Below are positions 1 to 64,000 of a stretch of DNA of 64,000 bases, one piece after another (the stretch's first letter is position 1; every line of letters begins with the position of its first letter). The notes under the pieces were generated by a model, which searched no databases, was not told where the DNA came from, and saw nothing but the letters and a program-made list of their open reading frames with translations. The stretch comes from an uncultured Gemmatimonadota bacterium (GTDB lineage: Bacteria > Gemmatimonadota > Gemmatimonadetes > Gemmatimonadales > Gemmatimonadaceae): the NCBI GenBank assembly GCA_902825965.1, contig CADEDA010000003.1:10632-74631 (forward strand), read 5' to 3'. The position numbers and the translations under genes were made by a program.

Positions 1-300
1 GGCGCGACCATCCCGCACGAGATCGTCGGCAAGCACGGGGCCGGTGAGGTCCTGATGAAGCCGGCGGCGCCTGGTGCGGGCGTGATCGCGGGTGGTGCGG
101 TGCGCGCGGTGCTGGAATGCGTCGGTATCCACGACATCCTCACCAAGTCGCTCGGCTCGACCAATCCGCACAACATGGTGCTCGCCGCCCTTGACGGGCT
201 GCAGAGCCTGACGACGGTGGAGCAGATCGCGCGTGAGCGCGGCGTCGAGGTCTCGGCGCTGCCGTACAAGTCGCGTGCGAAGTCGAAGGAGGTTGTCTAA
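1..300 (+). CDS. rpsE: 30S ribosomal protein S5, C-terminal part
   Basis: These are the last 99 residues of ribosomal protein S5; the start lies upstream of the window. S5 sits on the back of the small subunit and contributes to decoding accuracy. The partial protein opens with [20 protein letters not shown], which matches the conserved S5 C-terminal domain, and continues through a GARAV-like helix and an NPHNMV segment. The stop TAA overlaps the rpmD start by one base (TAATG), and a strong AAGGAGG just before the stop serves rpmD. The order rpsE-rpmD-rplO-secY is the standard spc operon order. Confidence 0.95.
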
Positions 301-551
301 TGCCGCGGACGTTCGTGTGGCACCGCACCCGTGGTCCCAAGACCACGGCGCCGAATACGCAGACGACGGGCAAGGTCCGCATCACGCAGGTGCGGTCCGG
401 CATCGGTCATAACAAGGTCATGAACGCGACCCTGGAGGCCCTGGGCCTCAAGCACCACCAGGACTCGGTGGTGCACCAGGACTCGCCGGCCCTCCGGGGC
501 ATGATCAAGCGCGTGCGTCATCTGGTCGACGTCACGCCGGTCCAGGAGTAA
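300..551 (+). CDS. rpmD: 50S ribosomal protein L30, N-terminally extended
   Basis: L30 is a small protein of the large ribosomal subunit. The core starts near residue 25 with KVRITQVRSGIG and ends in the usual RVRHLVDVTP segment. Bacterial L30 is normally about 60 residues, but this protein has 83 because about 24 basic, Thr-rich residues precede the core. The ATG at 300 is supported by an AAGGAGG six to eight bases upstream and by overlap with the rpsE stop. The only other possible start before the core is a GTG at 315, so most of the extension stays whichever is used. Identity is secure from motif and position; the extension is unexplained. Confidence 0.93.
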   Translation: MPRTFVWHRTRGPKTTAPNTQTTGKVRITQVRSGIGHNKVMNATLEALGLKHHQDSVVHQDSPALRGMIKRVRHLVDVTPVQE

Positions 552-555
552 TCCA

Positions 556-1017
556 ATGAGCGACGAGAAGATGGGACTGGGCAACCTGGCGCCGGCGCCG
601 GGTTCGCACCGCAACCGCAAGCGCCTCGGCCGTGGCCCGGGCTCCGGCACCGGCAAGACGTCGGGCAAGGGCCACAAGGGCATCAAGGCGCGCGCCGGCC
701 ATCATGGCCCGGGAGGCAACAAGCCGCACTTCGAGGGCGGCCAGATGCCCTTGACGCGTCGCGTGCCGAAGCGCGGGTTCACCAACCCGTTCCGTGAGGA
801 GGCGCAGGTGGTCGGGCTCGACGACCTCGCGCTGGTGAGCGGCAAGGAGATCACGATGGAGACGCTGGCGACCGCGGGCTTGGTCAAGGCGTCGAAGGGT
901 CCGGCGAAGCTGCTGGCGAACGGCGAGATCACGCGTGCGGTGACGGTGCGTGGCCTCAAGGTGAGCGCGTCGGCCCGCGAGAAGATCGTCGCGGCCGGCG
1001 GGACGGTCGAGGCCTAA
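556..1017 (+). CDS. rplO: 50S ribosomal protein L15
   Basis: L15 is a late-assembly protein of the large subunit. The 153-residue length is typical. The N-terminal third has the Gly/Arg/Lys-rich RNA-binding tail (LGRGPGSGTGKTSGKGHKG), followed by the HFEGGQMPLTRRVPKRGF segment found throughout the family. It is followed by the L18e/L15 globular domain with a final KIVAAGGTVE. The ATG is preceded by CCAGGAG. It sits four bases after rpmD and one base before secY, so the genes are almost certainly cotranscribed and translationally coupled. Confidence 0.97.
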   Translation: MSDEKMGLGNLAPAPGSHRNRKRLGRGPGSGTGKTSGKGHKGIKARAGHHGPGGNKPHFEGGQMPLTRRVPKRGFTNPFREEAQVVGLDDLALVSGKEITMETLATAGLVKASKGPAKLLANGEITRAVTVRGLKVSASAREKIVAAGGTVEA

Positions 1018-1018
1018 G

Positions 1019-2347
1019 ATGGCGCAGCCGAACCCGGTCGCCGCGCTCTCGAACATCCGGAACACGCCGGAGCTCTGGCAGAAGATCACCTTCACGCTGC
1101 TCTGCCTCGTCGTCTATCGCGTGGGGTCCCACGTGACGGCGCCGGGCGTGGACGTGACGGCGATGTTGAACTTCTTCCAGAGCCAGGGCGGCGGACTGCT
1201 CGGGCTCTACGACCTCTTCGTCGGCGGGAACCTCTCGCGCTCGACGATCTTCGCGCTCGGCATCATGCCGTACATCTCCGCCTCGATCTTCATGCAGATC
1301 GGCGCGGCCGTGATCCCGAGCCTCGAGAAGAAGCAGAAGGACGAGGAGGGGCGGAAGCAGATCACGCAGTGGACCCGGTACTTCACCGTCGTGCTCGCCG
1401 CGGTGCAGGGCTGGGGCTATGCGCTGTTCACGTCCAGCGTCACCGGGGCGGTGATCAATCCGGGGACGGGGTTCATGCTCACGATGGTGCTCTTCCTCAC
1501 GACGGGCGCGCTGTTCGTCATGTGGCTGGGCGAGCAGATCACGGAACGCGGCCTCGGCAACGGCGCCTCGCTCCTGATCTTCTTCTCCATCGTCGAGCGC
1601 TTCATCCCGAGCATCTTCCAGATGTTCGGGTTCGTGAGCACCGGCGCGGTCTCGCTGCTGGCGCTGCTCGCGATGACCGCGATGATGCTCGCGGTGGTGG
1701 CCGGCGTGGTGGCGATCACGCTCGCGGCGCGCCGCATCGCGATCCAGATCCCGCAGCGTACCATGGCGCGGGGCCGCCAGCAGGAATCCACGAAGAGCTT
1801 CATCCCGCTGCGCATCAACACCGCGGGCGTGATGCCGATCATCTTCGCGCAGTCGCTCATCGTCGTGCCGGGGGCGGCCGCGCAGTTCTCGGGCAGCCAG
1901 ACGCTCGCGAACATCGCCGACTACCTCGCCCCCGGGACCTGGCTGTACTTCCTGCTCTCGGCCGGGCTCATCATCTTCTTCACGTACTTCTACACGTCGA
2001 TCATCTTCAATCCGGCCGACCTGTCGGAGAACCTGAAGAAGCAGGGTGGGTTCATCCCGGGCGTGAAGCCGGGCGCGAAGACGGCCGAGTACATCGGCTC
2101 GGTCATCGAGCGCATCACGCTGCCGGGCGCGATCTTCCTCACCGTGATCGCGCTGCTGCCGATCTGGCTGGCGGACCTGTTCGCGGTGCCCTTCACGTTC
2201 GGTGGCACCTCGCTGCTGATCGTCGTGGGCGTGGCCCTCGATACCATGGCGCAGGTCAACAACCACCTGCTCCTCCGCAAGTACGACGGCTTCATGAAGA
2301 AGGGCCGTGTCCGCTTCCGCGGGCGCAACGCAGGCACCGGATTCTAG
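1019..2347 (+). CDS. secY: Protein translocase subunit SecY
   Basis: SecY is the channel subunit of the SecYEG translocon in the inner membrane, exporting unfolded proteins and inserting membrane proteins. The 442-residue protein shows the expected ten hydrophobic segments. Family signatures include the plug-region GLYDLFVGGN, IMPYISASI, the cytoplasmic ERGLGNGASLLIF loop, and the C-terminal loop before helix 10 with LKKQGGFIPGVKPG. The start lies one base after the rplO stop. Its place between rplO and adk is the common bacterial arrangement. Confidence 0.98.
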   Translation: MAQPNPVAALSNIRNTPELWQKITFTLLCLVVYRVGSHVTAPGVDVTAMLNFFQSQGGGLLGLYDLFVGGNLSRSTIFALGIMPYISASIFMQIGAAVIPSLEKKQKDEEGRKQITQWTRYFTVVLAAVQGWGYALFTSSVTGAVINPGTGFMLTMVLFLTTGALFVMWLGEQITERGLGNGASLLIFFSIVERFIPSIFQMFGFVSTGAVSLLALLAMTAMMLAVVAGVVAITLAARRIAIQIPQRTMARGRQQESTKSFIPLRINTAGVMPIIFAQSLIVVPGAAAQFSGSQTLANIADYLAPGTWLYFLLSAGLIIFFTYFYTSIIFNPADLSENLKKQGGFIPGVKPGAKTAEYIGSVIERITLPGAIFLTVIALLPIWLADLFAVPFTFGGTSLLIVVGVALDTMAQVNNHLLLRKYDGFMKKGRVRFRGRNAGTGF

Positions 2348-2357
2348 GGAGCGAACC

Positions 2358-2996
2358 GTGATCGTCGTGCTGCTCGGACCACCGGGTGCCGGCAAGGGGA
2401 CGCAGGGGGAGCGGGTCGCCGCCGCCCTCGGCGTCCCCAAGATCGCGACAGGGGACGTGCTCCGCGCCGCCGTGAAGGACGGCACGACGCTCGGCCTCGA
2501 AGCCAAGGCCTACATGGACCGCGGGGACCTCGTCCCCGACGCCGTGATCCTCGGCATCATGAAGGAAGCGCTGGCCCAGCCGGCGCAGGCGAAGGGTGTG
2601 ATCCTCGACGGCGTGGTGCGCACCGTGCCGCAGGCGGAAGGTCTCGCGACGGTCACGCGCGAACTCGGCCGCGCCGTCGATGTCGTGCTGGTGTTCGACA
2701 TCGCCGACCAGCTGCTGGTGGACCGCCTCTCCGGCCGCACCACCTGCGACAAGACGCAGAAGCCGTTCACCGGGCTGCAGCCGGGTGCGGCCTGCCCCGA
2801 TGGCTGCGGCGGCACGCTGGTGCGCCGCAAGGACGACGAGCCCGAGGCGATCCTGAACCGCCTCCGGGTCTACCACGCGCAGACGGCGCCGGTGCTCGAC
2901 TGGTACCTGCGCCAGGGTGCGAACGTGGCGCGCATCGATGCGGTGGGCTCGTTCGACGACGTCACGGCGCGCGCGCTCAAGGCCGTCGGCCGCTGA
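2358..2996 (+). CDS. adk: Adenylate kinase
   Basis: This enzyme interconverts ATP + AMP and two ADP in the cytoplasm. The P-loop [10 protein letters not shown] starts at residue 7. The AMP-binding GDVLRAAV and the GRTTC LID entry are clear, and the 212-residue length fits the long-LID type. The start chosen is GTG at 2358, behind AGGGA, because it places [16 protein letters not shown] at the N-terminus as in the family; earlier in-frame starts would overlap secY by more than 40 bases. The LID has only three cysteines in unusual spacing (one after GRTT, then a CPDGC), so the classic four-ligand zinc site looks incomplete. Confidence 0.97.
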
Positions 2997-3012
2997 CGGC
3001 GCCGAGCGCCTC

Positions 3013-3768
3013 ATGATCCAGATCAAGAGCCCGCGCGAACTCGAGACGATGGCGGCCGGCGGCCGCATCCTCGCCGCCACGCACCAGCACGTGAAGCCCG
3101 CGATCCAGCCGGGCATCAGCACGCTGGAGCTGGATGCGATGGTGGAGTCGTTCATCCGCTCGCACGCCGGCGCGACGCCGTCGTTCAAGGGCCTCTACGG
3201 CTTCCCGGGCTCGGCCTGCATCTCCATCAACGAGGAGATCGTGCACGGCATCCCGTCGCCGAAGCGGATCCTCGCCGAGGGCGACATCGTCACGGTGGAC
3301 ATCGGCGTGTACTACGGCGGCTTCCATACCGATTCGGCCTGGACCTACGCCGTCGGCCGCATCCTCCCCGAGACGCAGCGCCTCATGGACGTGACCGAGG
3401 CCTCGCTGTACGCCGGGATCCGGCAGGCGGTGCTGGGCAACCACATCGGCGACATCGGCGCGGCGGTGGAGGAGGTCGTCGCGCAGGCACGCTTCACGGT
3501 GGTGCGCGACCTCGTCGGGCACGGCGTCGGGGCCAATATGCATGAGGACCCGCAGGTCCCCAACCACGGCAAGCCCAAGCGCGGTCCCAAGCTGCAAGTG
3601 GGCATGACGCTGGCGATCGAGCCCATGGTGAACGCCGGCGGTGCGGCCACGCGCACGCTGAGCGACAAGTGGACGATCGTGACCCTCGACGGCGCGATGA
3701 GCGCGCACTTCGAGCACACGGTCGCGATCACGGCCGAGGGGCCCAGGATCCTCACGACCCTGAGCTGA
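3013..3768 (+). CDS. map: Methionine aminopeptidase, type I
   Basis: This enzyme removes the initiator methionine from nascent proteins. The 251-residue length fits a type I enzyme without an N-terminal extension. The pita-bread fold metal ligands can be read in [20 protein letters not shown] (two Asp), [18 protein letters not shown] (His), IEPMVNAGG (Glu) and FEHTVAIT (Glu). The ATG at 3013 gives the normal N-terminus [13 protein letters not shown]. It lies 16 bases after adk. The spc operon appears to end here, because the next gene is convergent and only 20 bases away. Confidence 0.97.
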
Positions 3769-3788
3769 GCCGCCCCGCGCGGCACCCC

Positions 3789-5306
3789 CTACAGATGCAG
3801 TTCGACGGCGGCGGTGGCGCGCGTCGCGGCCGCCGCGGCGGCTGCCACGAGGCGCCCGGCGTCGGCCGCGAGCGCGGCACCGGCGGCCTTGTCCGGCATC
3901 GCGGCGACGTTGATGCGCACGTTGTACGCGGCCCCGCGGCAGGACGCCTCGGCGAGCAGTGCGGCGACGCCCGCATCACTCGCGGCGTTCGTGTTGCCCT
4001 TCTCCGCGCAGGTCGCGGCCAGCGCCGCCACCTCCGCACACCAGCGGGCGGTCTCGAGCGGCACCTCGGCGGCCTTCACCAGCGCCGCCTGCACCGCGGC
4101 GTCCTTGGCCGTCTGCTGCTCCGGGGTGTCCTTGGGCAGCTTGTACGCCTCGCTCACGATGGCGTAGGCGGCGGCGTCCTCGTTCTTCAGCTCGGCGAGG
4201 CGGCGCACCAGGTGGGCGGCCCGCAACGCGAGCTCCTTCATCTCGGCATCCACCGCCGCGTACTTCTTCCGCCCGATGGTGAGGCCGGCGACCATCTGCG
4301 CGAGGGCCGCGCCGAGCGAGCCCACGTGTGCGACCACCGACCCGCCGCCCGGCACCGGCGCCGACGAGGCGACGTCGGCGACGAAGCCGTTGAGCGACTC
4401 GCCGCCGGCGGCGGCCTTGCGTACCTGCCGCTCGAGCACGAGCTCGGGCGTGTAGCTGCGCCAGCGCAGGTGCCTCGCCGCCGCCTCGAACAGCGCCCGC
4501 TCCGGCACCAGCCCCACGATCTCGCTCCACGTGGGTGTGACCCCCTGGGCCTCGGCTTCCATCCGCACCATCTCGTACGCGCGGTGCAGCGGCGTGGCGT
4601 CCAGGTCGACGAGGTTCATGGAGACCTGTGCCTGCCCGTCCACCTCGAGCCCCAGTCCCTTCACGCCCTTGAGGCCGCCGGAGGAGCCACGCACGGCCTT
4701 GGCGACGTTCTTCGCGACCTGGAGATTCTCTCGGCCGCCCAAGTACACGTTGAACGCGACGAGGAAGGGCCGCGCGCCGATGACCGTCGCGCCCGCTGTC
4801 GCGTGGATGTGGTTGGGTCCGAAATCCGGCACGCGATTGGGATTGCTGCCGATCTCGGTCTTGGCGAGCTCGAACTCACCGCGGCGGATGTCGGCGAGGT
4901 TGGTGCGATCGGGGCGGGAGGCAGCGCGCTCGTACAGGAAGACCGGGATGCCGAGTTCCTTGCCGACGCGTTCGCCGGTCGTGCGCGCGAGGACGATGCA
5001 GTCCTCCATCGACGCACCTTCGAGCGGAATGAAGGGGCAGACGTCAGTGGCGCCGATGCGCGGGTGTTCGCCGCTGTGGTTATTGAGGTCGATCAGTTCG
5101 CTCGCCTTCTTGATGCCCGCGAACGCGGCGTCCGAGGCGGTGGCGACCGGCGCGACGAAGGTGACGACGGTGCGGTTGTGCGAGGGGTCGCTGGAGACGT
5201 CGAGGATGACGACCCCGTCGACCGCGGCGATGGCGTCACGGATGGCCGCGATGACGTCGGGACGGCGGCCTTCGGAGAAGTTCGGGACGCACTCGACGAG
5301 GGACAT
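3789..5306 (-). CDS. ftcD: Bifunctional glutamate formiminotransferase / formimidoyl-THF cyclodeaminase
   Basis: The protein transfers the formimino group of formiminoglutamate to tetrahydrofolate and then releases ammonia to give methenyl-THF, linking histidine breakdown to one-carbon metabolism. Residues 1 to about 300 are the transferase, with MSLVECVPNFSEGRRPDVI at the start, HSGEHPRIGATDVCPF and the PNRVPDFGPNHIHATAGATV region. The C-terminal 200 residues are the cyclodeaminase helical bundle (APVPGGGSVVAHVGSLGAAL, then GNTNAASDAGVAALLAEA). The 505-residue fusion resembles the animal-type bifunctional protein. No hut genes are adjacent. It is convergent with map, and a TAGATT hexamer lies 37 bases upstream. 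Confidence 0.95.
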   Translation of the reverse strand: MSLVECVPNFSEGRRPDVIAAIRDAIAAVDGVVILDVSSDPSHNRTVVTFVAPVATASDAAFAGIKKASELIDLNNHSGEHPRIGATDVCPFIPLEGASMEDCIVLARTTGERVGKELGIPVFLYERAASRPDRTNLADIRRGEFELAKTEIGSNPNRVPDFGPNHIHATAGATVIGARPFLVAFNVYLGGRENLQVAKNVAKAVRGSSGGLKGVKGLGLEVDGQAQVSMNLVDLDATPLHRAYEMVRMEAEAQGVTPTWSEIVGLVPERALFEAAARHLRWRSYTPELVLERQVRKAAAGGESLNGFVADVASSAPVPGGGSVVAHVGSLGAALAQMVAGLTIGRKKYAAVDAEMKELALRAAHLVRRLAELKNEDAAAYAIVSEAYKLPKDTPEQQTAKDAAVQAALVKAAEVPLETARWCAEVAALAATCAEKGNTNAASDAGVAALLAEASCRGAAYNVRINVAAMPDKAAGAALAADAGRLVAAAAAAATRATAAVELHL

Positions 5307-5343
5307 GAGGTCGGATGGCAGAGGGGAGAGTGGCTTCCCGCGG

Positions 5344-5349
5344 AATCTA
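5344..5349 (-). promoter_or_regulatory. Candidate -10 element for ftcD
   Basis: On the minus strand this reads TAGATT, the same hexamer found before several other genes in the window. It would give a leader of about 30 bases. I could not see a convincing -35 at 16-18 bases. Confidence 0.45.
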
Positions 5350-5419
5350 GTCGGGCGTGTGGAGGGTGGTCACCACGGCGCGCGGCGCGTGTGGTGCTGA
5401 CGTCGCCAGTGCCGGTCAC

Positions 5420-6226
5420 TCACGCGAGCACGTTCGCCAGCCACCCGCGCATCACCGGATTCCCGGCCAGGACGCCCGACGGCCCGAGCGCCCGCAGGTG
5501 GGCGCCCTGCAGGTCCGTGGCCTCGCCGCCGGCCTCGCGCACCAGCAGCATCCCCGCGGCGAAGTCCCACGGCGCGAGCATGTGTTCCCAGAACGCGTCG
5601 AAGCGCCCGGCCGCGACACTCGCCAGGTCGATGCTCGCCGCACCCGGCCGGCGCACCCCCGACACCTGCGCCATGACGCGCGACATCTGCGCCTGGTAGG
5701 CCGGGATGTCGGCCGGGTCCTTGAAGGGGAATCCCGTGCCGATCAGTGCGCGTGTGGGCTCGGTGATCGTCGAGACCCGGATCGGCTGCCCGTTGAGCTG
5801 GCTGCCCCCGCCCGCCGTCGCCGTGAAGCACTCGTCGCCCGGCACGTCGTAGACCACGGCGGCGACCGGCTCCCCGTCCTCGAGCACGGCGATGGACACC
5901 GCGTACTCCGGGTACCCGTGCAGGAAGTTGGTGGTGCCGTCGAGCGGGTCGATCACGAGCGCCAGCCCCCGCACGAGCCGCTCGGGCGCCGTGTGGGCGG
6001 CGGACTCCTCGGCGAGCACCGTCGCCGAGGGCAGGGCCGCGGTGAGCCGTGCGAGGATCCGTGCCTCGGCGGCCAGGTCCACTTCGCTTACGAAGTCCGT
6101 CGCCCCCTTGGACTGCCAATCGATGCTGCCCCGGCGCGGGGCGGCGTCACGGATGACGTCCGCTGCCTCGCGTGCCGCCTGCACGACCAGGCGCAACAGG
6201 TCGTGACGCTCCGGTTGATAGCCCAT
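5420..6226 (-). CDS. Inositol monophosphatase family protein (SuhB-like)
   Basis: A magnesium-dependent phosphatase of the IMPase fold, acting on inositol-1-phosphate or related sugar phosphates. The metal motifs are present: EES in VLAEESAAH, the DPLDGTTNFLHGYPEYAVSI signature, and WDFAAGMLLVREAGG with the last Asp ligand. The ATG at 6226 gives 268 residues starting MGYQPERHDLL; longer forms would run into the trpS start. It is divergent from trpS with only 23 bases between the start codons. The trpS -35 lies inside its first codons, so the two promoters may interfere. Confidence 0.92.
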   Translation of the reverse strand: MGYQPERHDLLRLVVQAAREAADVIRDAAPRRGSIDWQSKGATDFVSEVDLAAEARILARLTAALPSATVLAEESAAHTAPERLVRGLALVIDPLDGTTNFLHGYPEYAVSIAVLEDGEPVAAVVYDVPGDECFTATAGGGSQLNGQPIRVSTITEPTRALIGTGFPFKDPADIPAYQAQMSRVMAQVSGVRRPGAASIDLASVAAGRFDAFWEHMLAPWDFAAGMLLVREAGGEATDLQGAHLRALGPSGVLAGNPVMRGWLANVLA

Positions 6227-6243
6227 CCCACGCTCCGTAACTT
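6215..6243 (+). promoter_or_regulatory. Promoter of trpS, predicted leaderless
   Basis: TTGATA at 6215-6220 and TAACTT at 6238-6243 are separated by exactly 17 bases, a near-consensus housekeeping promoter. Only six bases separate the -10 from the ATG at 6250, so transcription should begin at or next to the start codon. The -35 lies within the opening codons of the divergent phosphatase gene. Confidence 0.72.
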
Positions 6244-6249
6244 CGAGTG

Positions 6250-7266
6250 ATGCCACGCATCTTCAGCGGGATCCAGCCCTCAGGCGAACTCCACATCGGC
6301 AACTACCTGGGGGCGGTCAAGAACTGGGTCGCGCTGCAGCATCAGCACGAGTCGTTCTTCTGCATCGTAAACTATCACGCCATCACCATCGCGTTCGCGC
6401 CTGACGAGCTGCGGCGGCGGACGCGCGACATGGCGATCTCGCTGCTCGCCTCCGGCCTCGACCCCGCGCGCTGCGTGGTGTTCGTGCAATCGGACGTGCC
6501 CGAGCACACCGAACTCGCGTGGATCTTCAACACCATCACGCCGCTGGGTGAGCTCGAGCGACAGGTGCAGTTCAAGGACAAGGCGGGCCGGCAGGAGCAG
6601 GTGATGGCCGGCTTGCTCAACTACCCGGTGCTGCAGGCGGCCGACATCCTGCTCTACCTGGCGGACATCGTGCCCGTGGGCGAGGACCAGGTGCAGCACC
6701 TCGAGCTCTCGCGCGTGGTGGCGCGCAACTGGAATGCGCGCTTCTCGCCGGACACGCCCTTCTTCCCCGAGCCGCAGGCCAAGCTGACCCCCACGCGCCG
6801 CATCGCCGGGCTCGACGGGCAGGCGAAGATGTCCAAGTCCATCGGCAACACCATCGGCTTGCTGGAACCACCCGCGGTGATCTGGGACAAGCTGCGTCCC
6901 GTGGTGACGGACCCCGCGCGGCAGCGCAAGACCGACGCCGGGGATCCGGAGAAGTGCCCGGTGATCTACCCGCTGCACAAGGCCTTCTCGCCGGCGGAGA
7001 CCGTGACGCAGGTGGAGACCAACTGCCGCGGGGCCGGCTGGGGCTGCATCGAGTGCAAGAAGGTGCTGCACGCGAACATGGAGGCCGAGCTGGTGCCGAT
7101 CCAGGTGCGCGCGGCGGAGCTGCACTCGACGCCGGCGCTGGTGGACGACCTGCTCGCGGACGGCGGGCGCCGGGCGCGCGCCGTGGCACGCACGACGATC
7201 GACGCGGTGCGCGACCGGATGGGGCTCGATGCGCGCAGCGTGCGCGCGGCGGGCGTGACGCCGTGA
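6250..7266 (+). CDS. trpS: Tryptophanyl-tRNA synthetase
   Basis: This class I synthetase charges tRNA-Trp. The class I signatures are both present: ELHIGNYLG near residue 12 (HIGH-type) and QAKMSKSIGN near residue 193 (KMSKS). IFSGIQPSGELHIGNYLG is the typical N-terminus, and 338 residues is the normal length. The ATG at 6250 is preferred over an in-frame GTG three bases earlier. No Shine-Dalgarno sequence precedes it, which fits the leaderless promoter. The last codons overlap the start of the MgtC-family gene (GTGA). Confidence 0.96.
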   Translation: MPRIFSGIQPSGELHIGNYLGAVKNWVALQHQHESFFCIVNYHAITIAFAPDELRRRTRDMAISLLASGLDPARCVVFVQSDVPEHTELAWIFNTITPLGELERQVQFKDKAGRQEQVMAGLLNYPVLQAADILLYLADIVPVGEDQVQHLELSRVVARNWNARFSPDTPFFPEPQAKLTPTRRIAGLDGQAKMSKSIGNTIGLLEPPAVIWDKLRPVVTDPARQRKTDAGDPEKCPVIYPLHKAFSPAETVTQVETNCRGAGWGCIECKKVLHANMEAELVPIQVRAAELHSTPALVDDLLADGGRRARAVARTTIDAVRDRMGLDARSVRAAGVTP

Positions 7267-7886
7267 ACGAGCTCATCATCGAGGCGTTCCGGCTGGACCT
7301 CGCGGCGAAGCTCTTCGCGGCGATCCTGATCGGCGGCGGGATCGGCCTCGAGCGCGAGCTCAAGGGCAAGCCGGCCGGCCTGCGGACCAACATCCTCATC
7401 TGCGTCGGGTCGGCGCTGCTGATGGACCTCTCGATGGGTATCGCGGCCGTGCACGGCGGCGATCCGGGGCGCATCGCCGCACAGGTGGTCACGGGCATCG
7501 GCTTCCTCGGGGCGGGCACCATCCTGCACACGCGCGGCCAGATCACCGGCCTCACCTCGGCGGCGACGATCTGGGTGGTGGCGGCACTGGGCTTGACCAT
7601 CGGGGCCGGGTACTTCGTCGAGGCCCTCGGTTCCACGGTGACGGTGATGATCGTCCTCGTGGGGCTGGGCTGGGTGGAGCGGCGCTACCTGAACGACCCG
7701 CACGACGCGGCGCATGACCTGTCCCGTGCGCACGCGAGCGCGCACGCGCCGCGCGACGGCGACCACCGCGCCGGCGGGCGTCGGGCGACCGATCGGCGCG
7801 GCCTGCCCACGCGGGAACCGACGGGTGATTATCCAGTGGTATCGCCGGAGGCGTCGCCGACGCGCCGGCCCGACGAACGACCCTGA
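7263..7886 (+). CDS. MgtC/SapB family membrane protein
   Basis: MgtC-family proteins are small inner-membrane proteins linked to growth under low magnesium and to control of membrane energetics; their biochemical role is not settled. The protein has four to five hydrophobic segments. Family motifs include GGGIGLERELKGKPAGLRTN near residue 24, the VVTGIGFLGAGTIL stretch and GLTSAATIWVVAALG. The GTG start overlaps the trpS stop (GTGA). After the last helix the C-terminal 60 residues are polar, His/Arg/Pro-rich and look disordered, longer than in minimal members. Confidence 0.88.
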   Translation: MNELIIEAFRLDLAAKLFAAILIGGGIGLERELKGKPAGLRTNILICVGSALLMDLSMGIAAVHGGDPGRIAAQVVTGIGFLGAGTILHTRGQITGLTSAATIWVVAALGLTIGAGYFVEALGSTVTVMIVLVGLGWVERRYLNDPHDAAHDLSRAHASAHAPRDGDHRAGGRRATDRRGLPTREPTGDYPVVSPEASPTRRPDERP

Positions 7887-7901
7887 GCCAGGACGCGACG
7901 G

Positions 7902-9065
7902 ATGGAGAAGATCATCAAGGCGGCGGTGGACCGTGGCGCGTCCGACCTGCACATCAAGGCGGGGGACGTCTTCCGCGCGCGCATCGACGGCAAGCTGGTG
8001 CCGCTGACCAAGCAGGCGCTGACGCCCGACCAGACGCGCTCGATCGCGCTGCGCCTGATCGCCAACGAGGATGACCGCGCCCGCATCGACAAGCTGCAGG
8101 ACTACGACTGCTCCTGGGGGGCGCCGGGCATCGGCCGCTTCCGCGTGAACATCCTGCGGCAGCGCTCGAGCTTCATGATCGTCATGCGCGTGATCCCCTT
8201 CGAGGTGCCGAGCTTCGACAAGCTGGCGGTCCCGCCGGTGCTGAAGAGCATCTCGGCCGCCGAACGCGGCATGATCCTCGTGACGGGGGTGACGGGCTCG
8301 GGCAAGAGCACCACGATGGCGGCGATGCTGAACCACATCAACCAGCATCTCAACAAGCACATCGTCACACTCGAGAACCCGATCGAGTTCCTGCATCGCG
8401 ACCTGCAGAGCTCCATCACGCAGCGCGAGATCGGCGTCGATACCGAGAGCTTCCGCATGGGGCTGCGCGCGGCGCTGCGGCAGGACCCGGACGTGGTGCT
8501 CATCGGCGAGATGCGCGACACCGAGACCATCGACACGGCCATGAAGGCGGCCGAGACGGGGCACCTGCTGATCTCGACCGTGCACACCCCCGACGCGCAG
8601 AGCACCGTGCTGCGCATCATCGCGATGTTCCCGCCCGAGGAGCAGGACGTGGTGCGTGTGCGGCTCGCGGAGTCGCTGCATGCGGTGATCTCGCAGCGGC
8701 TGCTCCCGCGGGCGGACGGCAAGGGGCGCGTGGCGGCCCTCGAGATCATGATCGTCACGCCGACGATCCGGGAGTTGATGCTCGACCGCGACCGCGTGGC
8801 CGAGATCCGCGAGTTCATCGCCGAGGGGCGCGAGCAGTACGGCATGCAGACCTTCGACCAGCACCTCGAGGAGCTCGTCTCCAACGGCACCGTCGAGTAC
8901 GCGGTCGCGCTCGCGGCCAGCACGCGACCGTCGGACTTCCAGCTCAAGATGCAGATGTTCAAGCGGCCGTCGGCCGCCGGCGGCTCCGCGCCCGCGGAAG
9001 CGCCGTCCGCCCCGGAGCCGCTCACCGGCGGGTTCGGTGCCGGCATGGAGTTCCTCAACGGATGA
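7902..9065 (+). CDS. pilT: Type IV pilus retraction ATPase PilT
   Basis: This hexameric ATPase depolymerises type IV pili, powering twitching motility and DNA uptake. The N-terminal ASDLHIKAG motif and the core Walker A GVTGSGKST (residues about 129-137) are present. So are the Asp box, Walker B VVLIGEMRDTETI and the His box GHLLISTVHT. The 387-residue length is slightly above usual because of an Ala/Pro-rich C-terminal tail. No pilus assembly genes are adjacent, so the rest of the system must lie elsewhere. Its stop overlaps the next start (ATGA). The C-terminal DFQLKM segment suits PilT or PilU; I cannot separate them firmly. Confidence 0.93.
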   Translation: MEKIIKAAVDRGASDLHIKAGDVFRARIDGKLVPLTKQALTPDQTRSIALRLIANEDDRARIDKLQDYDCSWGAPGIGRFRVNILRQRSSFMIVMRVIPFEVPSFDKLAVPPVLKSISAAERGMILVTGVTGSGKSTTMAAMLNHINQHLNKHIVTLENPIEFLHRDLQSSITQREIGVDTESFRMGLRAALRQDPDVVLIGEMRDTETIDTAMKAAETGHLLISTVHTPDAQSTVLRIIAMFPPEEQDVVRVRLAESLHAVISQRLLPRADGKGRVAALEIMIVTPTIRELMLDRDRVAEIREFIAEGREQYGMQTFDQHLEELVSNGTVEYAVALAASTRPSDFQLKMQMFKRPSAAGGSAPAEAPSAPEPLTGGFGAGMEFLNG

Positions 9066-9940
9066 GCAAGACCCTCGCGGGGATCTTCGCCCCGGTCACG
9101 ACGCCCTTCCTCGCCGGCTCGGAGGACCTGGATCTCACGGGCTTCCGCGCGAATCTCGCGGCCCACCTCGCCGACGGCCTGCACGGCATCGTGGTGGGCG
9201 GGTCCACCGGGGAGGCAGCGCTGCTCGATGAGGACGAGCGCGCAGCGCTCGCCGCCGCCGCCCGGGACGTGATCCCGCGCGACCGCTGGATGATCATGGG
9301 CACCGGCGCGGAGTCCACGCGACTCTGCCTCGCGCGCTCGCGTGCGGCGCAGCGCGCCGGCGCGGACGCCGTGCTGGTGGTGGCCCCGCACTACTACGCC
9401 AACGCGATGGCGCGCGAGAACCTCGCGACGCACTACCGGCGCGTCGCGGATGCCTCACCGCTGCCGGTGATCCTGTACAACATCCCCAAGTACATGCACT
9501 TCGCGCTGGCCGCCGACCTCGTGGCCGAGCTCGCGGCGCATCCCAACGTGATCGGCATCAAGGACAGCTCCGGCGACCTGGCGATGCTCAAGGGGTTCCT
9601 CGCGGCGCAGTCGGCGGGTTTTGCGGTGATCACCGGCAGCGGAGCGGGCCTGCAGGCCGGGCTGGCTGCGGGCGCGCGTGGCGGCATCCTCGCGGTGTCG
9701 CTGTTCGCCGCAGCCAAGGCGCTCGAGGTCTACGCGGCGCACGCGGCTGGCGACGTGGCGCGCGCCGGCGCGGCGCAGGCGGTCCTGACGCCCATGGCGA
9801 ACGTGATCGTCGCCAAGCTCGGGGTCCCGGGGGTGAAGGCCGCCCTGGACCGCGTGGGGCGTGCGGGTGGCATCCCGCGGTCGCCGCTGCTGCCCCTCGA
9901 CGCGGCCGGAGTGGCCGAGGTCGCCGCGCTCGTCGGCTAG
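9062..9940 (+). CDS. DapA-family aldolase/lyase
   Basis: A class I aldolase of the dihydrodipicolinate synthase / N-acetylneuraminate lyase superfamily, using a lysine Schiff base. Visible motifs are GIVVGGSTGEAALL (substrate carboxylate binding), VLYNIPKYM (catalytic Tyr) and VIGIKDSSGD (Schiff-base Lys). The 292-residue length is standard. The substrate is uncertain: it could be 4-hydroxytetrahydrodipicolinate synthase for lysine and diaminopimelate, or 4-hydroxy-2-oxoglutarate aldolase. The Lys-Tyr region reads more like the latter branch, and no other dap genes are nearby. It overlaps pilT by four bases. Confidence 0.85.
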   Translation: MSKTLAGIFAPVTTPFLAGSEDLDLTGFRANLAAHLADGLHGIVVGGSTGEAALLDEDERAALAAAARDVIPRDRWMIMGTGAESTRLCLARSRAAQRAGADAVLVVAPHYYANAMARENLATHYRRVADASPLPVILYNIPKYMHFALAADLVAELAAHPNVIGIKDSSGDLAMLKGFLAAQSAGFAVITGSGAGLQAGLAAGARGGILAVSLFAAAKALEVYAAHAAGDVARAGAAQAVLTPMANVIVAKLGVPGVKAALDRVGRAGGIPRSPLLPLDAAGVAEVAALVG

Positions 9941-9941
9941 C

Positions 9942-11282
9942 TCAACCCGGCGGCCGCAACTCCACGCGCGATCCCACCCGGGACACCAGCCACCCCGCCG
10001 GCAGCGTCAGCCGCCAGCCGTCGCCTTCCACCACCCGGGGCTCGCCGAGCGGTCCCACCGCGAACTCCGCCGCGCCCAGGGGCACCTGGATGTACGTCCA
10101 GGTGGGACTCACCAGCGCGCCCTGCGCCGCGACGAGTTCGGCGCCGTCCTTGCCGGCCCAGCGGAAGTTGCGCATCACCGTGCCGTCGGTGGCGAGTGGG
10201 GTCTGGCCGTTGGGATCGAACGAGACCTGCAGGGCGCCCGGGATGAGCCGCAGCACCGGACCCTTCACGAACCGCGCCTGCAGCGAGTCGAGCACCCGTG
10301 TCCGCGCGACGATGCGGGCGCGCTCCGCGCGGCGGATCTGTTCGCCGCCGTAGAGCCGCGCACGGGCGTCGAGGTCGGCCGTGAACGGCGTGGAGCCCAG
10401 CACCGTCGCGAGGATGGTCGGCAGCCGCGCGCCCTGCCGCTGCGCGTCGCGCCAGGCACTGCCGGCGAGCAGGTCGAGCAGGTAGCCGTATGCGGGACCC
10501 GTCCAGTAGCCGACGCCGCGCACCCAGCTGATGGCTCGGGTGTCGCTGCGACGCAGGCCCGCGGCAAGGGAATCGGCACTGCTGCCGCTCAGGCGCCACC
10601 CGGTGTACTCGGGGATGCCCTCGGCCAGGTCGAGGGCGTCGAGTCGCGCCCGCTCCGCCGGGAGCGCGAGGGAGTCGCGCCGGGCACGGAAGAGCAGCGC
10701 GTCACGGGCGGCCGTGCGACGGACATCGCCGCTCGCGGTGATCGCCGTCGCGAGCGCGCGCAGTTCGAGGAACAGCCAGCTGCGTCCGGCCTCGCCGTCG
10801 AGGAAGTCCCCACCATCGCCGGCCTCCGTGTTCTTGGGGGCCGGCAGCAGCTCCGGCTGGAACGTGTGCATGGCCTCGTGGATCAGCAGCCGGACGCGCG
10901 CGTCCTCGTCGTCGGCCAAGGGGAGGACCACCATGGCCCAACGGCGTCCCTCCACCTCCACCGACGTGTTGGCGATGGTCGTACCGGCGGAGAGGAAGAT
11001 CGGCGCGAGGGAATCGCGGCCGGCACGGAGCACCGTTGCGTAGTGCCGGCGGCCGTCCGTGAAGATCCACTGGACGTCACGGCCGTCGATCTGCCACAGC
11101 GCGCCCAGGTCGCCCAGCCCCTCGCGCGCGCGGGCCACGCTGCGCAGCAGGCCGGTGGTGTCGGGGGCGGCGGGCTCCTGTGCCGCCAGGGTGGGCAAGG
11201 CGGTCGACAGGCTCAGCATCGCGATGCCGAGGAGGCTGCCGATGCGACTTGCGGGAGTGCGGTACGTGCGGGTCATGCGCAT
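9942..11282 (-). CDS. Secreted HExxH protein, putative zinc metallopeptidase
   Basis: I do not recognise the family. The 446-residue protein begins with a signal peptide (hydrophobic core about residues 14-33, ending LAAQE). It contains LLIHEAMHTFQ, an HExxH zinc-binding motif at residues 135-139. About 85 residues later comes AEGIPEYTG, whose Glu222 or Glu226 could be the third zinc ligand of a gluzincin. The C-terminal half has no clear motif and reads as beta-rich. It is divergent from purA, and its stop lies one base past the end of the convergent aldolase gene. Peptidase activity is inferred from the motif alone. Confidence 0.6.
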   Translation of the reverse strand: MRMTRTYRTPASRIGSLLGIAMLSLSTALPTLAAQEPAAPDTTGLLRSVARAREGLGDLGALWQIDGRDVQWIFTDGRRHYATVLRAGRDSLAPIFLSAGTTIANTSVEVEGRRWAMVVLPLADDEDARVRLLIHEAMHTFQPELLPAPKNTEAGDGGDFLDGEAGRSWLFLELRALATAITASGDVRRTAARDALLFRARRDSLALPAERARLDALDLAEGIPEYTGWRLSGSSADSLAAGLRRSDTRAISWVRGVGYWTGPAYGYLLDLLAGSAWRDAQRQGARLPTILATVLGSTPFTADLDARARLYGGEQIRRAERARIVARTRVLDSLQARFVKGPVLRLIPGALQVSFDPNGQTPLATDGTVMRNFRWAGKDGAELVAAQGALVSPTWTYIQVPLGAAEFAVGPLGEPRVVEGDGWRLTLPAGWLVSRVGSRVELRPPG

Positions 11283-11348
11283 TGAGTCACCACACAGGAA
11301 GGTCCGGTTTCCGAGCCGGGTCGAGGCGTGCGTCTGCGGGACGTCGCG

Positions 11349-11377
11349 TTGCCCCGGTCTGTGGCTCTACGTAGATT
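11349..11377 (+). promoter_or_regulatory. Promoter upstream of purA
   Basis: TTGCCC at 11349-11354 and TAGATT at 11372-11377 are separated by 17 bases. The predicted start of transcription, about 11383-11385, is the first base of an intrinsic terminator hairpin, leaving about 65 bases of leader before purA. Confidence 0.62.
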
Positions 11378-11382
11378 ATCCC

Positions 11383-11410
11383 AACGCCCCGACCGCCGGG
11401 GCGTTTTTTT
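11383..11410 (+). terminator. Intrinsic terminator in the purA leader (possible attenuator)
   Basis: AACGCCCCG (11383-11391) pairs perfectly with CGGGGCGTT (11397-11405) around a five-base loop, and a run of seven T ends at 11410. It lies between the promoter and purA, where no upstream plus-strand gene ends, so it is placed to limit purA transcription. An upstream GCCCCGG (11351-11357) could pair with the same 3' arm in a longer transcript and act as an antiterminator. Confidence 0.72.
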
Positions 11411-11448
11411 GTGTCCCGCCACCGACCGACCCGAAGGAGTCCGCCCCG

Positions 11449-12729
11449 ATGTTCGACACCAAGACCCGCACCATCGTCATCGTGGGCGCGCAGTGGGGCG
11501 ACGAGGGCAAGGGCAAGCTCGTCGACGTGCTGGCGGAGCGGGCGGACTGGGTGGTGCGCTACCAGGGCGGTGCGAACGCCGGCCACACGGTGCACGTCGG
11601 CGACGAGTCCACCGTGCTGCATCAGGTGCCGAGCGGCATCCTGCACAAGGGCGTACGCTGCGCGATCGGCAACGGCGTGGTGCTGGACCCCGAGAGTGTG
11701 TTCGAGGAAGTCGACGCCCTCGTCGCCAACGGCGTGGATGTGGAGGGGCGGCTCTACCTTTCCGACCGCGCGCACCTGGTGATGCCGTACCACAAGCTCG
11801 TGGACAAGGAGAGCGCGGCGAGCAAGGCCATCGGTACCACGGGGCGGGGCATCGGTCCGGCCTACGAGGACAAGGTGGCCCGTCGCGGCATCCGCGTGCT
11901 CGACCTGCGGCATCCCGCACGGCTCAAGGCCCTGGTGGAGCGGGGTACGGACCACGCGAACCACATCCTGGCCGGGTTCGGCTCCACCAAGCGGGCGGAC
12001 GCCGCGTTCACGCTCGGGCAGCTCGAGCGCATCGCGCCGCGCCTGCTCGCGATCGCGGAGGACGTGGGCCTGGCGGTGTCGCGCGCGCAGAAGCAGGGCG
12101 CGGCGATCCTGCTCGAAGGGGCCCAGGGATCGCTGCTCGACATCGACCACGGGACCTACCCGTTCGTGACCTCGTCCAGCACCACGGCCGGTGGGGCCGC
12201 GATCGGCGTGGGGATCGGGCCGCGCACGATCGACGCGGCCCTCGGCGTGGTGAAGGCGTACACCACACGGGTGGGCGCCGGACCGCTGCCCACCGAGTTC
12301 GACACGCAGATGAGCGAGCACGTGCGTGCCCTCGGCAACGAGTTCGGCGCGACCACCGGGCGCCCGCGGCGCTGTGGCTGGTTCGACGCCGTGGTGGTGC
12401 GCTACGCCGTGCGCGTGAACGGCCTCACGGGGCTCGCGGTCACCAAGCTCGACGTGCTCGACACGCTCGAGCGCATCGGGCTGTGCACGGGGTACCGGAT
12501 CGGCGGCGACGTCGTGACGGAGTTCCCCGGCGACCTCGCGGACCTCGAGGGGATTGAGCCGGTGTACGAGTGGTTCGACGGCTGGAAGTCCTCGACGGCC
12601 GAGGCACGGACGCTCGCGGCGCTTCCGACCCCGGCGCGGAGGTACCTCGACCGGATGCAGGAGCTGGTCGAGTGCCCGGCGCAGTACGTGTCGGTGGGGA
12701 CGCGACGGGATCAGATCATCGGACTCTAG
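11449..12729 (+). CDS. purA: Adenylosuccinate synthetase
   Basis: This enzyme joins IMP and aspartate using GTP, the first committed step to AMP. The 426-residue length is normal. The N-terminal VGAQWGDEGKGKLVD is the GTP-binding signature, followed by QGGANAGHT. Later come GTTGRGIGPAYEDKVARRGIR in two adjoining parts and the TTTGRPRRCGWFD substrate loop. The ATG at 11449 sits behind GAAGGAGT. The leader between promoter and start holds an intrinsic terminator, so expression may be attenuated. The reductase gene follows after 15 bases. Confidence 0.97.
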   Translation: MFDTKTRTIVIVGAQWGDEGKGKLVDVLAERADWVVRYQGGANAGHTVHVGDESTVLHQVPSGILHKGVRCAIGNGVVLDPESVFEEVDALVANGVDVEGRLYLSDRAHLVMPYHKLVDKESAASKAIGTTGRGIGPAYEDKVARRGIRVLDLRHPARLKALVERGTDHANHILAGFGSTKRADAAFTLGQLERIAPRLLAIAEDVGLAVSRAQKQGAAILLEGAQGSLLDIDHGTYPFVTSSSTTAGGAAIGVGIGPRTIDAALGVVKAYTTRVGAGPLPTEFDTQMSEHVRALGNEFGATTGRPRRCGWFDAVVVRYAVRVNGLTGLAVTKLDVLDTLERIGLCTGYRIGGDVVTEFPGDLADLEGIEPVYEWFDGWKSSTAEARTLAALPTPARRYLDRMQELVECPAQYVSVGTRRDQIIGL

Positions 12730-12744
12730 CCGCACGAGGGGCAC

Positions 12745-13797
12745 GTGAGACGGCAGCGGGTCGGACGCGCAGCGGGAGGGCCGGACCTCGTCGCGACGGA
12801 ATCCAAGCGCGGCGGCCCACCCGTGGTGGTGGTCGGCGCGGGGCCCTGCGGACTCGCGGCGGCCGTGGCGCTGCAGAAGGCCGGGGTGAGCGTGCTGTGC
12901 TTCGACCGCGGACCGGTGGCCAGCGCCATCGCGGCGTATCCACTGTACATGCAGTTCTTCTCGACGGCCGAGAAGGTCGCGATCGGCGGCCTGCCGTTCC
13001 CGCTCGCGCAGGAGAAGCCTTCGCGGCGGGATGCACTCGCGTACTACCGCACCGTCGTCACGCACTTCGGCCTGGACGTCCGGCAGTACGAGAACGTCGA
13101 CAAGGTCTGGCGGCGCCGCGATGCCTTCGTGGTGCACTCCCGCCCGCAGGGGGGCGACGTGGTGGAGACCCTGGCGCGTGCGCTGGTGGTGGCGACCGGG
13201 TACTTCGGCTCACCCAACCTGCTGCATGTACCCGGGGAGCAGCTGCCGCACGTCTCGCACCTCTACCGTGAGGGGCACGAGGCCTTCCAGCGCGACGCCG
13301 TGGTGGTGGGCGCCGGCAACTCGGCGGCGGAGGCCGCGCTCGACCTCTGGCGCTGCGGTGCGCGCGTGACGCTGGTGCACTTCGGGCCCACCTTCGACAA
13401 GAACATCAAGCCCTGGGTGCTCCCCGACCTGCTGAACCGCATCAAGGAAGGGCACATCCAGGTGCGCTGGAACACACGCGTGACCGCGATCGAGCCCGGG
13501 CGCGTGCACCTCGAAGGCGACGAGGGGCCGGGTATCCTGCCGGCGCAGCATGTGTACCTGATGACCGGCTTCACGCCGAGCAACGAGTTGCTCGCGGGGT
13601 TGGGGGTGGAGATCGACGCGGAGACGGGGGTGCCCACGCACGACGTCGCGACGATGGAGACGAATGTGCCGGGCGTGTACGTGGCCGGGGTATTGTCGTC
13701 GGGCTTCGATGCCAACAAGGTGTTCATCGAGAACGGGCGCGGGCATGGCGCGCTCATCGCGATGTCGGTGGTGGGGCGGGGTCTCAAGCGCGGCTGA
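12745..13797 (+). CDS. YpdA-family FAD/NAD(P)-binding oxidoreductase
   Basis: A two-dinucleotide-fold flavoprotein resembling YpdA (Bdr), the bacillithiol disulfide reductase. The FAD motif [17 protein letters not shown] starts about residue 27, and the NAD(P)H motif [14 protein letters not shown] about residue 189. The stretch [20 protein letters not shown] and the terminal [12 protein letters not shown] are characteristic of the YpdA group. There is no CxxC dithiol, unlike thioredoxin reductases. The start is GTG behind CGAGGGG. No bacillithiol synthesis genes (bshA, bshB, bshC) are in the window, so that cofactor link is inferred from the family. Confidence 0.82.
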
Positions 13798-13859
13798 GCG
13801 GGACCGAATCCGGCCCGAACCCGTCTCACGCTGTACCAATCATCCATCGCCCCGCGTGT

Positions 13860-13865
13860 TATTTT
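13860..13865 (+). promoter_or_regulatory. Candidate -10 element for glyS
   Basis: TATTTT within an AT-rich TTATTTTT, unusual in this GC-rich DNA, lies 30 bases before the glyS ATG. No clear -35 is visible. Confidence 0.35.
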
Positions 13866-13895
13866 TCCGCAGCCCTGAACCCCCTCACGCCGGTC

Positions 13896-15268
13896 ATGCG
13901 TCCAGACGTCCTTGAATCGCTCGTCAGCCTCGCCAAGCGTCGCGGCTTCATCTTCCAGTCGTCGGAGATCTATGGCGGCACCGGGTCCGTGTGGGACTAC
14001 GGCCCGCTGGGCGTCGAGCTCAAGAACAACGTCAAGGCGCGCTGGTGGAACGCGATGGTGCGCGAGCGGGAGGACGTCGAGGGCCTCGATGCCGCGATCC
14101 TGATGCATCCGCGGGTGTGGGAGGCGTCGGGACACGTGTCCGGCTTCTCCGACCCGCTGGTGGACTGCAAGGCCTGCAAGGCCCGCTTCCGCGCCGACAA
14201 GCTCGCCGACGCCCAGTGCGCGCGGAAGCCGAGCAAGAAGCCCGGGGAGCACAGCGACTGCCAGCTGACGGAGCCGCGGCAGTTCAACCTGATGTTCAAG
14301 ACGTTCATGGGCCCGGTGGAGGACTCGGCCGCCGTGGTGTACCTGCGCCCCGAGACCGCGCAGGGCATCTTCGTGAACTTCCTCAATGTGCAGCAGGCGA
14401 CGCGGCAGAAGGTGCCGTTCGGCATCGCGCAGATCGGCAAGGCGTTCCGCAACGAGATCACGCCCGGGAACTTCACGTTCCGCACGCGCGAGTTCGAGCA
14501 GATGGAGATGCAGTACTTCGTCGAGCCCGGCACCGACATGGAGCACTTCGAGCGCTGGAAGCAGGCGAGACTCGACTGGCACCTCGCCCTGGGCCTCGAC
14601 CGCGACCGCCTCGAGTTCCACCAGCACACGGAGAAGGAACTCGCGCACTACGCCCGCGCGGCGTTCGACATCAACTTCGACTTCGGCGGCACGCTGGGCT
14701 TCCAGGAGATCGAGGGCGTGCACAACCGCTCCGACTTCGACCTGTCGCAGCACCAGCAGTTCTCGTCCAAGAAGCTCGAATACGTGGACCAGGCCGCGAA
14801 CAAGCGCTACCTGCCCTACGTGATCGAGACCTCCGTGGGCGCGGACCGCGTGACGCTCGCGATCCTCGTGAACGCGTTGCGCGAGGAGGCGGTGCCGGGC
14901 GAGCAGGAGGGGCGCACGGTGCTCGGGTTCCATCCCGTGCTCGCGCCGATCAAGGCGGGCATCTTCCCGCTCACCAAGAAGGATGGGCAGCCGGAGATGG
15001 CGGAGCGGCTCGCGGCGACGCTGCGCCGGCGGTTCAACGTGTTCTACGACGAGGCGGGCGCGATCGGCCGCCGCTACCGGCGACAGGACGAGGCGGGGAC
15101 ACCGTTCGGCATCACCATCGACGGTGACTCCACCGCCAATGACGACGTGACCATCCGCTTCCGCGACGACATGGGACAGATCCGTGTGTCGACGGACCGC
15201 GTGGTGGACGTACTGACGCGCTACCTCGAGGCGGACCACCCGCGCGCCGAGGCGCGCCTGGTCGGCTG

Positions 15269-15269
<1 letters not shown>
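13896..15269 (+). CDS. glyS: Glycyl-tRNA synthetase (single-chain class II)
   Basis: This enzyme charges tRNA-Gly. It is the homodimeric type found in eukaryotes, archaea and many bacteria, not the two-subunit GlyQ/GlyS form. Early motifs are [20 protein letters not shown] in two parts and the [11 protein letters not shown] segment. Class II motif 2 is visible in [18 protein letters not shown] followed by [14 protein letters not shown], and motif 3 in the C-terminal anticodon-domain boundary around [10 protein letters not shown]. The 457 residues are normal. The stop overlaps the start of the peptidase gene (TGATG). Confidence 0.95.
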
Positions 15270-16867
<1,598 letters not shown>

Positions 16868-16871
16868 TCCC

Positions 16872-17723
16872 ATGACGACCGTCTACTTGAACGGCCAGTT
16901 CGTCCCCAAGGCGCAGGCGATGATCCCGGTGGAGGATCGCGGGTTCATCTTCGGAGACGGCATCTACGAGGTGGTGCGCATCATCAAGGGTCGCGTGTTC
17001 GCGTGGGACGGGCACGCGGCGCGGCTCGCCAACGGACTGGCCGGCCTGCGGATCAGCGACGTCGGCGCCGAGTCGGCGACGCTGCGGGCCGTGTGCGAGC
17101 GCCTCGTGCGCGACAACGGGATGACCGCCGGTGAGGCGACCGTCTACCTGCAGGTCTCGCGTGGCGCGGCAACCCGCACGCACCACTTCCCGCCGGCCGG
17201 GACACCGACGACGGTCTACGCCGCGGCGTCGGTGTTCACGCCCAACTTCGCGATGCGCGACCAAGGCGCGAAGGGCATCACGATGCCCGACATCCGCTGG
17301 GCGCGCTGCGACCTGAAGACCGTGAACCTGCTCGGGCCGGTGCTCGCACGGCAGGCGGCGCAGGAGGCGGGCGCCTACGAGGCGCTGCTGCACCGCGACG
17401 GGATGGTCACCGAGGGTGCGGCGACCAACGCGTTCATGGTGGTGGACGGAGTGCTGCGCACCTATCCGCTGTCGCACTACATCTTGCCGGGCATCACGCG
17501 GGCGCTCCTGGTCGAGATCATCCGCGCGGAGGGCATCCGCTTCGAGGAGCGTCCAGTGTCGCTGACGGAGTTGGGCCGGGCCGAGGAGATCTTCGTGTGC
17601 GGTACGACCACGGACGTGCAGCCCATCGTGGAGCTCGACGGGCGGCGGGTGGGGAGCGGCGCACCGGGTCCGATCACGGTGCGGCTCAAGGCCGCGTTCG
17701 CCAAGCAGCTGTACGCGGAGTAG
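16872..17723 (+). CDS. Class IV aminotransferase, D-amino-acid transaminase type
   Basis: A PLP enzyme of fold type IV. The 283-residue protein begins with MTTVYLNGQFVPKAQAMIPV and the conserved EDRGFIFGDGIYEV. The PLP lysine is in RCDLKTVNLLGPVLARQAA, close to the RYCDIKSLNLL of D-alanine transaminases. GMVTEGAATNAFMV and ILPGITR are the phosphate-binding and substrate loops. D-Ala/D-Glu transamination for peptidoglycan is the best guess; a branched-chain enzyme is less likely from the lysine region. It starts four bases after the peptidase stop. Confidence 0.88.
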   Translation: MTTVYLNGQFVPKAQAMIPVEDRGFIFGDGIYEVVRIIKGRVFAWDGHAARLANGLAGLRISDVGAESATLRAVCERLVRDNGMTAGEATVYLQVSRGAATRTHHFPPAGTPTTVYAAASVFTPNFAMRDQGAKGITMPDIRWARCDLKTVNLLGPVLARQAAQEAGAYEALLHRDGMVTEGAATNAFMVVDGVLRTYPLSHYILPGITRALLVEIIRAEGIRFEERPVSLTELGRAEEIFVCGTTTDVQPIVELDGRRVGSGAPGPITVRLKAAFAKQLYAE

Positions 17724-17802
17724 CCGCGTCGTGCGGGTCGGCCGCCGGACAGTGCGGCGCGTCGTCCGCCATCACTCCCATCCGGTCCCGGGTCCACGCC
17801 CC

Positions 17803-19212
17803 ATGCGCTCGCGTCTCCTCTCGCTCCTGCTCCTCGTCGGTCCGCTGGTGCTGCCGGCGCAGGCCGTGTCGCCGGACCAGACCCTGCACGACGCCACCGC
17901 GCAGCTCCAGGCCCTCATCCGCATCAACACCACCAATCCGCCGGGCAACGAACTCGCCGCGGCGCGATTCCTCGACTCGCTGTTCCGCGGTGCCGGCATC
18001 GAGTCGCGCGTGTACGAGTCCGCGCCGGGGCGCGGGGCCGTGGTCGCCCGCATCCGGGGGCGCCGCGGCGCCAACGCGAAATCACCCGTGATCCTCATGG
18101 GGCACCTGGATGTCGTCGGGGTCCAGCGCGACCAGTGGTCGGTCGATCCCTTCGCGGCGGTCATCGCCGACAGCGTGCTGACCGGGCGGGGCGCGATCGA
18201 CGACAAGGGCATGCTGATCGCGAACCTGCAGGCCATGCTCGCGCTGCAGCGCCGCGTGCGGGGCGGCACCACGCTCACGCGTGACGTGATCTTCGTCGCC
18301 AACGCCGACGAGGAGGCCGGCGGCGACCTCGGCATGGGCTGGCTGCTCAAGGAGCATCCCGACGCGATCCGCGCGGAGTACGCGCTCAACGAGGGCGGAC
18401 GCACGCGCATCATGGCCAACGGTCGCAAGTACGTCGCCCTGCAGATGGCGGAGAAGGTCTCCCACGTCGTCACGGTGACGGCCAGCGGCCCCGACGGCCA
18501 CGCGTCGATCCCGCTCGCGGGGAACGCGATCGCGCGGCTGGGACGCGCCCTCGCCGTGATCGGTGCCCACCGTGAGCCCACGGTGCTGACGCCGGTGACC
18601 ACGCGGTTCTTCGCGGCGCTGGCGACCATCTGGCCCGAGCCCGCCGAGGCGGCGGCGATGGCCGACGTCGCGTCCGGGGACCGCGCGCGCGTGGAACGCG
18701 GCGCGGCCGTGCTCGCGGCCATCCCCACACTCGACGCGGTGCTCCGCACGGGCATCTCGCCCACGATCCTCGAGGGGGGCATCCGCAGCAACGTCATCCC
18801 GCGTGACGCCAAGGCGACCCTGAACATCCGCACGCTGCCCGGACAGTCGATCGACTCGACGGTCGCGCGGCTGCAGCGCGCCGTCGGCGACCCCCGCGTG
18901 ACGTTCGCCGTCACGAGTCGCGGTGAGGACTCGCCGGCGATGTCGGCGGAGAACGAGTTCTTCGCGGCGGTGGAGCGCGCGGCCCGGCGCGTCGATCCCA
19001 CGATCGTCGTGGTGCCGTACCTCAGCACCGGCGCGACGGACTCCGCGGACCTGCGCCGCGCCGGCATCAAGGCCTACGGCTTGCTGCCGTTCCCGCTGGT
19101 GATGTCGGACGAGGAACGCATGCACGGCAACGACGAGCGCCTGCCACTGTCGGCCTTCCGCTTCGGGATCCAGTTCGTGACGGGGATCGCCGAGCAGCTC
19201 GCGGTCCCCTGA
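17803..19212 (+). CDS. Secreted M20-family metallopeptidase
   Basis: A di-zinc carboxypeptidase/deacylase of the M20 family, exported to the periplasm. ATG 17803 gives a clean signal peptide (LLSLLLLVGPLVLPAQA), so the longer in-frame start at 17731 was not used. Metal motifs are ILMGHLDVVGV (His, Asp), GRGAIDDKGML (bridging Asp), ADEEAGG (general-base Glu and ligand Glu) and the final HGNDERL (His). INTTNPPGNE near the N-terminus is also typical. At 469 residues it resembles the M20/M25/M40 proteins often annotated as carboxypeptidase S-like. The specific substrate is unknown. Confidence 0.88.
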   Translation: MRSRLLSLLLLVGPLVLPAQAVSPDQTLHDATAQLQALIRINTTNPPGNELAAARFLDSLFRGAGIESRVYESAPGRGAVVARIRGRRGANAKSPVILMGHLDVVGVQRDQWSVDPFAAVIADSVLTGRGAIDDKGMLIANLQAMLALQRRVRGGTTLTRDVIFVANADEEAGGDLGMGWLLKEHPDAIRAEYALNEGGRTRIMANGRKYVALQMAEKVSHVVTVTASGPDGHASIPLAGNAIARLGRALAVIGAHREPTVLTPVTTRFFAALATIWPEPAEAAAMADVASGDRARVERGAAVLAAIPTLDAVLRTGISPTILEGGIRSNVIPRDAKATLNIRTLPGQSIDSTVARLQRAVGDPRVTFAVTSRGEDSPAMSAENEFFAAVERAARRVDPTIVVVPYLSTGATDSADLRRAGIKAYGLLPFPLVMSDEERMHGNDERLPLSAFRFGIQFVTGIAEQLAVP

Positions 19213-19848
19213 ATGGCGGCGCCGCGACGCAAGGTGTGGCAGCGTCCCGTCGAGGCCGCTGCCCCGGCTACGGGTGCGGACGCCGAGGTCACGCTCCTGC
19301 GGGACATCGCCCACGCGATCCTCCGGGCGGAGCGGCCGGAGGAGGCCTTCCAGTTCGCGCTCGACCGCGCGGCCCCGGTGGTGGGGGCCGCCCTCGCGTC
19401 GGTGTTCCTGCTCGATGGGGCGTCCGAGCTGATGCGGCTGACCGCCGCCTACGGCTGGCCCGATCGCTGGCGCCCCTGGCTGGGCGACATGCGCGTGCGG
19501 ATCGGGTTCGGGCCCAGCGGCGAGGCGGTGGCCGAACGCCGGAACATCGAGGTGCCGGACGTGTTCGCCGACCGGTCGCTCGAGGACTGGCAGGAGGTGG
19601 CCGGCGAGCTCGGCTTCCGGGCGCTGGTCTCGCTGCCGTTGGTGACCAATCGCCGCGTGGAGGGCGCCGCGACGTTCTACTTCGTGGACGCGGGGATGCC
19701 GGCGCCGCGGGTCCGCGCGCTGCTGCGCGCGGTGGCGGACCTCATGGCGGTGATGGTCGAACAGGGCAGCCTCCGCGACCGGCTCCGGCGCGCCGAGGCC
19801 GCGCTGGAGGAGCTCGCGGCGGCACCGTCGCCGGAGGAGCCGGCGTGA
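19213..19848 (+). CDS. GAF domain protein
   Basis: A 211-residue cytoplasmic protein. Residues about 25-185 fit a GAF fold: a helix (LLRDIAHAILRAERPEEAFQ), strands such as ASVFLLDG and ELMRLTAAYGW, the GPSGEAVAERRNIEVPDVF segment found in many bacterial GAF domains, and LVSLPLVTNRRVEGAATFYF. A charged helix (RLRRAEAALEEL) ends the protein. There is no output domain, so it would be a stand-alone sensor or adaptor; the ligand is unknown. It starts immediately after the peptidase stop and probably shares its transcript. Confidence 0.8.
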   Translation: MAAPRRKVWQRPVEAAAPATGADAEVTLLRDIAHAILRAERPEEAFQFALDRAAPVVGAALASVFLLDGASELMRLTAAYGWPDRWRPWLGDMRVRIGFGPSGEAVAERRNIEVPDVFADRSLEDWQEVAGELGFRALVSLPLVTNRRVEGAATFYFVDAGMPAPRVRALLRAVADLMAVMVEQGSLRDRLRRAEAALEELAAAPSPEEPA

Positions 19849-19854
19849 TAGATT
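19849..19854 (+). promoter_or_regulatory. Candidate -10 element before the small-protein/MoxR operon
   Basis: TAGATT directly follows the GAF gene stop and is 58 bases before the first small gene, which has its own AGAGGAG ribosome-binding site. No good -35 is visible, so readthrough from the GAF gene is also likely. Confidence 0.42.
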
Positions 19855-19912
19855 CCATCAACGGAGTGCACCGGAATCCCGTAGCGAGTGTCGAAGGACC
19901 AGAGGAGAACAC

Positions 19913-20215
19913 GTGAGACACCATCAGTCAGGCCGCACCCTCCAGCAGCAGCGCACCTCGCTCCCGGCCGCCGCCGTCCTGGCGAGCGCGCGGGAGTTCT
20001 TCGCCCGCCAGTCGGGCATCTATGCCGCGTTCCTCGAGAAGGAAGGCCCCAACTGGATGAGCCTGCGCGGGCAGGGGGGCGAGGAGATCGTCATCGCCGC
20101 GACCGAGGAGCCCGGCGGCACCGCCGTCACGGGGTCGTCGTACATGTTCGATGCGCAGGTGGCGCAGTTCCTCTCGTCGCTGCCGCCGGCCGCCAGCGCG
20201 GAGCTCGTGTCGTGA
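19913..20215 (+). CDS. Small conserved-looking protein, first gene of the MoxR operon
   Basis: I do not recognise this 100-residue protein. The GTG at 19913 is supported by AGAGGAG seven bases upstream. A basic, Gln-rich N-terminus (about 18 residues) is followed by an amphipathic helix (AAVLASAREFFARQ). After it come a short beta-like region (EEIVIAATEEP) and a helix ending DAQVAQFLSSLPP. There is no signal peptide or membrane segment. Its stop overlaps the next start (GTGA), tying it to the ubiquitin-like small protein and to MoxR, so a complex or regulatory role with them is plausible but unproven. Confidence 0.7.
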   Translation: MRHHQSGRTLQQQRTSLPAAAVLASAREFFARQSGIYAAFLEKEGPNWMSLRGQGGEEIVIAATEEPGGTAVTGSSYMFDAQVAQFLSSLPPAASAELVS

Positions 20216-20535
20216 GCGCCGCGGTGAATGCGCTCCGCGCGCGTCCCGGCATCGTCGCGGTCGGCACGGACCTGTCCCATGCCATCACGGTTCGCGTGCA
20301 GATGCCGGAACTCTGGCAGACCATCGCGATGAAGCTCGCCGAGGGCACGACGGTGCTCGCGATGAAGAAAGCCGCGCTGGAGGCGTTCGGTGAGCATGCG
20401 CACGCCGCGGACGAGTTCGTGGTGAAGCTCCGCGGCTGGGAGGTGCACGAGGAGGCGCTGCCGGTGACCACCGCGGGGGCGAAGGAGGGTTCGACCTTCC
20501 TCCTCTCCTACCGCCAGCGTCGGCCCGTCCGCTGA
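20212..20535 (+). CDS. Small protein with a ubiquitin-like (beta-grasp) pattern
   Basis: A 107-residue cytoplasmic protein starting at GTG overlapping the upstream stop. Residues 24-100 follow the order of a beta-grasp fold. ITVRVQM is a first strand, GTTVLAMKKAALEAFG is a strand and helix as in ubiquitin-like proteins, and DEFVVKLRGWEVHEE is a strand and turn. KEGSTFLLSYRQ closes it, matching the ubiquitin pattern of KESTLHLVLR near its C-terminus. It ends in RRPVR with no Gly-Gly, so it would not be conjugated or act as a sulfur carrier. This fold call is by eye; YukD/EsaB-like or TmoB-like adaptors are alternatives. Confidence 0.6.
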   Translation: MSAAVNALRARPGIVAVGTDLSHAITVRVQMPELWQTIAMKLAEGTTVLAMKKAALEAFGEHAHAADEFVVKLRGWEVHEEALPVTTAGAKEGSTFLLSYRQRRPVR

Positions 20536-21554
20536 CCACGGCCACCAGCGCGCCTGCCGTCCAGGACCGCGACGCGCTCCTCGCCGCGGCGGCGCGCCTG
20601 CGTGCGGAGGTCGCGCGACGCATCGTCGGTCAGGGGGCGGTGCTCGACGAGATCCTGATGGCGCTGGTGGCCGGGGGACACGCGCTGCTGGTCGGCGTGC
20701 CCGGCCTCGCCAAGACGCTCATGATCCGCTCGGTCGCCGAGGCGATGTCGCTCGAGTTCCGGCGCATCCAGTTCACGCCGGACCTCGTCCCCAGCGACAT
20801 CACCGGCACCGAGCTGCTCGAGGAGGACACGCAGACCGGCCACCGCAGCTTCCGCTTCGTGCGTGGACCGGTCTTCGCGAACATCGTGCTCGCCGACGAG
20901 ATCAACCGGGCGCCGCCGCGCACTCAGGCGGCCCTGCTCGAGGCGATGCAGGAGCACCGCGTCACCGCCGCGGGCCAGTCGATGGCACTGCCCGAGCCGT
21001 TCTTCGTGCTGGCGACGCAGAATCCCATCGAGCAGGAAGGCACCTATCCGCTGCCGGAAGCCCAGCTCGACCGTTTCCTGTTCGACATCCGCATCGGCTA
21101 CCCGGGTGCGGACGAGGAGGTGGCCATCCTCCGCGCCACCACCGGCGTACGCGACGAGGCCCTGCGGCCGATGCTCGACGCGCGCGAAGCGCGGGCGCTG
21201 CAGCAGCTGACGCGCGAGATCCCCGCCGCCGAGGCCGCGCTGCGGTACGCGGCCGCGCTGGCGCGCGCCACGCGGCCCAAGAGCGGGGAGGCTACGCCGC
21301 TGGTCGAGCAGTACGTGCGCTGGGGCGCAGGTCCGCGCGCCGGCCAGGCGCTCATCCTCGGCGCCAAGGCCGCGGCCCTGCTCGCCGGACGGCACGCTGT
21401 GGCGCCGGAGGACATCCGTCGCGTGGCGCGTCCGGTGCTGCGGCACCGCGTGCTCCCCAACTTCGCCGCGGAAGCCGAGGGGATCGACTCGGAGCGCATC
21501 GTCGAGGACCTGCTCGCGCGCGTCCCCGAACCGCGCGGCCTCACCGGCATCTAG
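20532..21554 (+). CDS. MoxR-family AAA+ ATPase
   Basis: MoxR ATPases act as chaperones that mature or insert partner proteins, often with VWA-domain partners encoded next to them. Walker A GVPGLAKT and Walker B VLADEINR are clear. ATQNPIEQEGTYPLPEAQLD, the AAA_3 signature, follows. The first standard start in this frame is GTG 20640, but that would remove the conserved ARRIVGQGAVLDEIL segment. The frame is open upstream, and a CTG at 20532 overlaps the preceding stop as CTGA, like the GTGA and ATGA junctions nearby. I therefore propose a CTG start and 340 residues; the exact start needs N-terminal data. Confidence 0.9.
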   Translation: MTTATSAPAVQDRDALLAAAARLRAEVARRIVGQGAVLDEILMALVAGGHALLVGVPGLAKTLMIRSVAEAMSLEFRRIQFTPDLVPSDITGTELLEEDTQTGHRSFRFVRGPVFANIVLADEINRAPPRTQAALLEAMQEHRVTAAGQSMALPEPFFVLATQNPIEQEGTYPLPEAQLDRFLFDIRIGYPGADEEVAILRATTGVRDEALRPMLDAREARALQQLTREIPAAEAALRYAAALARATRPKSGEATPLVEQYVRWGAGPRAGQALILGAKAAALLAGRHAVAPEDIRRVARPVLRHRVLPNFAAEAEGIDSERIVEDLLARVPEPRGLTGI

Positions 21555-21556
21555 CC

Positions 21557-22432
21557 GTGGCCGTCGGCCCGTACGGCGCGTTGCTCGACGCCGTGCGCGG
21601 CGTGCGCTGGCCCGCGCGTCGTCCGGTGCCCGGCGCTGCGCCCGGCGCGCATCCGGCGCGCACCCGCGGCATCGCGCCGGAGTTCGCCGAGTACCGGCCC
21701 TACCGCCAAGGGGACGATCCCCGGCGCCTCGACTGGAAGCTGCTCGCGCGCAGTGACCGGGCGTTCATCCGGCTCGCGCCCGACCACGCCGTGCTCGGCA
21801 CCACCTTCGTCGTCGACGCCTCGGCCTCGATGGCGTTTCCGGAGGCGACGCTGGGGAAGTGGGTGCTGGCGAAGCGGCTGGCGGTCGCCCTCGCGGCGGT
21901 GGCACACGCCGGCGCCGATCCCGTGGGGCTCACGGTGCTCTGCGGCGACGGACCGCGGCGCCTCGACGCCCGCACCCGTCGCGGTGTGGTGGCCGAGATC
22001 GCGCGCACGCTCGACGAGGTGACACCCGCCGGCACGAGTCTGCCCACCGCAGCGGTGACGGCGTCGGCCGCACGCTGCGTGCTGCTCTCGGACTGTCTGT
22101 GGGGCGACGCGCAGGCGGCGGTGCTCGCGGCGCTGGCGCGCCATCGTGCGCGTGGTGGTGAAGCGCACCTGGTGCACATCGTCGCACGCGCGGAGCTGGA
22201 GCCCTCCGCGCAGGCGGTCATGGCGACCGACCCCGAGGACCGCACGCTGACGCGGCCGCTCGTGCCGGAGACCCGCGATGCGTATCGCGCGGCGTTCGAC
22301 CGCTGGCGCGGCGCGCTGGCGGCAGCCGCGCACGCGGATGGGATCGTGTATCGCGAAGTCGTGGACGATGCCGCTCCGGAGGTGGTGATCCGGGCGCTGG
22401 TGAACCCGGCGGGCACGGAGGCGCGGCGATGA
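21557..22432 (+). CDS. DUF58 domain protein (VWA-like)
   Basis: Proteins of this family accompany MoxR and BatA-type genes and contain a von Willebrand A-like fold. The family signature around EFAEYRPYRQGDDPRRLDWK (residues 52-71) is exact in style, followed by ARSDRAFIRL and the VVDASASM segment, a MIDAS-like DxSxS. The 291-residue protein has no membrane helix. The GTG start is two bases after the moxR stop, and the end overlaps the BatA-like gene by four bases. It probably acts with MoxR at the inner membrane face; its substrate is not known. Confidence 0.9.
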   Translation: MAVGPYGALLDAVRGVRWPARRPVPGAAPGAHPARTRGIAPEFAEYRPYRQGDDPRRLDWKLLARSDRAFIRLAPDHAVLGTTFVVDASASMAFPEATLGKWVLAKRLAVALAAVAHAGADPVGLTVLCGDGPRRLDARTRRGVVAEIARTLDEVTPAGTSLPTAAVTASAARCVLLSDCLWGDAQAAVLAALARHRARGGEAHLVHIVARAELEPSAQAVMATDPEDRTLTRPLVPETRDAYRAAFDRWRGALAAAAHADGIVYREVVDDAAPEVVIRALVNPAGTEARR

Positions 22433-23700
22433 GTCTGCTCGCCCCGTGGGTCTTCGCGCTGGGGATCGGCCTCTCCGGCTTGGTGCTCGCGCTGCACTTC
22501 CTCACGACGCGGCGACCACCGGCCACGCTGTTGCCCACGGCGCAGTTCGTGCCGGTGGCCGAGGCGCGGGCGGTCTCGCGCGCCAGCCGACCGAGTGACC
22601 TGCTGCTGCTCGGGCTGCGCATACTGGCCGTGCTGCTGGTCAGCGCCGCGTGCGCGCGGCCGCTGGTGGACGCGCCCGGACCGACTGTGCGGAGCGTGGT
22701 CCTATTGGATGTCTCCGGGGCGGTGGCGGACCCCGCAGCGGCGCGGCGGATCGCCGCGGAACGGCTGACGGAGGGCGGCGTGCTGGTCACCTTCGCGGGT
22801 ACCGCTCGTGAGTCCAGGCTCGATTCCATCGGCGGCGCGGCGACCGGCGTGGCGGCACTGAGTCCCGCGCTCGTCGTCGCGCGACGTGCCGCCGCGCGGA
22901 TCGCCCGCGGTGCGGATTCGGTGCGCCTGGTGCTCGTCTCGCCGCTGCTGGCGGCGCAGTTCGACGCGGCCACCACCGACCTGCGTCGCGACTGGCCCGG
23001 GGCGATCGAGGTCGTCCGTGTCCCCGCGCTCCGCGATTCCGGCGGCGGCGTCCCGCGATTGGTCACCCCGCTCGCCGATGACCCGCTCGCGCCGGCGATC
23101 ACGGCGCTGCGCAGCGCCGCCGTGCGAGGCGGCCCTGGCCTCGCCGACTCGCGCATCGTGCGGGGTCGCGCCGCACCGGAGGACTCCGCGTGGGGGCGGA
23201 CAGCCGACCGCGTACTCGTCGAGTGGCCGCTGTCCACCGGCACCGCACGTCCGGATGGCGTGGTCGTCACCGGGCGCGCGGCCGCCGCCGTTGTCGCGCC
23301 GCTGGAGCGGCTGCCACTCGGCGCGGACGGGGTGCCCGTGCCCCACCGCGTCGTCGCGCGCTGGCGCGACGGTGCGGTCGCGGTGCTCGAGACGCCACTC
23401 GGTGATGGCTGCCTGCGCCGCGTGGGCGTCGGTGTACCAATCGCCGGCGACCTGACGCTGCGCGAGCCGTTCCGCCGCTTGCTCGCGGCGGTGCTCGCAC
23501 CCTGCGGGGGCGCGCGGGGTGGTCTTGCGTCCGACTCGTCGGTCGCCGCCCTCGCCGATGTGTCGCAGCCGCGGGCAGTGCCCGGGCCGCTGCTGGTGAC
23601 TGCCGCGGCGCAGGATACGGCGCTGGCCGCGGCACTGCTGGCGGGCGCCCTCGTGCTCCTGCTCGCGGAGTGGGGCCTGCGCGCCCGGGGGGCACGATGA
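22429..23700 (+). CDS. BatA N-terminal domain membrane protein
   Basis: The 423-residue protein opens with the BatA N-terminal module: a first membrane helix (PWVFALGIGLSGLVLALHFL), an RRPP turn, then RPSDLLLLGLRILAVLLVSAACARP as the second helix. A VWA-like domain follows (SVVLLDVSGAV), but the MIDAS DxSxS is altered to DVSGA, so metal binding may be lost. A last hydrophobic helix near the C-terminus (ALLAGALVLLLAEWGLRAR) returns to the membrane. The start overlaps the DUF58 stop and the end overlaps the next start (both ATGA). Confidence 0.85.
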   Translation: MSLLAPWVFALGIGLSGLVLALHFLTTRRPPATLLPTAQFVPVAEARAVSRASRPSDLLLLGLRILAVLLVSAACARPLVDAPGPTVRSVVLLDVSGAVADPAAARRIAAERLTEGGVLVTFAGTARESRLDSIGGAATGVAALSPALVVARRAAARIARGADSVRLVLVSPLLAAQFDAATTDLRRDWPGAIEVVRVPALRDSGGGVPRLVTPLADDPLAPAITALRSAAVRGGPGLADSRIVRGRAAPEDSAWGRTADRVLVEWPLSTGTARPDGVVVTGRAAAAVVAPLERLPLGADGVPVPHRVVARWRDGAVAVLETPLGDGCLRRVGVGVPIAGDLTLREPFRRLLAAVLAPCGGARGGLASDSSVAALADVSQPRAVPGPLLVTAAAQDTALAAALLAGALVLLLAEWGLRARGAR

Positions 23701-25769
23701 CGCCGCTCGAACGGCGCCTCGCACGCGCCGGCCGCGTGCTCACCGCCGCCGCCGCGACGCGTGCGCTGCTGCTGGGGGTCGCCGTGGCCGCGGCGGTGCT
23801 CCTGCTGGGCCTGCTGTTCGACATGCTGTTGGGCATCGGCATCGGCCTGCGCGCGTTCCTGCTACCTATTGCCGCCGTCGCCGGCGTCGCGGTGCTCGGC
23901 TGGCGCGTCCTGCGCGACCTGCTGCCCAACCGCGCGGCGACACCGGAACACGTGGCGCTGTGGTTCGAGACACGGTTGCCGGAACTGCGCTATGCGTTGG
24001 TCACGGCCATCGATCCCGCCGCGAGTGCGGCGCGGGCGCGACTGGAGCGCCTGGCCGAGGCCGCCCCGCTGGAACGTGAGCTGCGCGTGGCGACCCGTCG
24101 TGCGCTCCTGCGTCCGGCGATGCTCGCCGCTGCGCCGTTGCTCGCACTCGTGGTGCTGCCGCGTGGCGCGGTGGGACGTGTGGTCGCGCCGGCGGCCGGC
24201 GACGGACTCGCGCGCATCGGCGCGGACGCACGGGCCGCGCGCGACCCGCTCGCCGCGATCGTCGTGCGCGTCACGCCCCCGGCATACAGCGGGCTCCCGG
24301 GGCGCACCCTCGACGATCCGTCCACCGTGGCCGCCCTCGTGGGCAGTCGCGTGACGGTCGAAGGACGGGGCAGCGGCGTGCGGGCCGAGGTCGCGGGCAG
24401 CCTGACAGAGGCGCGTGGTGACGCGCCGTGGACCCTTACGCTCGCGGTGCCCGGCAAGGCCACGGCGGTGCGACTGATCGGTCCGGCCCGCGAGCGTATG
24501 CTCGTGCTCGACCCCGTCGTGGACTCGGTCCCCAGCGTGCGCCTGGACGAGCCGACGCGCGACTCGGTGCTCCGCGTGGCCACAGGACAGGTGCTGCTGC
24601 GCGCGGAGGTCCGCGACGACTTGGGACTCGCGGAGGCCGCGTTCGAATACATCGTGAGTTCGGGGGCAGGGGAGACCTTCTCGTTCCGCTCCGGCCGGCT
24701 GGCGGCGCGACGCTTCGACGTCGGCACCACCAGCGCGCGGATCGATGGCAGCCTGGCGCTGGACACGCTCCGCCTCGGCCCCGGCGACCTCATCCACCTC
24801 CGCGCCGTCGCACGCGACCGCAACGACGTGGCCGGGCCGGGCGTCGGTGCCTCCGAGACGCGCACGCTGCGCATCGCCCGCGCCGACGAGTACGACTCGG
24901 TCTCGGTGGACCCCATGCCGCCCACCGAACCCGAGAAGAACGCGCTCTCGCAGCGCATGATCCTGCTCATGACGCAGGAGCTCGTCGCGAAGCTGCCGCG
25001 CATCGCGGAGGCCGAGCGCACCCGTGAGTCGCGACGCATCGCGCTCGAGCAGGGCCGGCTCCGCAAGCGCGTCGGCGAAGTGGTGTTCCTGCGACTGGGC
25101 GAGGACGCGGGGGAGCACGCACACTTCGCCGGGGACGGGCACCAGCACGGACAGGAAGGCCTGCTGAATCCCGACCAGATCCTCGCGGCCGCCGAGCGCG
25201 CGGCGAACGTCGATCCGACGCGCGCGCTCGAAGGCGAGGGCGACGAGACGCCGATCGTCGCCATCAACAAGCCGCTGCTCGAGGCCTACAACCACATGTG
25301 GCGTGCCTCGACCGAGCTGGAGACCTCGAGCCCGCGGACGGCGATCCCGTGGATGGAACGCGCCATCGAGGCGCTGCAGCGCGCGCGCGCGGCGGAGCGC
25401 ATCTACCTGCGCGGCCGTCCGCCACGCGTCGTGGTGGACCTGGCCAAGGTGCGCGGTGTCGGCAAGGAGCGGCACGCGCCCGATGGTCGCGCGCCGCGCA
25501 GCCCGCTGGACGCGGCGCGTCAGGCACGCCTCGCGCGCTTCGATGTGGCGCTGGCGCTGGTGCAGCCCGATCCGCAGGCGGCCGCCGATTCGCTGCTGCT
25601 CGTGCGTCTGGCGCTGCCCGAGGAGGACCGCAGCACGGCGCGGGCGCTCGATGCGGCGGCGGACGCCGTGCGGCGAGGCGGGGATGTGACGCTCGCCCTG
25701 CAGGCGGCGCGGCGCGCCCTCGCAGGGCCGCCGCGGCGCTCGGGGGCGGTGGGCGGGTGGGGCCACTGA
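23697..25769 (+). CDS. Large membrane-anchored protein of the MoxR/BatA operon (DUF4175-like layout)
   Basis: A 690-residue protein with two hydrophobic segments at the N-terminus (about residues 20-68) and a possible third near 133-149 (LAAAPLLALVVLP). A large domain follows, expected outside the cytoplasm. Segments such as ARDPLAAIVVRVTPPAYSGL and LLRAEVRDDLGLAEAAFEYI read like the beta-sandwich repeats of DUF4175-type proteins. The C-terminal third is helical and charged with a His-rich patch (EHAHFAGDGHQHGQEG). ATG 23697 overlaps the upstream stop. I infer a structural or scaffold role in the BatA complex; no enzymatic motif is visible. Confidence 0.75.
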   Translation: MTPLERRLARAGRVLTAAAATRALLLGVAVAAAVLLLGLLFDMLLGIGIGLRAFLLPIAAVAGVAVLGWRVLRDLLPNRAATPEHVALWFETRLPELRYALVTAIDPAASAARARLERLAEAAPLERELRVATRRALLRPAMLAAAPLLALVVLPRGAVGRVVAPAAGDGLARIGADARAARDPLAAIVVRVTPPAYSGLPGRTLDDPSTVAALVGSRVTVEGRGSGVRAEVAGSLTEARGDAPWTLTLAVPGKATAVRLIGPARERMLVLDPVVDSVPSVRLDEPTRDSVLRVATGQVLLRAEVRDDLGLAEAAFEYIVSSGAGETFSFRSGRLAARRFDVGTTSARIDGSLALDTLRLGPGDLIHLRAVARDRNDVAGPGVGASETRTLRIARADEYDSVSVDPMPPTEPEKNALSQRMILLMTQELVAKLPRIAEAERTRESRRIALEQGRLRKRVGEVVFLRLGEDAGEHAHFAGDGHQHGQEGLLNPDQILAAAERAANVDPTRALEGEGDETPIVAINKPLLEAYNHMWRASTELETSSPRTAIPWMERAIEALQRARAAERIYLRGRPPRVVVDLAKVRGVGKERHAPDGRAPRSPLDAARQARLARFDVALALVQPDPQAAADSLLLVRLALPEEDRSTARALDAAADAVRRGGDVTLALQAARRALAGPPRRSGAVGGWGH

Positions 25770-26380
25770 TGCCGGACTTCGTGTTCGCCACCGCGCAGTA
25801 CGACTCCGGCGACTGGGACAGCGCGCCGCTGGTGGCCGCGAACGTCATCGACGGGCTCGCGCGCTACACCACGCTCGACGTCGCGGCGACCGGCGTCGTG
25901 GTGCCGCTCGGCTCCAAGGACCTGTTCAAGTACCCCTTCGTCTGGCTCACCGGGCACCTGCCGGTGCGCTTCACCGATGTGGAGCGCCGGACGCTGCGGG
26001 AGTACTGCGCGCGGGGCGGCCTGCTGTTCGTCGACGACCACAACCACGACGTCGATGGCGAGTTCCATCGCACGGCGTGGGAGGAGATCGCGCGGACGGT
26101 GGGACCGCTCAAGGACCTGCCCAACGACGATCCGCTGTACCGCGCCTTCTTCCGCTTCGAGGACGGCCCGCCGACCACGAGCCACGAGCTCAACGGCTGG
26201 GGCGACAACCTCGTGCACAAGCACCTGCAGTGCGTGAAGCAGGGGGACCGCGTGGTGGTGCTGTACAGCAGCAAGGACTACAGCTCCGAGTGGAACTACC
26301 ATCCCGACAACAAGCGCTTCCTCTCGGTGGACAACACGAAGTTCGGCGTCAACCTGGTGGTGTATGCCCTCACCCGCTGA
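25769..26380 (+). CDS. DUF4159 domain protein
   Basis: A 203-residue protein matching the DUF4159 pattern: FVFATAQYDSGDWDSAP near the N-terminus, FKYPFVWLTGHLPVRFTD, then YCARGGLLFVDDHNHDVDGE. The fold is thought to resemble class I glutamine-amidotransferases without the catalytic residues. Members typically sit in MoxR-DUF58-BatA operons, as here. The start overlaps the previous stop (TGATG). The 3' end overlaps the next gene by 17 bases, a longer overlap than elsewhere in this operon. Confidence 0.88.
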   Translation: MPDFVFATAQYDSGDWDSAPLVAANVIDGLARYTTLDVAATGVVVPLGSKDLFKYPFVWLTGHLPVRFTDVERRTLREYCARGGLLFVDDHNHDVDGEFHRTAWEEIARTVGPLKDLPNDDPLYRAFFRFEDGPPTTSHELNGWGDNLVHKHLQCVKQGDRVVVLYSSKDYSSEWNYHPDNKRFLSVDNTKFGVNLVVYALTR

Positions 26381-27692
26381 GCGGCGACTGCCCTGGGAGC
26401 GCGCCGCGCGCGGGCTGGCGCTCGTGCTGCTCGCGCTCGCGCTCGTGCAGGCGCTCCGGGCCGCCGGGCGCGGCGGGCAGCGTCGGGTACACGTCGAGGT
26501 GGGCGCGGCGGACGCCACGGCACCCGGCCCCGCACGGCGCGACTCGCTCGCAGCGCTCGCCCGCGCGGGCGACTCCGTGACCTGGAGTGGAGACGTCGCG
26601 CCGTTGATCGCGTCCGCGGAACCCGTGCGCGAACCCTCCGGTGCCACGCGCTTCACCATCGTGGCCGATGCCGCCGCCGCACTCGGCGACAGCCTGGGGC
26701 CCATCGACTCGCTCGAGACCGGGGGCGGCAGCCTGACCACCGAAGGCGTGCGCGGGCTGTTCGCCGCGCACAGCGGCGCGGCAACGGCGCGGGTGCCGTC
26801 GGCTGCAGCGGCAGTGCTGGGACGCGTGCTCGTCTATGGTCGCGTGGGCTGGGAATCCAAGTTCACCATCGCCGCCCTCGAGGAATCCGGCTGGCAGGTG
26901 GATGCGCGGCTGCGGCTCGGCGACACCACGCTGGTGCGACAGGGACGGACGCTCGAGCCCACGGCCGGGTTGCACGCGGCGCTCGTGGTGCTCGACACCG
27001 CGCTTGAGGGCCGTGCGGCGGCCGTCACGCGTTTCGTGCGGGCGGGTGGTGGCCTGGTGCTGAGCGGCGCAGCCGCCGGCGCGCCCGCGCTGGCCGCACT
27101 CGGCGGCGCGCGGGTGTTGCGCCTCGCCGCCGGTGAAGCCGGTGCGTTCGAGGAAGGCGAGCCGCTGCACGCGCTTCCGTTGCACGTGTTGGGCGCGTTG
27201 CGCCCGGACGCGCTCACGCTGGAGTCCCGTGACGACGTGCCGGCGGTGGTCGCGCGACGCGTGGCCGCCGGGCGCGTCGTGCAGAGCGGATACGCCGAGA
27301 CCTGGCGCTGGCGCATGCAGGGCGAGGCCGGCAGCGTGGCCGAGCATCGCGCGTTCTGGTCACGTCTGGTCGGCACCGCGGCCACGGCTGCCCCCGTGGT
27401 GCCTGCGACCGCCACGGACGGTCCTGCGGTCGCGCCGGCGGTCACGCCGGCGGTCACGCCGGCGGGCACGCGGGCCATCGCGCCGGCGAGCACACCCACG
27501 ATCACGTCCGCGTCGGCTTTGGATGCCGATCCCGCACCGCTCGCGGCGCTGGTCGACGCCCTGGGACCCGCGGTCGCCGCCGCCCCTTCCACTCCCCCCC
27601 AGCGCGAGGCGCTGCCCACTTGGCTTGGTGCCGCTGCGTTGCTGCTGCTCGTCGCCGAGTGGGGATCCCGTCGCGCACGAGGCGCTGCATGA
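26364..27692 (+). CDS. Membrane protein at the end of the BatA operon (GATase-like fold possible)
   Basis: A 442-residue protein with a membrane helix at each end (about residues 17-30 and 422-436, AALLLLVAEWGSRRARG). The central domain has VLVYGRVGWESKFTIAALEE and VTRFVRAGGGLVLSGAAAG, the pattern of glutamine-amidotransferase-like domains in BatA-linked proteins. The C-terminal linker (residues about 335-385) is Ala/Pro/Thr-rich with repeated VTPAVTPA units. No catalytic Cys is seen at the expected nucleophile elbow. The short C-terminal helix closely resembles that of the BatA-like protein two genes upstream (LLLLAEWG against LLLVAEWG). Confidence 0.72.
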   Translation: MPSPAERRLPWERAARGLALVLLALALVQALRAAGRGGQRRVHVEVGAADATAPGPARRDSLAALARAGDSVTWSGDVAPLIASAEPVREPSGATRFTIVADAAAALGDSLGPIDSLETGGGSLTTEGVRGLFAAHSGAATARVPSAAAAVLGRVLVYGRVGWESKFTIAALEESGWQVDARLRLGDTTLVRQGRTLEPTAGLHAALVVLDTALEGRAAAVTRFVRAGGGLVLSGAAAGAPALAALGGARVLRLAAGEAGAFEEGEPLHALPLHVLGALRPDALTLESRDDVPAVVARRVAAGRVVQSGYAETWRWRMQGEAGSVAEHRAFWSRLVGTAATAAPVVPATATDGPAVAPAVTPAVTPAGTRAIAPASTPTITSASALDADPAPLAALVDALGPAVAAAPSTPPQREALPTWLGAAALLLLVAEWGSRRARGAA

Positions 27693-28612
27693 CACTCGCG
27701 TTCATCTCCCACTCCGACGTCGGTCGGCACGACAACGGGTGGAACCATCCGGAGCACGTGGGACGCGTGCGCGCCATCACGCGGGCGCTGCGCTACCATC
27801 CGGAGTTGTTCACCACGCTGGAGCACGTGGAGGGCGGCCACGCGAGCGAGGACGCCCTCGCCCTCGCACATGACCGCAACTACATCGCGCGGGTCCGCGA
27901 CACCGCCGCCGCCGGTGGCGGCCGCTTCGATGCCGACACCGTCGCCAGCGAGGGCTCCTGGGATGCCGCGACCGCGGGCGCCGGCTGCGTCCTCGAGGCG
28001 GTGGACCGCGCACTCGACGGGCGCAACCGGCGGAGTTTCGCGGCCGTCCGGCCGCCCGGGCACCACGCCCTGCGGGCGCAGGCGATGGGGTTCTGCCTGT
28101 TCGGGAACGTCGCGATCGCGGCGCATCACGCGCGGGCCCGCGGTGCGCGTCGCGTGCTGATCGTCGACTGGGACGTCCACCACGGCAACGGGACGCAGGC
28201 GCTCGTGGAGCATGAGCCGGACATCCACTTCGTCTCGATGCACCAGTGGCCTTGGTATCCGGGCTCGGGGGCCGCGGACGATCGCGGGCCGCACGGCTCG
28301 GTGTGGAACGCCCCGATGGCGGCGGGCCTCGCGGCCTCGCGCTACCGCGAGACACTGCTTGCCGCGGTCGACGCGGCCACCGACGGTTGGACACCCGACC
28401 TCGTGCTCATCTCGGCCGGATTCGATTCCCTCGCCGGGGATCCGCTCGGCGGGTTCACGCTCGAACTCGACGACGTGGGCGTCCTCACGCGCGCGCTGGT
28501 GGAGCGGGCCGAGCGCTGGTGCGGTGGGCGCGTGGTGAGCGCGCTGGAGGGCGGCTACGCTCCGGAGCGCGTCGGCGCGGCGGTCATCGCACACCTCGAG
28601 GGGTTGCGGTAA
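27689..28612 (+). CDS. Histone-deacetylase-family (acetylpolyamine/acetoin-type) hydrolase
   Basis: A zinc-dependent amidohydrolase of the arginase/deacetylase fold. Signatures are WNHPEHVGRVRAI, AVRPPGHHALRAQAMGFCLF with the tandem active-site His, and VLIVDWDVHHGNGTQAL with the zinc Asp and His. ISAGFDSLAGDPLGG carries the second zinc Asp. The 307-residue length matches bacterial homologues. Substrates in bacteria are usually acetylated small molecules such as polyamines, but cannot be read from sequence. The ATG overlaps the upstream stop (ATGA), so it is the last gene of the MoxR operon. Confidence 0.92.
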   Translation: MTLAFISHSDVGRHDNGWNHPEHVGRVRAITRALRYHPELFTTLEHVEGGHASEDALALAHDRNYIARVRDTAAAGGGRFDADTVASEGSWDAATAGAGCVLEAVDRALDGRNRRSFAAVRPPGHHALRAQAMGFCLFGNVAIAAHHARARGARRVLIVDWDVHHGNGTQALVEHEPDIHFVSMHQWPWYPGSGAADDRGPHGSVWNAPMAAGLAASRYRETLLAAVDAATDGWTPDLVLISAGFDSLAGDPLGGFTLELDDVGVLTRALVERAERWCGGRVVSALEGGYAPERVGAAVIAHLEGLR

Positions 28613-28615
28613 CTT
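28610..28615 (+). promoter_or_regulatory. Candidate -10 element of corA, predicted leaderless
   Basis: TAACTT overlaps the TAA stop of the deacetylase gene and ends five bases before the corA ATG. No Shine-Dalgarno sequence precedes that ATG. The -35 region is weak. Confidence 0.5.
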
Positions 28616-28620
28616 CCCGC

Positions 28621-29673
28621 ATGCCCAAGCGCCGCAAGAGCAAGTCGCTGCGCCTCCGCGAGGTGCAGGAGCCGCAGGCGGTCGTCACCGAGAGCCGCCC
28701 GCGGTCCTGGTACCGCGCACCGGATGGCAGTCTGCGCCGGGACATCGAGCCGCGCGAGTTCCTCGAGATCGTGCAGGGCGGGCGCGGCCTGCTGTGGGTG
28801 GACATCGACCTCCGCAGCCACGCCCAGCATGCGCTGCTGGAGAAGGTCTTCAAGTTCCATCCGCTGAGCGTCGAGGACACGCTCTCGCCCGACGGGCGCG
28901 TGAAGTTCGAGGAGTTCCCGGAGTACGCCCTCGCGGTGGTGCGCGCGGTGCGCTTCGTGAACGAGACCGAGGACCTCTACGACATCGAGACCTTCAATCT
29001 CTGGTGCTTCATCGGCCGCAACCTCGTGGTGACCGTGCACGGGCAGCACGCCCCCGGCGTGGACGCGACCACGGAGCGGCTCTCCCGGGCGCCGGACCTC
29101 ATGGAGCGCGGCCCCGGACGCTTGATGCACCATATCCTCGACGCGACCGTGGATGCGTACTTCCCCGTGATCGACCAGCTCGACGAGTTCGTCGACGGGT
29201 TGGAGGAGCGCGTGTTCGTGCAGTTCGAGCAGGAAGCGCTGCGCGACATCTTCTCGGTGAAGCGGCTCGTGCTGCAGCTCAAGCGGCACCTCGCCCCCAT
29301 GCGCGAGGTCTTCAACACCCTGCAGAGCCGGCCCTGCGGGTTCATCCCGCCCGAGACGCAACTGTACTTCCGCGACGTCTACGACCACGTCATCCGGCTG
29401 AACGAGTCGCTGGACACCTACCGCGACCTGCTCTCGAGCACCATGGACTCGTACCTCACGCAGGTCTCGAACCGCATGGGGAAGGTGACCAAGGGCCTGA
29501 CCGTCGTCGCGACGCTCAGCGTGCCGTTCGTGGTGGTGAGCGGCATGTGGGGCATGAACTTCCAGGACGTGCCGCTCTCCGACTGGGCGCATGGCTTCTG
29601 GGTTATGCTTGCCGTGCAGCTCGGGCTCGGCGGCCTGCTGCTCTGGGTGCTGGACCGCCGCGGTTGGTTGTAG
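28621..29673 (+). CDS. corA: CorA-family magnesium/cobalt transporter
   Basis: CorA forms a pentameric inner-membrane channel for divalent cations. The protein has a long acidic and helical cytoplasmic part. It ends with two membrane helices joined by the family signature: VVVSGMWGMNF places the GMN motif at the pore mouth, followed by the second helix (FWVMLAVQLGLGGLLLWVL). The 350-residue length is standard. The first 20 residues are Lys/Arg-rich (MPKRRKSKSLRLRE). The ATG at 28621 is the only start that does not run deep into the preceding gene. Confidence 0.93.
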   Translation: MPKRRKSKSLRLREVQEPQAVVTESRPRSWYRAPDGSLRRDIEPREFLEIVQGGRGLLWVDIDLRSHAQHALLEKVFKFHPLSVEDTLSPDGRVKFEEFPEYALAVVRAVRFVNETEDLYDIETFNLWCFIGRNLVVTVHGQHAPGVDATTERLSRAPDLMERGPGRLMHHILDATVDAYFPVIDQLDEFVDGLEERVFVQFEQEALRDIFSVKRLVLQLKRHLAPMREVFNTLQSRPCGFIPPETQLYFRDVYDHVIRLNESLDTYRDLLSSTMDSYLTQVSNRMGKVTKGLTVVATLSVPFVVVSGMWGMNFQDVPLSDWAHGFWVMLAVQLGLGGLLLWVLDRRGWL

Positions 29674-29676
29674 ATT
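29671..29676 (+). promoter_or_regulatory. Candidate -10 element of the kinase gene, predicted leaderless
   Basis: TAGATT overlaps the corA stop and ends six bases before the GTG start, the same spacing as at trpS, at 33007 and at ggt. Confidence 0.5.
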
Positions 29677-29682
29677 CCCCGC

Positions 29683-30666
29683 GTGTTCTGCCCTGACTGC
29701 GGGACCTGGAACCGGAGCGCGGCCCGCACCTGCGGGCAGTGCAACACGGTGCTGCCCACCATCGAGGCGCCGGTGGAGGCGCCCGACCACCTCATCACGT
29801 CCCTGCGCGAGGCCACCGGCCAGCGCTACAAGATTGTGCGGCGCGTCGGCAGCGGCGGCATGGCGGACGTGTACGAGGCCCGACACCACATGCTCGACCG
29901 GCCGCTCGCGGTGAAGGTGCTGCACGCGCACCTCGCGCGGGAGCAGGAGATGCGCGTGCGGTTCCGCCGGGAGGCCGAGGCGGCGAGCCGCCTGCTGCAC
30001 CCGTTCATCTGCGCCCCGCTCGACTACGGCGAGACCGAGGAAGCGGTCTACATCGTGCTGCCGTTCATCAACGGCGGCTGTCTCGCCGACGACCTGGCGG
30101 CGACACGCACCATCGTGCCCGCGCGAGCGGCGCGCATCGCCGCACAGGTCGCGACCGCCCTCGACTACGCGACGCGGCACGGGATCATCCACCGCGACGT
30201 GAAGCCCGACAACGTGCTGTTCGACGAGGACGGCAATGCCATCCTCACCGACTTCGGCATCGCGACCGCGCACTTCCACGGTCGGCTCACGGCCGGCGGC
30301 CGGGCCATGGGGACGCCCCACTACATGGCGCCGGAACAGGCGATGGGCCGCTTCGTCGACGGACGCGCCGACCTGTACGCGGTGGGCGTGATGCTCTACG
30401 AGTGCCTGATCGGCGTCACGCCGTTCGACGGACCGGACGGCTACGCGATCGGCTACAAGCACGTCCACGAGCTCCCCACGCCGCTGGAGAAGATCGCGCC
30501 GCAACTGCCCAAGGGCCTCGCGGCCATCACCATGCGCTGCCTCGAGAAGGCGCCCGAGATGCGCTACCAGCGCGGGCACGACCTCGCCGAGGCGATCTAC
30601 GATTGGCTGCACACCGAGGGGGTGCATGACGGATCCCCGGTGCGCGCCGCGCGACCGGTCGAATGA
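29683..30666 (+). CDS. Soluble Ser/Thr protein kinase with N-terminal zinc ribbon
   Basis: A 327-residue Hanks-type kinase. Residues 1-20 form a zinc ribbon (CPDC and CGQC). The kinase core follows: glycine loop VGSGGMADVYEA, catalytic Lys in LAVKVLHAH, HRDVKPDN catalytic loop, DFG, then GTPHYMAPEQA in the activation segment. There is no membrane helix or extra output domain, so unlike the other two kinases in the window it should be cytosolic. The GTG start lies directly behind a TAGATT element. It is followed after 10 bases by priA, with which it may be cotranscribed. Confidence 0.92.
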   Translation: MFCPDCGTWNRSAARTCGQCNTVLPTIEAPVEAPDHLITSLREATGQRYKIVRRVGSGGMADVYEARHHMLDRPLAVKVLHAHLAREQEMRVRFRREAEAASRLLHPFICAPLDYGETEEAVYIVLPFINGGCLADDLAATRTIVPARAARIAAQVATALDYATRHGIIHRDVKPDNVLFDEDGNAILTDFGIATAHFHGRLTAGGRAMGTPHYMAPEQAMGRFVDGRADLYAVGVMLYECLIGVTPFDGPDGYAIGYKHVHELPTPLEKIAPQLPKGLAAITMRCLEKAPEMRYQRGHDLAEAIYDWLHTEGVHDGSPVRAARPVE

Positions 30667-30676
30667 AGGCGGGGTG

Positions 30677-32944
30677 ATGGACGCCGTCGCCCCGGGGCGC
30701 CCGCGCCTCGTCGAGGTCGCGCTCCCGCTCCCGCTGCTCAAGACGTTCACCTACGCCGTCCCGGAGACGACGCGGCACCCGCTGGTGCCGGGCAGCCGCG
30801 TCGTGGTGCCGGTCCGCAACCAGCGCGCCATCGGGCTCTGCGTCGGCGAGAGCGACGGTCGCGCGCTCGGCGACACCGCGGCGAAGCTGCTGCTCGACGT
30901 CCCGGACGCCGAACCGGCGCTCGACGCCGGCATGCTCGCCGTCTGTCGCTGGATCAGCGACTACCACGTGGTGCCCCTGGGGCTCGTGTGCCGCGCGGTG
31001 CTGCCCGCCGCGCTCACCGTGGCCGCACGGCCGGCGCCCGCGGGGAAGTCCGAGCGCATGCTCGTGCTGGCGTCCGAGCTCCCCACGCTCGTCGCCCGCG
31101 AGGCGGCGTTCCGCCGCGCGCCGCAGCAGCGCGCGCTCTTCGAGCTGCTCGAGCAGCTCGGGGGGCGTGCCCCCGTGTCGACCCTCGTCGCCCAGCTCCG
31201 TTGCACGGGCGCCGTGGTGCAGGGCCTGGTCCAGCGCGGATTCGCGCGCATCGAACGCGAGGGCCGGCATCGGGACCCGTTCGCCGCGCGTGCGCCGGAC
31301 GCGGCGCCCACGGTGCAGGCCACCGCGGCGCAGCAGCGCGCCATCGACGCGATCATCGCCGGCGCGCCGGGTGCGAGCTTCCTGCTCCACGGCATCACGG
31401 GCAGCGGCAAGACCCTCGTGTACCTGCGCGTGCTCGAGCACGTCGTGCGCGTGGAGCGGCGCAGCGCCATCGTGCTCGTGCCGGAGATCGCGCTGACGCC
31501 GCAGACGGTGGACCGCTTCCGCGCCGTCTTCGGCGACCAGGTCGCGGTGCTGCACTCCGGGCTCTCCGACGGCGAACGGCTCGACGCCTGGCGGGCGCTG
31601 CGCCGCGGGGACAAGCGCATCGCCGTCGGGGCCCGCTCCGCCGTGTTCGCGCCGCTCGCCGACCTCGGCGCCATCATCGTCGATGAGGAGCACGAGGCCA
31701 GCTACAAGCAGGCGGAGACGCCACGGTACCACGCGCGCGACGTCGCCCTGGTGCGTGCCCGGCACGCCGGCGCCCGCTGCGTGCTCGGCAGTGCGACCCC
31801 GAGCCTCGAGAGCTGGCAGAACTGCCTCGACGCTCGGCACACGCTGCTGTCGCTGCCGGAGCGGGTGGGCGGCGGGCGCCTGCCCGCCGTGCACGTGGTG
31901 GACCTCCGGCAGGAACAGAAGGTCGCGACGCCGGAGGAACGGGCCCGCCGCCTGGTGATCTCGGCGCCGCTCGAGGCGGCGCTGCGCCAGCGACTCTCCC
32001 GCGGCGAGCAGAGCATCCTGCTGCTCAACCGGCGCGGGTACGCGTCGTTCGTGCAGTGCCCGGACGGGCACGTGGCCGTGTGTCCCGATTGTTCCATCTC
32101 GCTCACGTACCACCGCACGCCGGAGCGGCTCGTCTGTCACTACTGCCTCCACCAGGAGGACGCCGCGCGGAGCTGCCCCGACTGCGGGCAGGCGATGGCG
32201 CGGCAGCGCGGGATCGGCACGCAGCAGGTGGAGCGTCTGCTGGTGGAACGCCTGCCCAGCGCGCGCGTCGCACGCATGGACGTCGACACCACGAGCGGGA
32301 AATGGGCCCACAGCGCCATCCTCGACCGCGTCGGACGCGGGGAGGTGGATATCCTGCTCGGGACCCAGATGATCGCGAAGGGACTGGACTTCGCCAACGT
32401 GACGCTCGTGGGGGTGATCGACGCGGATGTGGGCATCAACCTCCCCGACTTCCGCGCGAGCGAACGCACGTTCCAGCTGCTGAGCCAAGTGGCGGGACGC
32501 GCGGGGCGCGGGCCCAAGGGTGGCGAGGTGTTCATCCAGACCCGCGTGCCCGGCCATCACGCGGTGCGCCACGCGGCCACGCATGACTACCACGGCTTCG
32601 TGGCCGAGGAGCTGCCGTCACGGAGCAGTCCGCCGTACCCGCCCACCACGCGGCTCGCGAACATCGTCGTGAGCGGTCCCGAGGAGGTGGCGGTCGCGGC
32701 GCTGGCGCGCGATGTCACCGAGTGGCTCGAGCATGCGGTGCTGCGCTTCTCGCTGGCCATCACGGTGCTGGGGCCGGCACCCTGTCCGGTGGAGCGGATC
32801 CAAACGCGCTACCGCTGGCACACCATGCTCAAGACCGGCGACGGGAAGCAGCTCACCCGGCTGCTCCGCGGCCTCATGGGCTGGGTGGACGTGGCGGCGG
32901 ACCTGCGCGTGGTGGTGGACCGCGATCCCGTCTCGCTGCTCTGA
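30677..32944 (+). CDS. priA: Primosomal protein N' (PriA helicase)
   Basis: This superfamily 2 helicase restarts stalled replication forks. The N-terminal DNA-binding domain (residues 1-100) is followed by Walker A HGITGSGKTLVYL, Walker B IIVDEEHEASYKQ, and QSILLLNRRGYASF. The zinc-binding insertion has eight cysteines in four pairs (CPDGHVAVCPDC, CHYC, CPDC). Later come GTQMIAKGLDF and QVAGRAGRG. The length is 755 residues. ATG 30677 was chosen because it begins MDAVAPGRPRLVEVALPLPL, where homology-type sequence starts, and has AAGGCGG upstream. Confidence 0.96.
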   Translation: MDAVAPGRPRLVEVALPLPLLKTFTYAVPETTRHPLVPGSRVVVPVRNQRAIGLCVGESDGRALGDTAAKLLLDVPDAEPALDAGMLAVCRWISDYHVVPLGLVCRAVLPAALTVAARPAPAGKSERMLVLASELPTLVAREAAFRRAPQQRALFELLEQLGGRAPVSTLVAQLRCTGAVVQGLVQRGFARIEREGRHRDPFAARAPDAAPTVQATAAQQRAIDAIIAGAPGASFLLHGITGSGKTLVYLRVLEHVVRVERRSAIVLVPEIALTPQTVDRFRAVFGDQVAVLHSGLSDGERLDAWRALRRGDKRIAVGARSAVFAPLADLGAIIVDEEHEASYKQAETPRYHARDVALVRARHAGARCVLGSATPSLESWQNCLDARHTLLSLPERVGGGRLPAVHVVDLRQEQKVATPEERARRLVISAPLEAALRQRLSRGEQSILLLNRRGYASFVQCPDGHVAVCPDCSISLTYHRTPERLVCHYCLHQEDAARSCPDCGQAMARQRGIGTQQVERLLVERLPSARVARMDVDTTSGKWAHSAILDRVGRGEVDILLGTQMIAKGLDFANVTLVGVIDADVGINLPDFRASERTFQLLSQVAGRAGRGPKGGEVFIQTRVPGHHAVRHAATHDYHGFVAEELPSRSSPPYPPTTRLANIVVSGPEEVAVAALARDVTEWLEHAVLRFSLAITVLGPAPCPVERIQTRYRWHTMLKTGDGKQLTRLLRGLMGWVDVAADLRVVVDRDPVSLL

Positions 32945-32994
32945 GCCGCGGCGTGCGGGGTCGACCGCCCGCTGTGGTGCCGCAGTCCCCCCGC

Positions 32995-33000
32995 TAGATT
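32995..33000 (+). promoter_or_regulatory. Candidate -10 element of the 33007 gene, predicted leaderless
   Basis: TAGATT ends exactly six bases before the ATG at 33007, in a 62-base gap after priA. A weak CTGTGG sits 17 bases upstream. Confidence 0.5.
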
Positions 33001-33006
33001 TCGGCC

Positions 33007-33411
33007 ATGACCCAGCAGACGATCCCCCTCGCCTCGGACGCCCGCGAACGGTTCCTCCTCGCCATCGCGGACGCGGTGCCGGCCGAGCGCCTGTCGGAGA
33101 TCCACTTCTTCCCGCCCATCCGCCAAGGCACCCTCGAGACCGGCGTCGCCGTCGTCGCGGCGGCGCCCGAGGGCGAGGCCGGGGAGCGGCATGTCGTGTT
33201 CAGTGCGCGCTACCGCTGGACGCGGAAGGGGCCGGAGCGCGGCAAGTGGGAGTCGGAGGTGGTGGCCGAGGCGGACGCGCCGCTGGTGACTGTGGAGGCC
33301 GTGGTGCGCGGCGTGCAGCAGCGGGCCAACGAAGCGGTGGAGCCGGAGCGCATGTCCGGCGACGATGCGCGCACGCGGATCTCGGACGCGCGGTGTCGGG
33401 TCACCCCGTAG
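33007..33411 (+). CDS. Hypothetical protein upstream of the Fur-family regulator
   Basis: Not recognised. The 134-residue protein has no signal peptide or membrane helix. The middle reads as an antiparallel sheet (TLETGVAVVAAAPEG, ERHVVFSARYRWTRKGPERG) with a following helix (TVEAVVRGVQQRANEAVEPE). The C-terminus is Arg/Asp-rich. Its 3' end overlaps the regulator gene by 19 bases. Codon use matches neighbours, and a promoter-like element stands at the expected spot, so it is probably real. Function unknown; the overlap suggests coregulation with the Fur-family gene. Confidence 0.65.
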   Translation: MTQQTIPLASDARERFLLAIADAVPAERLSEIHFFPPIRQGTLETGVAVVAAAPEGEAGERHVVFSARYRWTRKGPERGKWESEVVAEADAPLVTVEAVVRGVQQRANEAVEPERMSGDDARTRISDARCRVTP

Positions 33412-33839
33412 TCGACCGGTTCGTGGCGTACCTGCGCGAGCACAACCTGCCCGTCACGGCGCAGCGGCTCGCGATCGCCGACGTGCTCCTCACCTCCGAG
33501 CGGCACCTCTCGGCGGAAGAGGTGGCCCAAGAGGTCTCCTCCCGCGGGCGGGCCGTCGGCACGGCGACCGTCTACCGCGCCATCGACACGCTGTTGGAGA
33601 GCGGACTCCTGGTGGAGCGCGACTTCGGGGAGGGCTTCCGCCGCTTCGAACCCGCGCGGGACATCCCGCACCACGAGCACCTCGTCTGCACCCAGTGCGG
33701 CAAGGTCGAGGAGTTCCGCGATGAGCGACTCGAGCGCATGACCACCATCGTCGCGGAGTCGCGCGGCTTCGCGCGGCAGCGGCACCGCCTCGTCATCCAT
33801 GGGGTGTGCCGCGAGTGCCAGCGCGGCACGGCGGGCTGA
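33393..33839 (+). CDS. Fur-family transcriptional regulator
   Basis: A 148-residue metal-dependent repressor. An N-terminal winged helix (VTAQRLAIADVLL through GTATVYRAIDTLLESGLL) is followed by the dimerisation and metal domain. HHEHLVCTQCGKVEEF and the C-terminal CRECQRG supply two CxxC pairs for a structural zinc. The sequence does not settle Fur, Zur or PerR; the two CxxC pairs and HHEH fit any of them. The start is the GTG at 33393, inside the preceding gene. The downstream ccdA start overlaps its stop (TGATG), so it may share a transcript with cytochrome c or thiol-redox functions. Confidence 0.9.
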   Translation: MSGHPVVDRFVAYLREHNLPVTAQRLAIADVLLTSERHLSAEEVAQEVSSRGRAVGTATVYRAIDTLLESGLLVERDFGEGFRRFEPARDIPHHEHLVCTQCGKVEEFRDERLERMTTIVAESRGFARQRHRLVIHGVCRECQRGTAG

Positions 33840-34570
33840 TGGACGGCGGCGCCGGCTCGCTCGGGCTGTTGGTCGCCTTCTTCGCGGGCTTGCTGAGCTT
33901 CCTCAGCCCCTGCGTGCTGCCGCTGGTGCCGAGCTACGTCACGTTCATCACCGGCATGACGCTGGAGGACCTGCAGCAATCGCGGCGTGAGACGCTGTTC
34001 CACGCGATCACGTTCGTGCTCGGGTTCTCGCTCATCTTCCTCGCACTCGGGGCCGGCGCCACCGTGTTCGGCCAGATCATGATCCGCTACCGCGACTGGA
34101 TCAGTCGCATCGGTGGCGTGCTGATCATCCTGTTCGGTCTCTACATGCTCGGCGTGTTCAACCTCGGCCTGCTCGCACGCGACACCCGACTGCACCTCGC
34201 CAACAAGCCGATCGGCTTCTTCGGCACGTTCATCGTCGGCATCGCGTTCGGCGCCGGCTGGTCGCCGTGCATCGGCCCCATCCTCGGTGCCATCATGACC
34301 ATGGCGGCGAACGAGGCGGACCTCTCGCGCGGACTCGTGCTGCTCGCCGCCTACTCGGCCGGGCTGGCCGTGCCGTTCCTGCTCGCCGCGGTGATGGTGG
34401 AGCGCTTCCTCGCGGTCTTCGCGAAGCTGCGCCACCGGATGGTGTGGGTGAACCGGATCGCGGGCGCGATGCTCCTCTTCGTCGGGTTCCTGATGGTGAC
34501 CGACCGGTTCACGATGCTCGCGAGCTGGCTGCAGGACTTCACCCCGGAGTTCATCCTCGACCGCATCTGA
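33839..34570 (+). CDS. ccdA: CcdA-type cytochrome c biogenesis / thiol-electron transporter
   Basis: An inner-membrane protein that passes reducing equivalents from cytoplasmic thioredoxin to periplasmic thiol proteins. The 243-residue protein has six hydrophobic segments. The two redox cysteines stand in the family motifs SFLSPCVLPLVPSY (first helix) and GAGWSPCIGPILGAI (fourth region). GTFIVGIAF and YSAGLAVPFLL are also typical. No ResA/DsbE partner is next to it. The ATG overlaps the Fur-family stop. A strong hairpin 14 bases after the stop ends the unit. Confidence 0.94.
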   Translation: MDGGAGSLGLLVAFFAGLLSFLSPCVLPLVPSYVTFITGMTLEDLQQSRRETLFHAITFVLGFSLIFLALGAGATVFGQIMIRYRDWISRIGGVLIILFGLYMLGVFNLGLLARDTRLHLANKPIGFFGTFIVGIAFGAGWSPCIGPILGAIMTMAANEADLSRGLVLLAAYSAGLAVPFLLAAVMVERFLAVFAKLRHRMVWVNRIAGAMLLFVGFLMVTDRFTMLASWLQDFTPEFILDRI

Positions 34571-34583
34571 GCGGCCGGACGCA

Positions 34584-34618
34584 CGACGGGGTCCCGTGCC
34601 GTGCACGGGACCCCGTCG
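34584..34618. terminator. Perfect 16-bp hairpin between convergent genes
   Basis: CGACGGGGTCCCGTGC (34584-34599) and GCACGGGACCCCGTCG (34603-34618) are perfect complements around a three-base loop. It lies between ccdA and the convergent beta-barrel gene, so it can serve both strands. There is no T tract on either side, unlike a textbook intrinsic terminator. Confidence 0.75.
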
Positions 34619-34639
34619 CTGTTCCGGGTGCAGCGTGGC

Positions 34640-35212
34640 TCAGTGCCAGGTCAACCCGACGCCGAACTGCAGGACGCTCACCGACGCCTTGGCGATCGCC
34701 ACGTCGTTGAACTTGAGGTCGTTCTCCGTCGAGCGGAGGTAGTTCACGTACGGCGTCACCGAGAGGTTCGCGCGGATGCGGTAGTCGTACCCGGCCCCGA
34801 GCGTGAAGGCCGCTCCGCGGCTGGTGAGCTCGTCGGTGGCATCACTCGACTTCGCCGCCGAGAGGCCGAGCCCGCCCTTGAGGTAGAGCCCGCTCTGCAC
34901 CTGCGGATACCACTGCACGATCGCGTTGAGGAAGCCGAGCTGCGTGTCCGCGCCGTCGACGTCCTTCATCCAGCCGCTGGACTCGCCGCCGATGAAGAGG
35001 TTGGGACGCAGGTATCCGCCGAGGCGGAGGTAGCCGGAGAGCGCGCTCTCTGAATCGAAGTCGCACCCGTCGCAGTCGATGTTGCCGAGACCGGCGCCGA
35101 GGCCGACGCTGATGCCGAAGCCCTGGCGGGTCTGCGGCAGCGCCGTGGACTGTGCCTCGGCGACGATGGCGCTCGAGGCGAGGAGGAGGGCGGTGCAGAG
35201 GATCTTCTTCAT
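34640..35212 (-). CDS. Outer-membrane beta-barrel protein
   Basis: A small porin-like barrel of the OmpA/OprF transmembrane-domain type. ATG 35212, behind an AGGAG, gives a clear signal peptide (MKKILCTALLLASSAIVAEAQS). The mature part of about 168 residues alternates hydrophobic and polar residues in strands (GFGISVGLGAGL, SGYLRLGGYLRPNLFIGGES, YVNYLRSTEND, VLQFGVGLTWH). It ends in an aromatic strand as barrels do. CDGCD near residue 45 of the precursor is a pair of cysteines of unknown role. Function is not inferable beyond location. Confidence 0.82.
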   Translation of the reverse strand: MKKILCTALLLASSAIVAEAQSTALPQTRQGFGISVGLGAGLGNIDCDGCDFDSESALSGYLRLGGYLRPNLFIGGESSGWMKDVDGADTQLGFLNAIVQWYPQVQSGLYLKGGLGLSAAKSSDATDELTSRGAAFTLGAGYDYRIRANLSVTPYVNYLRSTENDLKFNDVAIAKASVSVLQFGVGLTWH

Positions 35213-35337
35213 ACGGGTGATGCTCCTGGTGTGTAGCGGCGCGGTCGCGCCTGAACGCACTTCATCATGATGTGCCAGTTGTCGTACCGTTCGTCCCGCC
35301 GTGAGGTTTCACGCGTGCGCGCGCCGCCACCAAAACA

Positions 35338-35373
35338 CGACAGGGCGCGGATCGCATGATCCGCGCCCTGTCG
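35338..35373 (-). terminator. Intrinsic terminator of the second beta-barrel gene
   Basis: CGACAGGGCGCGGATC (35338-35353) pairs perfectly with GATCCGCGCCCTGTCG (35358-35373) around a GCAT loop. On the minus strand the hairpin is followed two bases later by TTTT, so it should stop transcription of the gene that ends at 35391. Confidence 0.85.
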
Positions 35374-35390
35374 TCGTCCTGCGGGAGCGC

Positions 35391-35936
35391 TTAGAAGCGC
35401 ATGCCGATGGTGATCGGGAGGAAGTTCGCCGCATCCGGGTCGGTCTGGAGCGACACGAAGCGCAGCTCCGTGAACATCGAGCGCGAGCCCCAGTTGAAGT
35501 TGTAGCCGACGCCGACGTTGAAGGCGAGGTCCGAGCCGTCCACCGAGCCGCCGCCGGTGCCCTCGACCTCCCAGCTGTAGAAGCCCAGGCCGCCGAGCAG
35601 GTAGGGCTTGAGCGCGCTGGTGGTGTTGATCGGCACGATCAGGTTGGCCATGGCGCCGAACATCGTGGTGTTGTCGATGCCGAAGTCATCCTCACCACCG
35701 TAGCGGCCGAAGTCGCCCGTGAAGCGGAACTCGAGCTTGTCGTTGATCTTCGCCTGGTAGTTGGCGCCGAGCACGAACCCGAGGCCCGCCCCGTCGGCGA
35801 AGTCACCCATCGGCAGCGAGAGCCCGCCGCTGACGGAGAAACGGCCCTTGGTGGCAGCCTGGGCATCGGCGGTCGAGGCGACCGCGACCACAAGCACGGA
35901 GGCGGCGGCGAGGCCGCGAAGTGCGCGAACGAACAT
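35391..35936 (-). CDS. Outer-membrane beta-barrel protein
   Basis: A 181-residue secreted barrel. The signal peptide (LAAASVLVVAVASTADAQA) is followed by alternating strands (GRFSVSGGLSLPMGDF, GFVLGANYQAKINDKLEFRF, LAFNVGVGYNFNWGSRS). The final strand is FLPITIGMRF, with the C-terminal Phe recognised by BAM. Strand wording resembles OmpW/OmpA-like opacity barrels. An AGGAG stands just upstream of the start on the minus strand. It is a separate transcription unit from the barrel gene downstream of it, because a terminator lies between them. Confidence 0.82.
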   Translation of the reverse strand: MFVRALRGLAAASVLVVAVASTADAQAATKGRFSVSGGLSLPMGDFADGAGLGFVLGANYQAKINDKLEFRFTGDFGRYGGEDDFGIDNTTMFGAMANLIVPINTTSALKPYLLGGLGFYSWEVEGTGGGSVDGSDLAFNVGVGYNFNWGSRSMFTELRFVSLQTDPDAANFLPITIGMRF

Positions 35937-35964
35937 GCGGTGATTCTCCTGAGAGAGAGTGAGT

Positions 35965-35990
35965 CACAGGGCGCGACAGTGCGCCCTGTG
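35965..35990 (-). terminator. Hairpin between the ABC transporter and the barrel gene
   Basis: CACAGGGCGC (35965-35974) pairs with GCGCCCTGTG (35981-35990) around six bases. It lies 31 bases after the transporter stop on the minus strand and in the leader of the barrel gene. No T run follows, so it could be a terminator or a leader structure. Confidence 0.5.
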
Positions 35991-36021
35991 GGGACTCCGA
36001 TGAAGGACGAGCCCGATGCTG

Positions 36022-37815
36022 TCAGGTCACTCCCGACACGGATTGGGTCTCGATCTCTTCTTCCATCTGCTGACGCCGCAACAACTTCCAGTACTTCCCG
36101 CGGGCGGCCAACAGGTCGTTATGCCGACCTTGTTCCACCACCCGTCCTTCATCGAGCACTACGATCCAGTCGGCGTCCCGGATCGCGGTGATCCGGTGGG
36201 ATGCGATGATCGCGGTCCGCCCGACGAGCGCCTCCTTGAGTCCCCGCAGGATGGCCGCTTCGGTGTGTGTGTCGACCGCCGAGAGCGCATCGTCGAGAAC
36301 CACCACGGAGGGGCGTCGCGCGAGCGCCCGTGCCATCGCCGCACGCTGCTTCTGCCCACCGGAGAGATTGACGCCGCGCTCCCCGAGCATGGTCTCCCAC
36401 TGCCCGGGGAAGTCGAGCACGGTCTCCCGCAGCTGCGCCACGCCGGCCGCCCACTGCGCGTCGTCGTCACTCGCCGCGCCGTACGCCAGGTTCGCGAGGA
36501 TGGTTTCGCTGAACAGCAGGCTCTCCTGCGGCACGAATCCGATCTCCCGACGCAACACTTCCACCGGCAGGTCACGCACGTCGACCCCGTCGATGGTCAC
36601 GCGTCCCGCGGTCACGTCGGCCAGTCGCGGGAGGAGTTCGAGCAGCGCGGTCTTGCCCGAGCCGGTCGCGCCGACGACCCCCAGCGTGCGGCCCGCATCG
36701 ATGGTGATGTCCACGCCCTGCAGCACCGCTCGCGCGGTCGCGCCCTCGCGGGCGGGGTACGCGAAGTCCACGGCCTCGAACCGGATGCGTCGCCCGCCGC
36801 TGGTGGGCGGGAGGCGCGCCGGTTCGCGTCCCGGCTCGCGCTCCGCTTCGGGGTCGCGGATGGTCGGCGTCGCGTCGAGGATCTCGAGCAGTCGCGTCAT
36901 GGACGCGGCGCCGCGTTGGAAGAGGCTCGTCACCCACCCCAAGGCGATGAGTGGCCACGTGAGGTTGGCGAGGTACAATCCGAAGGCGACGAAGGCGCCG
37001 ACACTGAGCGAGCCGCGCAGGACCATCGTGCCGCCCAGCCCGAGCACCGCCGCGGCCCCGAGGCCCGCGAGCAGGGTGAACGCGGGGTTCATGAGCCCGT
37101 TGAGCCGCACCAGCGCGAGGTTCCGTGCCAGCGACTCCGCACTCAGCGCGCCGAACCGTGTCGCCTCCGCGTCCTCCTGTCGGTAGGCGCGCACCACGCG
37201 CACGCCGGCGAGGTTCTCCTGCACCATGGTGGTGAGGTCCCCGAACTGCGCCTGGACCCGCTCGAACCGGTCATGGATGGCCTTGCCGAGTCGCCACATG
37301 ACCACCGGGAGCAGCAGCATGGGCACGAGGGCGAGGGCCGTGAGTCGCGGCGAGATCGCGATCATGAACGACAGCGCGAACACCCCGCCGAAGACCGTGT
37401 TGGCGAGGTACATGACCGCTGGTCCGGACGCCATTCGGACCGCGGACAGGTCGTTCGTGAGGCGCGCCATGATCTCGCCGGTGCGCGTCCGGCCGAACCA
37501 GGCCGGGTCGAGCCGCGTGAGCCGGGCGAACAGGTCGACGCGCAGGTCGTGCTCGATGAGGCGCGAGACGCCGTTGAGCAGTTCGCGCATCTCGTAGCGG
37601 AACCAGGCCATCACGAGGGTGATGGCGATCATGACCGCTGCGATGCCGAGGATCTCGCGCAGCGGCGCACCGGCGCCCATGGCGTCAATCGCCCGGCGCA
37701 GGAGCGTGGGCAGCACGCTGGCGATGGCGGACGACACCACGACGCAGGCGAGGCCGGCGGCGAAGCGGCCCGCGTAGGGTCGGGCCCAGGGCAGGAGGCG
37801 TGTGAGCGACGTCAC
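36022..37815 (-). CDS. ABC transporter, fused permease and ATPase (exporter type)
   Basis: A 597-residue half-transporter of the MsbA/LmrA/MdlB type. Residues 1 to about 310 form the six-helix permease domain. The ATPase domain has Walker A GVVGATGSGKTALLELL, the signature NLSGGQKQRAAMARAL, Walker B VVVLDDALSAVD and the H-loop IIASHRITAI. It should form a homodimer or pair with another half-transporter, exporting lipid, peptide or drug. The GTG at 37815 gives MTSLTRLLPWARPYAGRF; the longer in-frame form adds a non-hydrophobic 28-residue head without support. Confidence 0.92.
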   Translation of the reverse strand: MTSLTRLLPWARPYAGRFAAGLACVVVSSAIASVLPTLLRRAIDAMGAGAPLREILGIAAVMIAITLVMAWFRYEMRELLNGVSRLIEHDLRVDLFARLTRLDPAWFGRTRTGEIMARLTNDLSAVRMASGPAVMYLANTVFGGVFALSFMIAISPRLTALALVPMLLLPVVMWRLGKAIHDRFERVQAQFGDLTTMVQENLAGVRVVRAYRQEDAEATRFGALSAESLARNLALVRLNGLMNPAFTLLAGLGAAAVLGLGGTMVLRGSLSVGAFVAFGLYLANLTWPLIALGWVTSLFQRGAASMTRLLEILDATPTIRDPEAEREPGREPARLPPTSGGRRIRFEAVDFAYPAREGATARAVLQGVDITIDAGRTLGVVGATGSGKTALLELLPRLADVTAGRVTIDGVDVRDLPVEVLRREIGFVPQESLLFSETILANLAYGAASDDDAQWAAGVAQLRETVLDFPGQWETMLGERGVNLSGGQKQRAAMARALARRPSVVVLDDALSAVDTHTEAAILRGLKEALVGRTAIIASHRITAIRDADWIVVLDEGRVVEQGRHNDLLAARGKYWKLLRRQQMEEEIETQSVSGVT

Positions 37816-37901
37816 AATCCCGTGATGCGTTGCGGGGCGCAGGGCTCGCTGACAGTATTCCGGGGTATCACCAACTCTCTTTCTCCCGTGGAGCCCCACC
37901 G

Positions 37902-38708
37902 ATGCCGAATACTATCCGACGCGCTGCGTTGCCGCTCTTGGCCGTCGCCCTCCTCGTCTCCGCCTGCGGCGGCGGCGAAGCGGCGAACGACCAGGCCGCG
38001 CGCGACATTGCGCTGACCCCGCAGGACAGCACCAAGCCGATGAACGATGCGCCGCCGGCGCAGACCCCGGCGCCCGAGACGCCTGCCCCGACGCCGGCGC
38101 CGGCTCCCGAGACCAAGGCTCCCGCGCCGCGCCCGACCACCAAGGCGCCGGCCAAGGCCACACCCGCCCGCGCCACCAGCGGCGTGATCGCCGCCGGCAC
38201 GTCGTTCGACGTGACCACCGGCGTGAAGATCTGCACCAACTCGCACAAGGTCGGCGACCGCTTCACCACCACGCTCGCCGCCGACGTCTCCGGCTCCAAC
38301 GGCGTGAAGATCCCCGCCGGCTCGGTCGTGACGCTCTCGGTCACGGAGTCGCAGATCTCCAAGAACTCCAAGGACAACTGGAAGCTCAAGTTCGCGGTGG
38401 TCGCGGTGACCATCGGCGACCAGACGATGGACGTGAAGGGTGACGTGACGAAGGTCGCGACGATCGAGGCGGTGCGCTCACAGAGCACCGGCCAGCAGGT
38501 CGGCAAGGTCGCCACCGGCGCGGCGGTCGGCGCGATCGCCGGCAAGCTGCTCGGCAAGGACACCAAGAGCACGGTCGTCGGCGCGGCGGTCGGTGCGGCG
38601 GCGGGCGGCGCGGTCGCGGCCGGCACGGCCGACTACGAAGGCTGCCTCCCGGCCAACGGCACCATCACGATCGCCCTGACGGAGGCGCTCACGCTCAAGA
38701 CGGCGTGA
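37902..38708 (+). CDS. Lipoprotein with Pro/Ala-rich linker and glycine-zipper domain
   Basis: The 268-residue precursor has a lipobox (ALLVSACGG), so it should be lipidated and attached to a membrane. Residues about 45-90 are a Pro/Ala/Thr linker. The central part is beta-rich (KIPAGSVVTLSVTESQ, KLKFAVVAVTIGDQ). The C-terminal third has a glycine zipper (VGKVATGAAVGAIAGKLLGK, then VVGAAVGAAAGGAVAAGT), which typically packs helices in or on membranes. The ATG at 37902 follows GTGGAG. The role is unknown; envelope integrity is a reasonable guess. Confidence 0.8.
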   Translation: MPNTIRRAALPLLAVALLVSACGGGEAANDQAARDIALTPQDSTKPMNDAPPAQTPAPETPAPTPAPAPETKAPAPRPTTKAPAKATPARATSGVIAAGTSFDVTTGVKICTNSHKVGDRFTTTLAADVSGSNGVKIPAGSVVTLSVTESQISKNSKDNWKLKFAVVAVTIGDQTMDVKGDVTKVATIEAVRSQSTGQQVGKVATGAAVGAIAGKLLGKDTKSTVVGAAVGAAAGGAVAAGTADYEGCLPANGTITIALTEALTLKTA

Positions 38709-38756
38709 GCGAGGCGCGAACGAGAGGGTGAAGGCGGAAGGTGAGCTGTGAGTGCA

Positions 38757-38794
38757 TCAGGGGGCGCCGACCTGCGGTCGGCGCCCCCTGATTT
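38757..38794 (+). terminator. Intrinsic terminator between convergent genes
   Basis: TCAGGGGGCGCCGACC (38757-38772) pairs perfectly with GGTCGGCGCCCCCTGA (38776-38791) around TGC, and TTT follows on the plus strand. It ends the lipoprotein gene and probably also blocks readthrough from ggt on the other strand. Confidence 0.83.
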
Positions 38795-38810
38795 CGCACC
38801 ACCCGCATCC

Positions 38811-40592
38811 TCAGTACCCGACCGCGAGCCCCGCCCCTCTCGGCTCTCGCACCCCGTGCCACCCGCCGGTCACCCGCATCACCGCGTTGACGTTCGCAAT
38901 CCCCTGCGTCGTGACGACGTCATGTCCCATGCCGCGCAACGCCGTCACCATGAGCGAGTCGAACCCCACACTCTCCAGCCGGATCTGGTCCGGCAGCGAC
39001 TGGTGATGCATGCGTGGTGCCCGCATCGCGTCGGCCAAGGTCATCTTGTGCTCGATCACGTTCAGGATCACCTGCGTGACCGCGGTGATGATCGTCGGGC
39101 CGCCGGCGGCACCCACCACCAGCAGCACCTGGCCCTGCGGGTCGAGCACGATCGTCGGTGACATCGCGCTCAACATGCGCTTGCCCGGCTGCACGGCGTT
39201 CGCCTCGCCCTGCACCAGGCCGAACATGTTCGGCGAGCCGGGCTGCGCAGCGAAGTCATCCATCTCGTTGTTCATGAAGAACCCGCCGCCGCGCACCCAG
39301 ACGGCCGAGCCGTAGCCGCCGTTGATCGTCGTCGTGGTCGCGACCGCGTTGCCGCGGCCGTCCACCACCGAGTAGTGGGTCGTGTGCTCCGGTTCCGGGC
39401 GCCCCGCGGTGAACGCCGGCGTCTTGGAGGCCTGCGTGCGGCTGATCTGCGATGCCAAGCTGCGGGCGTACGTCTTCGACACCAGCTCGTCACGCGGCAC
39501 CGGGACGAAGTCCGCGTCCGCGAGCTTCGCATTGCGGTCGATGAACGCGCGGCGGAAGGTCTCCGCCAGCAAGTGCGTGTACTCCGCCGAGCCGAACGCC
39601 GGCAGCGGCGCGAACGTCTCCAGCATGTTGAACGTCTGCGTCATCGTGATGCCGCCCGAGGATGCCGGTGGCATCGTGATCAGCGTGTAGCCGCGATAGG
39701 TCGAGACCACCGGCTCGCGCCACTTCGGCACGTAGGCCTGCAGGTCCTGCTTGGTGATGATGCCACCGCCGCGCTGCATCTCCGCCACCAGTGAGTCGCC
39801 GACCGGGCCGTTGTAGAACGCCGCCGGTCCGCGCTCGGCGATCAGGCGCAACGAGCGCGCGAGGTCCGGCTGCACCAGTCGCGCGCCCGGGGGCAGCGCC
39901 TCGCCGCCAGGGAAGAACGTCGCGCAGCCCTCGAACCGGCAGAGGCGCTGCTTGGCGCCGCTCAGCGAGCGGAAGAGCGCGCTGTCCACCGCGAAGCCGT
40001 CGCGGGCGAGCCGGATCGCCGGCGCCATCACCTGCGCCAGCGACATGGTGCCGAAGCGCTGCAGGGCCGCGTCCATGCCCGCCACCGCTCCCGGCACACC
40101 CGATGCGAGGTGGCCGACCACGCTCTTGTCCGTCAGCTTGCCGTACTCGTCGACGAACATGTTCCGTGTCGCCGCGAGCGGCGCGATCTCGCGATAGTCG
40201 ATCGCCGCGGTGCGGCCATCGGCCATGCGGATGACCATGAATCCGCCACCGCCGATGTTGCCGGCGAAGGGGTACGTGACGGCGAGCGCGAAGCCGACCG
40301 CCACCGCCGCGTCCATCGCGTTGCCGCCGGCGCGCAGGATCTCCAGTCCCGCCTGGCTCGCGTGGTCGGAGTTGCTGGCGACCATCGCCGACGCGCCGAA
40401 CGCCGCCTCGCGTGCCTCGGGGAACCGCCAGCCACCACTGAAGGTGCCGGAGTACCGTGCGTCACCCGCGGCCACCGACGGCGTCGAGGGGGCGGGTGCC
40501 GTGGCCGGTGCCGGTCCGGACGTCGTGGCGGGGCGGCACGCGGAGACGCCGAGGGCGACGAGGAGAACCGCTGCAGTGACGCGCTTGGTCAT
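38811..40592 (-). CDS. ggt: Gamma-glutamyltranspeptidase
   Basis: An N-terminal-nucleophile hydrolase that cleaves the gamma-glutamyl bond of glutathione and related compounds outside the inner membrane. The precursor has a signal with a possible lipobox (ALGVSAC), then a Pro/Ala linker. Family segments follow: SNSDHASQAGLEILRAGGNA, GNIGGGGFMVI, and the autocleavage site HTTHYSVVD, where the first Thr of the pair probably becomes the new N-terminus. NGGYGSAVWV and GAAGGPTIITAV belong to the small subunit. The length is 593 residues. The start lies six bases after a promoter -10. Confidence 0.95.
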   Translation of the reverse strand: MTKRVTAAVLLVALGVSACRPATTSGPAPATAPAPSTPSVAAGDARYSGTFSGGWRFPEAREAAFGASAMVASNSDHASQAGLEILRAGGNAMDAAVAVGFALAVTYPFAGNIGGGGFMVIRMADGRTAAIDYREIAPLAATRNMFVDEYGKLTDKSVVGHLASGVPGAVAGMDAALQRFGTMSLAQVMAPAIRLARDGFAVDSALFRSLSGAKQRLCRFEGCATFFPGGEALPPGARLVQPDLARSLRLIAERGPAAFYNGPVGDSLVAEMQRGGGIITKQDLQAYVPKWREPVVSTYRGYTLITMPPASSGGITMTQTFNMLETFAPLPAFGSAEYTHLLAETFRRAFIDRNAKLADADFVPVPRDELVSKTYARSLASQISRTQASKTPAFTAGRPEPEHTTHYSVVDGRGNAVATTTTINGGYGSAVWVRGGGFFMNNEMDDFAAQPGSPNMFGLVQGEANAVQPGKRMLSAMSPTIVLDPQGQVLLVVGAAGGPTIITAVTQVILNVIEHKMTLADAMRAPRMHHQSLPDQIRLESVGFDSLMVTALRGMGHDVVTTQGIANVNAVMRVTGGWHGVREPRGAGLAVGY

Positions 40593-40598
40593 GGCTGT

Positions 40599-40626
40599 AC
40601 AGTAGAAGAGGTGGTACGCCTGTCCA
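40599..40626 (-). promoter_or_regulatory. Promoter of ggt, predicted leaderless
   Basis: On the minus strand, TGGACA (40621-40626) and TACTGT (40599-40604) are 16 bases apart, and the -10 ends six bases before the ATG. No ribosome-binding site precedes the start. Confidence 0.6.
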
Positions 40627-40650
40627 TCCCGGAACTCCCGGAGCCGCTGC

Positions 40651-41358
40651 TCACATCCGCCCGCGGAACCGCCAACGCAGGCCGAGGCGCGTGGTGTACT
40701 GTCGCACCGACCGCGACTCGCCCGCCTGCAGGCCGTCCTTCGAGCCGATCACCGTCGCGAGGTCCTGCACCAAGGTCACCGACGTGCGGTCGGAGAGCGA
40801 GAACCCGAACCCGTAGCCGATCTGCAGTGCCCACGCGTTCTGCGTCTTCGCTTCCGCTGCCGTGAGCACGTCGGTGCCGGAGTAGTTCCCCCACTGCGCG
40901 AGCCCCGTGCTGAGCTCGATGATCTGGTGCGCTCCCGGCGTCTCGGGCGTGCGGAACGTCGCGAGGTACTGGAGGAGGCGCACGGTGCCGTCGCTGGTCG
41001 GGCTCACGCCGGCGCCCACGCGACGCACCGGGAACTCCGTCATCGACACCGCCACGCCGATGAGGCCGCTCCGCATCCCGCGCTCCAGCCCGAGGCGGTA
41101 CTGCACGGCATCACTCAGCGCCCAGGTCGTCCCGCTCGGACCGTCGGCTCGGCTGCCCGTCTGCACGTAACCCACCGAGGCCGCGAGCGCGACCGGGGCG
41201 CGTACATCGAGCATCGATGGCACCTTGATCAGTTGTGCCTCGAGCGGAGTCGCGAGCGCCGCCACGGCAACAGCGGTGGCCGCGGCGCGCCACACGATGC
41301 GCCCCACGTCTCGGTGGCGCGGCGGCTGGGCGTTCCTGAAGGTGCGAGTGCGCATCAT
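40651..41358 (-). CDS. Outer-membrane beta-barrel protein
   Basis: A 235-residue exported protein with a signal segment (AAATAVAVAALATPLEAQ) after a long basic head. The mature part shows alternating strands (PVALAASVGYVQTGSRADG, LGLERGMRSGLIGVAVSM, GYGFGFSLSDRTSVTLV) and ends TTRLGLRWRFRGRM. The terminal strand is followed by a short basic tail, slightly unlike the usual aromatic end. The head may be shorter if an internal start is used. It is encoded just upstream of ggt but separated by the ggt promoter. Confidence 0.72.
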   Translation of the reverse strand: MMRTRTFRNAQPPRHRDVGRIVWRAAATAVAVAALATPLEAQLIKVPSMLDVRAPVALAASVGYVQTGSRADGPSGTTWALSDAVQYRLGLERGMRSGLIGVAVSMTEFPVRRVGAGVSPTSDGTVRLLQYLATFRTPETPGAHQIIELSTGLAQWGNYSGTDVLTAAEAKTQNAWALQIGYGFGFSLSDRTSVTLVQDLATVIGSKDGLQAGESRSVRQYTTRLGLRWRFRGRM

Positions 41359-41364
41359 CCTCGA

Positions 41365-41370
41365 TAACTT
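41365..41370 (+). promoter_or_regulatory. Candidate -10 element for the murQ operon
   Basis: TAACTT lies seven bases beyond the divergent beta-barrel start and 47 bases before the murQ start. It repeats the hexamer used at trpS and corA. No clear -35 is visible. Confidence 0.42.
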
Positions 41371-41417
41371 AGGGTTGCTGTCCCTCTCGCGACACTCCTC
41401 TCAGACCCCGCCCCCTC

Positions 41418-42335
41418 GTGCTCGATCCCCGGGTCACCGAGCGCCGCAATCCGCGCAGCGCCGACATCGACCTCGCGTCGCCCCTCGCCATCGTCGACCT
41501 CATCAACGCCGAGGACCGGACGATCGCCGACGCCGTCGCAACGCAGCGCGAGGCGATCGCCCGGGCGATCGAACTGGCCGAGGCGGCGTTCCGCGGCGGT
41601 CGTCGGCTCTTCTACGTGGGGGCCGGCACGTCCGGTCGCCTTGGCGTCCTCGACGCGTCCGAGTGCCCGCCCACGTTCGGCAGCGACCCGTCGATGGTGC
41701 AGGGCATCATCGCCGGCGGGCCGGCCGCGCTGGTGCGCTCGCAGGAGGGCGCGGAGGACCGGCCCGAGGGTGCGGAAGCGGACCTCGCGGCCGTCGGGGT
41801 CGGGGCAGGGGACTTCGTGCTCGGCATCGCCGCCAGTGGGACGACACCGTACGTGTGGGCGGCGCTCGCCTACGCCAAGCGCATGGGGGCGACCACGGGC
41901 ATCCTCGCCTGTTCGCCTCCGCCGCCGGAACGGCTGGCGGGCGTGGATGTGGCCATCCTGCCGATCACCGGGCCCGAGGTCGTCACCGGCTCCACGCGAC
42001 TCAAGGCCGGCACGGCCACCAAGCTCGTGCTCAACTCCATCACCACCGGGGCGATGGTGCGTCTCGGCAAGACGTACGGCAATCTCATGGTGGACCTGCA
42101 GGCCACCAACGAGAAGCTGCGTGACCGCGCCGAGCGACTGGTCATGACCACCTGCGGCCTCGCACGTGACGGTGCGCGCAGCCTGCTCGCCGCCGCGCAG
42201 GGGCACGTGAAGGTCGCGATCACCATGCACAAGCTCGGGCTCGACCGCGACGCGGCGCTCGCCCGGCTCGCGCAGGCCGGCGGCGTGATCCGTCGCGTGG
42301 TCCCAGACGCACCGCCACCGGTGGAACCCGCGTGA
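41418..42335 (+). CDS. murQ: N-acetylmuramic acid 6-phosphate etherase
   Basis: This SIS-domain enzyme removes the lactyl ether from MurNAc-6-phosphate, giving GlcNAc-6-phosphate during peptidoglycan recycling. The signature VGAGTSGRLGVLDASECPPTFG (in two adjoining parts) and the later GTATKLVLNSITTGAMVRLGK stretch are diagnostic. The 305-residue length is typical. It starts at GTG 41418. The stop overlaps the anmK start (GTGA), and the GH3 gene follows, so all three genes form one recycling operon. Confidence 0.96.
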   Translation: MLDPRVTERRNPRSADIDLASPLAIVDLINAEDRTIADAVATQREAIARAIELAEAAFRGGRRLFYVGAGTSGRLGVLDASECPPTFGSDPSMVQGIIAGGPAALVRSQEGAEDRPEGAEADLAAVGVGAGDFVLGIAASGTTPYVWAALAYAKRMGATTGILACSPPPPERLAGVDVAILPITGPEVVTGSTRLKAGTATKLVLNSITTGAMVRLGKTYGNLMVDLQATNEKLRDRAERLVMTTCGLARDGARSLLAAAQGHVKVAITMHKLGLDRDAALARLAQAGGVIRRVVPDAPPPVEPA

Positions 42336-43459
42336 GTGTCCTCGTCGGGCTGATGTCCGGCACGTCGCTCGACGGCATCACGGCGGTCGTCGCGCGCTTC
42401 GCCGAGGACGATGGCGGCCGGGTGACCACCGAGCTGCTCGCCCACATCGACCGGCCGTACGACGCGCGCACGCGCGCGCGCCTCGCCGCCGCCCTGCAGG
42501 GTGCGACACCGAGCGAGTACACCGCGTTGGACTTCGCCCTCGGCGGGTGGCTCGCGGATGCCGCCGTCGCCGTGCTCGCCGAGGCGGGCATCGCACGCAG
42601 CGACGTCGCCGCCATCGCCTCGCACGGACACACGGTGTGGCATGAGCCGCCACTCGGCACCTGGCAGTTCGGCCAACCTGCGGTCATCGCCGAGCGCTGT
42701 GGCATCCCGGTGATCGCGGACTTCCGCGTGCGCGATGTCGCGGCCGGCGGCCAGGGTGCGCCACTCGTCCCGATCGCCGACGCGCAGCTCTTCGCCGATG
42801 ACCGCCAGTGGCGCATCCTGCAGAACCTGGGCGGCATCGGCAACCTCACGGTGGTCCCCCCGCGCGGCGAGCTCGCGGCGGTCCGCGCGTTCGACACCGG
42901 CCCCGGTGTGTGCATCGTGGACGGCGTGACGCGACTGCTGCGCAGCGACCTCCCGTACGACGTGGACGGCGCACTGGCGCGCACCGGCACGGCGATCGAG
43001 TCGGTGATCGAGGACCTGCTCGCGGACCCCTGGTACGCGGTGGAGCCGCCCAAGAGCACCGGGCGCGAGCGCTACACGGCGTCGTTCATCGCCGATTTCG
43101 TGGTGCGGTGCCGCGCCGCCCGCGCGGGCTGCCGCGACGGCGACATCGTCGCCACCGCCTGCTGGCTCACCGCCCGCAGCATCGCGCTCGCGGTCGAGCG
43201 GTTCGTGCCGCAGCCCGTGGAGGACGTGCTGCTCTCGGGCGGTGGTGCGCGGCATCCCGTCCTGCGCGAGGCGATCGCGATGGCGCTCGCACCGCGGCAC
43301 GTACGGCTGTTCGAGCGCGTGTTCTTCGACGGCGACGCCAAGGAGGCCGTGGCCTTCGCCTACCTCGGCTGGCTGCACCTCCAGCGCCGCCCCGGCAACC
43401 TGCCGACGGCCACCGGGGCGCGCGGTCCACGCATCCTCGGCGCGTACCACCCCGCCTGA
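42332..43459 (+). CDS. anmK: Anhydro-N-acetylmuramic acid kinase
   Basis: This enzyme opens and phosphorylates 1,6-anhydro-MurNAc to MurNAc-6-phosphate, the substrate of MurQ. The N-terminal GLMSGTSLDGI is the family and ATP-phosphate motif. IASHGHTVWHEP, GGQGAPLVPIADAQLF, NLGGIGNLTV and FDTGPGVCIVDG follow in the expected order, and DVLLSGGGARHPVL is the C-terminal motif. The 375 residues match. It overlaps murQ by four bases and the GH3 gene by one. Confidence 0.96.
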   Translation: MSVLVGLMSGTSLDGITAVVARFAEDDGGRVTTELLAHIDRPYDARTRARLAAALQGATPSEYTALDFALGGWLADAAVAVLAEAGIARSDVAAIASHGHTVWHEPPLGTWQFGQPAVIAERCGIPVIADFRVRDVAAGGQGAPLVPIADAQLFADDRQWRILQNLGGIGNLTVVPPRGELAAVRAFDTGPGVCIVDGVTRLLRSDLPYDVDGALARTGTAIESVIEDLLADPWYAVEPPKSTGRERYTASFIADFVVRCRAARAGCRDGDIVATACWLTARSIALAVERFVPQPVEDVLLSGGGARHPVLREAIAMALAPRHVRLFERVFFDGDAKEAVAFAYLGWLHLQRRPGNLPTATGARGPRILGAYHPA

Positions 43460-44904
43460 TGCATCCACTCGCCGCGCACCTCGTCCCGCAACTGCGCTGG
43501 GACCCGGGGCACGGGTACGCGTACCTCGACGATCTCATCGACGAAGCCCTCGAGGTGGGCGTAGGCGGGTTCCATCTCCCGAACGGGCCGTCGGAGCACG
43601 TGCGGGCGCTCACGCAGGAGCTGCATCGGCGGAGTCGGCACCCGCTGCTCATCGCCACCGACGCCGAGGCGGGGGTGCCGTTCGACGGTGGCACGGCACT
43701 GCCACCGCTGCTCGCGTTGGGCGCGCTCCGCGACGCCGACGCGGTGCGCCGTGCCGCGCGCATCACCGCGCGCGAACTGCGGCAGCACGGCGTGAACTGG
43801 GCGTTGGCGCCGGTGGCCGACCTGGAGCGCGCGCCGCTCAATCCCGTACTCGGTGCGCGCAGCTTCGGCAGCGACGCGCAGAAGGTGGCGGAGTGGGTGG
43901 TCGAGTGGATCGACGCCTGTCAGGCCGAGGGGGTGCTCTCCTGTGCGAAGCATTTCCCGGGTCTCGGTCGGGCCTCGGTGGACCCCAGCTTGGCGGCCGG
44001 CAGCGTCGACGCGGTGGCCACGACGCTGTGGAGTGACGATCTCATCCCCTTCCGCGGAGCCGTCGACACCGGGGTCGCCAGCGTAATGCTCTCGAGCGTC
44101 GCGTACCCGGGCCTGGACCGCAGCGGCATCGCGGCGCCGCGCTCGCGACCCATCGTCACCGAGTTGCTGCGTGGGGAACTGCACTTCGAGGGACTCATCG
44201 TGAGCGACGTGCTCGCCGCGCCGGGCCTCCGCCAGCAGGAGGAGGAGTCCATCGCCGCGATCCAGGTGCTGGCCGCGGGCACCGACCTGCTGCTCGCGCC
44301 CTCGGACCTGCACGGCGTGCTGGAGACGATCGAACGTGCCCTCGAAGGCGGGCTCCTGTCGCCCGATGCACTCGAGGGCAGCCGCAACCGCCGCGAGTTC
44401 TGGGCGGACTGGGCGCTGCCGGCGGTGCTGCGCGAACCGACCCTTGACGACGTACTCTGGGCGCGGCAGGTGGCGGACACCCTCGTGCATCCGGTCCGGG
44501 GCAGCATCCCGAACGTCGGGCCGGTGGTGGACGTCATACAGGTGGACGACGACGCGCGTCCGGGATGGCCGGTGCCCGGGCGTGGCCGCTTCGTGGAGAC
44601 GCTGCGTGCCGTGGGACTCGAGGCCCGCAGCGTCGATCGCCCCACCGCGGAGGGCCAGGGGGCCGTGGTGCTGGCGCTCTTCGGCGGGCCCACGGAGGGT
44701 AAGGGCCGGGCCGGCTACTCGGCGGAGACCAAGCGTCGCGTGGCCCAGGCACTGGCCGAGGCACGGCAGGCGCAGCGGACGATGCTGGTGATGGTGTTCG
44801 GCCCGCCGCGGCTGGTCGGCGAGGTCCCCGAAGCGCAGCACGTGCTCTGCTGCTGGTCCGCCTCACGCGGGATGCAGGAAGCCGGGGCCCGACGCCTGCT
44901 GTAG
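43459..44904 (+). CDS. Glycoside hydrolase family 3 protein, NagZ-like but atypical
   Basis: From the operon, the expected role is removing GlcNAc from GlcNAc-anhydroMurNAc. The N-terminal 300 residues form the GH3 barrel: IATDAEAG, the KHFPG motif at 164-168, and a nucleophile Asp250 in LIVSDVLAAPG. However, the NagZ loop that should read D-S-H after KHFPGHG is D-P-S here (residues 175-177), so the usual acid/base His is missing. At 481 residues it is longer than simple NagZ (about 340), with an extra C-terminal alpha/beta region similar to the second domain of long GH3 enzymes. Confidence 0.82.
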   Translation: MHPLAAHLVPQLRWDPGHGYAYLDDLIDEALEVGVGGFHLPNGPSEHVRALTQELHRRSRHPLLIATDAEAGVPFDGGTALPPLLALGALRDADAVRRAARITARELRQHGVNWALAPVADLERAPLNPVLGARSFGSDAQKVAEWVVEWIDACQAEGVLSCAKHFPGLGRASVDPSLAAGSVDAVATTLWSDDLIPFRGAVDTGVASVMLSSVAYPGLDRSGIAAPRSRPIVTELLRGELHFEGLIVSDVLAAPGLRQQEEESIAAIQVLAAGTDLLLAPSDLHGVLETIERALEGGLLSPDALEGSRNRREFWADWALPAVLREPTLDDVLWARQVADTLVHPVRGSIPNVGPVVDVIQVDDDARPGWPVPGRGRFVETLRAVGLEARSVDRPTAEGQGAVVLALFGGPTEGKGRAGYSAETKRRVAQALAEARQAQRTMLVMVFGPPRLVGEVPEAQHVLCCWSASRGMQEAGARRLL

Positions 44905-44985
44905 CGCTGCGGTCCGGCGCCACGTCACCCTCACGCGGCTTGCGGTGACGCCGGATCGGTCGAATCGTTCCCTGTGCGGTGTACG

Positions 44986-44991
44986 TAGGAT
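44986..44991 (+). promoter_or_regulatory. Candidate -10 element for the transmembrane kinase
   Basis: TAGGAT lies 15 bases before the ATG at 45007 in a 102-base gap. The gap also holds a seven-base inverted repeat, CGTCACC (44923-44929) and GGTGACG (44944-44950), which could be an operator or a weak terminator of the murQ operon. Confidence 0.35.
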
Positions 44992-45006
44992 GAGCAGCAA
45001 CCAAGC

Positions 45007-47058
45007 ATGGCATTCCAGGCGTCTCACTCTCAGCTGATGTCCACCGAATTCACCGCCCTCCTCCAGAACGCCCTGCACCCGGCCTACACGCTCGAGCGTG
45101 AGCTGACCGGGGGCGGCATGTCGCGCGTGTTCGTCGCGACCGATGTGGCGTTGGGGCGCAAGGTGGTCGTGAAGGTGCTGCCGCCGGAGCTCGCCGCCGG
45201 GGTGAACCACGAGCGGTTCCGCCGCGAGATCCAGGTGGCGGCGCAGCTGCAGCATCCGCACGTGGTGCCGTTGCTCTCGGCCGGCGAGCGCGACGCGCTC
45301 ATCTGGTACACGATGCCCTACATCAACGGGCACTCGCTGCGGGAGGCGATCGCGAAGGGTGAGCGCTTCAGCGTGAAGGACGTCGTGCGCATCCTGCGTG
45401 ACGTCGCCGAGGCGCTGGACTACGCACACGGGCTCGGCGTGATCCATCGCGACATCAAGCCGGGCAACGTGCTGCTGATGGGGTCCCACGCACTCGTCAC
45501 CGACTTCGGCGTGGCCAAGGCCATCTCGGCCGCCATGCCCAGCTCGGGCTTCACCAGCGCGGGCATGGCGATCGGCACGCCGGCCTACATGGCGCCCGAA
45601 CAGATCGCGGCGGACCCGGCGGCGGACCACCGGATGGACCTCTACGCGCTGGGCCTGCTCGGCTACGAGATGCTCACCGGGCGCGTGCCGTTCAAGGAGG
45701 ACTCGCCGCAGAAGACCATGGCGGCGCAGCTCACGCGGGACCCGGAGCCCATCGAGACCTCGCGGACCGACGTGCCCGTGGCGCTCACCGCACTCATCCG
45801 GAGCCTGCTCGCCAAGATCCCTGACGACCGCCCGCAACTCGCGGCCAACGTCGTCACGGCGCTCGACGACATCGCACTCAGTTCGGGGCAGACGCTCGCA
45901 GCGGTGCGCCCGGTGAGCAAGCCGTCGCGGCTGCGGGTGGCCGGGCTCTTCGCATCGGCGGCGGCCGTGGTCGCCGTGGCTTGGGCCATTGGCGAGCGGC
46001 AGGGCGCCGAAGCCGGCACCAACTTCGTCCGCGATTCGCTCGCGGCCGCCGAGACGGCGCAGGTGGTGCCGCAGGCCTCGGCGTTGCTCACGCGCGAGGA
46101 TTCCATGGCCATCGCCAAGGCCGTCGCCGAACGCATGGCGGAGCGCGCTACCGCGCAGCGCGCCACGGCGCCCGCGCGTGGCGGCGCGACCGGCAGTCCG
46201 GGCGGCGCCAGCCCGGGCAGCCCGGGCAGCGCGGCCGCCAGCGGTGGCGGCGTGGCCGCGACGCCGGCGGTGAACGCGACGCCACTCACCCCGGAGGTCG
46301 CACGGGTCGCGGCGATCGCGGATTCGGCGCGGCTGGTGGCGATGGCGGACTCCATTCGCGCGCAGATCCAGCGCGCCGTGCTCGACTCGCTGGTGCGGCT
46401 CAGCTCGCGCGCCGGGCCCAATGCCGTGCGGCTCGGTGCGACCACGCGTGAACTGGCGATGGCCACCGAGGCCGCCGCGACAGCCGCGGAACCGTCGGGT
46501 GCCGCGCGTACGCTCGTGCGCAGCGGCCCGCGGCGCGTCGTCGTCGCGACACCGCGTCCGAGCCGCGACCGCCCGGACCTCGACGAGATGGGGCGCCTGC
46601 TCGCGGACTCGCTGCGGGCCGGACTCGACGCCCATCCGCGTTTCATCGCCGTGCCCGCCGACTCCGTGGCGGCGGCACTCCGCGAGTCGCGGACCGTGAA
46701 CGCCGTGCAGGAGCGGCTCAACGCCGACCTCATCGTATCGATCTCGCTGCGTCCCGTACGCGACAGCGTCGAGCGCATCATCTCGGTGCGGGACCTGGCC
46801 GCGAAGGGACCGAACACGCGCGTGGTGGTCTCCAATGCCTACGCCAAGTCGCCGGGCTCAGGCGTGGCCGAGATCGTGCCGCAGGTGATCCGGCAGTTCG
46901 CGGACATCGAGCGCACGAGCATGTTCTTCGACGAGCGCAGCCGGTTCCGGGGGACGCCGCCGCCCGCTGCGCCGGGTGAGAAGCGGGCGCCGCCACCGGG
47001 CGCTCCGCAGGTGCCGCCCGCCGGCGGCCAGACGGGCATCCCGCCCGAGTCGCGCTAG
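45007..47058 (+). CDS. Transmembrane Ser/Thr kinase with TolB-like extracytoplasmic domain
   Basis: A 683-residue receptor-like kinase. Residues 30-290 are the kinase (GGGMSRVFVA glycine loop, Lys56 in VVVKVL, HRDIKPGN, DFG at 166-168, GTPAYMAPEQ). A single membrane helix spans about 311-328. The outer part has an Ala/Gly/Ser-rich stretch, then a domain near residues 500-620 (LLADSLRAGLDAHPRFIAV, RLNADLIVSISL) resembling the TolB/FlgO N-terminal-like domain attached to many kinases and cyclases. The tail is Pro-rich. A second ATG at 45037 is a possible start. Its stop interlocks with that of the convergent protease gene. Confidence 0.9.
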   Translation: MAFQASHSQLMSTEFTALLQNALHPAYTLERELTGGGMSRVFVATDVALGRKVVVKVLPPELAAGVNHERFRREIQVAAQLQHPHVVPLLSAGERDALIWYTMPYINGHSLREAIAKGERFSVKDVVRILRDVAEALDYAHGLGVIHRDIKPGNVLLMGSHALVTDFGVAKAISAAMPSSGFTSAGMAIGTPAYMAPEQIAADPAADHRMDLYALGLLGYEMLTGRVPFKEDSPQKTMAAQLTRDPEPIETSRTDVPVALTALIRSLLAKIPDDRPQLAANVVTALDDIALSSGQTLAAVRPVSKPSRLRVAGLFASAAAVVAVAWAIGERQGAEAGTNFVRDSLAAAETAQVVPQASALLTREDSMAIAKAVAERMAERATAQRATAPARGGATGSPGGASPGSPGSAAASGGGVAATPAVNATPLTPEVARVAAIADSARLVAMADSIRAQIQRAVLDSLVRLSSRAGPNAVRLGATTRELAMATEAAATAAEPSGAARTLVRSGPRRVVVATPRPSRDRPDLDEMGRLLADSLRAGLDAHPRFIAVPADSVAAALRESRTVNAVQERLNADLIVSISLRPVRDSVERIISVRDLAAKGPNTRVVVSNAYAKSPGSGVAEIVPQVIRQFADIERTSMFFDERSRFRGTPPPAAPGEKRAPPPGAPQVPPAGGQTGIPPESR

Positions 47059-48746
47059 CGGATGACGCCGGCGGCGTCCTTGGGGAGTTGGGACGCCAGC
47101 CGCGCGGACGGCACCGTGTAGATGATGCGGCCGCCGCTCTCGCGTGCCGCCCCGTAGAGCACGCCGACGACCAGCCCGCGATTGTCGAACACCGGCGAGC
47201 CGCTCGATCCCTGCGCCGCGAACGTGTCGAGCTGCAGGTTGTCGTCGAGCACCTTGCTCACCGTGCCCATGAACAGCGACGCGACGGGCCGGAGGTTGTC
47301 GATGTCGCCGTCGTTGCCGGCGGTGCCGGTGCCGAGCGGGTAGCCGAGCAGCGCGACCGGGTCACCCACCTTCGCCGCCGTCTCGCGTGCGATGCCGGCC
47401 ACCACCGGGTAGTTGCCGGGGTTGGAGAGCCGGATGAGTGCGAGCTCGTCGTTCTCGCTCACATACTCGATCGACGCTTCCTTCCATCCGCGGGTCTCGT
47501 TGAACGTCACGCCGATGCGGTCAGCGCGTGCGCCGTCCCGGTCCTGCACCACGTGCTTGTTGGTGACGATGAGGCCGCCGGGCAGGATGTTGAAGCCCGT
47601 GCCGCTCGACGGCTTGCCGTTGATGCTCACCGCGATGAACACGATCGCGCCCTTGTTGGCCGCGGAGATCGCACTGAAGTCGAGCTTGGAGAGTCCTTCC
47701 GCGCGGGTCTGCGTTGCGCGGATCTCGGCCGACAGCGCGCTCACGTCGCCGCCGGAGGCCTGTTGCGCCCGCAGGGCCTTGTTGAGCCGCTGGATGTCGG
47801 CCTGCGCGGCCTTGAGCTGCGCGTCGGCGACCCCCGACTGCGCGAGCCGTTCGCCGAAGGCGCGCACGATCGAGTCGTTGGTGGCCAGCAGCTGCTCCAC
47901 GCGCGCCTCGGCCGACTTCGCGGCCTGCAGGGCGAACCACGCGGCGCCCGCACCGATCGCGATCACGCCGACCGCCATGGCCGCGACCATCATGCGCAGC
48001 TTGCTCGTCTTGGCTTTCACGGCCTCGGCGACGCGCACCTCGGTGGGCTTGCGGGCGCGCGTCGGCGCGCCGGCCTGCGTGGCGGAGCCGGCCGCACGGG
48101 GTGCGGGCGCCGAGGCGGGTTCCTTGATCGCGCCCGAGGGCACGGACACCGGCGGCGGCACCCTGGGCGGTACCTGAGGCGGTGTCGTGGCGCGCGGCGG
48201 CGGGGCCGCTGCCGCTGCGGGCGGTGGTGGCGGTGGCGGCGCCGCGGCGCGCACGTCCGCGGCGTTGATCGCGCCGGGGCGCAGGGTCTCCAGCGGTGGC
48301 GGCGACGCCGGCGCCGCGCCGGTCGGCGTGTTCGGCATCCAGGGCGCGCCCGGATTGCCCGGCGAGTACGGCGACCCCGTGGACATCGTGCTCGGCCGCC
48401 GCTCCTCCGGGGCCGGCGGGGCAGCGCCCACCGGCAGGTCCGTGAGGTGGAAGATCGCCTGCGGGCCGTCCGCACCGAACGAGAGGATGTCGCCTTGGCG
48501 CAGTTCGCGCTCGCCGACGAGCAGGTCGCCGTTCACGAACGTGCCGTTGGTGCTCCCGATGTCGCGCAGCACGTAGCGACCGTCGAGGATGCGCAGCTCG
48601 GCGTGCCGCGAGGAGACGTCGAGGTCCTTCGCGGCGTCGAAGCGCAGGTCGTTCATCGGGTGGCGCCCGATGGTGATGATCGACTTCTCGAACCGCTCAC
48701 GCGCGCCGGCGCGCGCGCCGCGGGTGATGCGGAACTCGATCGCCAT
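47055..48746 (-). CDS. FHA domain - membrane helix - trypsin-like serine protease
   Basis: A 563-residue fusion. Residues 1-100 are an FHA domain that binds phosphothreonine (TIGRHPMNDLRF, SSRHAEL, DIGSTNGTFVNG). A Pro/Ala linker (about 105-230) leads to a basic stretch, a membrane helix (252-272), a coiled coil (275-350) and a trypsin-fold protease. The catalytic triad reads His398 in TNKHVV, Asp433 in ENDELAL and Ser515 in GSSGSP. The predicted topology puts FHA inside and the protease outside, so kinase signalling could control it. It overlaps the PP2C gene by one base. Confidence 0.9.
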   Translation of the reverse strand: MAIEFRITRGARAGARERFEKSIITIGRHPMNDLRFDAAKDLDVSSRHAELRILDGRYVLRDIGSTNGTFVNGDLLVGERELRQGDILSFGADGPQAIFHLTDLPVGAAPPAPEERRPSTMSTGSPYSPGNPGAPWMPNTPTGAAPASPPPLETLRPGAINAADVRAAAPPPPPPPAAAAAPPPRATTPPQVPPRVPPPVSVPSGAIKEPASAPAPRAAGSATQAGAPTRARKPTEVRVAEAVKAKTSKLRMMVAAMAVGVIAIGAGAAWFALQAAKSAEARVEQLLATNDSIVRAFGERLAQSGVADAQLKAAQADIQRLNKALRAQQASGGDVSALSAEIRATQTRAEGLSKLDFSAISAANKGAIVFIAVSINGKPSSGTGFNILPGGLIVTNKHVVQDRDGARADRIGVTFNETRGWKEASIEYVSENDELALIRLSNPGNYPVVAGIARETAAKVGDPVALLGYPLGTGTAGNDGDIDNLRPVASLFMGTVSKVLDDNLQLDTFAAQGSSGSPVFDNRGLVVGVLYGAARESGGRIIYTVPSARLASQLPKDAAGVIR

Positions 48747-50050
48747 CAGTCGCGACCGCGGAACCAGGAGACCAGATACACCGCCAGGGTCACCACCGCG
48801 ATCATGCCGAACACGAAGCGCAGGTAGTTGCGATCCACGCGCCCGCCCGGCGGTGGCGGGGGCGGCAGCACCGCGCGCGTGACCTTGGGCGCGATCTCCA
48901 CCGTATCGACCGGTGGGGTCGCGCTCGGCGGCGGCTTGTGGGCGCCCACGGGGACCGCTGCGGGCGGCGTGGCGGAGGGCTTCCGCGGTGTCGTCTCGAC
49001 CGTCGCGGCCTTGGGATCCACCGGCGCGTTGGTGCGCGGCGTGTTCACGCGCTCCTGCAACTTGTTGCGCGAGAGCTCCGTCTCGAGCGTCGGCATGTCG
49101 GACGGGTCCATGGCGACCAGTCCGGGCACCGAGGAGCGGTCCACGGGCAGCGTGGCCCGGCCCTGCTGCGAGCCGCGGTAGATGCGGTGTGCCGGGGCCT
49201 CGGCGCCGCTCTCGGCCAGTCCGTCGCCCTCGAAACGCGCCGCGACGACCGTGATGTTGTCCGGCCCGCCCGCCTCGTTGGCGAGGTCGATCAGTTTCTT
49301 GCAGACCTGCACCAGGTCCGGCTCGCTTGCCACCACCTCGGCGATCTCGTGCGCGCGCACCTGCCCCGAGAGGCCGTCCGAGCAGAGGATCAGCGTGTCG
49401 CCGCGCATGACCTGCTGCGAGGTGAGGTCCACCTTCACGATGGGCTCGGGGCCGAGCGCCTGCAGGATGATGTTGCGCCGCTCCGAGACCTCGGCTTCCT
49501 CGGCCGTAAGCTCGCCGGCCTCGACGAGCTTCTGCATGAGCGACTGGTCCTTCGTGATCTGCGACGCGTTGCCGTTGCGGACGAGGTAGGCGCGCGAGTC
49601 GCCGACCTGGCAGACGTAGAGCGTGTCGGCGAGCAGGCCGGCGAGGGTGGCCGTGGTGCCCATGCCGCGGTTCTCGGGGTGCGAGGCGGCGTAGGCGTGG
49701 ATCTTGGTGTTGGCGACCTCGGTGGCCACACGCAGGGCGTGCGCGAACATCTCGGGGTCGTGGTCGGGCGCGGAGCGCCAGCGGCGCGAGATCTCGTCGA
49801 GCACCACCTCGGTGGCCATGGCCGAGGCCACTTCGCCGGCGGCGGCGCCGCCCATGCCGTCGGCGACCATGAAGAACGAGCCGCGCGGGCCCGAGCGGTG
49901 CGTGCGCACCTCGGGCTGCAGCGAGGCGTTCATCGTCGTCAGGTCGGCGACGGCGAAGGTATCCTCGTTGTGCTCACGCGTGCGGCCCACGTCGGTGCGA
50001 CCGAAGACGTGGACGATGATTTCACCGTTCGGCGAGATGGGACCCGTCAC
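48746..50050 (-). CDS. PP2C-family Ser/Thr phosphatase, tail-anchored
   Basis: This enzyme would reverse the action of the neighbouring kinases. PP2C motifs are DVGRTREHNEDTF, FFMVADGMGGAAAGEVAS, MGTTATLAGL, VGDSRAYLVRNG, LILCSDGLSGQV and GGPDNITVV, with all metal Asp residues present. After the roughly 260-residue catalytic domain comes a long Pro/Thr-rich linker and a C-terminal membrane helix (YLRFVFGMIAVVTLAVYLVS), an anchor facing the cytoplasm. The start is GTG at 50050. A TATAAA -10 and a CRP-like palindrome lie upstream, and the FHA-protease gene is translationally coupled downstream. Confidence 0.94.
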   Translation of the reverse strand: MTGPISPNGEIIVHVFGRTDVGRTREHNEDTFAVADLTTMNASLQPEVRTHRSGPRGSFFMVADGMGGAAAGEVASAMATEVVLDEISRRWRSAPDHDPEMFAHALRVATEVANTKIHAYAASHPENRGMGTTATLAGLLADTLYVCQVGDSRAYLVRNGNASQITKDQSLMQKLVEAGELTAEEAEVSERRNIILQALGPEPIVKVDLTSQQVMRGDTLILCSDGLSGQVRAHEIAEVVASEPDLVQVCKKLIDLANEAGGPDNITVVAARFEGDGLAESGAEAPAHRIYRGSQQGRATLPVDRSSVPGLVAMDPSDMPTLETELSRNKLQERVNTPRTNAPVDPKAATVETTPRKPSATPPAAVPVGAHKPPPSATPPVDTVEIAPKVTRAVLPPPPPPGGRVDRNYLRFVFGMIAVVTLAVYLVSWFRGRD

Positions 50051-50091
50051 GAGGCGCGGTTGCGAGGTGGATGAGCGCTGGCGTTACGCAT

Positions 50092-50097
50092 TTTATA
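50092..50097 (-). promoter_or_regulatory. -10 element of the PP2C/FHA-protease unit
   Basis: TATAAA on the minus strand, within GTATAAAATG, stands out in this GC-rich DNA. It predicts a transcript start near 50085 and a leader of about 35 bases. The -35 position reads ACTCGC, which is poor, so an activator would be expected. Confidence 0.6.
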
Positions 50098-50137
50098 CAG
50101 GCCGACACTCAAAGGCGAGTATGTCTTTGTGGGGCAA

Positions 50138-50153
50138 CGTGATGCAGGTCACT
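50138..50153 (-). promoter_or_regulatory. CRP/FNR-like palindrome upstream of the PP2C gene
   Basis: CGTGA-N6-TCACT (core GTGA..TCAC) resembles the CRP-family site TGTGA-N6-TCACA. Its centre is about 60 bases upstream of the start predicted from the TATAAA element, the classic class I activator position. It overlaps the last codon of the kinase gene upstream. Confidence 0.4.
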
Positions 50154-51954
50154 AGCAGCCGCTGGCCCGATTGAAGTTCTGACCCCGACCCCGCTTCTTC
50201 GAGTCGCTGCTTCGGTTGATCACCTGCTTCGCCGCCTCGCAGGTCCGTTCCGCATCGCTGTCGGCGACGGCGTACGCGAGCATCCGGATGTACCAGCCGT
50301 TCGCGAGGTCCTGGCCGGTGAGCCGGTCGAACACCGCATCCAGCTCACCGAGCACGCGTCGTGCCGTCGCTTCGTCGAGGTCGGTGCGATCCACCGCACT
50401 CTCCCAGGTCGCGAGCGACTGGGTGTACGACACGGGGGCTTCCCCCGCCGGCGCAGTCTTCGTCTGCGTCGGAGGCGTCGTCCCACTCCCCGGACGATTT
50501 GTGCCCGCCGGAGGATTCACCGGCGCGGGCACCTTCGTCCCCGGGTTCGGCGCCGGGTTGGCTCCGGGGTTGGTTGTGTTGTTCGCAGCCGGGTTCTCCG
50601 CCGTCCCGACGGTGCGCGCCGCGCTGTCCGCCCCACCCGTGCCGTTGACCGGCGTGCTGTCGGCCTGGGTGGCCGGCGCCGTGATGCCCGCCGGCGTCCC
50701 GGTCGGCGCCTCGGCGCCCGACTTGTTCCCCTTCGTCGAGATCCAGACCGCGACCAGCGACGCGAAGATCGCGACCGCGGGCCCGCCGACCTTCGCCGCC
50801 ATCGGGAGACCTTTGCGCTCCGCGGCGGCCGCTGCCGTCGGCTGCGCCTGGGTCGGCGCGGCGGCCGGACGACGCGCTGGCTTGGTCGCCGCCGCATCGA
50901 TCGCCACCGTCGCGTGCCCGCTCGGCCGCGTGACCTTGGTGCGCGGGACCTCCTGCGCTCCCAGCACCTGCGTGCCGGCTTCCGCCGCGACCGTCGAGGG
51001 CATGTTCGCGATCGCGGCGGCGAACTCGCGTCCGAACTGCGCGGCGCTGGTGTAGCGCTCGTTCGCGTCGCGCGAGAGCGCCTTGTCGAGCGTCGCCTGC
51101 AGCGCGGCCGGCCAGGCCACCTCCGGACGGACCTCGGCCAGGTACCGCGGCCGGTCCGTGAGTCGCATGATCATCGACTCCTGCACCGTCTCGGCCGGGA
51201 ACGGCAGCTTGCCCGTGAGGCAGTTGAATGCCACCAGCGCGAGCGAATAGGTGTCGCTGCGGCCATCGAGCTTGTCACCCGCGAGCTGCTCGGGGCTCAT
51301 GTACTCCGGGGTCCCCACCACCAAGCCGGTCTTGGTGACCTTCTGCGCGTCGCTCGAGCTCGCCTTCGCGATGCCGAAGTCCACCACCTTCACCAAGTCG
51401 CCACCGTCGCGGGTCTTGGCGATCATGATGTTGTCCGGCTTCAGGTCGCGGTGCACGATGCCTGCATCGTGCGCGACCTGCAGTGCATCCGCCGTCTGGT
51501 GGATGATGCTCGCCGCCCGCGCCGGCTGCAGCGCGCCGCCCTTCTCGATGAGCGACGTCAGCGCCTGCCCCTCGATGAACTCCATGGCGAGGTAGATCAG
51601 CCCGTCGGGCGTCTCGCCGAAATCGTAGATGCCGCAGATGTTCGGGTGCGAGAGCCGCGACGCGTTGCTCGCCTCGCGGTTGAACCGCGCGATGGCGTCC
51701 GGGTCCGTGTTCATCCCCGGGTTCATCACCTTCAGGGCGCTCTTGCGCCCCATCTTCACATGCTCGGCCAGGTACACCGTGCCCATGCCGCCTTCGCCGA
51801 GCTTCTTCAGGATGTGGTACCGCTCGGCGACCACCGAGCCCAGCAGGTCCGCCTGGGCGTTCGCCGAGCGCAGCGCCGTGCCATCGCGCGGGCAGAAACG
51901 CTCGGAGAGCGGATACTCGGTGCCGCAGGTCGGGCAGATCTTCTGGTCGCTCAC
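50152..51954 (-). CDS. Transmembrane Ser/Thr kinase with N-terminal zinc ribbon
   Basis: A 600-residue kinase. A zinc ribbon opens it (CPTCGTEYPLSERFCPRDG, ligands Cys7, Cys10, Cys21 and probably Asp24). The kinase domain (about 45-310) has GEGGMGTVYLA, the Lys in SALKVM, HRDLKPDN, DFG and GTPEYMSPEQ. A linker leads to a membrane helix near 395-412 (VGGPAVAIFASLVAVWIS). The outer part has a Pro/Asn/Thr-rich segment, then a small helical domain (ATWESAVDRTDLDEATARRV) ending in Cys. The start overlaps the upstream FHA gene (ATGA). It is the second kinase of this signalling cluster. Confidence 0.93.
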   Translation of the reverse strand: MSDQKICPTCGTEYPLSERFCPRDGTALRSANAQADLLGSVVAERYHILKKLGEGGMGTVYLAEHVKMGRKSALKVMNPGMNTDPDAIARFNREASNASRLSHPNICGIYDFGETPDGLIYLAMEFIEGQALTSLIEKGGALQPARAASIIHQTADALQVAHDAGIVHRDLKPDNIMIAKTRDGGDLVKVVDFGIAKASSSDAQKVTKTGLVVGTPEYMSPEQLAGDKLDGRSDTYSLALVAFNCLTGKLPFPAETVQESMIMRLTDRPRYLAEVRPEVAWPAALQATLDKALSRDANERYTSAAQFGREFAAAIANMPSTVAAEAGTQVLGAQEVPRTKVTRPSGHATVAIDAAATKPARRPAAAPTQAQPTAAAAAERKGLPMAAKVGGPAVAIFASLVAVWISTKGNKSGAEAPTGTPAGITAPATQADSTPVNGTGGADSAARTVGTAENPAANNTTNPGANPAPNPGTKVPAPVNPPAGTNRPGSGTTPPTQTKTAPAGEAPVSYTQSLATWESAVDRTDLDEATARRVLGELDAVFDRLTGQDLANGWYIRMLAYAVADSDAERTCEAAKQVINRSSDSKKRGRGQNFNRASGC

Positions 51955-53210
51955 ACACTCTCCACACGCAGGGTCTGGTCACCGATCAGGATGCGCTGGC
52001 CCGGCCGCACCTGCTTCTCCCCCCGTACAGCAATTGCGATGCCGTTGCGGCTCTCGAGGTCGATCACGATGAACTCGAGGTCCTCGCTGCGGATCTCCGC
52101 GTGGCGGCCGCTCATCGTCTTGTCGTAGGGGAAGATCCAGTCCCCCTCGCTGCGGCCGATCACCACGTTGCGCGACGGCGAGAGGTGGCAGTTATCCCGG
52201 GCACTCCCGTCGGCGCGCAGCTGTTGCATCACGGCGATATCGGCGCTCGGCGTCGCCGAGCCCAGGCGCCGCGTGGCATCGGCTTCCGGCGGGTGCGGAC
52301 CGGGGTAGCCCAGTCGGCGGAAGCGCAGCAGTTGCGACCCCACGAGCACCGTGTCGCCGTCCTGCAGCTTGTACGGCGCGTCGGTGAAGAGCCAGGTGCC
52401 GTTGCGCGAGCCGAGGTCGCGCACGAAGAGCTGCCCGTCGCGCAGCGAGAGCTGGGCGTGCACGGGGCTCATGAAGGTGTCGTCCGGGAACCGCAGTTCA
52501 CCCTCGGCGCGCCCCAAGGTGGACTCGGGGCCCGGCAGGGTCTCCACGCGCTTCACGGCTCCGGTGGCGTCGAGCACGGCGAGCTTGGGCCCCACGCCGG
52601 AGGCCGAGGCGGAGAAGACGGCCGTCCCCACGGCGGGGGTGGGCGGCGCGGCCGTCATCGCCACGCGTGTGCCGCAGCGCGCACAGAACACGTCGACCTC
52701 GGGCACCACCGGCGTGCCGCAGCCGCCGCAGACGGCGCGTGACACGGAGGCCGACGGCGGCGCCTTCGCAATGCGTCCGCCGCACTTGGGGCAGAACGGC
52801 AGCGACGGGTCCACGGCGGTGCCGCAGTACGGGCAGGGCGCCTTGCCCGGCGGCACCGAACTCAGGTCCCGCACCGGCCGTGCGGCGGCCCCGGCGGGCG
52901 GCACCGGGGGGAATCCGGGCGAGGGACGGACCCCAGCCGGCGCCACCGGCGCGGCTGCACCCGGGGGCACGGATGGCGCGGACGACGCGCTCGACGAACC
53001 CGGGGTCACCGGCTTCACCGTCAACGGGTTCGAGACCCGTGTGGGCGGAACCCCGAATCGCTTCGCGGGGTCTGGATGCTGCACCCCGCCCATCGTCTCC
53101 CCCAACGCCGCACTCACCGCACCGCTCTTCGCGATCGGTTTGCCGCAATCGATGCAGAACTTCGAGGTGGGGTCGTTCTCACGACCACAGACGGCGCAGC
53201 GGAGCGTCAC
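51951..53210 (-). CDS. Triple zinc-ribbon, double FHA-domain protein
   Basis: A 419-residue soluble adaptor. Three zinc ribbons occur: CAVCGRENDPTSKFCIDCG at the start, CPYCGTAVDPSLPFCPKCGG in the middle, and CGGCGTP with VFCARCGTR. They are joined by a Pro/Ala linker. Two FHA domains follow: the first has LGRAEGELRF, SPVHAQL and DLGSRNGTWLF; the second has IGRSEGDWIF, SGRHAEI and DLESRNGIAI. Two phosphothreonine readers in one chain suggest scaffolding of phosphorylated partners, probably the adjacent kinase. The GTG at 53210 fits VTLRCAVCGRE; longer frames upstream look noncoding. Confidence 0.9.
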   Translation of the reverse strand: MTLRCAVCGRENDPTSKFCIDCGKPIAKSGAVSAALGETMGGVQHPDPAKRFGVPPTRVSNPLTVKPVTPGSSSASSAPSVPPGAAAPVAPAGVRPSPGFPPVPPAGAAARPVRDLSSVPPGKAPCPYCGTAVDPSLPFCPKCGGRIAKAPPSASVSRAVCGGCGTPVVPEVDVFCARCGTRVAMTAAPPTPAVGTAVFSASASGVGPKLAVLDATGAVKRVETLPGPESTLGRAEGELRFPDDTFMSPVHAQLSLRDGQLFVRDLGSRNGTWLFTDAPYKLQDGDTVLVGSQLLRFRRLGYPGPHPPEADATRRLGSATPSADIAVMQQLRADGSARDNCHLSPSRNVVIGRSEGDWIFPYDKTMSGRHAEIRSEDLEFIVIDLESRNGIAIAVRGEKQVRPGQRILIGDQTLRVESV

Positions 53211-53242
53211 GGGGCCCGAAGATGAAAGGGGAGAATGCCGCG

Positions 53243-53248
53243 AATATA
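53243..53248 (-). promoter_or_regulatory. -10 element of the FHA/kinase unit
   Basis: TATATT on the minus strand, 32 bases before the GTG at 53210. It is divergent from the promoter of the peptidase-barrel gene, about 65 bases away. Confidence 0.5.
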
Positions 53249-53312
53249 GAGCGGCGACGACTGCGGCGGGAGAAGGCAACGGCTGCCGGATGCGGCGGCG
53301 TTCGCGACGCGA

Positions 53313-53318
53313 TAGACT
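53313..53318 (+). promoter_or_regulatory. Candidate -10 element of the peptidase-barrel gene
   Basis: TAGACT ends seven bases before an in-frame GTG (53326) and ten before the ATG (53329), again predicting an almost leaderless transcript. Confidence 0.42.
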
Positions 53319-53328
53319 TGCGCGCGTG

Positions 53329-56300
53329 ATGCGGATTCCGCGTGTGCGACCCGGACTGCTGGCCCTCGTGTTGCTGCTCCTCGCCCGGCCCCTGTCGGGG
53401 CAGGTGCGGCCCGACCTCGCGTGGCAGACGTTCGAGACGGACCACTTCCGCATCCACTTCACGGCCGAGACCGAGACGCTGGCGCGCCGCACGGTGGTGC
53501 TCGCCGAGCGTGCGTATGCGGAGCTGAGCACACGGCTCACACCGCCCCGCGGCACCATCGACCTGGTGCTCGCCGACAATGTGGATTTCGCCAACGGCTA
53601 CGCGACGCCGTACCCGACCAACCGCATCGTCCTCTATGCGCGGCCGCCGATCGCGGAGTCGGCGCTGCGCAACCATGCCGACTGGACCCGCATGGTCCTC
53701 ACGCACGAACTCGCACACATCTTCCACCTGGACCGCGCGCGCGGGGTGTGGGGCGGGCTGCAGAAGGTGTTCGGTCGCGCGGCGCCGCTGTTCCCGAACC
53801 TCTACGCCCCGGCCTGGGTCACCGAGGGGCTCGCGGTCAACCTCGAGACCGAACTCGCGGGTGGCGGGCGCCTCGCCGGCACGGAGTTCCCGGCGCTGGC
53901 CCGCGCGGCTGCTGCCGACGATGCGTTGCCCGCGCTCGACGCGCTCTCACTCGGCACGCTGCACTATCCGTTGGGGAACGCTGCGTACGCCTACGGCGCG
54001 TACGCCATGGCGCGCGGGGATGGCTCCCGGCTCAAGGACTTCGTCGAGGCCCAGAGCGCGCAGTTGATCCCCTTCCGTCTCGATGCGACCGCGCGGCGCG
54101 GCTTCGGTCTCACGTTCAGCGAGTACTGGACCCGCTGGCGCGATTCGGTGCGCGTCGCCGTGAGCATGGCTGCGAACTCGGCGGCGAACGCGGGGGCGAA
54201 CGCGGCCGCCGCGCCCATCAGCCTCACCGCACATGGGCTCACCGCGCGGTACCCGCGCTACGCCGCCGACGGATCCATCCTCTACGTCGCCGACGACGGT
54301 GCGCAGACCGTCGGCGTGTATCGCCTCACGCGCAACGGCCCCACCGTCCATCGCGCGCGCGTGGCACGTCGGCAGTCCATCGACGCGGTGGTCCCGACGC
54401 CGGACGGCAGCCTGGTGCTCGCGGAACTCGACTACGTGGATCCGTACAGCATCCGGTCCGCTCTGCTGCTCGAGCGCGGGACGCCGTTCGGTCGCCGCCG
54501 GCGCGCGATCGCGCCCGCCGAGCGGCTCTCGCACCCTGACCTGCACGCGGCGTCAGGGCGCCTCGTCGCGGTGCGCACCGACGCCGGCAGCACCGAGCTC
54601 GTGACGCTGGCCCGTGCGACGGCCGACAGCGACGCCAACGGCGACGCCAACGGCGACGCCGACACCTGGGAGCCGCCGCGCCGGCTCGCCGAGGGCTCCC
54701 TCGACCGCACCTGGGCCGATCCGCGGTTCTCCCGCGCCGGCGACCGGGTGGCGGCGGTGGAGTGGCGCCGCGGTGGGCGCATGAGCGTGGTCGTGCTCGA
54801 CCTCGCCGGCCGGGAGCAGGGTCGATTCGCTCCGCTGGCGACTGGCCGCGGGCGCATGACCATCCTCTCCTCACCGGCGTGGGTGCCCGGCGACTCGGCG
54901 ATCGTCTTCGTGAGCGACCACGAGGGGCGTCCGATGCTGTACCTCGGCGACATCTCCAGCGGACGGATCGCACGCGTGTGGACGACCGCCACGGCCCTCG
55001 CGACGCCCGATGTGTCCGCCGATGGACGCGAACTCGTCGCGGTCGAGTTGCTCGCCGATGGCTATCACGTCGCCGTGCAGGCGATGCCCACCACGCTGGA
55101 CCTGCGCGCGGCGCCCAGCGACAGCGCCGCTGCCGCGGCGATGACCATCGCGCCCGCCGCGGCCGACCTGCGCATCCGCGAGCGCGCCTATTCTCCCTGG
55201 TCGCAGCTCGCGCCGAGTTGGTTCCTGCCCGTGTTGCGGCAGACGGGACGTGGCCTGACGGAGTTCGGGGCGCTGCTCGGCAGCAGTGACATCGTGGGCC
55301 AGCATCGCTGGTCACTCGAGGCCGCCGGCAGTGGCCGCCCGGGCGACGACCGCAACGGGTTCGAGGTCAACGCGTTCGGCACGTACACCTGGTCCGGGCT
55401 CGGCAATCCGGTGCTGCAGCTCACCGTGCAGAACGAGTGGCAGCACGGCGCCGTGTTCAACCAGACCACCGGGGCACGCGTGGCGACGTTGGCGCAGCGG
55501 GCCAGCAGCGCTGGCGTGCAGGCGGTCCTTTCGCGGCCGCGCGTGCGGCTGAGCACCTGGACCGCGCTCGGTGCCGAGTACGAGCGCACCGACTATCGCA
55601 CCTACCCGGGAGTCGCGCTCAGGGGACTCACCAATCCCGCGTTCTCGATGAAGATCCACACGGGCGCCGTGACGGCCTCGGCCGGTTTCTCCACCCTGCA
55701 GCGGCCCACACGCGCCTTCAGCGCCGAGGACGGCGTGAGTGCCGTGCTGACGTTCCGTCAGCGCTTCGGCAGCGGCGTGCAGTTCGAGGACATCAACGAG
55801 GTCATCGCCACGGCGACGGCCGCCAAGTCGATGCCGTGGGGCGGGCACGCGCGACACGTGCTCGCGCTGCGTGCGGCCGCGGCGACGGCGGGGCACGCCA
55901 CGACCACGGCGCTGAGTGCCGGCGGCGTGAACGGCGGGGCCCTGCAGCTGCTGCCCGGCGTGGTGATCGGTGGCGGCTCACGCACGTTCGGCGTGCGCGG
56001 GTTCGACGGCTCGACGCAACTCGGCGTGCGTGCCGCCGCGGCGAGTGCGGAGTACCGGGCTCCCCTCGCGCTGGTCGATCGCGGCTACCGGTTCCTGCCG
56101 CTCTTCCTGCAGCGCGCTTCGCTCGTGGCGTTCGCGGATGCCGGGGCGGCGTGGTGCACGCGCAGTGTCGCCGACTCGTTCATCTGCCCGCCCACGCTGC
56201 CCGCGCAGAACTGGCTGGGCTCCGCCGGCGGCGAGCTCACGCTGGATGGGTCACTCTCGTACGACCAGATCTACCGATTCCGGTTCGGCGTCGCGCAGGT

Positions 56301-56367
56301 GATGCACGGCAAGGTGTACGCTCGGCAGCTGCAGACGTTCTACTTCGCCTTGGGGACCAACTTCTGA
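53329..56367 (+). CDS. Metallopeptidase - beta-propeller - outer-membrane barrel fusion
   Basis: A 1012-residue exported protein. After the signal peptide (LLALVLLLLARPLSGQ), residues 35-230 form a gluzincin-type peptidase: LTHELAHIFH (His126, Glu127, His130) and WVTEGLAV with Glu166 as third ligand, as in the peptidase MA group. Residues about 290-600 show TolB/PD40-like blade motifs (RYPRYAADGSILYVADDG, ILSSPAWVPGDSAIVFVSDH, TPDVSADGREL). The last 350 residues are a beta-barrel (GGGSRTFGVRGFDGSTQLG, YRFRFGVAQVMHGK) ending FYFALGTNF. A surface-anchored protease is implied. An in-frame GTG at 53326 is an alternative start. Confidence 0.87.
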   Translation: MRIPRVRPGLLALVLLLLARPLSGQVRPDLAWQTFETDHFRIHFTAETETLARRTVVLAERAYAELSTRLTPPRGTIDLVLADNVDFANGYATPYPTNRIVLYARPPIAESALRNHADWTRMVLTHELAHIFHLDRARGVWGGLQKVFGRAAPLFPNLYAPAWVTEGLAVNLETELAGGGRLAGTEFPALARAAAADDALPALDALSLGTLHYPLGNAAYAYGAYAMARGDGSRLKDFVEAQSAQLIPFRLDATARRGFGLTFSEYWTRWRDSVRVAVSMAANSAANAGANAAAAPISLTAHGLTARYPRYAADGSILYVADDGAQTVGVYRLTRNGPTVHRARVARRQSIDAVVPTPDGSLVLAELDYVDPYSIRSALLLERGTPFGRRRRAIAPAERLSHPDLHAASGRLVAVRTDAGSTELVTLARATADSDANGDANGDADTWEPPRRLAEGSLDRTWADPRFSRAGDRVAAVEWRRGGRMSVVVLDLAGREQGRFAPLATGRGRMTILSSPAWVPGDSAIVFVSDHEGRPMLYLGDISSGRIARVWTTATALATPDVSADGRELVAVELLADGYHVAVQAMPTTLDLRAAPSDSAAAAAMTIAPAAADLRIRERAYSPWSQLAPSWFLPVLRQTGRGLTEFGALLGSSDIVGQHRWSLEAAGSGRPGDDRNGFEVNAFGTYTWSGLGNPVLQLTVQNEWQHGAVFNQTTGARVATLAQRASSAGVQAVLSRPRVRLSTWTALGAEYERTDYRTYPGVALRGLTNPAFSMKIHTGAVTASAGFSTLQRPTRAFSAEDGVSAVLTFRQRFGSGVQFEDINEVIATATAAKSMPWGGHARHVLALRAAAATAGHATTTALSAGGVNGGALQLLPGVVIGGGSRTFGVRGFDGSTQLGVRAAAASAEYRAPLALVDRGYRFLPLFLQRASLVAFADAGAAWCTRSVADSFICPPTLPAQNWLGSAGGELTLDGSLSYDQIYRFRFGVAQVMHGKVYARQLQTFYFALGTNF

Positions 56368-56867
56368 TCTCGGACTTCGACGGGCAGACCCCGCGCATCC
56401 ATCCCAGCGCCTGGGTGCATCCCTCCGCAGTGGTGATCGGCAACGTCACGCTCGGCGAGGACGTGAGTGTGTGGCCGCAGGCCGTGCTGCGCGGCGACCG
56501 TGACGCCATCGTGATCGGCGCGCGCAGCAACGTGCAGGACGGGGTGGTGATCCACTGCGATCCGGGGAAGCCCTGCGTGATCGGGCGCGAGGTCACGCTG
56601 GGGCATCGGGCCGTGGTGCACGGCTGTCGCGTGGAGGACGGCGCGCTGGTCGGCATCGGCGCGGTGGTGCTGAACGACGCGGTCGTGGGCGCGGGTGCGC
56701 TGGTGGCGGCGGGCGCGGTGGTCGGGGAGGGGAAGGTGATGCGCGGCGGGTGGTTGATCGCCGGCGTACCGGCGCGCGAGCTGAAGGAGCTCAGCGCCGA
56801 GCAGCGTGCGCGGGTGGCGGGTGGATTCCGGACGTACGTGGCGCTGAAGGAGCGGCACCGGGGCTGA
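56364..56867 (+). CDS. Gamma-carbonic-anhydrase-like left-handed beta-helix protein
   Basis: A hexapeptide-repeat protein of the gamma-CA / PaaY-YrdA group. Coils such as VHPSAVVIGNVTLGEDVSVWP, VLRGD and RSNVQDGVVIHCD are followed by VTLGHRAVVHGCRV, giving the three zinc His residues. GWLIAGVPARELKEL ends the helix. No ATG, GTG or TTG lies before the first coil. CTG 56364 overlaps the upstream stop (CTGA) and yields an N-terminus of family-like form (DFDGQTPRIHPSAWV); the next start, GTG 56415, would remove half of the first coil. About 167 residues. Anhydrase activity is not assured in this family. Confidence 0.86.
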   Translation: MISDFDGQTPRIHPSAWVHPSAVVIGNVTLGEDVSVWPQAVLRGDRDAIVIGARSNVQDGVVIHCDPGKPCVIGREVTLGHRAVVHGCRVEDGALVGIGAVVLNDAVVGAGALVAAGAVVGEGKVMRGGWLIAGVPARELKELSAEQRARVAGGFRTYVALKERHRG

Positions 56868-57012
56868 TGTAACGATTAGTGACCAAGTGCCACCAAACCC
56901 ACTCCGTCTTACGCGCACACGCGGAAGTGAGCAAGGACTGGCATGCGTGTATGGGCTGGGGTACGTTCCGTCCCCGCTGCGAAGCGCCCCCGAAAGGTGC
57001 GGATTGGCGGGA

Positions 57013-57028
57013 TGTGACGTAGGTCACG
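57013..57028 (+). promoter_or_regulatory. CRP/FNR-like palindrome upstream of nrdJ
   Basis: TGTGA-CGTAGG-TCACG, nine of ten matches to the TGTGA-N6-TCACA site of CRP-family regulators. The core GTGA..NNAGGTCAC is shared with the site at 50138-50153. Confidence 0.42.
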
Positions 57029-57208
57029 TAAAGTGTTGCTACTCAATGCCTTAGAGATGCAATACTGGGGCCAGTGCTGGTGTCGGGTCGCTGTCGTCGA
57101 AGTGTTGGGAACTAGCGCCACTGGACACAGCGTGGAAAAGCGCTTCGCCGTGACCGATTCGTGATGGACCGTCCATAAGTCGTTCTGTTTTTGGCAGTTA
57201 CAAAGTGC

Positions 57209-57236
57209 TTGCGCGGCCTCACGAGCTCCGTAGTTT
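57209..57236 (+). promoter_or_regulatory. Promoter of nrdJ
   Basis: TTGCGC (57209-57214) and TAGTTT (57231-57236) separated by 16 bases. The predicted transcript start is near 57243, about 90 bases before the ATG. Confidence 0.5.
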
Positions 57237-57331
57237 TGCCGCCCTCGACCCCTGAACCACCCGGGCCCTCCATTGAGGACCGGACCGGTGCCCTCAGGTT
57301 TGGCTCAATACCCTTCGTTGGAGAAGTTGCA

Positions 57332-59830
57332 ATGCCGCTTCCGGTGAATCCCCCCGCTACGCCCGCGACGCTGTCGCAGAACGCCCGGACCGTTCTCGAC
57401 AAGCGTTATCTGGTAAAGGACAAGTCGGGCAAGTCGGTGGAGACACCGGAGGACATGTTCTGGCGCGTCGCCACCACGGTGGCGGAGGCTGATCGTCGCT
57501 ATGGTGCGACGGACGCCCAGGTGGAGCAGACGGCGAACCAGTTCTATGAACTGATGACGCAGCGTCGCTTCGAGCCCAACTCGCCGACCCTCATGAACGC
57601 CGGGCGTCCGCTCGGCCAGCTGTCGGCCTGCTTCGTGCTTCCGGTCGAGGATGCGCTGAGCAATGGGCACAGCGGCATCTATGACACGCTGCGGTCCATG
57701 GCGCTGATCCATCAGAGTGGCGGCGGCACGGGCTTCTCGTTCTCGCGTCTCCGTGCGCGCGGCTCGATGGTGCGGTCCACCACGGGTGTGGCGAGCGGCC
57801 CGATCTCCTTCATGCAGCTCTACGACGCGTCCACCGACGCCGTCAAGCAGGGCGGCACGCGGCGCGGCGCCAACATGGGCATCCTGCGCGTCGACCATCC
57901 GGACGTGATGGAGTTCATCACGTGCAAGGAAGACCTCACCAAGATCACCAACTTCAACATCTCGGTCGCCGTCACCTCCAAGTACATGGAGGCGCTCAAG
58001 GCCGGGACGTCCTATGACCTCATCGACCCGATCAGCAAGAAGGTCGTCGGGCAGCTGGATGCGAAGGAGGTGTGGGACAAGATGATCGAGGGCGCGTGGC
58101 GCACCGGTGAGCCCGGCGTGTTCTTCATCGACGAGGCCAACAAGTACAACCCGGTCCCGCACCTGGGCGCCTACGAGGCGACCAACCCGTGCGGAGAGCA
58201 GCCACTGCTGCCGTACGACGTCTGCAACCTCGGGTCGATCAACGTCGGGTACTATGTCGTCGATGGGAAGATGGATTGGACTTCGTTCGCGAAGGACATC
58301 CACCTGTCGACCAAGATGCTCGACAACATCATCGATGCGAACAAGTACCCGCTGCCCGAGATCGACGCGTTGGCCAAGCGGATCCGCCGCATCGGGCTTG
58401 GCGTGATGGGGTTCGCCGACGCGCTCATCCGCCTCGGAATCAAGTATGACAGCCCCGAGGGAGTGGAGTTCGGCCGCAAGGTCATGGAGTTCGTGGACGT
58501 CGAGGGCAAGAAGGAGTCCGAGCGCCTCGCGGACCAGCGCGGCGTGTTCCCGGAGTGGGCGCAGTCCATCTGGGGTCCGGACGCCACCTGCGCGCGCGAT
58601 GAGCAGGGCAACCGCATCCGTCCGATGCAGAAGCTCCGCAACTGCAACGTGACCACCGTCGCGCCCACCGGCACCATCTCCATCATCGCCGGTTGCTCGT
58701 CCGGTCTGGAGCCGCTCTTCGCCGTGGCGTTCATGCGCAACCAGGCCGGCGTCATGATGCCGGACGTGAACGAGGACTTCGTCGCGATCGCCAAGCAGGA
58801 AGGCTGGTACACCGATGCGCTGATGGAGCGCATCGCCAAGACCGGTTCGGTGATCCAGCCCGAGGTGCCCAAGAAGTGGCAGGACGTGTTCGCGACCGCG
58901 AACAACATCTCGCCCGAGTGGCACATCCGTATGCAGGCGGCCTTCCAGCAGCACTGCGACTCGGCCATCTCCAAGACCACCAACTTCTCGCACGCCGCCA
59001 CCAAGGACGACGTCCGCGCCATCTACGAGCTGGCGTACGACATGAAGTGCAAGGGTGTCACCGTGTATCGTGACGGCTCGCGCGACGGCCAGGTGCTCTC
59101 CACCGGTGCCACGGCCGATGCGGCCGCCAAGCGCGATGGTGCCAAGGAGGATCCGTCGCTCAAGCGTGAGCTGGCCGAGCTCAAGGGTCAGCTGGCCGAG
59201 ATCACGAGCGACAACGATCGCCTGAAGAAGCTCCTGTTCGACGCCGAGGCGGAGAACCTGCAGCGTCGTCAGAAGCGCTCGCGCCCGGACATCCTCAAGT
59301 CCACGGCCATCCGCAAGGAGACCCCGCTCGGCGTGATGTTCGTGCACATCACGGAAGACGACAAGGGTCAGCCGTTCGAGGTCTTCATCAACCTCGGCAA
59401 GGCGGGCGGTTCCGCGATGGCCGACGCCGAGGCGATGGGCCGCATGATCTCGCTCGCGCTGCGCTCGGGCATCAGCATCCAGCAGGTGCATCGTCAGCTG
59501 CGCGGCATCAGCTCCGACCGCGCGGTGGGCCTGGGTCCGAACAAGGTCCTCTCGGTGCCGGACGCGATCGGCCTGGCGCTCGAGGATTGGATGCGGACCA
59601 AGCAGGGTGTGCAGCAGGAGTTGCTCACGACGACGGCCGAGCAGAAGGCGCCGGGTGCGGTGGCGCCGCAGGCGATGCCGGTGGTGTCACAGGGTGGGGC
59701 GCAGATGCAGTTCGAGGCGATGTCGGGTGGGGATGCCTTTATCGGGACTTGCCCGGATTGTGGCAGCCAGCTGGAGTTCGCTGAGGGTTGCGTGAAGTGT
59801 CATGTGTGTGGGTTCTCTGAGTGCGGCTGA
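57332..59830 (+). CDS. nrdJ: Adenosylcobalamin-dependent (class II) ribonucleotide reductase
   Basis: This enzyme makes deoxyribonucleotides using coenzyme B12 and needs no oxygen. The 832-residue protein has the reductase active site NPCGEQPLLPYDVCNLGSINV (two parts: radical Cys and Glu, then the redox Cys). It also has LSACFVLPV (partner Cys), PNSPTLMNAGRPLG, the APTGTISIIAGCSSGLEPLF loop and a C-terminal shuttle region. A zinc ribbon (CPDCGSQLEFAEGCVKCHVCG) ends it, as in NrdJ proteins. The N-terminal ATP-cone is absent. The ATG at 57332 behind TTGGAGAAG is preferred; an upstream in-frame extension looks noncoding. Confidence 0.97.
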   Translation: MPLPVNPPATPATLSQNARTVLDKRYLVKDKSGKSVETPEDMFWRVATTVAEADRRYGATDAQVEQTANQFYELMTQRRFEPNSPTLMNAGRPLGQLSACFVLPVEDALSNGHSGIYDTLRSMALIHQSGGGTGFSFSRLRARGSMVRSTTGVASGPISFMQLYDASTDAVKQGGTRRGANMGILRVDHPDVMEFITCKEDLTKITNFNISVAVTSKYMEALKAGTSYDLIDPISKKVVGQLDAKEVWDKMIEGAWRTGEPGVFFIDEANKYNPVPHLGAYEATNPCGEQPLLPYDVCNLGSINVGYYVVDGKMDWTSFAKDIHLSTKMLDNIIDANKYPLPEIDALAKRIRRIGLGVMGFADALIRLGIKYDSPEGVEFGRKVMEFVDVEGKKESERLADQRGVFPEWAQSIWGPDATCARDEQGNRIRPMQKLRNCNVTTVAPTGTISIIAGCSSGLEPLFAVAFMRNQAGVMMPDVNEDFVAIAKQEGWYTDALMERIAKTGSVIQPEVPKKWQDVFATANNISPEWHIRMQAAFQQHCDSAISKTTNFSHAATKDDVRAIYELAYDMKCKGVTVYRDGSRDGQVLSTGATADAAAKRDGAKEDPSLKRELAELKGQLAEITSDNDRLKKLLFDAEAENLQRRQKRSRPDILKSTAIRKETPLGVMFVHITEDDKGQPFEVFINLGKAGGSAMADAEAMGRMISLALRSGISIQQVHRQLRGISSDRAVGLGPNKVLSVPDAIGLALEDWMRTKQGVQQELLTTTAEQKAPGAVAPQAMPVVSQGGAQMQFEAMSGGDAFIGTCPDCGSQLEFAEGCVKCHVCGFSECG

Positions 59831-59859
59831 GCTGAGCTCGCGGCAATCAGTGCGATGAG

Positions 59860-59895
59860 AGCGGGCCGCCCCGGTGGGGCGGCCCGCTTCTCTTT
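59860..59895 (+). terminator. Intrinsic terminator of nrdJ
   Basis: AGCGGGCCGCCCC (59860-59872) pairs perfectly with GGGGCGGCCCGCT (59876-59888) around GGT, followed by TCTCTTT. Confidence 0.85.
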
Positions 59896-60223
59896 GGCTG
59901 CTGCGTGTGGCGCGTGGGATCGTTTCTCATCGCCAACACACGGCGCGTTCGTCTGAGGACGGTCAAGAGCACTGCGGGAGTATCGGATACTCTTGTACAT
60001 GAGTCTCCGCCTCTGAGTCCTCCGAGAATGGTCCGAGCTCGGCCAGATCCAACGCGTCGCCCCGCGCAGAAACCCGGACAGCGACCGAGCCAGTGCGTCC
60101 TGCTGCCAGGATGCATCGCGCAAGACGACGTGAATCACAGACGCACTTCCATCACGAGACTCGGTCGACTCCCCGCAGAGCGGCATATTGCGTCCAGTAG
60201 CCCCGAGCGGGATCTTGTCAGCC
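59896..60223 (+). other. Intergenic region between nrdJ and the nucleotidyltransferase gene
   Basis: About 330 bases with no convincing gene on either strand; the open frames here lack family motifs. It holds a perfect palindrome at 59978-59992 next to ACTCTTGTACATGAGT, itself a gapped inverted repeat. No clear ribosome-binding site precedes the ATG at 60224. Confidence 0.5.
59978..59992. promoter_or_regulatory. Perfect 15-bp palindrome, possible operator
   Basis: GAGTATC-G-GATACTC is an exact inverted repeat in the gap after nrdJ. The size and odd centre are typical of a dimeric regulator site; the regulator is unknown. Confidence 0.4.
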
Positions 60224-60586
60224 ATGCGTTCCACCGACGAGCACACCGCGCTCCCGCCTCGGTCGCCCTCACCCGCCGCTTTCCCCGATGAGGTCGCCGA
60301 GCTCATCGACCTCCTCGCGACGATGCCGGGGACCGACGCCATCGCACTCGGCGGATCACGCGCGCTCGGCACGGCCGACGCAGCAAGTGACTGGGATCTC
60401 GGACTCTACTACCGGGGCGCCATCGACCTGTCGCGATTGGCGGAGCGGGGCACCGTGTTCGCGCCGGGTTCGTGGGGACGACTCATGAACGGTGGCGCCT
60501 GGCTCCGCTGCGGGGAGCACAAGGTCGATGTGTTGCTGCGCGATCTCGATGCGGTCGCAGGGCGACTGGCGGAGCGGACGGCGTGA
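60224..60586 (+). CDS. Nucleotidyltransferase-fold protein, apparently lacking its C-terminal half
   Basis: The 120-residue protein contains the pol-beta-type nucleotidyltransferase core: ALGGSRALGTADAASDWDLG, with the G-S and two-Asp metal motif, and KVDVLLRDLDAV, which carries the third acidic residue. Proteins of this type are usually about twice as long, with a helical C-terminal domain. Here the frame stops right after the core, at the overlap with the next gene (GTGA). It may be a minimal enzyme, an antitoxin-like MNT protein or a decayed gene. The ATG at 60224 is the most likely start; a TTG at 60188 is possible. Confidence 0.65.
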   Translation: MRSTDEHTALPPRSPSPAAFPDEVAELIDLLATMPGTDAIALGGSRALGTADAASDWDLGLYYRGAIDLSRLAERGTVFAPGSWGRLMNGGAWLRCGEHKVDVLLRDLDAVAGRLAERTA

Positions 60587-61209
60587 ACATGTTCCGTGTT
60601 GTCCTCGCCGCCCTGACCTGGGCGACCCTCGCACTGCAGTTCACGCTCTCCGTGCGCGCCGAGGGACTGGGATTGGCGTTGGTGAACCTGCTCGGCTACT
60701 TCACCATCCTCACCAACCTCTTCGTGGCGCTGGTGCTCACGGTGCCGGCCCTCGCACCGGCGTCGGCGGCCGGGAAGCGCTTCGCGCGCGCGGACGTGCA
60801 GCTGTCCGCTGTCGCATCGATCATCATCGTCGGGCTCGTCTACCACGCGCTGCTGGCCGGCCAGTGGGACCCGCAGGGATGGGACTTGGTCTCCGACACG
60901 GGCCTGCACACGGTGGTGCCGATCGGCTTCACGCTCCACTGGCTGCTGGCGGCGCCAAAGGAGGCCCTCACGCGCACGCGCGTGGCTACGGTGATGCTGT
61001 ATCCCGTGGCGTACACGGTCTACGTGCTCCTGCGTGGCGAGCTGCTGGGACGGTACCCGTACTTCTTCATCGATGTGAACACGCTGGGGTACGCGGCGGC
61101 GGTGCGGAACACGACCGGGATCCTGTTGCTGTTCCTGCTTGTCGCCGCGGGGATGTCGGCGGTGGCGAAACGGGTGCCGCGGCTGGCGACACAGGAGGAG
61201 GGTGAGTGA
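60583..61209 (+). CDS. Pr6Pr-family multi-pass membrane protein
   Basis: A 208-residue protein with about six membrane segments: VVLAALTWATLALQFTLSV, LGYFTILTNLFVALVLTVPA, SAVASIIIVGLVYHALLAG, TVVPIGFTLHWLLAAP, VATVMLYPVAYTVYVLLRG and GILLLFLLVAAGM. The words YFTILTNLFVA, VYHALL and LHTVVPIGFTLHWLL, and the loop RYPYFFIDVNTLGY, are typical of the Pr6Pr / FAR-17a-AIG1-like family, whose function in bacteria is unknown. The GTG start overlaps the nucleotidyltransferase stop; an ATG follows two codons later. Confidence 0.82.
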   Translation: MNMFRVVLAALTWATLALQFTLSVRAEGLGLALVNLLGYFTILTNLFVALVLTVPALAPASAAGKRFARADVQLSAVASIIIVGLVYHALLAGQWDPQGWDLVSDTGLHTVVPIGFTLHWLLAAPKEALTRTRVATVMLYPVAYTVYVLLRGELLGRYPYFFIDVNTLGYAAAVRNTTGILLLFLLVAAGMSAVAKRVPRLATQEEGE

Positions 61210-61718
61210 GGGCGCTGCTGCTGGTATGCGGCGTCGTGACGGTGATGGGCGGCGCGCAGCGCATGCCGACGGCGAGCGGCGTCGAACCACCGCGGAAGAT
61301 GCCGCCGGCCGATTCGATCCCGATCCTCGGTCGCGACACGCTGCGGGCGCTCGTCCACGGCGCGTGGAGCGACCGGCTGTCCGATATCTCGGATGGTGCG
61401 TTCATCGATGGTCGAGCGCTGTACGATCTGCTGGGCGGTGGCCCACGCTACTCCGACGGACTCTCGCCACTGGTGTTGCAGTGGATGGACCACGACACCT
61501 CGGCGTATGAGGACCGTCCGCGCCGTCCCGGCCCGATGCGGCTGTGGGTGGTCCGTGGCGCGTGGCGCAGCTCCGACGGGCGCGTGTACCTGCGCGCGCT
61601 GGTCAGTGGCGGGATCCGCCAGCGCTCCGAGACCTACCTCATGCGCTTCGCGGCGCCGCCGACTGCGAAGCCGTGGTCGATCGCGGAGTATCGCATTGAC
61701 GACTTCGTGTACTACTAG
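61206..61718 (+). CDS. Hypothetical secreted protein
   Basis: Not recognised. The 170-residue protein begins with a short hydrophobic stretch (ALLLVCGVVTVMGGAQ) that could be a signal peptide, with a Cys that does not fit a lipobox well. The remainder is soluble with strands such as RLWVVRGAWRSSDGRVYLRA and IAEYRIDDFVYY. The GTG start overlaps the membrane protein stop (GTGA), so the last three plus-strand genes form a small operon. It is convergent with the serine hydrolase gene, ten bases away. Confidence 0.62.
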   Translation: MRALLLVCGVVTVMGGAQRMPTASGVEPPRKMPPADSIPILGRDTLRALVHGAWSDRLSDISDGAFIDGRALYDLLGGGPRYSDGLSPLVLQWMDHDTSAYEDRPRRPGPMRLWVVRGAWRSSDGRVYLRALVSGGIRQRSETYLMRFAAPPTAKPWSIAEYRIDDFVYY

Positions 61719-61728
61719 CCGCCGACCG

Positions 61729-63105
61729 CTACGGTCGGCGCTCCATGGGGATCTGGTACTTCTGTTGCAGCAGCGTCAGGGCGGGCGCGCGACCGCCGAC
61801 GGGAGCGCCGAACTCGAGCAGGATGCCATCGCGCTCGTTCATGAAGCGGCGGCCGCCGAGGTACACGAGTGGGAACGCCGACTGACCGGGCGACTGTGCT
61901 TCAACGGCTCCACCGCGCGAGCGCACGACTAGCGCGATGCCCCAGTCCGGCGCGTGGAAGTCCCCGGCGACGGCCGCTGCGATGGAATCGGGGACGGCGA
62001 GGGGCACGAACGTCGGCAGCGTATCCGGAGCGCCGTAGAGCGCGCGCCACGCGTGGAAGAAGATGCGATTGATCGGGTAGTTGTGCCCGTTGACGACGAT
62101 CGCGACGGCAAGCGAATCCTGCGGCTCGTAGCCCACGACGGCGGTGTGTGCGCCGATGGATCCGTCGTGCGAGAATCCCTCGCGACCGGACACGCCGAGC
62201 GCGAAGGGACTGAGGCCCTTCCCGTTGCGCACCGTGCCCGTGCTGAAGCCGGTGGTCATCTCGTGCAGCGACCCGGGGGAGATCAGACGGCCGGCGAACA
62301 GCGCCGTGAGGAAGGTCGCGAGATCGGCACTCGAGGCCACCACCGCGCCCGCGCCTCCCGCGTTCCCGATCGCGTCGTCCTCCTGGAGCTCCCAGTGGCC
62401 ATCGCTGAAGTAGTACGCGCGGGCCTCATTGTGGGCAGCGTCGACGGACCGTCCGAGATAGGTGCGGCGCAGCGCCAGCGGCGCGACGATCCGCTGCTGC
62501 AAGCGTCGCTCGAGTGGCGTGCTGCCGAGCTGCTCGACGATGCGGCCGAGAAGGTAGAAGTTGCTGTTGCTGTACTGGCGTCGCGTGCCCGGCGGAAAGT
62601 GGAGCGGTCGCGCGGCGATGCGCTGGAGCACCGAGTCCGGCGCGATGGGGACGGTCGAGACGAGCCCTTGGGTGTGGTCCGGCAGTCCACTGGTGTGCCC
62701 CAGCAGGTCGCGGATAGTGATCCGGTCGGCCTGGGCGATCGACGGGAAGAAGGTCGCGAGCGAGGTCTCGAGCGTGAGGCGACCTTCGTCGATGAGTTGG
62801 TAGATCAGGACGGCGGTGAACGGCTTGGCCACCGACCCGACGCGGTAGGCGGTCGCGCTGTCCGCTCTTACCCACCCATCACCGACGCTGTCGCGATAGC
62901 CGAGCGAGCGTTGATAGAGCACCCGGTCGCCGCGGCGGATGGTCACCGACCCCATCATGCGCGCATGTCGGTCGAAGCGTGTGAAGACGCTGTCGAGCCG
63001 CTCACGAAATCCCGGGGCCTGCGCCTCCGCGGCGCGCGCCGGCAGGGCAGCCGCCCCGATGGTGCACAGCAGGAACGTCATCTGGCGGAACGAGTTCGGA
63101 GTCAT
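61729..63105 (-). CDS. Secreted serine hydrolase, beta-lactamase / DD-peptidase fold
   Basis: A 458-residue class C-like penicillin-recognising enzyme. After the signal peptide (MTFLLCTIGAAALPARAAEA), the nucleophile motif is SVAK in YRVGSVAKPFTAVLIYQLI. YSNSNF supplies the YxN motif and FSHDGSIGAHTAV the HxG motif. LLGHTSGLPDH is typical of the S12 family. A C-terminal domain of about 100 residues follows the catalytic part. It may be a beta-lactamase, a D-aminopeptidase or an esterase. Placement divergent from blaI with shared operators suggests induction by cell-wall stress. Confidence 0.88.
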   Translation of the reverse strand: MTPNSFRQMTFLLCTIGAAALPARAAEAQAPGFRERLDSVFTRFDRHARMMGSVTIRRGDRVLYQRSLGYRDSVGDGWVRADSATAYRVGSVAKPFTAVLIYQLIDEGRLTLETSLATFFPSIAQADRITIRDLLGHTSGLPDHTQGLVSTVPIAPDSVLQRIAARPLHFPPGTRRQYSNSNFYLLGRIVEQLGSTPLERRLQQRIVAPLALRRTYLGRSVDAAHNEARAYYFSDGHWELQEDDAIGNAGGAGAVVASSADLATFLTALFAGRLISPGSLHEMTTGFSTGTVRNGKGLSPFALGVSGREGFSHDGSIGAHTAVVGYEPQDSLAVAIVVNGHNYPINRIFFHAWRALYGAPDTLPTFVPLAVPDSIAAAVAGDFHAPDWGIALVVRSRGGAVEAQSPGQSAFPLVYLGGRRFMNERDGILLEFGAPVGGRAPALTLLQQKYQIPMERRP

Positions 63106-63134
63106 CGGTGACCACGGATTGAGTGGGCGATTGT

Positions 63135-63164
63135 GCTACAGACAGTAATGCTACAAGTTGTAGC
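63135..63164. promoter_or_regulatory. Two adjoining BlaI-type operators
   Basis: A perfect 15-base palindrome, GCTACAA-G-TTGTAGC (63150-63164), is directly preceded by an imperfect copy, GCTACAG-A-CAGTAAT (63135-63149). The TACA...TGTA half-sites are those bound by BlaI/MecI repressors. They lie 30-60 bases upstream of the serine hydrolase start on the minus strand, over its likely promoter. Confidence 0.7.
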
Positions 63165-63244
63165 AGTCAATCCCTTTGAATGGCTCCGGAACTCGGTCGG
63201 CCTGTAAGCGCCAACGAAATAACGACTTGCGCAATCGGTCGAGC

Positions 63245-63259
63245 GCTACAGATTGTCAC
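63245..63259. promoter_or_regulatory. Third BlaI-type operator at the repressor start
   Basis: GCTACAG-A-TTGTCAC matches the same 15-base site with two mismatches in the right arm. It ends two bases before the ATG of the repressor gene, where it would block the repressor's own promoter. Confidence 0.6.
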
Positions 63260-63261
63260 AT

Positions 63262-63657
63262 ATGCCCAAGCGTCCACTCCCGAAAGCCGCTGCACTCGGT
63301 GCGCTCGAGGCGGAGGTGCTCCAGTTGCTGTGGCGGGACCAGGAGTCCACCGCCGAGGACGTCCGCGCGAGCCTGACTCGACCGTTGAAGGAGTCCACGG
63401 TGCGCACGGTGCTGCGGCGACTCGAGGAAAAAGGGTACGCGACGCATCGGGTGGATGGGCGCACGTACCTCTATTCCGCGGCGGTTCCGGCCGAGCAGTT
63501 GGCGCTGCGCAGTGCGCGCGGACTCGCGGACTGGTTGTTCCGCGGCTCGATGTCCGATCTCGTGGTCGGCCTGCTCGGTGCCTCGCGACTGAGTCGCGAG
63601 GAACTCGACCGCATCGCGGCCTCGGTGGAGAAGGCCAGCGCGGAGTCGTCCTCGTGA
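63262..63657 (+). CDS. BlaI/MecI-family transcriptional repressor
   Basis: A 131-residue winged-helix repressor. The N-terminal domain (LGALEAEVLQLLWRDQESTA, then STVRTVLRRLEEKGYATHRVDGRTYLY in two parts) is diagnostic of the penicillinase-repressor family, followed by a helical dimerisation tail. In known systems a BlaR1/MecR1 sensor triggers cleavage or release of BlaI, derepressing a beta-lactamase or other targets. ATG 63262 was chosen over an in-frame TTG at 63253, which would lie inside the operator. The stop overlaps the M56 gene (GTGA). Confidence 0.93.
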   Translation: MPKRPLPKAAALGALEAEVLQLLWRDQESTAEDVRASLTRPLKESTVRTVLRRLEEKGYATHRVDGRTYLYSAAVPAEQLALRSARGLADWLFRGSMSDLVVGLLGASRLSREELDRIAASVEKASAESSS

Positions 63658-64000
63658 CGGCGCTCTGGATCGAGGCGAGTCTGCGCACGCTGGTGTTGTT
63701 GGTGTGCGGCGAGCTCTGCTTGCGCTTGCTCGCGGATCGGGGGCTTCGCCTGGAACTGCGGATCCGCCGATTGCTCCTGCTCGTCGCGACCGCAATGCCG
63801 CTGCTGGTCTGGGCGTGGTCGCGCGATGGGATGCCGGCCGCGGTGTCGGCCGCGATGCCGGCGCGGGACGGGCAGCTCGGCAGCGTCATCGCGGAAGGCC
63901 TGTTGGTCGCGTCGCCGTGGTGGCTCTCGCTGGTCTACCTCGCGGGGGTGGCCCTGCTGCTGGTGCGGCTGCTGGTCGGCGTCGTCTTCGTGTCGCGGCT
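63654..64000 (+). CDS. M56-family membrane sensor peptidase (BlaR1/MecR1-like), 5' part
   Basis: Only the first 115 codons are in the window. GTG 63654 overlaps the repressor stop. The visible part has three hydrophobic segments: LRTLVLLVCGELCLRLLA, LLLLVATAMPLLVWAWS and WWLSLVYLAGVALLLVRLLVG. The layout and the location after a BlaI-type repressor match BlaR1/MecR1 sensors, whose zinc-peptidase motif would lie further downstream. The identification rests mainly on context and topology. Confidence 0.75.
   Translation, partial: MTALWIEASLRTLVLLVCGELCLRLLADRGLRLELRIRRLLLLVATAMPLLVWAWSRDGMPAAVSAAMPARDGQLGSVIAEGLLVASPWWLSLVYLAGVALLLVRLLVGVVFVSR

Follow-up and report, generated by a model that had tools for sequence, protein, structure and literature searches.

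An FHA-domain protein with a predicted membrane helix and an HtrA-fold protease domain, encoded in a kinase/phosphatase gene module of Gemmatimonadota

The locus and its genes

The window, by which is meant the whole 64,000-nucleotide stretch of DNA analysed, comes from an uncultured Gemmatimonadota bacterium and contains a run of four genes specifying an FHA/zinc-ribbon protein, a membrane Ser/Thr kinase (STPK1), a membrane-tailed PP2C phosphatase and, last, an FHA-protease (Table 1). The run is present across Gemmatimonadota. A preliminary description had drawn attention to the last of the four; that observation is genuine, and its bounds for the open reading frame are exact, but it misplaced the acid of the catalytic triad and so is partly confirmed. 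On the plus strand, too, this stretch holds an open reading frame, of 579 aa, and length alone is therefore no proof of a gene. In a Pfam scan the minus-strand protein matches FHA (6.6e-18) and Trypsin_2 (5.3e-20), and it has relatives with full-length identity down to about 40%.

The PP2C stop codon overlaps the FHA-protease start by one base (TGATG), and PP2C is directly upstream of the protease gene in all 12 named relatives, with the kinase and FHA/zinc-ribbon genes present in eight of them, i.e., those whose DNA extends far enough. The start codon of the zinc-ribbon/FHA gene is uncertain, the TTG start of its open reading frame overlapping the divergent neighbour, and the second kinase gene, STPK2, occurs in some relatives only. 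Is there a link to peptidoglycan, given the convergent nagZ-, anmK- and murQ-like genes next door in most relatives? Controls did not bear this out: in the majority of 20 regions a GGT-like gene, a ‘WD’ gene and an outer gCA-like gene keep their synteny too, and PP2C has the same surroundings in genomes without kinase and protease. The nagZ/anmK/murQ-like neighbourhood is thus general synteny and was left out of the evidence.

Table 1. Positions in the window of the module genes and of features of the FHA-protease.
Feature	Position	Strand	Basis or remark
Ser/Thr kinase STPK2	45007..47058	+	convergent with protease gene; 3′ ends overlap by 4 bases
FHA - membrane helix - HtrA-fold protease gene	47055..48746	-	ORF, 563 aa; Pfam; relatives
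HtrA/Deg-fold protease domain	47058..47690	-	residues 353-563; Trypsin_2 73.1 bits; mean pLDDT 93.0
Ser515 in GSSGSP, predicted catalytic	47202..47204	-	alignment
Glu434 (codon GAG), catalytic Asp position	47445..47447	-	Asp433 is the preceding codon
His398, predicted catalytic	47553..47555	-	alignment
Helical stalk	47685..47933	-	about residues 272-354; coiled coil weakly supported
Predicted membrane helix	47934..47993	-	about residues 252-271; hydropathy
Pro/Ala-rich linker	48048..48434	-	about residues 105-233; mostly low model confidence
FHA domain	48474..48677	-	residues 24-91; Pfam PF00498 65.4 bits
PP2C-type Ser/Thr phosphatase, C-terminal membrane helix	48746..50050	-	Pfam
Ser/Thr kinase STPK1	50152..51954	-	hydrophobic stretch 389-407
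Zinc-ribbon protein, two FHA stretches	51951..53594	-	overlaps STPK1 by 4 bases

Domain order, topology and triad of the FHA-protease

The order earlier proposed for the protein stands as regards FHA domain, Pro/Ala linker, membrane helix and protease, and is weakly supported as regards the coiled coil. FHA, Yop-YscD_cpl, Trypsin_2 and Trypsin are the only Pfam domains matched. Residues R28, S45, H48, N67, G68 and T69 of the FHA domain are invariant in the 41 aligned members of the family, all of which therefore have the R, S, H and N of a phosphothreonine-reading pocket, the predicted binding being read from those residues. The linker varies greatly in length among relatives. The predicted structure, of low to moderate confidence in this part, has helices at 235-304, 308-331 and 336-354, but shuffles of the window protein do as well as its own stalk in heptad signal (p 0.31), and 10 of the 41 members attain p<0.05, so that the stalk cannot be taken for a rigid coiled coil that carries a signal. 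Might the FHA domain do no more than direct a membrane protease that is always active to sites of the kinase and its phosphorylated partners, e.g., those of division or envelope growth, with phosphorylation setting place and not activity? A linker so variable, and mostly of low model confidence, suits a tether over rigid transfer, as does the weak coiled-coil signal, but residues close to the membrane are well conserved (T235 and R238 each in 34 of 41 members, T247 in 35), which would be needless for a mere tether, and we think this explanation unlikely.

The window protein has a single hydrophobic stretch (best 19-mer at 253, KD 2.04). A 19-mer with KD of at least 1.75 lies between FHA and protease in all 41 members (mean 2.32), a second such stretch being found in one only, and K/R residues are more numerous before than after the helix in 30 members, equal in seven and fewer in four. 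From this hydropathy and charge bias, the intact pocket and the adjacent membrane kinase and phosphatase, we infer that the FHA domain is cytoplasmic and the protease beyond the inner membrane, the arrangement previously suggested and still a predicted one. Alternatively, FHA and protease could lie on one side, or the hydrophobic stretch could be something other than a membrane helix; the moderate KD in the window protein, and values down to 1.75 in the family, lend themselves to that, but with the stretch present in every member and a second one in just one, such a layout is scarcely credible.

The protease domain has the HtrA-type trypsin fold, with an HTRA1 profile match of 2.4e-24 and, in comparisons of the fold model, DegP, DegQ and HtrA1 tied at Z 25-26 (DegP 25.9, HtrA1 25.2). 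The absence of PDZ domains that had been remarked upon holds good, none being found in the Pfam scan and the Trypsin_2 match ending 34 residues before the C-terminus. The triad had been given as His398, Asp433 and Ser515. His398 and Ser515 are invariant in the 41 members, but the acid is at position 434 and not 433, because alignments with the HtrA1 chain 7w24 and the HTRA1 chain 3nwu put the catalytic Asp column there and column conservation agrees: position 434 is D in 29 members and E in 12, while at 433 there is a D in 22 members, an A in 11 and one of V, T, R, S or E in the remaining eight. The window protein is one of the 12, and its triad would be His398-Glu434-Ser515. E434 involves two changes on the tree, one of them forced. 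Can Glu stand in for Asp when a serine protease has the HtrA fold? The papers searched offered no help on Glu as the acid of trypsin-type triads, and the clade offers a natural test. Glu434 could reduce protease activity, and with E434 in 12 of 41 members and one clear pseudo-protease in the family it might even be supposed that the clade’s protease is weak or dead and that the domain serves for binding. However, all 12 keep H398 and S515, the GSSGSP serine loop of the window protein is intact, and chymotrypsin-fold 3C-type cysteine proteases whose acid is Glu do have activity; we regard the supposition as highly improbable.

Co-retention with the kinase and control from within

Among 58 genomes bearing this PP2C gene, kinase and protease both flank it in 27 and both are missing in another 27 (26 with neither, and G083, counted as lacking both since its kinase is absent and, near the stretch end on the protease side, nagZ directly follows PP2C). 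In three, the protease is present and the kinase side lies beyond the contig. Only one, G041, has the protease without the kinase: there is no STPK1 match in its genome at 1e-75, its protease has A, G and L at 398, 434 and 515, i.e., all triad positions are lost, and the binding residues R, S, H and N of its FHA domain are retained. On the best MurQ+AnmK tree, kinase/protease co-occurrence involves five changes, two forced by starred branches, and a sign test on these few events gives p 0.5. Genomes lacking the protease have kinases of the same family elsewhere (about 40-60% identity), without module partners, which means that the family is not exclusive to the protease.

The co-retention, and the dead triad where the kinase is missing, appear to point the same way as the inside-out control proposed at the outset, with which the layout also agrees, even with the acid one residue off. 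The best reading, to which we give a probability of roughly one half, is that threonine phosphorylation in the cytoplasm governs how active an HtrA-like, membrane-anchored protease is, or how it assembles. The phosphorylation, binding partners, activation across the membrane and substrate are what we infer. STPK1 would phosphorylate threonines of the module, candidates being the conserved linker threonines of the kinase (T339 in 28 and T328 in 24 of 31), the phosphatase (T300 in 31 of 33) and the protease protein (T235 and T247); its FHA domain would bind phosphothreonine, and the binding, relayed by the one membrane helix and the helical stalk, would cluster or reorient the protein; in the periplasm the protease domain, which has no PDZ, would then cut a substrate, and PP2C would reset the switch. 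A shared phosphorylation motif was considered and rejected, as the letters flanking the conserved threonines differ among kinase, phosphatase and protease.

Could the signal instead travel inward? The protease would then be a sensor that on envelope damage cuts itself, the periplasmic tail of STPK1 or another partner, with the FHA domain reporting to the kinase/phosphatase module. STPK1 and PP2C do carry membrane stretches themselves, and DegS, an HtrA protease anchored in the membrane that detects stress in the envelope, is a precedent, but the periplasmic part here is without PDZ or other sensor domain, and the FHA pocket is kept even where the protease is dead, suggesting that it has a binding function in its own right; we rate inward signalling as decidedly unlikely. 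As to control by threonine phosphorylation from the cytoplasm, a conserved cluster with kinase and phosphatase suggests that the cutting of envelope proteins may be turned on or off from within the cell. Bacterial Ser/Thr phosphorylation is read inside the cell by FHA proteins, and with such a reader linked through the membrane to a protease, phosphorylation in the cytoplasm would have a direct route to proteolysis outside.

Two further FHA-membrane-protease architectures occur in Gemmatimonadota, making three with the one-FHA, stalked form: one with two FHA domains (paralogues L075-L078, three of the four with a membrane stretch above cut-off) and one with a single FHA domain and a long protease insert, for which 1e-30 was reached in three of 101 genomes. 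Kinase genes adjoin in five of the seven regions examined. In a plasmid collection matches were found in 19 records, at query coverage of 27-40% only and none above 80%. More tentatively, and with somewhat less than even confidence, Gemmatimonadota may have a one-chain phosphothreonine-gated envelope protease, with kinase, phosphatase and FHA-protease as a dedicated inside-out switch in at least three architectures, His-Glu-Ser in the window’s clade, and loss of the kinase accompanied by that of the protease gene or, as in G041, its triad. At four genes the module is small; it is also conserved, and it lends itself to tests, either by expression of its parts or in a Gemmatimonas that can be cultivated.

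Comparison with known systems

The protease fold is shared with the HtrA/Deg proteins DegP, DegQ, DegS and HtrA1 (Z 23-26), from which the window protein differs in having no PDZ, Glu for Asp in its clade and an N-terminal FHA domain. The YscD/PrgH ring proteins of type III secretion have an FHA-like cytoplasmic domain, one membrane helix and a periplasmic part. Their layout is akin to that of the FHA-protease, where Pfam Yop-YscD_cpl scores 38.9 against a cut-off of 33.2, but here the C-terminal part is a protease, and the window neighbours scanned are kinases, PP2C and FHA proteins, with no secretion parts. MarP (Rv3671c) of M. tuberculosis is, in the available text of PMC6628586, a membrane-anchored periplasmic chymotrypsin-like protease; its structure 3k6y matches the protease model with Z 23.5 (rmsd 2.6 over 181 residues, 28% identity), but it is there given four putative membrane helices and no FHA domain, in contrast to one hydrophobic stretch here, and the score for the MarP family NCBIfam NF033740, 43.7 bits, is below the cut-off of 250.

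A single chain in which FHA precedes a trypsin-family domain, as in the window protein, was in print in 2008 for Bacteroides thetaiotaomicron NP_811686.1 (PMC2605481). The order there is FHA-FHA-trypsin, two FHA domains as against one here, and it is paralogues L075-L078 that share it; the accessible part of that paper mentions no membrane helix, kinase/phosphatase cluster or tested function. In the literature covered, no FHA-membrane-protease with a kinase/phosphatase cluster is described, and what looks new is the layout across the membrane, the conservation of a module with kinase and phosphatase, the co-retention and the clade with a Glu triad. For the proposed logic the nearest likeness is LapD/LapG where, in the portion of PMC3032553 available, a cytoplasmic signal acts through the membrane to control periplasmic proteolysis. 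That system uses a c-di-GMP receptor and a separate protease, whereas here reader and protease are one chain, the Pfam scan of the FHA-protease has no GGDEF/EAL-type c-di-GMP receptor domain, and the signal would be phosphothreonine. If the proposal is right, the Gemmatimonadota module would be the Ser/Thr-phosphorylation counterpart of LapD/LapG.

The FHA-protease gene and its neighbours

Across the interval of the minus-strand FHA-membrane helix-protease gene, a 579-aa ORF is also present on the plus strand, and so the coding call for the former is based on homology. Pfam matches to its product, the window protein, are FHA (6.6e-18, residues 24-91) and Trypsin_2 (5.3e-20, residues 382-529), and 12 relatives, from Gemmatimonadota or unplaced bacterial MAGs, can be aligned to it end to end. 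At the search sensitivity used the source genome has one such gene, the 4 other matches being to the FHA region or the protease region only. In one region, L028 (G081:C16), there is a single in-frame TAG near the end of the protease-gene match, and the ORF ends slightly early.

Features of the cluster and its flank
Feature	Position	Strand	Remarks
murQ-, anmK-, nagZ-like genes (peptidoglycan recycling)	41418-44904	plus	convergent to cluster
Second membrane Ser/Thr kinase (STPK2)	45007-47058	plus	convergent; 3' end overlaps protease gene by 4 bases; in 5/12 named relatives
FHA-membrane helix-protease	47055-48746	minus	563 residues; coding by homology
PP2C phosphatase	48746-50050	minus	upstream of protease gene; C-terminal hydrophobic stretch
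STPK1, Ser/Thr kinase	50152-51954	minus	hydrophobic stretch 389-407; HRDLKPDN and DFG present
Zinc-ribbon protein, two FHA stretches	51951-53594	minus	upstream of STPK1

A stop/start overlap (TGATG) joins the phosphatase and protease genes, and the stop of the FHA/zinc-ribbon gene and the start of STPK1 overlap likewise. PP2C adjoins the protease gene in all 12 named relatives, and the kinase and FHA/zinc-ribbon genes are also present in the 8 of these 12 whose DNA extends that far. Among 20 further genome regions, selected for having the protease, PP2C and kinase are found in every one and the FHA/zinc-ribbon gene was detected in 18. The murQ/anmK/nagZ-like genes, named by resemblance only, are syntenic in most relatives.

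Predicted membrane topology, stalk and catalytic triad

On which side of the membrane would each half of the protein lie? The preliminary description had FHA and protease separated by a membrane helix, and the sequence fits this: a single hydrophobic stretch (best 19-mer at 253) divides the two halves of the window protein, and a hydrophobic 19-mer of KD at least 1.75 is present in all 41 aligned members. K/R residues are more numerous before the helix than after it in 30 of these, equal in 7 and fewer in 4, and from the hydrophobic stretch and this bias together the FHA domain is predicted to be inside and the protease outside. The coiled coil proposed to follow the helix fared less well. The full-length model (13-row alignment), poor overall at a mean pLDDT of 63.6 though confident for the FHA domain, has helices at 235-304, 308-331 and 336-354, but a heptad test on residues 274-354 gave p 0.31 in the window protein and p<0.05 in only 10 of the 41 members, so that the stalk is modelled as helical and a coiled coil is not established.

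The protease domain modelled alone (41-row alignment) is much better, with a mean pLDDT of 93.0. Its structural matches include DegP, DegQ and HtrA1 (Z 25-26) and MarP (Z 23.5), those no more than 1 Z apart being counted as tied. Asp433 had been taken as the triad acid between His398 and Ser515. However, both alignment to the HtrA1 chain 7w24 and the family profile to the HTRA1 chain 3nwu put residue 434 on the catalytic Asp column, making the earlier assignment one residue off and the window protein's triad, as read from these alignments, His-Glu-Ser. Position 434 is D in 29 of the 41 members and E in the other 12, while position 433 is D in 22, the remainder having A, V, T, R, S or E. On a protease tree built without columns 433 and 434 the E434 members group together, with 2 changes, 1 of them forced by starred branches, and all 12 keep His398 and Ser515. 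As 11 of those 12 have D at position 433, Asp433 may yet have a helping role in them.

Co-retention with the kinase and a candidate switch

Of 101 genomes from the phylum, 58 have a PP2C match at 1e-45, and the locus was inspected in each of them. Kinase and protease are both there in 27 and both absent in 26; PP2C lies between their genes, and so a single deletion cannot take both and leave it. In three more the protease is present and the contig does not reach the kinase side, and in G083, where the kinase is absent and the protease side was scored as edge, the protease was counted absent because nagZ comes about 300 bases or less after PP2C. Just one genome, G041, has the protease without the kinase: positions 398, 434 and 515 of this protein are A, G and L, the FHA pocket R, S, H and N being intact, and no STPK1 match at 1e-75 was found in the genome. 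This G041 protein, encoded next to PP2C (L101, G041:C24), is a natural pseudo-protease, lacking triad His, acid and Ser behind an intact FHA pocket. In G037, from the same genus, the kinase is present and the triad is intact. In four regions missing both kinase and protease (L089, L092, L099, L100) the ORF after PP2C resembles, by eye, a multi-span membrane transporter.

Co-retention should be read with caution. A 47-row tree of MurQ+AnmK, which leaves out 11 of the 58 genomes including G041 and G083, shows 5 changes of the kinase/protease label in its best version and 2 on its starred branches; changes are few, and a sign test on co-retention cannot reach significance. Beside STPK1-like kinases (37-60% identical) no partner genes were found in 8 of 8 further regions; 7 of the genomes concerned lack the protease, and the remaining one, G024, also bears the module, though in G092 and G049 the kinase is at a contig end and partners could be off the contig.

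Beyond the anatomy, all steps of the most likely mechanism are ones we infer: the kinase would phosphorylate a threonine within the module, the FHA domain would bind it, the outside protease domain would then be gathered, reoriented or placed, and PP2C would reverse the switch. Candidate sites are linker threonines kept while their surroundings drift, namely T235 (34/41) and T247 (35/41) in the protease protein, T300 (31/33) in PP2C, and T339 (28/31) and T328 (24/31) in STPK1, where 2 of the 31 rows (L007, L014) are probably the other kinase.

Related designs and known systems

Other FHA-proteases exist in the phylum. In a two-FHA type (L075, L076, L077, L078) all 4 proteins have Trypsin_2 and a Pfam FHA match split over two stretches, with kinases adjoining in L076 and L078 only. 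A long-insert type (L067, L068, L069), found at 1e-30 in 3 of 101 genomes, has FHA and Trypsin_2, with kinases and PP2C adjoining, in 3 of 3. A hydrophobic stretch above 1.75 is present in 3 of 4 of the former (not L075) and 3 of 3 of the latter. Taking both types, kinase genes are beside the FHA-protease in 5 of 7 regions, and the insert lies in the protease.

An FHA domain N-terminal to trypsin is already in print (PMC2605481) for Bacteroides thetaiotaomicron NP_811686.1. Standard HtrA proteases have a PDZ domain, whereas the window protein was negative when tested for one. Precedents that work alike are LapD/LapG (PMC3032553) and MarP (PMC6628586), a membrane-anchored periplasmic protease with no FHA; the window protein belongs to neither.
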